Positions 1 through 17,790 of a stretch of DNA of 17,790 nt are shown piece after piece. This DNA comes from Oehlia diaphana (taxonomy: Eukaryota > Glomeromycota > Glomeromycetes > Glomerales > Glomeraceae). The stretch is from the NCBI GenBank assembly GCA_003833135.1, contig QZLH01000346.1:1-17790 (forward strand), given 5' to 3'. The number at the start of each line of letters is the position of its first letter. Within the stretch, counting starts at the first letter, position 1. Below the pieces are notes generated by a model, which saw nothing but the letters and a program-made list of their open reading frames with translations, did not search any database and was not told where the DNA came from. The position numbers and the translations under genes were made by a program.

Positions 1-80
1 TTTTTTTCTTTTTTTGAAATTTTTTTTATTTTAAAAAAAAAATTTTAATTTCAAATAAAAAAAAAAAAAAAAAAAATAAC
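1..80. repeat. Low-complexity poly-T/poly-A inverted block
   Basis: Runs of T (1-30) face runs of A (35-76). The words TTTGAAATT (left) and AATTTCAAA (right) form an imperfect inverted repeat. It could be the worn end of an insertion or simple slippage; no function is evident. Confidence 0.5.
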
Positions 81-118
81 GTCATACAATTTTAAACTAT
101 TAAAATTTATACACTAAT

Positions 119-161
119 TCTAAATATAATACTGCGCCTTATAATTAATAAATTATTCACG
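119..161. repeat. Dispersed repeat fragment, copy 1
   Basis: The word CTAAATATAATACTGCGCC, followed by a T/A-rich spacer and ATTCAC, is found again in the same orientation at about 14420-14458. In both places a GATCGGAAT word lies downstream (about 290-300 here, 14477-14485 in the other copy). This suggests two diverged copies of one interspersed repeat. The family is not identified. Confidence 0.55.
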
Positions 162-725
162 GCATTACAACGGTAAGCATTTTTGTCCGAATTTTATTTA
201 ATAATTTTTTTTTCTTATTATTTTTACTAATTTTTTTTCGAATTTTTTTTTTTTTCTTTTCATTCTTTCACCTCTTAAGTTTGGATCAGTGATCGGAATT
301 TATTTAAATGATTATGTTTTTGTAATTTTTTTTTTAGTTAGAATAAGTATAGAAAAAACTTAAAAAAAACAATATTAAGAAGGTTTATTTGTTTAAATTA
401 AAAATAATATAGTTGATTTTTTTTAATACTTATCTGTTATTATAATAATTAATAAAATTATTGTACAATAATAATGTATGTAAACAGAGTAAATTTTAAA
501 TTGTTTACTATTTTCAAATTTATTTATCCAAGATCACAATCTTTTACCATAAAGGGAAACTTATGCTTACAAAAATGGTATAAAACAATCAATTTCCTTC
601 ATGAAAATACAGATACTTTCTTATTTCGCTTCTTTTTTTTCAAAATTGAAAAAAAATTAAAAAAATTATTCTTCATAAAAATGACACGCCATGAGGCAAA
701 ATCAACTCTTCACATCATAGACCAG

Positions 726-935
726 AGGACCCCGAGCAATACTAAATAGGTAAGCGTAGGATATGTCAAAATAACCATGAAAATCATTCCTTTTTTAGAT
801 AATTTTCAATAATGTTGGTCAGAATTTTATTACTTATTTTAGTAGGTGACTGACATTATCATAATTCCGGCCCTGTAGAGCTAGTAGTAAATTTTTGTTA
901 GTTTTCTATGACCTATTTATATATCTCGGGGTCCT
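726..935. repeat. Possible small foldback element with 11-bp inverted ends
   Basis: AGGACCCCGAG at 726-736 is the exact reverse complement of CTCGGGGTCCT at 925-935. Both are GC-rich words in AT-rich surroundings. The spacing (about 210 bp) suits a MITE, but no target-site duplication was found, so it may be chance or a relic. Confidence 0.3.
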
Positions 936-1332
936 TTTTAAGTATTAATAAAGGTATATGTAGATCGCTAGACAAATATGAATGGCTTGGGTTAACTGGT
1001 TAAGCATAATTAATATATTATTATTTCAGTAATTGCAAAATTTAAGGTAAAATTTCGTAAGGAATTCATTGAAGTTTAAAAGTATTAGTTTTTTAAATAC
1101 GTTTATATCATTCACTAAATATCAGTGATCAAAACACGGAAATGAACAAAACTGTACATTCAACGAATATAATGGTTAGAACTAAACAGAAATTTAAATG
1201 AACCAACAAAAGGGAACAAAGCTATTGCAGAATGCATACTCAAATATTTTATGCGTGTTAAGCATATAATGTAAATTACTCAAAGAAAATTATTGAATAT
1301 TTAACAAAATTAATTTTTATTATTTATAAAAA

Positions 1333-2580
1333 CTATCTAGAAGGTTTATTTAATGAAGCCAAAATTAATTCTAATTTAGAATTCTGTGCTTCCTGCATAG
1401 CTTCAAGCTTAGAATCTATGGAAGATTTAACTAAATGAATTTCAGATTGAAGATAAGATTTAAGATCTATTTTAAGAGTATTGACTTTAGCTTCAATTAA
1501 AGACTCAATTTGAGTTTGAGCCTGCATGACCTCAAGAATTTGAGCAGTTTGTAACATGCTATTTTGTTTGCATTGAGGAATAGGTTTTGAAGAAGTTTCA
1601 GGACCAAGTTGTCGCAGGAAGGTTGTGCCATCTTCCAGCAGTTTGTCTAAGGCTTTTAGGTAGGCATCTTTCATATAGGTTGAAAATGCCTGTGGTTCTA
1701 ACATCTTGGAATGATTCTTTCGCAATGCTTGAATACAAGAATTGTAGACTTCTTCTTCGATGACTTGAATGCGCCTTTCCTGATTCACCAGTAGCCGTTT
1801 TAACAGTTTGAAAAATCCTATATGCAAACCTTGATCTTGATAGGTTTCTTCACCATTCCAATTCCCTGGGACGTATAAAGAAGGCTCATAGATGCAAACG
1901 GTGGTTGATTTTACAATGAATGCCGGAAAACATTGCTGAAATGTTCCATTGAGTAAAACTGGAATGATACCATGATCTTCTTGCTTGTAATCATACCGAA
2001 TATGCAAAAAGGCCAGTTCTGTTAACACATGGTGAAACTCCTTTTCCTTCAGATTGTGATTAACGACCTCACGTAATGCCTCCTTGATACTATCGATCCC
2101 ATCAAATTGTTTTAAAGCTTTTTGATAGGCACTTTTGAGTGATTGATAATAACTCTGGTAATATGAAGTTTCTATATAGCGTCCCAGTACTTCCGAACCA
2201 CATAAAATAACTTTGTCTACAGACTCTGAGTGATTTGGCAATAAACAAAGCTGACTGGACAGTACGTCATCAGCCTTGGCTGTATTCATTAAAGTGGTCT
2301 GAAACGCTAAAGTATTATATCCGCTTACCGTACAGTCAGAATAAATATGGAAACGTAAATTGGACAACCATTGAATCAAATTCCGGGAAACCCCAGCATC
2401 AGCTCGACCAACAGAGGGATTGTCATAGGCATATACCAGGAAAAGGCTGGGCGATTCTCGACACAGGTCCCAGTCCCGAAATCTTTCTAAGATTTCTTTA
2501 AAGAGACCAGCGACCAACTCGTGTTTTCTCTGTATTTGAGTTTTAGGCAGTTGAAAAGATGAGAAAGAGGTAGGGGGCAT
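1333..2580 (-). CDS. TIR/SEFIR-like domain protein, intronless, likely horizontally acquired
   Basis: This is an uninterrupted 415-codon frame from ATG at 2580 to TAG at 1333. Residues about 45-82 have a TIR/SEFIR-type start: a hydrophobic strand (LFLVYAYDNP), an amphipathic helix with VSRNLIQWL, then a strand ending HIYSD. Residues 121-131 (VDKVILCGSEV) match the strand in which these domains carry xDxVIxxxS. Residues 204-219 (GIIPVLLNG, then FP) match the characteristic I-P-V-L strand. Residues about 255-320 are helical. Residues about 343-410 look like a coiled coil, perhaps for oligomerisation. Such domains act in self/non-self signalling or as NAD-consuming enzymes; the activity here is unknown. 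GC is about 43-52% on sampled lines, against about 13% just downstream, and there are no introns, which suggests acquisition from bacteria. AATAAA lies just after the stop. The coding call is secure; the domain call is moderately sure. Confidence 0.8.
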   Translation of the reverse strand: MPPTSFSSFQLPKTQIQRKHELVAGLFKEILERFRDWDLCRESPSLFLVYAYDNPSVGRADAGVSRNLIQWLSNLRFHIYSDCTVSGYNTLAFQTTLMNTAKADDVLSSQLCLLPNHSESVDKVILCGSEVLGRYIETSYYQSYYQSLKSAYQKALKQFDGIDSIKEALREVVNHNLKEKEFHHVLTELAFLHIRYDYKQEDHGIIPVLLNGTFQQCFPAFIVKSTTVCIYEPSLYVPGNWNGEETYQDQGLHIGFFKLLKRLLVNQERRIQVIEEEVYNSCIQALRKNHSKMLEPQAFSTYMKDAYLKALDKLLEDGTTFLRQLGPETSSKPIPQCKQNSMLQTAQILEVMQAQTQIESLIEAKVNTLKIDLKSYLQSEIHLVKSSIDSKLEAMQEAQNSKLELILASLNKPSR

Positions 2581-3180
2581 CTGAGATCTTGAACTTCCTT
2601 TAAATAGATTGGCTGATAATGAAAAGTAAACTCAAAGTTAAGCGTAAGAGGTTAGAGGAAGCTAAGTAGAAAGCAGTATGAATAAAGAAGGTTAAACATG
2701 ATCATTGTTAAAATAGTTACAAATAATTACTACTCGGTAATTTGGATAGGAGTTCTTTTACAGAAAAGGTAGAATTTCCAAACACACCTTGCTTAGATTC
2801 GCCTTGGAAACTTTTTTGATGTAAGAGTATTTTGTGAGTATTTTGTTAATAGGCTTATTATCCTACTGACAAAAGTTCATTTATTACACCGATACTTTAT
2901 ACCATTTTGATTATTATGAATACATATTTTGATTCAGCCTCAATGTATCAAATAAAATACAAAGTACACATTTTCTGAAAAAAAAAAAAAATTAGTATGA
3001 TAACATAAAAATAACAAAGAATTTTTTTTAATTCTATTATTTCTATAAATAACGTCATTCTTTTCCACATAATTGGAAATAAAAAAACGGAAGTTGTAAT
3101 AATGTGTATATACATATATTGATAATTGTATGGCTTGACAAAAGTGTGCATCATTTCGCGACCTATTTTAGGCGCATAAA

Positions 3181-3425
3181 TCTGCATGCATGTGCCTGAA
3201 TGCGGCTGGTGCGGCAGGTAACAGCAGGATATTACTTGCTTTGGAAAATTAAAATCACTTGAAACTTTTAGTATAGATTTACAATTAATTTATTTTACAA
3301 ATTTAGGAATTTACTATGGCAAACATTTCTATGCCAAAAGTCTGCTAGTTTCAGAAGGGGCCTGGAAGGTTCCCCGCTGTAGTTGCAATCAGGTGATTGT
3401 TACACAAGCAGATCAGCAATGAATT
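3181..3425. repeat. GC-richer island of unknown identity, possible interspersed repeat
   Basis: Two patches (about 3185-3240 and 3345-3425) have clearly more G+C than their surroundings. The second contains a small hairpin, GGGGCC with GGTTCCCC around 3356-3375. The region 3317-3337 has TGGCA and TGCCA as a possible 5-bp stem. Neither strand gives a long open frame or a recognisable domain. It could be a SINE-like element, a non-coding RNA or a decayed gene. Confidence 0.3.
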
Positions 3426-3731
3426 TAGAATTTTTTAGAAAAATAAAAATTGAATTTGATAATTAAAAATAAATTTAGATAAATTTCCAAACTTTTGGGT
3501 GATATTGGGCTGAGGATAATTTCATTTTCATCACAATACTTTGAATATTTATACAAAAATTTTTTAATACAGAAAGCTGGAATAAAAAATCATAAATTGG
3601 TTAATAGGTTATTTAATTTGAACTGATCTGAGTGATCTCAACCTTAAGTAGACGCAGTAGGCACTTTGAATTTTCAATACAGTATTTTATACATGAAGAT
3701 TTCAATTACCGGTTATTGAATAGGGATTATA

Positions 3732-3764
3732 TAATATCACCAAACTGCGAAAAAGGTGATATTA
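3732..3764. repeat. Perfect hairpin, 10-bp stem
   Basis: TAATATCACC (3732-3741) and GGTGATATTA (3755-3764) are exact reverse complements separated by 13 nt. No gene ends nearby, so a terminator role is not supported. Confidence 0.6.
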
Positions 3765-4609
3765 ATTCTAAAAATTCGTCTTTAATTTTATCTTTAATTT
3801 GTTAATTCATTCATTATTCATCTGCAATTTATATTCGTCCAAAAATTGTTTAAAATTTGACTCCTGTATATATTTCATTTAGATACTCTAAAGATAAAAA
3901 TTCTGCCTTGTATACTAATTGATTTATAAATTAAACGAAATTTCTTGGGCTTAATTTTATTAATTTAACTTGCCAAAATAAATTATACTCCACGATAGTT
4001 CTTGAACATCTGTTTTAAAAAATTATTTTATAATATCAAGTTTATCAGCCGATCTACAAAAAATAATTATCTTGCGTTTTAATCTCCAAGTCGAATCATC
4101 TAGATAGAAACTGGATATTTTTTCAATTTATTCAATTTATCTGGATAATGTTTTTCATCCGGATCAAAGCATCAAATAAAATTCTATCAGCAATCCAATT
4201 TTTTTATTTTACTATAAAAATAATTTTGTATTCTTAGTAATGTAGACATGAAAACATGAAAAGAAGGCCATGAAATATGTTAAATAGAATTTTATTTGTC
4301 TATTTATTTATTTACTGAAATTAATGTTAAATAGGACTTTTTTTTTTGTATTTTATTATTTTTTTTATTTTTATTTAAATAAGTCTCTAGTATCGCCTAA
4401 AAAATCGAAACTATAGTGCCCGAATTACGAATGATAAATCACGTGAAAATTGGGACATTTGTGACACTAAAGTCTTAATTCTGGCCGGAATTATAAGCTT
4501 GGCAGAGTTACCGCCGATCACTGATTATTGTTTAAAAAATTTAATAATCAAATGATTTATATGTTAAATTTGTGATCATTGGAAATTTTCTGTCACAAAT
4601 TTAATGATG

Positions 4610-4720
4610 CACAATCGATTAGAAACGATTAATCAAAACCGAAAATCGAATTTTAGAATCGAAAGTTGAGAAACGATTAATCGCGATTAATCGATTCTAA
4701 TTATGGAAATCGATTCCAAT
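4610..4720. repeat. Short-word repeat block (CGATTAATCG type)
   Basis: Words such as CGATTA, ATTAATCG and AATCGATT recur about every 15-25 bp, giving many small self-complementary sites. It resembles a decayed simple repeat. A related pattern (AACCGATT, AATCGGTT) lies at 14620-14760. Confidence 0.45.
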
Positions 4721-4794
4721 CCCTACTGTCTGTCTCATAAGTTATTATGGCAAGAATGATTATTTCTAAGATATAGATGATCATCATTATCAAC

Positions 4795-5262
4795 CAGAAT
4801 TTGATCGGCTTTTTTTTTGGCGTAAGTATGGAATCATCTATCTATTTAATCTATGCTTCATCGACCGAAATAGGAAAATTGAATGAGTTTCTATTGATAA
4901 ATTTTTCATGTGTAATATAGATAAATAAGTAAAAATAATTATCTAATTCTTAAAAATAATATAAACGAATACTAAATTTATTATTTCAAATACTTATTAT
5001 ATTTTTTATATCCAGTCTGACCACCGCTCTGAAAAGTAATTAATTTCAAACTTTAATTCCAAATTTGAATTCTTAATAAAAATCGATTATAAAACTTTTA
5101 TAGCAAAATGATTCCTGTCGTGCTTTGAATATGTATTAGTTGAGAAATTTATTTATAGCAAAAATGAACCATGTAACAATTTCACATAAATTATGCTATT
5201 CTTTTTGTAGCTCATTGTGGTCAAGGATTATAAGCTTTTATGGGAGGAATCAGTATAAAGTA
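4795..5262. repeat. Dispersed repeat, copy 1 of a direct pair
   Basis: This segment matches 11449-12140 in the same orientation. Shared blocks in order include ATCGGCTTTTTTT, AAGTATGGAATCAT, TATCTATTTAAT, GAGTTTCTATT, AAATTCCAAATTTGAA, AAACTTTTATAGCAAAA, and the strongest one, AACCATGTAACAATTTCACA through TTATAAGCTTTTATGG (about 5167-5242). Many point differences and an insertion in the other copy show that it is old. No coding potential is visible, so it is probably a non-autonomous transposable element or an ancient segmental duplication. Confidence 0.7.
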
Positions 5263-5300
5263 GGCGATAGAACCCTATTTATGGAAATAAGCATACCACT

Positions 5301-5432
5301 ATAGCATATTCCTCCGAAATTAAGCACTACCGGAAAATAAAGCGCCTGAATTATGATTTTGGCCTAAGTTATGTTTATTCTGGCCAAAATTATATGCAAA
5401 AAGATGTGCTTAATTTCGGAGAAATATGTTAC
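5301..5432. mobile_element. MITE-like foldback element, about 132 bp
   Basis: The left arm (5301-5327, ATAGCATATTCCTCCGAAAT onwards) and the right arm (5406-5432) are reverse complements over about 27 bp with roughly three mismatches. A second inverted pair is nested inside: ATTTTGGCC (5356-5364) and GGCCAAAAT (5382-5390). The whole segment can fold into a long hairpin, as miniature inverted-repeat elements do. No transposase is present and no target-site duplication could be fixed by eye. Confidence 0.6.
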
Positions 5433-5630
5433 TATGATATTAATTAGATGAAATCAAATAGTGATCATATTTCTTTATTATTTCATAAATAAATAAATAT
5501 CTATTTTTTCAAGAACTATTTGCATCAACCATTCTTTACGTAGGAAAATACAAATAATATTATGTATAATAAACAAGATCAATATATAGTCAGTTTTCAA
5601 ATAATTTACATTATTTATTTCATGGGTTAT

Positions 5631-5827
5631 TCCCTGGAGCGTGTCACTCATTAAATATTAAATATTTTAAAAATTATTTTAAACTAAAATTAGTAATTTC
5701 TCGGCTATCTATATGAGGCCGGGAAATAACTAAACGATGATTCCTGGTCATTTATAAACTCAGCTAATCACTCGCAATTTTTAAAAATTAGTATGGGGAT
5801 CATGAGTGACACTTAGTGCTACAGGGG
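5631..5827. mobile_element. MITE-like element with related terminal inverted repeats, about 197 bp
   Basis: The left end reads CCCTGGAGC then GTGTCACTCAT (5632-5651). The reverse complement of the right end reads CCCTGTAGCACTAAG then TGTCACTCAT (about 5802-5826). The core GTGTCACTCA (5641-5650) and TGAGTGACAC (5803-5812) is exact. An inner pair around 5697-5728 (TTTCTCGGC, GCCGGGAAA) adds further foldback potential. The left copy has lost a few bases relative to the right one. It looks like an old non-autonomous DNA transposon. Confidence 0.5.
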
Positions 5828-7217
5828 ATTAATTTCGTAATTTCTGGGTCAAAAATTTATAAATCATAATTAACCGCACAACTTATAAATTAATCTCGGA
5901 AGTAATAATTTTATATACTTTCCCTTAAAAAACATATATATATAATAAAAAACAAAATAAATATGCGATTTCTGTTTATCAATATAGCAAGTCGTTTGAG
6001 TTTAATAAAATATATTAATGATTTTTTAATTGTCCATAACTCTCTAATAGTATTAAATATTAATAAAACTTAGTTTTCAATCATGATTATTTAAATTTTA
6101 ATGTATTTCGGAATATGACCATCAATTTGTCATAATAAATCGCAAATATACGTCCTCAAAGATGCGGTGACAATGTGAGTATAATAATTGAAAATCAATA
6201 AGGAATAAGGTATTACACTAGGACCCAGAAATATGATATTGAAAATCCTGCAAAAATACGCAAATAAATTAAGTTCATATTAATTATTTTATCATGACCT
6301 TTATATTAATTATAAAATCAAATATTAATATTAAAAATAAAATTTGTCCTATTTTACAATTTTTAAATAATATTTTTCAAAATAGTTAAAATTTTACTTT
6401 CTAATCCTTAGAAATTTTCTTCAATTAATACTAAAGATTACAATGCGGTTAGCTAAATAAGTACGCACAGTAAATATATTAATATATATAAAATTAACTA
6501 AATTTAAGCCAAAATTCGCAAATTAATTTTTTACATATAAAAAATTTTTATAAAAAATACGCAATCTTGATGACCTAACTATGGACGAAACTTAAATTGT
6601 GCGCAAACCATCCGTCTAACTCCACTATAATGGTGACGCATCTGTGTACCCTACCCCTGTATATATATTTCTGGGTCCTATCACACTAGGTGTTACTGCA
6701 TCATATAAAGACCCGGGTAATTTGGTACGGCTTAAATTTTATTGTTAGTGAAACTAGTCATTAACTTTTAAATATGGAAATTATGACCATTTATAGATCG
6801 TAGAGTAATATAAATTTCATTTTTTCCTTTAAAATATTAGTATGCATTTCTTTGATGTTACATTGAAAAGTTAGAAATTAATTTATTCACATTAAAAGTT
6901 TTCTTGTATGATTTAATATATGATTGAATCGTATTACTTGCGTCAACATTATTTTATTTTTCTATAAGAAGCTAATAACTTATACAAATTAAGATGTTTA
7001 TCAAGATGAATCACAAAAAAATTCATTCTTTCTATAAATGTAGTTAATCTATTTCAGTTAATAATGAGATAAATCTCAGTAAGAATGGGCGTCCTAAACA
7101 AGCTTCATTTGTCGATCCTATCAATCATGCTTATATACTCTACATCTGTTGCGATTTTTTTTTAATAAATTTTCAGTAGAAAAGATAAGCATACAAATAA
7201 ATTAATATATTTAAGCT
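5828..7217. other. Intergenic region upstream of kinase A
   Basis: Apart from the TA-flanked element (6219-6680), no gene or RNA is seen. The 500 bp directly before the kinase start is AT-rich. A T9 run at about 7156-7164 followed by A-rich sequence could be leader or promoter context, but no specific regulatory motif can be named. Confidence 0.5.
6219..6680. mobile_element. Non-autonomous DNA element with TA target duplication, about 458 bp
   Basis: GGACCCAGAAATAT (6221-6234) and its exact reverse complement ATATTTCTGGGTCC (6665-6678) bound the segment. Both are flanked outside by TA (6219-6220 and 6679-6680). Exact terminal repeats with TA duplications are typical of Tc1/mariner-type insertions. 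The interior is AT-rich without a transposase frame, so this would be a non-autonomous member. The right end includes a GC-richer stretch (about 6598-6660). Confidence 0.55.
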
Positions 7218-8826
7218 ATGAATCAATTGAATGAAAAAGAATTAAAATTCAAGAAGTGTATTCGATGCAAACAAGTAGATTCAGAAACACAATTTTGTGA
7301 GACGTGTATTTCAAAAAGTTGTGAGAAAAAATATGGAAGATGTTTTGAGTGCAAGCAAGTAAATACACAGAAGGAATGGTGTCAAATTTGTAATTCAAAA
7401 AGATTTCAACAAAATTTTGGTAATTGGACTAGTGGTAATGATGACATTGATAAGTTAATTCAAAATACTCAGTTAACAGCGAGAAATCGGTATCAAGTAT
7501 TAGAATGGATACCTTATGATAGATTTCATAATATTAAATATGTTGCAAAGGGAGGATTTGGTAAAGTATATAGTGCAATTTGGAAAGACGGCTTTATTTT
7601 ACTTTGGGATAAGTATAAAAATCAACTGCAAAGATATGCAAAAGTACAAGTAGCTCTTAAAAGTTTAAATGGATCACAAAATATTACATTGGAATTTATT
7701 AGTGAGGTACGATAATATAATTTAACTTATTAATAATTCTAATAATTTGATTATTTTTAATTTATTAATTTATTAACCAAATTTTTTTTTAAAAATAATT
7801 AGATTACATCATACCTTAAAATTCATGAAAATGAGTATATAAAAAATGTTATTAAATGTCATGGAATATCTCAAGATCCCATTACAAAGGAATATATTAT
7901 AGTTACGAATTATGCTAGAAATGGAAATTTACAAAGTGCTTTGAAATTGAATAGATATAAAATTTCTAATACGAATAAAAAAACTTTGTTTAAATTGTGG
8001 AGGAATAAACTCTATATTTTATTCGATATTTCAAGTGGACTTAAAGGAATTCATGGCAAAAATCTAATTCATCGAGATTTACATGTTGGAAATATAGTAT
8101 CTGACAAAATAAGCTGTATAACTGATATGGGATTGTGTAAACCGGCAAATTATGATGAATTAGAAGATAAGATGTATGGTGTTTTACCTTATATGGCTCC
8201 TGAAATTTTAAGAGGAGGAAATTATACCCAAGCTTCTGATATTTATAGTTTGGGTATAATTATGTATTTAATAATTTCAGGATTGCCTCCATATTATAAT
8301 GTTGCTCAGGATGAATTTTTAGCACTAAATATTTGTCAGGGATTAAGACCTAAATTCAATACCACCAAAGTACCTCAATTAATTGTGTACTTATTTAAAA
8401 GATGTTTAGATGCAAATCCATTAAACCGCCCAAGGGCAAAAGAATTAGCAAGGATTTTTCGTCAATGGATTAAAGAGATTAGAAATAAGAAAATTAAATC
8501 AGAATTAGTTGAACAAATTAAAGAACTTAATAATAGTTTATCAACTACTAGTAATCCACCTTTGACAAATAAAATAATATATTCTGAGGATACTTATAAA
8601 AGTAGACCACTTAAGTTTAATAATCTTCCCGAACCAAAGAATTCTGATGATTATTATGAATCAAGTGATGACATAATCAAATATTCAGGTATTAAACAAT
8701 TTAATTTAAAACAAATTTTTTATTTGTCAATTTATCATATTATTTATGTTAATTACTAATTCTTTTACAGAGTATTTTCTAAAATTCAGCAATGATGAAT
8801 GTTTTGAATGTGCAATTACTGATTAA
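7218..8826 (+). CDS. Kinase A: TKL-family protein kinase with tandem zinc-ribbon-like N-terminus (three exons)
   Basis: The predicted protein has 476 residues from join 7218-7706, 7803-8688, 8771-8826. The N-terminus holds two related four-cysteine units (C14, C17, C27, C30 and C42, C45, C55, C58), followed by WTSGN at 70-74. The kinase domain shows a glycine-rich loop GGFGKV (112-117), the beta-3 lysine in VALK (K148), HRDLHVGN (catalytic D255, N260), DMG in place of DFG (D271), APE (295-297), DIYSLG, and the subdomain XI arginine (R372). All key residues are present, so it is probably an active Ser/Thr or dual-specificity kinase. The first intron lies after GAG (E163), which the paralogues share. 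The last exon encodes YFLKFSNDECFECAITD, a cysteine-bearing tail that I recall from fungal members of this family. The start is the first ATG before the cysteine units. It lies convergent to kinase B. Target and pathway are unknown. Confidence 0.88.
7707..7802 (+). other. Kinase A intron 1 (phase 0, 96 bp)
   Basis: The donor GTACGA follows GAG and the acceptor ends AATTAG. Splicing joins LEFISE to ITSYLKIHENE in frame, whereas reading through meets a stop within three codons. The position matches introns in kinases B and C. Confidence 0.85.
8689..8770 (+). other. Kinase A intron 2 (82 bp)
   Basis: The donor GTATTA follows TATTCAG. A good branch-site word, TTACTAAT, lies about 12 nt before the acceptor TTTTACAG. 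Splicing replaces a hydrophobic read-through tail with a 17-residue tail that ends ECAITD. Confidence 0.8.
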
Positions 8827-9968
8827 ATTTACGAATACAAGTTAAAAATCATAGAATAATTAAGATGCATTTTGATTTATTTATTTATATACTTAGTTCA
8901 TCATTTTTTCGTTTTTGATATTATATGATATTATATATGATTGAAACACATATGGTTTTCGGCCATAGTTTATTATATGATTTACTTATTTTATTTTTAT
9001 TATTATTTTATTTATTTTTTTTAATTGCAGTATATAACAAGTATCTAGTTTATGTTTAACACTAATTATAGAGTATCATGAAACTTTTCTTTACATAAAT
9101 AAAATCAGTTTATAACTGAACAATATATGAGTAGGATGATTGATTGATTGGTTTTAGCAGTCCATGATTGATTTAAAAATTGATTGGCCACCGATGCACA
9201 AGCATCCAAAAATATTACTTATAGTATTTGACTAAGTGTAATACCGTAGTATTCAATTTTTCATTATATATAAATTTTTTTTTTTTTAATAAACTCACTA
9301 AATATAAAAATATGAAAATGAAAACGTTGTTCAATTAGCACACTGATTTATTTATCTTAATTATATAAGGAAAAGTTATGTAGTACATACATCTATTTAT
9401 CAAAATATAATTTCTAATGATAAAGCATAACTTGTAAAAATATATATAGTTAATTACTAAATCTCTTCGTATTTCAACTTATGGCTTCATTGTTTAAACA
9501 CTTACTATTATTAGACTTTGGCCAAAAAAATTTTATGTAAGTAGCTTGAATGACTAAGGTATTTATTTAACATTAATATAAAAATTTATAATTAAATAAA
9601 TACCGCAATAACATATTTGTACGGTACCCAAAAATAAGCAACTTATAAAATTTATTGAAAATTCTTTGTAAAATTTTAACAGACAATATAATAAATGTAA
9701 TTATAATAGAAAATAATGTTTAATGAAGAAAATTATAAAATTATGCTATTCTGACATTAAAATCAAGCTCTATTCTGTCATTAAAAGTATCATCATCCTA
9801 ATTAGTACTTTAATCGTCAGTTTCATTGATTAACAATGTAACAATTTCTGATTATATATTAATACTTTCCCACTTCGATAATCATAAATGATGATTTTGG
9901 CGCAGCTTAATAAAAAAAAAAAAGTTGTAGATTTCGAACAATATATTTGTATCCAAAAATAAACAATC
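8827..9968. other. Intergenic region between convergent kinases A and B
   Basis: Both flanking genes end into this gap, so it should hold two 3' untranslated regions. It is AT-rich with simple repeats (TTATTTTATTTTTATTATT around 8986-9020, GATTGATTGATTGG around 9138-9151). No gene, RNA or clear mobile element is seen. The two gene ends show no obvious extended inverted similarity, so the paralogue pair is not a simple palindromic duplication at this scale. Confidence 0.5.
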
Positions 9969-11356
9969 CTATAATAAAATACTCGATATATTATCATAAT
10001 TTTCATAATAATCATCAGAATTTTTTGGTTCAGGAAGATTAATAAAATTAAGTAATTTACTTATATAAATATCTTTAGGGCGCAGCTCATTTGTTAAGTT
10101 AGTAGAAGTATTATTAATTTTTTCTGATTCCTCAATTTGTCTAATTAATTCCGTTTTAGTTGATTCTGTTTTGTCCCTATTATGTCGCTTAAATTCATCT
10201 AACCATTCAGTGAAAATTTTTGAAATATCCTTCATATTTGGTCGATTTAGTGGATTTGCATCTAAACACCTTTTAATTAAATGCAAAATTAATTGAGGTA
10301 CATTAATACTAAATCTCGGTCTTAACCCTTCACAAATCTTCAATGCTAAATATTCATTATGTTCAATTTCATAATATGGAGGTATTCCTGAAATTACTTC
10401 ATACATAATTATACCAAAACTATAAATGTCGGATTCTTTAGTGTAAGGTTGTCCCCTTAAAATTTCAGGAGCTACATAAGGTAATACACCATATATACTA
10501 TTATCAGTAATATTCAATTCCTTGTAATTTGCTGGTTTACATAATCCCACGTCAGTTATGTAAGCATTTTGTTTAAAGATTAATATATTTCCAATATGTA
10601 AATTTCGATGAAGTATTTCCTTTTCATGAATTTTCTTAAGTCCAATTACAATACATAGCAAGGCAATAATCCTACGTCTCAGTTTTAAATCATAAGGCTG
10701 GCTATTATATGGCGCTTTACGTTTAAAATAATTTTGTAATTTCCCAGCATACGCCAAAACTATAATATAATCTTTAGTGTCTGGATCTTGACTTATTCCA
10801 TAATATCCAATGTATTGATATGGTAGAAATAATTCAACATGTGGTATAATCTAAATTATTAAATAAATTACTGGTAAATTAACAAATAAAGATAAACATA
10901 AAAATTTTCACCATAATTAATTTATACCTCATTAATAAAATCCAATGTGATATTCTGTGAATTATTTAAACTTTTAAGAGCTACATGTTTATTTGAACCA
11001 CGCCTTTGCCAACTATTTTTACTCAGATCCCAATGTGATATATGTCCATCCTTCCAAATTGCGCTACATACTTTGCCAAACCCGCCTTTTGCAATATATT
11101 CAACTTTAGAAAATCTATCATAAGGTATCCACTCTAATAATTGAAATTTATTTTTTGCTGACAACTGACTGTTCTGAATAAATTTATCAACGTCATCATT
11201 GCCACTAGTCCAATTGTTAAAATTTTGTTGAAATCTTTTTGAATTACAAGCTTGACACCAAATCCGACCAGTATTTATTTGTTGACATTCTACGCACCAT
11301 CCATGTTTATTTTCTTCTACGTTTGATTGATTCATAATATGAATAGTATTAGTCAT
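9969..11356 (-). CDS. Kinase B: TKL-family paralogue, predicted pseudokinase (two exons)
   Basis: The predicted protein has 436 residues from exons 11356-10928 and 10850-9969. It is closely similar to kinase A from the cysteine unit onward but has only one four-cysteine unit (C21, C24, C34, C37), then WTSGN (49-53). It keeps the glycine loop GGFGKV (91-96), the beta-3 lysine (K128), DVG (D243) and APE (270-272). The catalytic loop, however, reads HRNLHIGN: the essential aspartate is asparagine (N226, codon 10602-10604). One transition from GAT to AAT explains this. It may bind ATP but is unlikely to phosphorylate, so it probably acts as a scaffold or allosteric partner. It stops at DNISSILL, without the ECAITD tail of kinase A. 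A second ATG (11335) begins MNQSN, similar to MNQLN in kinase A, and could be the real start. Confidence 0.85.
10851..10927 (-). other. Kinase B intron (phase 0, 77 bp)
   Basis: On the minus strand the donor GTATAA follows GAG (E143) and the acceptor is AATTTAG. Splicing joins LDFINE to IIPHVELF and keeps the frame through GISQDPDTKDYIIV, which matches GISQDPITKEYIIV in kinase A. Confidence 0.85.
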
Positions 11357-11448
11357 TAATTAAATTTATTTCAAAATAATTCTGCTATGCTTTTATAAAA
11401 ATTTATGTGATCCATGTGATCGACAAAATCCAATAAATGAATACGTAA

Positions 11449-12140
11449 TGATCAATTATCAATCGGCTTTTTTTGGCAAGTATGGAATCATTTATCTATT
11501 TAATTTATGCATTATCGGCTAAAATAGGATAATTTTTATGGCAAGAATGAGTTTCTATTAATTATTAATCGATAAGACTATTCATGAATTTTATAGGAAG
11601 TTTGCAGTACGAAATAAAGTATATCATGTTTTTGACCAAAAATCATATTCCCTATATGATCACGGAATTTGTGTCACGTAATAATTTTGCAATAACGCGC
11701 CAACCCTAAGGTACACATTATACTTGCTATACTTGCTATCCGTCCAGCACGTGACAATGCATAATTATTAATTTGTAAAACTAAATTTTAATCAATACGA
11801 ACGAATATTAAATATTGTTATTTTAATATTTATTATATTTTCATATGTTCAAAAAAAAAATGTAAGGTTATCCTAACTTTTAAATTCAACTTTTAAATTC
11901 CAAATTTGAAATTCGTATGAAACTTTTATAGCAAAAAAGGTCCTATTGTGCTAATCAAGTTTCAATTATAATGTGAATATTTTATGCCAGCCGTTCTTTC
12001 TATATTTGTTAATCGAGAAAATTATTTATAGCAAGAATGAACCATGTAACAATTTCACATAAATTATGCTATTCTTTTTTATAGCTATATTGTGGTTAAG
12101 AATTATAAGCTTTTATGGAAAGAATCAGAATAAAGAATAA
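11449..12140. repeat. Dispersed repeat, copy 2 of a direct pair (with internal insertion)
   Basis: It matches 4795-5262 in the same orientation and begins about 95 bp upstream of the kinase B start codon. Compared with copy 1 it has extra DNA of roughly 165 bp (about 11598-11770). That extra DNA contains GTCACGT (11673-11679) and ACGTGAC (11749-11755) as an inverted pair, and an ATACTTGCT tandem. The 3' block from AACCATGTAACAATTTCACA to AAGCTTTTATGG is the best preserved. Confidence 0.7.
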
Positions 12141-12564
12141 ATATCTTTCCTTAAAAAAAAAAAAATAATAATTAAATACAGAAATAAATAGAAATAAATA
12201 TGCATATCTTTGAACGTTACCTCCATAAAATAAGAAATGAATTTCTCACGCTAGATATATTTCCTGTTAACAATCCTACTGTATCACTGCTCACTAGCAG
12301 TCTAGCATCAATGTTGTCTTGTTCTTCATCCTATTCTTGTTATAAAAGCTTCTTATCCCAAATAAGCTTCTATGAATTTCAATAAATGATAAATGTGACT
12401 ATTATTGTTGATAATGACGAATTTGATGACTATCCATTATAAATTTGTTTTAAAAACATTTTTCGGTTACTAATTAAAAAAAAAATATAAAAATTAATGG
12501 TAAACTTACTGATTAATAATTTATTTGCGTTATTAATCAACTAGGAAACGGTAACCGTTAATGC

Positions 12565-12798
12565 GTCCGAAGCGTCATAAATCACATGCTCATAAAATTA
12601 AACTATACGAAATTAAATTGCATAATAATTTTTAAAGATATTTTAAAACAGGGGAACATAAACAAAAAGTGTTATATACGTAAACAAATCCAAGGTTACA
12701 CCTGATCCTAAGATTTTATTGGTCATATACGTGTGCGGACAGACAACACATGCATGGTTTGGAGTAGAATGGAAGTGTCCTACGCTTACGCTTCGGAC
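12565..12798. repeat. Interval bounded by exact 11-bp inverted repeats
   Basis: GTCCGAAGCGT (12565-12575) and ACGCTTCGGAC (12788-12798) are exact reverse complements and unusually GC-rich for this DNA. The right arm is preceded by a partial second copy (TACGCTTACGCTT). It may be a small DNA element or a pair of protein-binding sites; no target duplication is evident. Confidence 0.4.
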
Positions 12799-12849
12799 AA
12801 TGATCTCTTTGTTTGAAGACCTAGTTTTTCACCATCCGATAGTAAACTA

Positions 12850-12965
12850 GAATGTTGACTTGATATAGGATAATAGGAATATTTCCTTGCTGCAGAACAG
12901 ATATAATTTGACTCCAACATTCTTCGTCATCTTTCTGCATAAACCATCAGCATTACTTTGAGCAA
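12850..12965 (-). other. GC-richer patch, possible gene remnant
   Basis: Base composition here rises above the surroundings. On the minus strand one short frame from an ATG reads MQKDDEECWSQIISVLQQGN and continues for a total of about 37 codons. An overlapping frame reads MLESNYICSAARKYSYYPIS and onwards. Both look more protein-like than neighbouring sequence, but they are too short and conflict with each other. It could be an exon remnant or chance. Confidence 0.2.
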
Positions 12966-13308
12966 ATTAAGGGAAAGCACTTCTAAGTAACTAAAATACA
13001 CATATGTATATATATATAATAAAACATTAACATCGAAAAAATTACTATGAATATGTGTAAAGTTTATTTTTTTGAATACATGAAAAAATAACGAACACAT
13101 GATTTAGCTAATATCACGTGACATTCATTTTGGCCAGTTTATTTTATTTAAAATCATATATTTTTTCAAGTGTTGAAAGTACTACATTTTATTGTCTAGT
13201 ATAGACTTCCAGCACCATATTTAATTTATTTAATATACAAAGTTTTAAATAAAACAAAAAAAAATAAATAAAGAAAATAATACTTTTAAAATTGATAAAA
13301 ATTCTTTA

Positions 13309-13475
13309 TAATTTATTTTTAATTTACAAATTCTATTTAACAACAAAAAAAATAAATAAATAAAAATAAATCACACTTAATTGAGTAATATAAAATAAAA
13401 CAATGTAGTTTATGAGTATTTACTTAATTTATTTTAATGTAGAAATTCTATTTAACAAGCAAAAAATAAAGAAAA
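13309..13475. repeat. Pair of A-rich direct repeats
   Basis: TTTATTTTAATTTACAAATT onwards, to the TTTAACAACAAAAAA run (about 13309-13356), recurs as TTTATTTTAATGTAGAAATT onwards (about 13427-13470), with a period of about 118 bp. It is probably an old tandem duplication. Confidence 0.45.
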
Positions 13476-13549
13476 AAATAAAGAAATTCCAAAAGTCTTC
13501 GTCATAAAAGAAATAAATGATCTCCCGAAGTCTTTCTTCATCATGTTTC

Positions 13550-13586
13550 TGGGTGGTGTAAGGCTGAGCCCGTGATAAGCCACCCA
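13550..13586. repeat. GC-rich hairpin within AT-rich DNA
   Basis: TGGGTGG (13550-13556) pairs with CCACCCA (13580-13586), with a smaller inner GGCT-GA-GCCC stem. The GC-rich stem-loop stands out sharply from its context and could be part of a SINE-like repeat or a structured RNA. No flanking promoter or tRNA signature was found. Confidence 0.4.
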
Positions 13587-14419
13587 ACCTTAAACGTTAA
13601 TGCTTTTATTAGTAATTATAAAATACAAAATAATTAATCAAACCCGAGTTCATGCTTGGTTCTAAATAAAATATAATGAAAATAAAAATAAACTAATAAA
13701 ATAATTAATATTTCTCAATCCAACACTCTCTTATTATTAATAAATTTCCATTATTAAAGATTTACAATGTCAAACTTTGATAGTTTCCCTTAAATGAACA
13801 TTACTTCGCATTTCGTTCATCTTTCATAAATTCTCATATCGGAACAATGAATTTATTAACAAAATATTTCTAATTTTCCCCTTACTAATATTTATCGATT
13901 ATTTCTCTATATACTTGAAAATACTACGCCTCTTTTTAATTCCAAAATTTGCTCTTTTTATAATTTTTGAGTTCCCGTGTAATTATGTGTCCCTATTATT
14001 TCATTTAAACATATCAGATTTGTTTTAATCCATTCAGTTATAATTAATTTACTTATCTTTTTCCACTTATAAATTCAATATAATAATATAATATTCTTAA
14101 ATCCAAAATTAACTTTTCATTGTGATTTCTAATTCTTAAATTCTACGTCATTGTCACAATGATTGTCATTTCGTAATTCTTAAGTTCATTCTATTAGTAT
14201 ATGATCTACAATTCCTTTGTCACAAAAACTTTCCCTTTTATAATCATACCGATTATATGTCTATTGTTATAATAACAGTTATCTATATATCCCTTTACTC
14301 TTTCAAAAAATTAAAAAATAATTATTTACAAGTATTATAATCCAATAAATGGGACTATATGGTACAATTTAGTGTCATGTATCTGGACTTCATATTCAAA
14401 TAAAAATATTTCTATCTAA

Positions 14420-14458
14420 ACTAAATATAATACTGCGCCCTACACTTAATAATTCACT
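14420..14458. repeat. Dispersed repeat fragment, copy 2
   Basis: CTAAATATAATACTGCGCC followed by TACACTTAATAATTCAC matches 119-161 in the same orientation with a few changes. Confidence 0.55.
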
Positions 14459-14476
14459 AGATAAATTCTGTCAGCG

Positions 14477-14596
14477 GATCGGAATGTTGATCATTTGCAA
14501 AAATTAATGTCAATTGCTTCAATTTGAAGTCTCTTTGCCGTATAAAAAAAATTACTGTTAATTCCAGAAAAATGATCAACATTCAACATTCCGATC
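14477..14596. mobile_element. Foldback (MITE-like) repeat, about 120 bp
   Basis: GATCGGAATGTTGATCATTT (14477-14496) is the reverse complement of the sequence at 14570-14596, except that the right arm has a 7-bp internal duplication (ATTCAAC). It lies just after repeat fragment copy 2, so the two may be one element. Confidence 0.5.
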
Positions 14597-14619
14597 AAAG
14601 ATCGAATCAGATAAAAATA

Positions 14620-14760
14620 TAACCGATTAATCAGTTTAAATCGGTTGAATATAACTGAATATTCAGTTTAAACCGGTTTAAATATAACTGGTTTACATTC
14701 GATTATATCATTTCGAATTGGTTTAAAACTGGTTAGTAAAAATCAATCTGGTTCTAACAT
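14620..14760. repeat. Palindrome-rich block (AACCGG/TTTAAA words)
   Basis: Recurring words AACCGATT, AATCGGTT, CAGTTTAAA, AACTGGTTT and ATATAACTG make a degenerate repeat. It includes a perfect 16-bp palindrome, TTTAAACCGGTTTAAA, at 14667-14682. Confidence 0.5.
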
Positions 14761-15652
14761 CTAGCCAAAAAAACTTAAGTAAAAACCAAAATATGAATAA
14801 TTATTGGTTACTTAAAATAAATTAACATTTCAAATCAAAAAATCATTTTGATTGGTTTGAGTAATTCTGGCAATCAGTAGCATGTCTGAATCAGCAGGTG
14901 GAAATTTTATTAGGTGTTTTTTAATACTTATCTTTGTTTTATTATTATTATTGGTATATTATTTGTATTATTCCCTATTTATGAAAAGTCTAATAAATGA
15001 TCATTTTTATGGATATTATTCCAAAAAGCTTGTATATATGATCAAGTAATAAAAATTTTTTATAGAATATAAATTAAAAATCATATTTAGTGTAAATATC
15101 TTTTACATAATCAACTATCAAATGTGAGGAAGGACAGATTAAGAAGATTTATTTAAAATTAGCTTATAAGACAAAGTTAACCTTCTGAATTGAATAGGAA
15201 ATTGTAAAAATAATTGCTTTTTTGCCACTTAGATATGCTGGATGATATTTTCCACATACATCTTTATTAAGAAATGTTAATATGATCTGGAAAAAAAATT
15301 CATAATAAATTAGTTAATTACTACTGAAATAATTTATAAATGCTGTAAACAAACAATAAAGTTTTAAAAAATATTTCATAAAGTTAAATTAATTATATAT
15401 AATTATGTATTATGTCGTATTAATAATGTAATTTCATAAATAGATAAAGAATATTTTTGCAAATTTTAAATAATATCAAAAAACGATGGCTGAATAGGTA
15501 TTAACGGCGGTGGCTGAAAAAAGTTAACAATATAAATAAAATACAAGTCATTGAAATAAATATAAAAATTTTTACATTATTTATTTTTAATTTTATATAT
15601 AAGAATTATTTTGATACTTTATATTTAATATTTGGAAAGTTAAAAAAAAGAT

Positions 15653-15843
15653 TTATTTAAATTACAAACTAAGAAATCTGTAAAATATTTACTACTCTAG
15701 CCTTAGTGTTTAAATAATTCTAAAACAAGAGAATACACATATGAATAAAATATAAAAAAAAGGAAATTATTTAAATTACAAACTAAGAATATTGTAAAAT
15801 ATTTTACTAGTACTCTAGCCTTAGTGTTTAAATAAATCTAAAC
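15653..15843. repeat. Direct repeat pair, period about 114 bp
   Basis: TTATTTAAATTACAAACTAA onwards, through ACTCTAGCCTTAGTGTTTAA, occurs at about 15653-15725 and again at about 15767-15843, with small indels. It lies just downstream of the kinase C stop and could be in its 3' flank. It is consistent with a local tandem duplication. Confidence 0.65.
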
Positions 15844-16016
15844 AACACTTTCTGTTAAATGTATGACATCAAATATTACTTATAAAAAAACAATTCTTAT
15901 AAAAATTCAAATATTACTATTTGTAATATCTAAATAATTAAATAAATAAAATTAATTTCACATAAATATTTGCAAAATAAATTCTTTTTATATACTATAT
16001 TACATACCTAATGACT

Positions 16017-17790
16017 TCAAATCAAACAATCATCCAAATTTTCACTTAATAACATTTTGTTCACTTTTACACTAGCTTGTGAATCTTCACTTTCAAGAAT
16101 TTCATTCAACTGTTTACTAGTAAAATCAAGTAAGCGACTTTTATAATATGCTTGTGGATGTGATTCATTAACAAGATTGTTATAATGTCGAATTGGTGCT
16201 TTTATAAATTCCATAATGCTGCTTTTTAATTCTTCATTAATTTCATTATCTTTAGGAAAGAAAATCCATTTTGTAATAGTTTCTAATACTTCTTTAGAAG
16301 ATGGTCTTTTTGATGAATCTTCATTCCAACATATTTTCATTAAATCTACATAACATTGTGGAGTATTTTCAATAATTTCAGGACGTTCACCTTTACAAAT
16401 ACTCAAACTAAGTTGAATATCTTGTGCTCTATTATTAAATGGTGGTACCCCGGATGTAAGTTCCCACATAATCATAGAAAAACTATATATATCACTAGCT
16501 GGCGTATAAGATTTGCCTCTTAAAACTTCAGGAGCCATAAATGGCATTACACCATAAATATCATACTTTCCCAAAAACGATTTTACAGGTTGACATAATC
16601 CTAAATCACTAATATAAATTTTATCCTTATTCGAATCATTATGATTTAAAATATTACCATCATGAAAATCACAATGAATAAGATTTTTTTCATGTATCTC
16701 ACTAAGTCCAGAAATAATTTCGTACAACATATATAATTTTTGATTCCAATTATATTTGACTATTCTTGTTAAATTTTCTCTTAAATTACCATTATTTGCG
16801 TAATCCATTACTACCATATATTTTGAAATATTTTGATCTTCTGTATCTTCTGTAAATCCATAAATAAGTATAATTTCAAATGAACTTAAAACACTTGTAT
16901 GATATTCCCACTATAAATAATAATAATAATTTATTAATATAAGTAAATTTTAATTTAAATTAAAAATAGAAAAAAAAATATACTATCATACTTCTTTTAA
17001 AAATTCATTTAAATTTTCATTTAAATTCTTGGGACATTTAAGAATTACTTCTTTATCTTTTTTATCATTATATAACCAAGTAGCTTTATATATAGTACCA
17101 AATCCTCCTTCATTAAGATATTTAACATCTTTAAATTTGTTATAAGGAATCCATCTTAATTTACTTTTAAGAATAAAATCATCTATAATTGTATTTCCAC
17201 TTTTCCCAAATCTACAAATTTAAATAATTAAAAAAATTATATTATAGAAATTATAGATTGTATTATAATTTACACAAAACAAATTATTACTTACTCTAAA
17301 ATATAAATAGGAATTTAATGTAATATAATATAGGTCTTAATTTTTGTATAAATACGTATAATAACCTATAATTTACAACTTACCAACTAAAATAACAGAT
17401 ATTTTACAAATGAAAGAATTCAGTTAACAAATAAATATTATATAAAATATATAATGATATTGATACTTACAAACTAGAATATAAAGAATTTTTTAATAAA
17501 GAAATTAGTTAGTTTAAATTTATATGTAAAAATTATAAGTAATAATAGAATTAAATAAATAACTAACTTACAATCTATTAAATAAAGAAATTAGTTAGTT
17601 TAAATTATATGTAAATATTATAACAATAAGTAATAATAGAATTAAATAAATAACTTACTCCCTATATTATTTAATATATTTTTAAATAAAAAAATTAGTT
17701 AGTTTAAATTATATGTAAACATTATAACAATAAGTAATAATAGAATTAAATAAATAACTTATGACTTACGATCTATAAAATAAAGAAATT
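16017..17790 (-). CDS. Kinase C: TKL-family protein kinase, 5' end beyond the window, with a microexon chain
   Basis: The minus-strand exons seen are 16910-16017, 17211-16992 and, further 5', 17295 (1 nt) and five 3-nt microexons at 17384-17386, 17471-17473, 17572-17574, 17659-17661 and 17770-17772. The large exons give FGKSGN, a linker, the glycine loop EGGFGTIY, the beta-3 lysine in VILK, and then WEYHTSVLSS onward. The catalytic loop is IHCDFHDGN: the aspartate is kept and the usual arginine is cysteine, a variant I recall in this fungal family. SDLG replaces DFG; APE and DIYSF follow. The tail ends ENLDDCLI. Catalysis is probably retained, without RD-type activation-loop control. The N-terminal cysteine region lies outside the window. 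The domain call is secure; the microexon structure is inferred from splice signals and the open frame. Confidence 0.8.
16911..16991 (-). other. Kinase C intron in the kinase domain (phase 0, 81 bp)
   Basis: The donor GTATGA follows GAA in NEFLKE, and the acceptor TTTATAG precedes TGGGAATATC (WEY). Its position after a glutamate matches the introns of kinases A and B, so it is ancestral to the family. Confidence 0.85.
17212..17790 (-). other. Array of consecutive introns separated by 1-3-nt microexons
   Basis: Read on the minus strand, every TAG acceptor is followed after 3 nt (once 1 nt) by a perfect GTAAGT donor. The introns run 17769-17662 (108 nt), 17658-17575 (84), 17571-17474 (98), 17470-17387 (84), 17383-17296 (88) and 17294-17212 (83), plus the 3' end of another at 17790-17773. 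The segments between them are ATC, GGA, ATT, TTT, TTG and A. The first three full introns carry the branch-site word ACTAACTAA. Joined to the next exon, the segments read x-R-N-F-F-E-F-G-K-S-G-N with all introns in the same phase. Without the 1-nt exon a TGA would form. Kinases A and B encode the matching NF...SGN stretch in one exon. Confidence 0.6.
17471..17790 (-). repeat. Tandem repeat whose unit is one microexon plus one intron
   Basis: Three and a part units share AAATTAGTTAGTTTAAATT and AATAATAGAATTAAATAAAT, and each ends in CTTAC (plus-strand view). Units run about 17471-17571, 17572-17658, 17659-17769, and the start of another at 17770. Lengths differ through an expansion next to the acceptor (for example 17663-17685). 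The repeat boundaries fall at splice junctions, so each duplication added a whole intron. The array continues past the window end. Confidence 0.75.

What the first reader, a model, noticed from the sequence alone, without database searches (positions are those of the whole stretch)
17212..17790. Cascade of at least six microexons (3,3,3,3,3,1 nt) in a kinase gene
Six perfect GTAAGT donors each follow a TAG acceptor by exactly 3 nt, or once 1 nt, in a row. Joining all six segments keeps the frame and produces N-F...S-G-N, the motif that the two paralogues in this window encode in a single exon. All introns fall in the same codon phase. Chains of single-codon exons are, to my knowledge, very unusual; a 1-nt exon is known from plants. 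It may be a spliceosomal oddity, a stepwise (recursive-like) splicing arrangement, or both.
Basis: partly seen in the sequence, partly recalled or inferred. Interest (0 to 1): 0.92.

Follow-up and report, generated by a model that had tools for sequence, protein, structure and literature searches.

The report
Kinase genes split codon by codon
In this fungus's genome dozens of kinase genes carry, in front of the kinase part, tandem rows of three-letter DNA segments, each set between its own intron signals; they are predicted to be spliced together one codon-length at a time into a highly variable protein head, an extreme gene layout that still has to be tested on RNA.

Summary
On the minus strand the window has five TAG-NNN-GTAAGT units and one TAG-A-GTAAGT unit before a kinase exon (5 seen, 0.09 expected). 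The row stops at an assembly gap. Of the 30 loci found with the kinase exon alone, 30 have such rows (305 units on the coding strand, 5 on the other); 6 of 6 distant members do too. One gene has 78 consecutive 3-nt units between a 5' exon and the kinase exon. Genome-wide, ATAG-NNN-GTAAGTTAT occurs 947 times, the 4-nt version 5 times. Joined in order, neighbouring triplets never form a stop in phase 1 (0 of 295; shuffles 10.2) but do at chance level if a unit is skipped (9 of 287). Triplets differ about four times more than their flanks, so the encoded head is hypervariable. A Sel1-repeat gene has a similar row. No transcript was available: splicing is inferred, and 17 of 120 listed deposited models use another frame. 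Best reading: genes split codon by codon, making a hypervariable, perhaps recognition-type kinase head.

The parts
17770..17772 (-). 3-nt exon ATC (first visible unit; the row continues into an assembly gap after 17790)
   Evidence: TAG|ATC|GTAAGT; gap
17659..17661 (-). 3-nt exon GGA
   Evidence: TAG|GGA|GTAAGT
17572..17574 (-). 3-nt exon ATT
   Evidence: TAG|ATT|GTAAGT
17471..17473 (-). 3-nt exon TTT
   Evidence: TAG|TTT|GTAAGT
17384..17386 (-). 3-nt exon TTG (this unit is conserved in many rows)
   Evidence: TAG|TTG|GTAAGT; identical in 70% of 61 cross-gene pairs at this index
17295..17295 (-). 1-nt exon A, completing the frame to the kinase exon
   Evidence: TTTTAG|A|GTAAGT; last exon is a single A in 30 and a single G in 1 of 36 parsed rows, and A in 6 of 6 distant members
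17495..17790 (-). tandem-repeat part of the row (intron plus codon units, period about 104)
16992..17211 (-). first ordinary kinase exon, ..A|TTT GGG AAA AGT GGA AAT.. (FGKSGNTIIDDFILKSKLRWIPYNKF..)
16017..16910 (-). second kinase exon, to the stop codon; protein kinase domain
   Evidence: (PF07714, E 1.6e-41)

Best explanation
The stretch is the 3' end of a tandem row of units, each a three-base segment between intron signals, and these segments are likely exons that the spliceosome joins in order, one codon-length each, to build the N-terminal head of a protein kinase. Shown by sequence: the units, their GT-AG signals, the three-base length, the phase of the flanking exons, and the absence of phase-1 stops only when direct neighbours are joined. 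Inferred: each intron (about 95 nt, strong GTAAGT donor, CTAAC/T-type branch point) is recognised as an intron, and removal runs from 5' to 3', so that every step leaves three more bases on the growing exon and no three-base exon ever has to be recognised alone. A codon would be made of the last base of one unit and the first two of the next. Because every unit adds exactly one codon-length in the same phase, the row can probably lengthen or shorten by unequal recombination between the similar introns without breaking the frame, while the codons themselves diversify. The hypervariable head in front of a conserved kinase perhaps serves recognition of a variable partner; that last step is a guess.
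For: Presence: 30 of 30 loci picked by the kinase exon alone have 3 or more units on the coding strand, 305 in all against 5 on the other strand; 6 of 6 distant members, 51-71% identical over the exon, have the row. Genome-wide 947 matches with 3-nt spacing (reversed-pattern control 12) against 5 with 4-nt spacing (control 19). Frame: the 5' exon ends in phase 1 in the five loci where I could read it (C268, C531, C411, C258, C587), and the kinase exon fits through the 1-nt exon. Phase-1 stops: 0 of 295 neighbours, shuffle mean 10.2, 0 of 1000 shuffles as low; skipping 1, 2, 3 or 4 units gives 9/287, 9/279, 13/271, 7/263, i.e. chance; phase 2 has 70 of 295. Phase-1 peptides begin AL..W[WFV] in 7 of 7 translated rows (first base assumed in two). 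Absolute synonymous codon fit is best in phase 1. Array donors are GTAAGT in 490 of 572, kinase-exon donors mostly GTATGA (21 of 26). CTAA[CT] near the 3' end in 212 of 308 introns against 29.8 in shuffles. Hypervariable codons: 123 disjoint unit pairs differ 0.37/0.23/0.39 per exon base against 0.076 in the flanks. Second family: the Sel1 gene fits phase 1 at both ends, and a 12-nt exon there is open only in phase 1.
Against: No RNA was available. Phase 0 is also nearly stop-free (0 of 477, 1 of 303). Measured against column shuffles, synonymous codon use is raised more in phase 0 (-0.31 against a null of -0.56) than in phase 1 (0.20 against 0.09), and phase-1 codons use many xGG codons that are rare in this genome. 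Of the 120 listed deposited homologues 17 end ..SK|FGKSGN, i.e. would use a 5-nt last exon AGTAA and phase 0; 9 end ..E|FGKSGN as the 1-nt exon predicts; 54 lack the exon start. A word-based search of 5.8 billion proteins with the phase-1 head of C268 gave 12 candidates, none with E<=1. The window gene's own 5' end is in an assembly gap. Some units have weak donors (GTAATT, GTACAT, one GC). Unit pairs were chosen for similar flanks, which lowers the flank rate; four ungapped intron triplets in the same pairs average about 0.11.
Confidence: 0.81

Rival explanations
1. The rows are spliced codon by codon, but read in phase 0 with a 5-nt last exon (AGTAA), giving an I/L/G/M-rich head.
For: 17 of 120 listed deposited models end ..SKFGKSGN, and seven of them (P0008, P0011, P0026, P0056, P0064, P0096, P0111) show what look like phase-0 row translations; unit triplets contain almost no stops (0 of 477, 1 of 303); codon use rises above its shuffle null more than in phase 1.
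Against: The 5' exons end in phase 1. Phase 0 has a TGA in C1216 and a stop in the Sel1 row. Phase 0 needs rare codons such as TTG, ATC, AAC and TTC. The neighbour-specific stop avoidance belongs to phase 1. By my reading model P0026 gets into phase 0 by reading the acidic exon one base out of frame (NLKNLK for EFEEFE).
Confidence: 0.1
2. The row is one long intron region with leftover tandem repeats; the protein starts in or near the kinase exon.
For: Many of the 120 deposited models read start inside the kinase exon (for example MDNFILEKKL); tandem repeats copy splice-like signals passively; no RNA was seen.
Against: Passive repeats would not be expected to keep the 3-nt spacing in distant members, to avoid stops only between neighbours in one phase, or to keep both ends in the same phase.
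Confidence: 0.06
3. Recursive splicing or stwintron-like removal: the segments are stepping stones and are not kept in the mRNA.
For: TAG and GTAAGT lie very close together, as in ratchet sites, and stepwise removal is likely in any case.
Against: True ratchet sites leave zero bases. Of the first 100 genome-wide matches listed, 4 have 0 nt and 70 have 3 nt. The three bases show coding constraint.
Confidence: 0.03

Closest known systems
Micro-exon genes (MEG) of Schistosoma mansoni (PMC10526429; abstract and passages seen)
   Same: Many very short exons, mostly multiples of three, so units can be gained or lost in frame; variable proteins.
   Different: Passages give 10 to 20 short exons, mostly 15 bp with a minimum of 6 bp (the abstract says 3), with introns of 0.1-5 kbp and secreted proteins. 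Here up to 78 exons of 3 nt, introns of about 95 nt that are similar tandem copies, in front of a kinase.
1-nt and other ultra-short plant microexons, e.g. APC11 and VPS55 (PMC8831610, 12 passages seen; PMC4674806, search listing only)
   Same: Single-nucleotide exons exist, and in VPS55 they have strong GTRAGT donors, as here.
   Different: The passages show a case of two adjacent microexons and conservation over land plants; the terms tandem and consecutive microexons do not occur in the main text.
Drosophila homothorax 3-bp micro-exon (PMC7392893, search listing with start of abstract only)
   Same: An exon of three bases.
   Different: One alternatively spliced exon.
hnwd WD40-repeat non-self recognition genes of Podospora (PMC1805685, 12 passages seen)
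   Same: Homogenised repeat units with a few strongly varying codons.
   Different: There the homogenised part is coding; here it is intron, and each unit holds one codon-length. Positive selection was tested there, not here.
Recursive splicing and stwintrons (recalled, not read)
   Same: Stepwise removal with acceptor and donor side by side.
   Different: Here three apparently coding bases remain at each step.

Membership tests
Protein kinase (PF07714) | Match above the curated cut-off | tested here: met
   142.8 bits against 23.1
Spliceosomal GT-AG introns | GT donor, AG acceptor, branch-point-like motif near the 3' end | tested here: met
   Sequence features only: donors GTAAGT in 490 of 572; CTAA[CT] in 212 of 308 introns against 29.8 shuffled; one GC donor
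Microexons | Exon of a few nt retained in mature mRNA | not testable with these tools
   Length is met; inclusion is only inferred from stop avoidance
Schistosoma-type micro-exon genes | Exons of about 6-81 bp with long introns, secreted product | tested here: not met
   Exons 3 nt, introns median 97 nt; secretion not tested
Recursive (ratchet) splice sites | Zero-length exon, AG directly followed by GT | tested here: not met
   3-nt spacing dominates
Introners | Near-identical introns dispersed in many unrelated genes | tested here: inconclusive
   Units were seen in tandem rows before one kinase family and, in diverged form, one Sel1 gene; most of the 947 places were not inspected
hnwd-like diversifying repeats | Homogenised unit with codons under positive selection | tested here: inconclusive
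   Exon differences 0.37/0.23/0.39 against flank 0.076; no dN/dS or population test; no Pfam match, so no WD40 domain, in the C268 head

The most novel reading that the evidence does not exclude
A gene architecture in which a whole protein region is written one codon per exon. The introns are the repeat unit and the recombination handle, and the codons are the hypervariable letters. Dozens of kinases in one genome would thus carry a head that can gain, lose or swap single amino acids without losing the frame: a codon-by-codon diversification system, read out by strictly ordered splicing of up to 78 three-base exons.
Probability: 0.6. Interest if true: 0.97.

Novelty: categorically new. Interest (0 to 1): 0.93.

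Why it matters
If the rows are spliced as predicted, a spliceosome handles dozens of consecutive three-base exons, which tests how small an exon can be and whether splicing there is strictly intron-defined and ordered. It would also show introns being used as the homogenised backbone of a diversity-generating repeat, with single codons as the variable part, in one of the expanded gene families of root-symbiotic fungi (kinases and Sel1-like genes are named as such in passages of PMC8647823). Gene prediction appears to have trouble with these genes: among the 120 deposited models read, many truncate the head, run into introns, or use another frame.

Tried and rejected
Phase 0 and phase 2 readings were tested and set aside; phase 0 is not fully excluded. 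Zero-length recursive sites were rejected. A contiguous, intronless copy of the head was sought in the genome: nearly all listed matches of the joined peptide cover only its kinase-exon part; a few weak ones extend further upstream, some through stops (best 150 of 1566 candidates scored). A deposited protein carrying the phase-1 head of C268 was not found. Alternative skipping of units was tested through stop avoidance; skipped junctions show none, which argues against frequent skipping. Chance 3-nt spacing occurs: C40:257485 is a lone match in what looks like a transporter gene. Literature: looked for microexons in Rhizophagus, tandem microexons, ultra-short exons and short exons in R. irregularis; some searches were for context. 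None of the listed papers describes such rows by title and start of abstract, but several lists were capped (15 of 90, 15 of 16, 10 of 572, 10 of 38, 8 of 12), and the library lacks most subscription journals and holds no bioRxiv preprints, so prior description cannot be excluded. In PMC10234402 (R. irregularis genome with long-read RNA) I saw 12 of 22 places found; none of those mentions such rows.

Unit edits before counting: in C268 one 6-nt exon was split as ATG plus donor GTAGTT, one unit AGA with donor GTACAT was inserted, and in C258 a first unit CTC was added. Entry base G was assumed for C149 and C1216 (C149 has a short ATG exon ending AAAG, seen by eye). C17 was left untranslated because its 5' part was not resolved. 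In one search one CTG unit without a GT donor was left out, and the row there is split by an assembly gap.

Full report
What is there. On the minus strand of the window, five TAG-NNN-GTAAGT units and one TAG-A-GTAAGT unit stand in front of a kinase exon. Five matches of the first pattern were seen against 0.09 expected, and 0 of 200 shuffles reach five. The ordinary kinase exons follow at 17211-16992 and 16910-16017 (PF07714). The row does not end at the window edge: the assembly has an N run directly after 17790, so the 5' part of this gene cannot be seen.

Genome context. The window is contig C345 of a 108.8-Mb assembly. The best listed relatives of the kinase are from Rhizophagus irregularis (82% identity), with others from R. 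diaphanus and R. clarus, so this is very probably a Rhizophagus-like arbuscular mycorrhizal fungus; no tool named the species. A DNA search with the row gave 326 matches (40 of 186 candidates scored), many of them directly upstream of paralogous kinase exons and some extending over several kilobases.

How widespread. Searching with the kinase exon alone, without the row, gave 30 loci held for inspection; all 30 have at least 3 units upstream on the coding strand, 305 units in all against 5 on the other strand. Six more distant members that I picked, 51-71% identical over the exon, all have the row. Genome-wide the strict pattern ATAG-NNN-GTAAGTTAT occurs 947 times against 12 for the reversed pattern, and the 4-nt version 5 times. 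Of the first 100 listed matches with any spacing of 0-12 nt, 70 have exactly 3. As 228 of 480 parsed units match the strict pattern, about 2000 such exons can be extrapolated; that is an estimate, and most places were not inspected.

Parsing. I parsed 36 loci (the 30 above and others found by the row itself, duplicates merged, plus C268) with splice-site weight matrices and no length penalty from 1 to 30 nt. This gave 572 introns and 536 internal exons, of which 480 are exactly 3 nt and 33 are 1 nt. The last exon is a single A in 30 and a single G in 1 of the 36. Eight loci extended with further sequence gave 300 exons of 3 nt, 7 of 1 nt and 1 of 6 nt; the largest row, on C268, has 78 units after two documented edits.

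Is it translated, and how? Five loci show the end of the 5' exon, and all five end in phase 1. With 3-nt units and the 1-nt exon the frame then fits the kinase exon. Stops: in phase 1, 0 of 295 neighbour pairs; in phase 2, 70 of 295; in phase 0, 1 of 303. The decisive control is order: shuffling units within rows gives 10.2 stops on average and none of 1000 shuffles gives 0, while junctions that skip one to four units have stops at the chance rate (9/287, 9/279, 13/271, 7/263). Rows contain duplicated segments, so pairs are not fully independent; counting distinct neighbour pairs in the first parse gives 1 of 226 against 10.0 expected, and that one is a missed unit with a GC donor. Selection therefore appears to see each unit joined to its direct neighbour, in phase 1 and mostly without skipping. 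Phase-1 heads start AL..W[WFV] in 7 of 7 translated rows (entry base assumed for two). Synonymous codon fit is +0.20 in phase 1, -0.31 in phase 0 and -0.28 in phase 2. Against this, the column-shuffle nulls are 0.09, -0.56 and -0.12, so phase 0 gains more over its null than phase 1 does; phase 1 uses many xGG codons that are rare in the genome; and phase 0 is also stop-poor.

Deposited models. Of 766 homologues at E<=1e-60, 120 were listed and read: 17 end ..SK|FGKSGN, which would need a 5-nt last exon AGTAA and phase 0; 9 end ..E|FGKSGN, as the 1-nt exon predicts, but appear to run into intron upstream; 11 start at the exon; 29 are other; 54 lack the exon start. I read these as prediction artefacts, because by my reading one phase-0 model (P0026) takes the acidic exon out of its frame; but they are a main point against my phase and only RNA can settle it. 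The phase-1 head of C268 itself matched no protein (12 candidates, none E<=1).

Variation. For 123 disjoint pairs of units with at least 86% identical flanks, the exon bases differ 0.37/0.23/0.39 (mean 0.33) and the flanks 0.076; four ungapped intron triplets in the same pairs differ 0.06-0.17 per base, about 0.11 on average. The exons thus differ three to four times more than the introns, with the caution that pairs were chosen for similar flanks; random unit pairs differ 0.67. Pairs with 97-98% identical flanks include complete triplet changes. The two last triplets (CTT, TTG) are more often conserved (64% of 28 and 70% of 61 pairs). I infer diversifying selection plus recombination between units, as described for Podospora hnwd WD40 repeats (PMC1805685, passages); neither was tested directly. 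Repeated blocks of units inside rows (C17, C587) fit unequal recombination.

Splicing. Array donors are GTAAGT in 490 of 572 cases, while kinase-exon donors of the same genes are mostly GTATGA (21 of 26). Branch-point-like CTAA[CT] occurs in 212 of 308 introns (29.8 shuffled). Exons of three bases can hardly be recognised as exons; strong introns removed in 5' to 3' order would avoid that problem. This order is inferred. Plant 1-nt exons in VPS55 also have strong GTRAGT donors (PMC8831610 passages).

A second family. On contig C66 a row with a different intron (74 of 100 aligned columns alike; alignment score 40 against at most 30.5 in 200 shuffles, so possibly related) stands before Sel1-repeat exons (PF08238). 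Its 5' exons and its 3' exon both fit phase 1, and a 12-nt exon there is open in phase 1 only. The row is interrupted by an assembly gap, and one unit has lost its GT donor.

Verdict. The interpretation as chained single-codon exons is supported by comparison, not yet by RNA. Function as a recognition head is a guess.

Noticed in passing
L077 (G000:C66:44000-50000), 1100-4410: Row of 3-nt units in front of Sel1-like-repeat exons, a second gene family with the same layout, partly in an assembly gap; one unit has lost its GT donor.
   Followed up: partly
L065 (G000:C268), intron of 255 nt within the row: One row intron carries an inserted foreign-looking stretch and is apparently still an intron.
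   Followed up: no
L076 (G000:C46:204300-208300), 1259-1939: Start of a further row (CTC TTG ATG ATT GGT ..) that runs into a gap, with a 2-nt GA unit; not near any kinase exon listed.
   Followed up: no
window 1333-2580, minus: 415-aa open frame (MPPTSFSSFQLPKTQIQ..); not identified.
   Followed up: no
window 7218-8759 (+) and about 9969-11340 (-): Two kinase genes of a different layout; the + strand one has a cysteine-rich N-terminal exon instead of a row.
   Followed up: no
deposited Rhizophagus proteins P0004, P0013, P0083, P0085, P0093: Models end ..LNLE|FGKSGN or similar, which looks like the intron before the 1-nt exon read through and then spliced at A|GTAAGT; P0083 and P0093 are from R. 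clarus, so the 1-nt exon is probably older than this species.
   Followed up: partly
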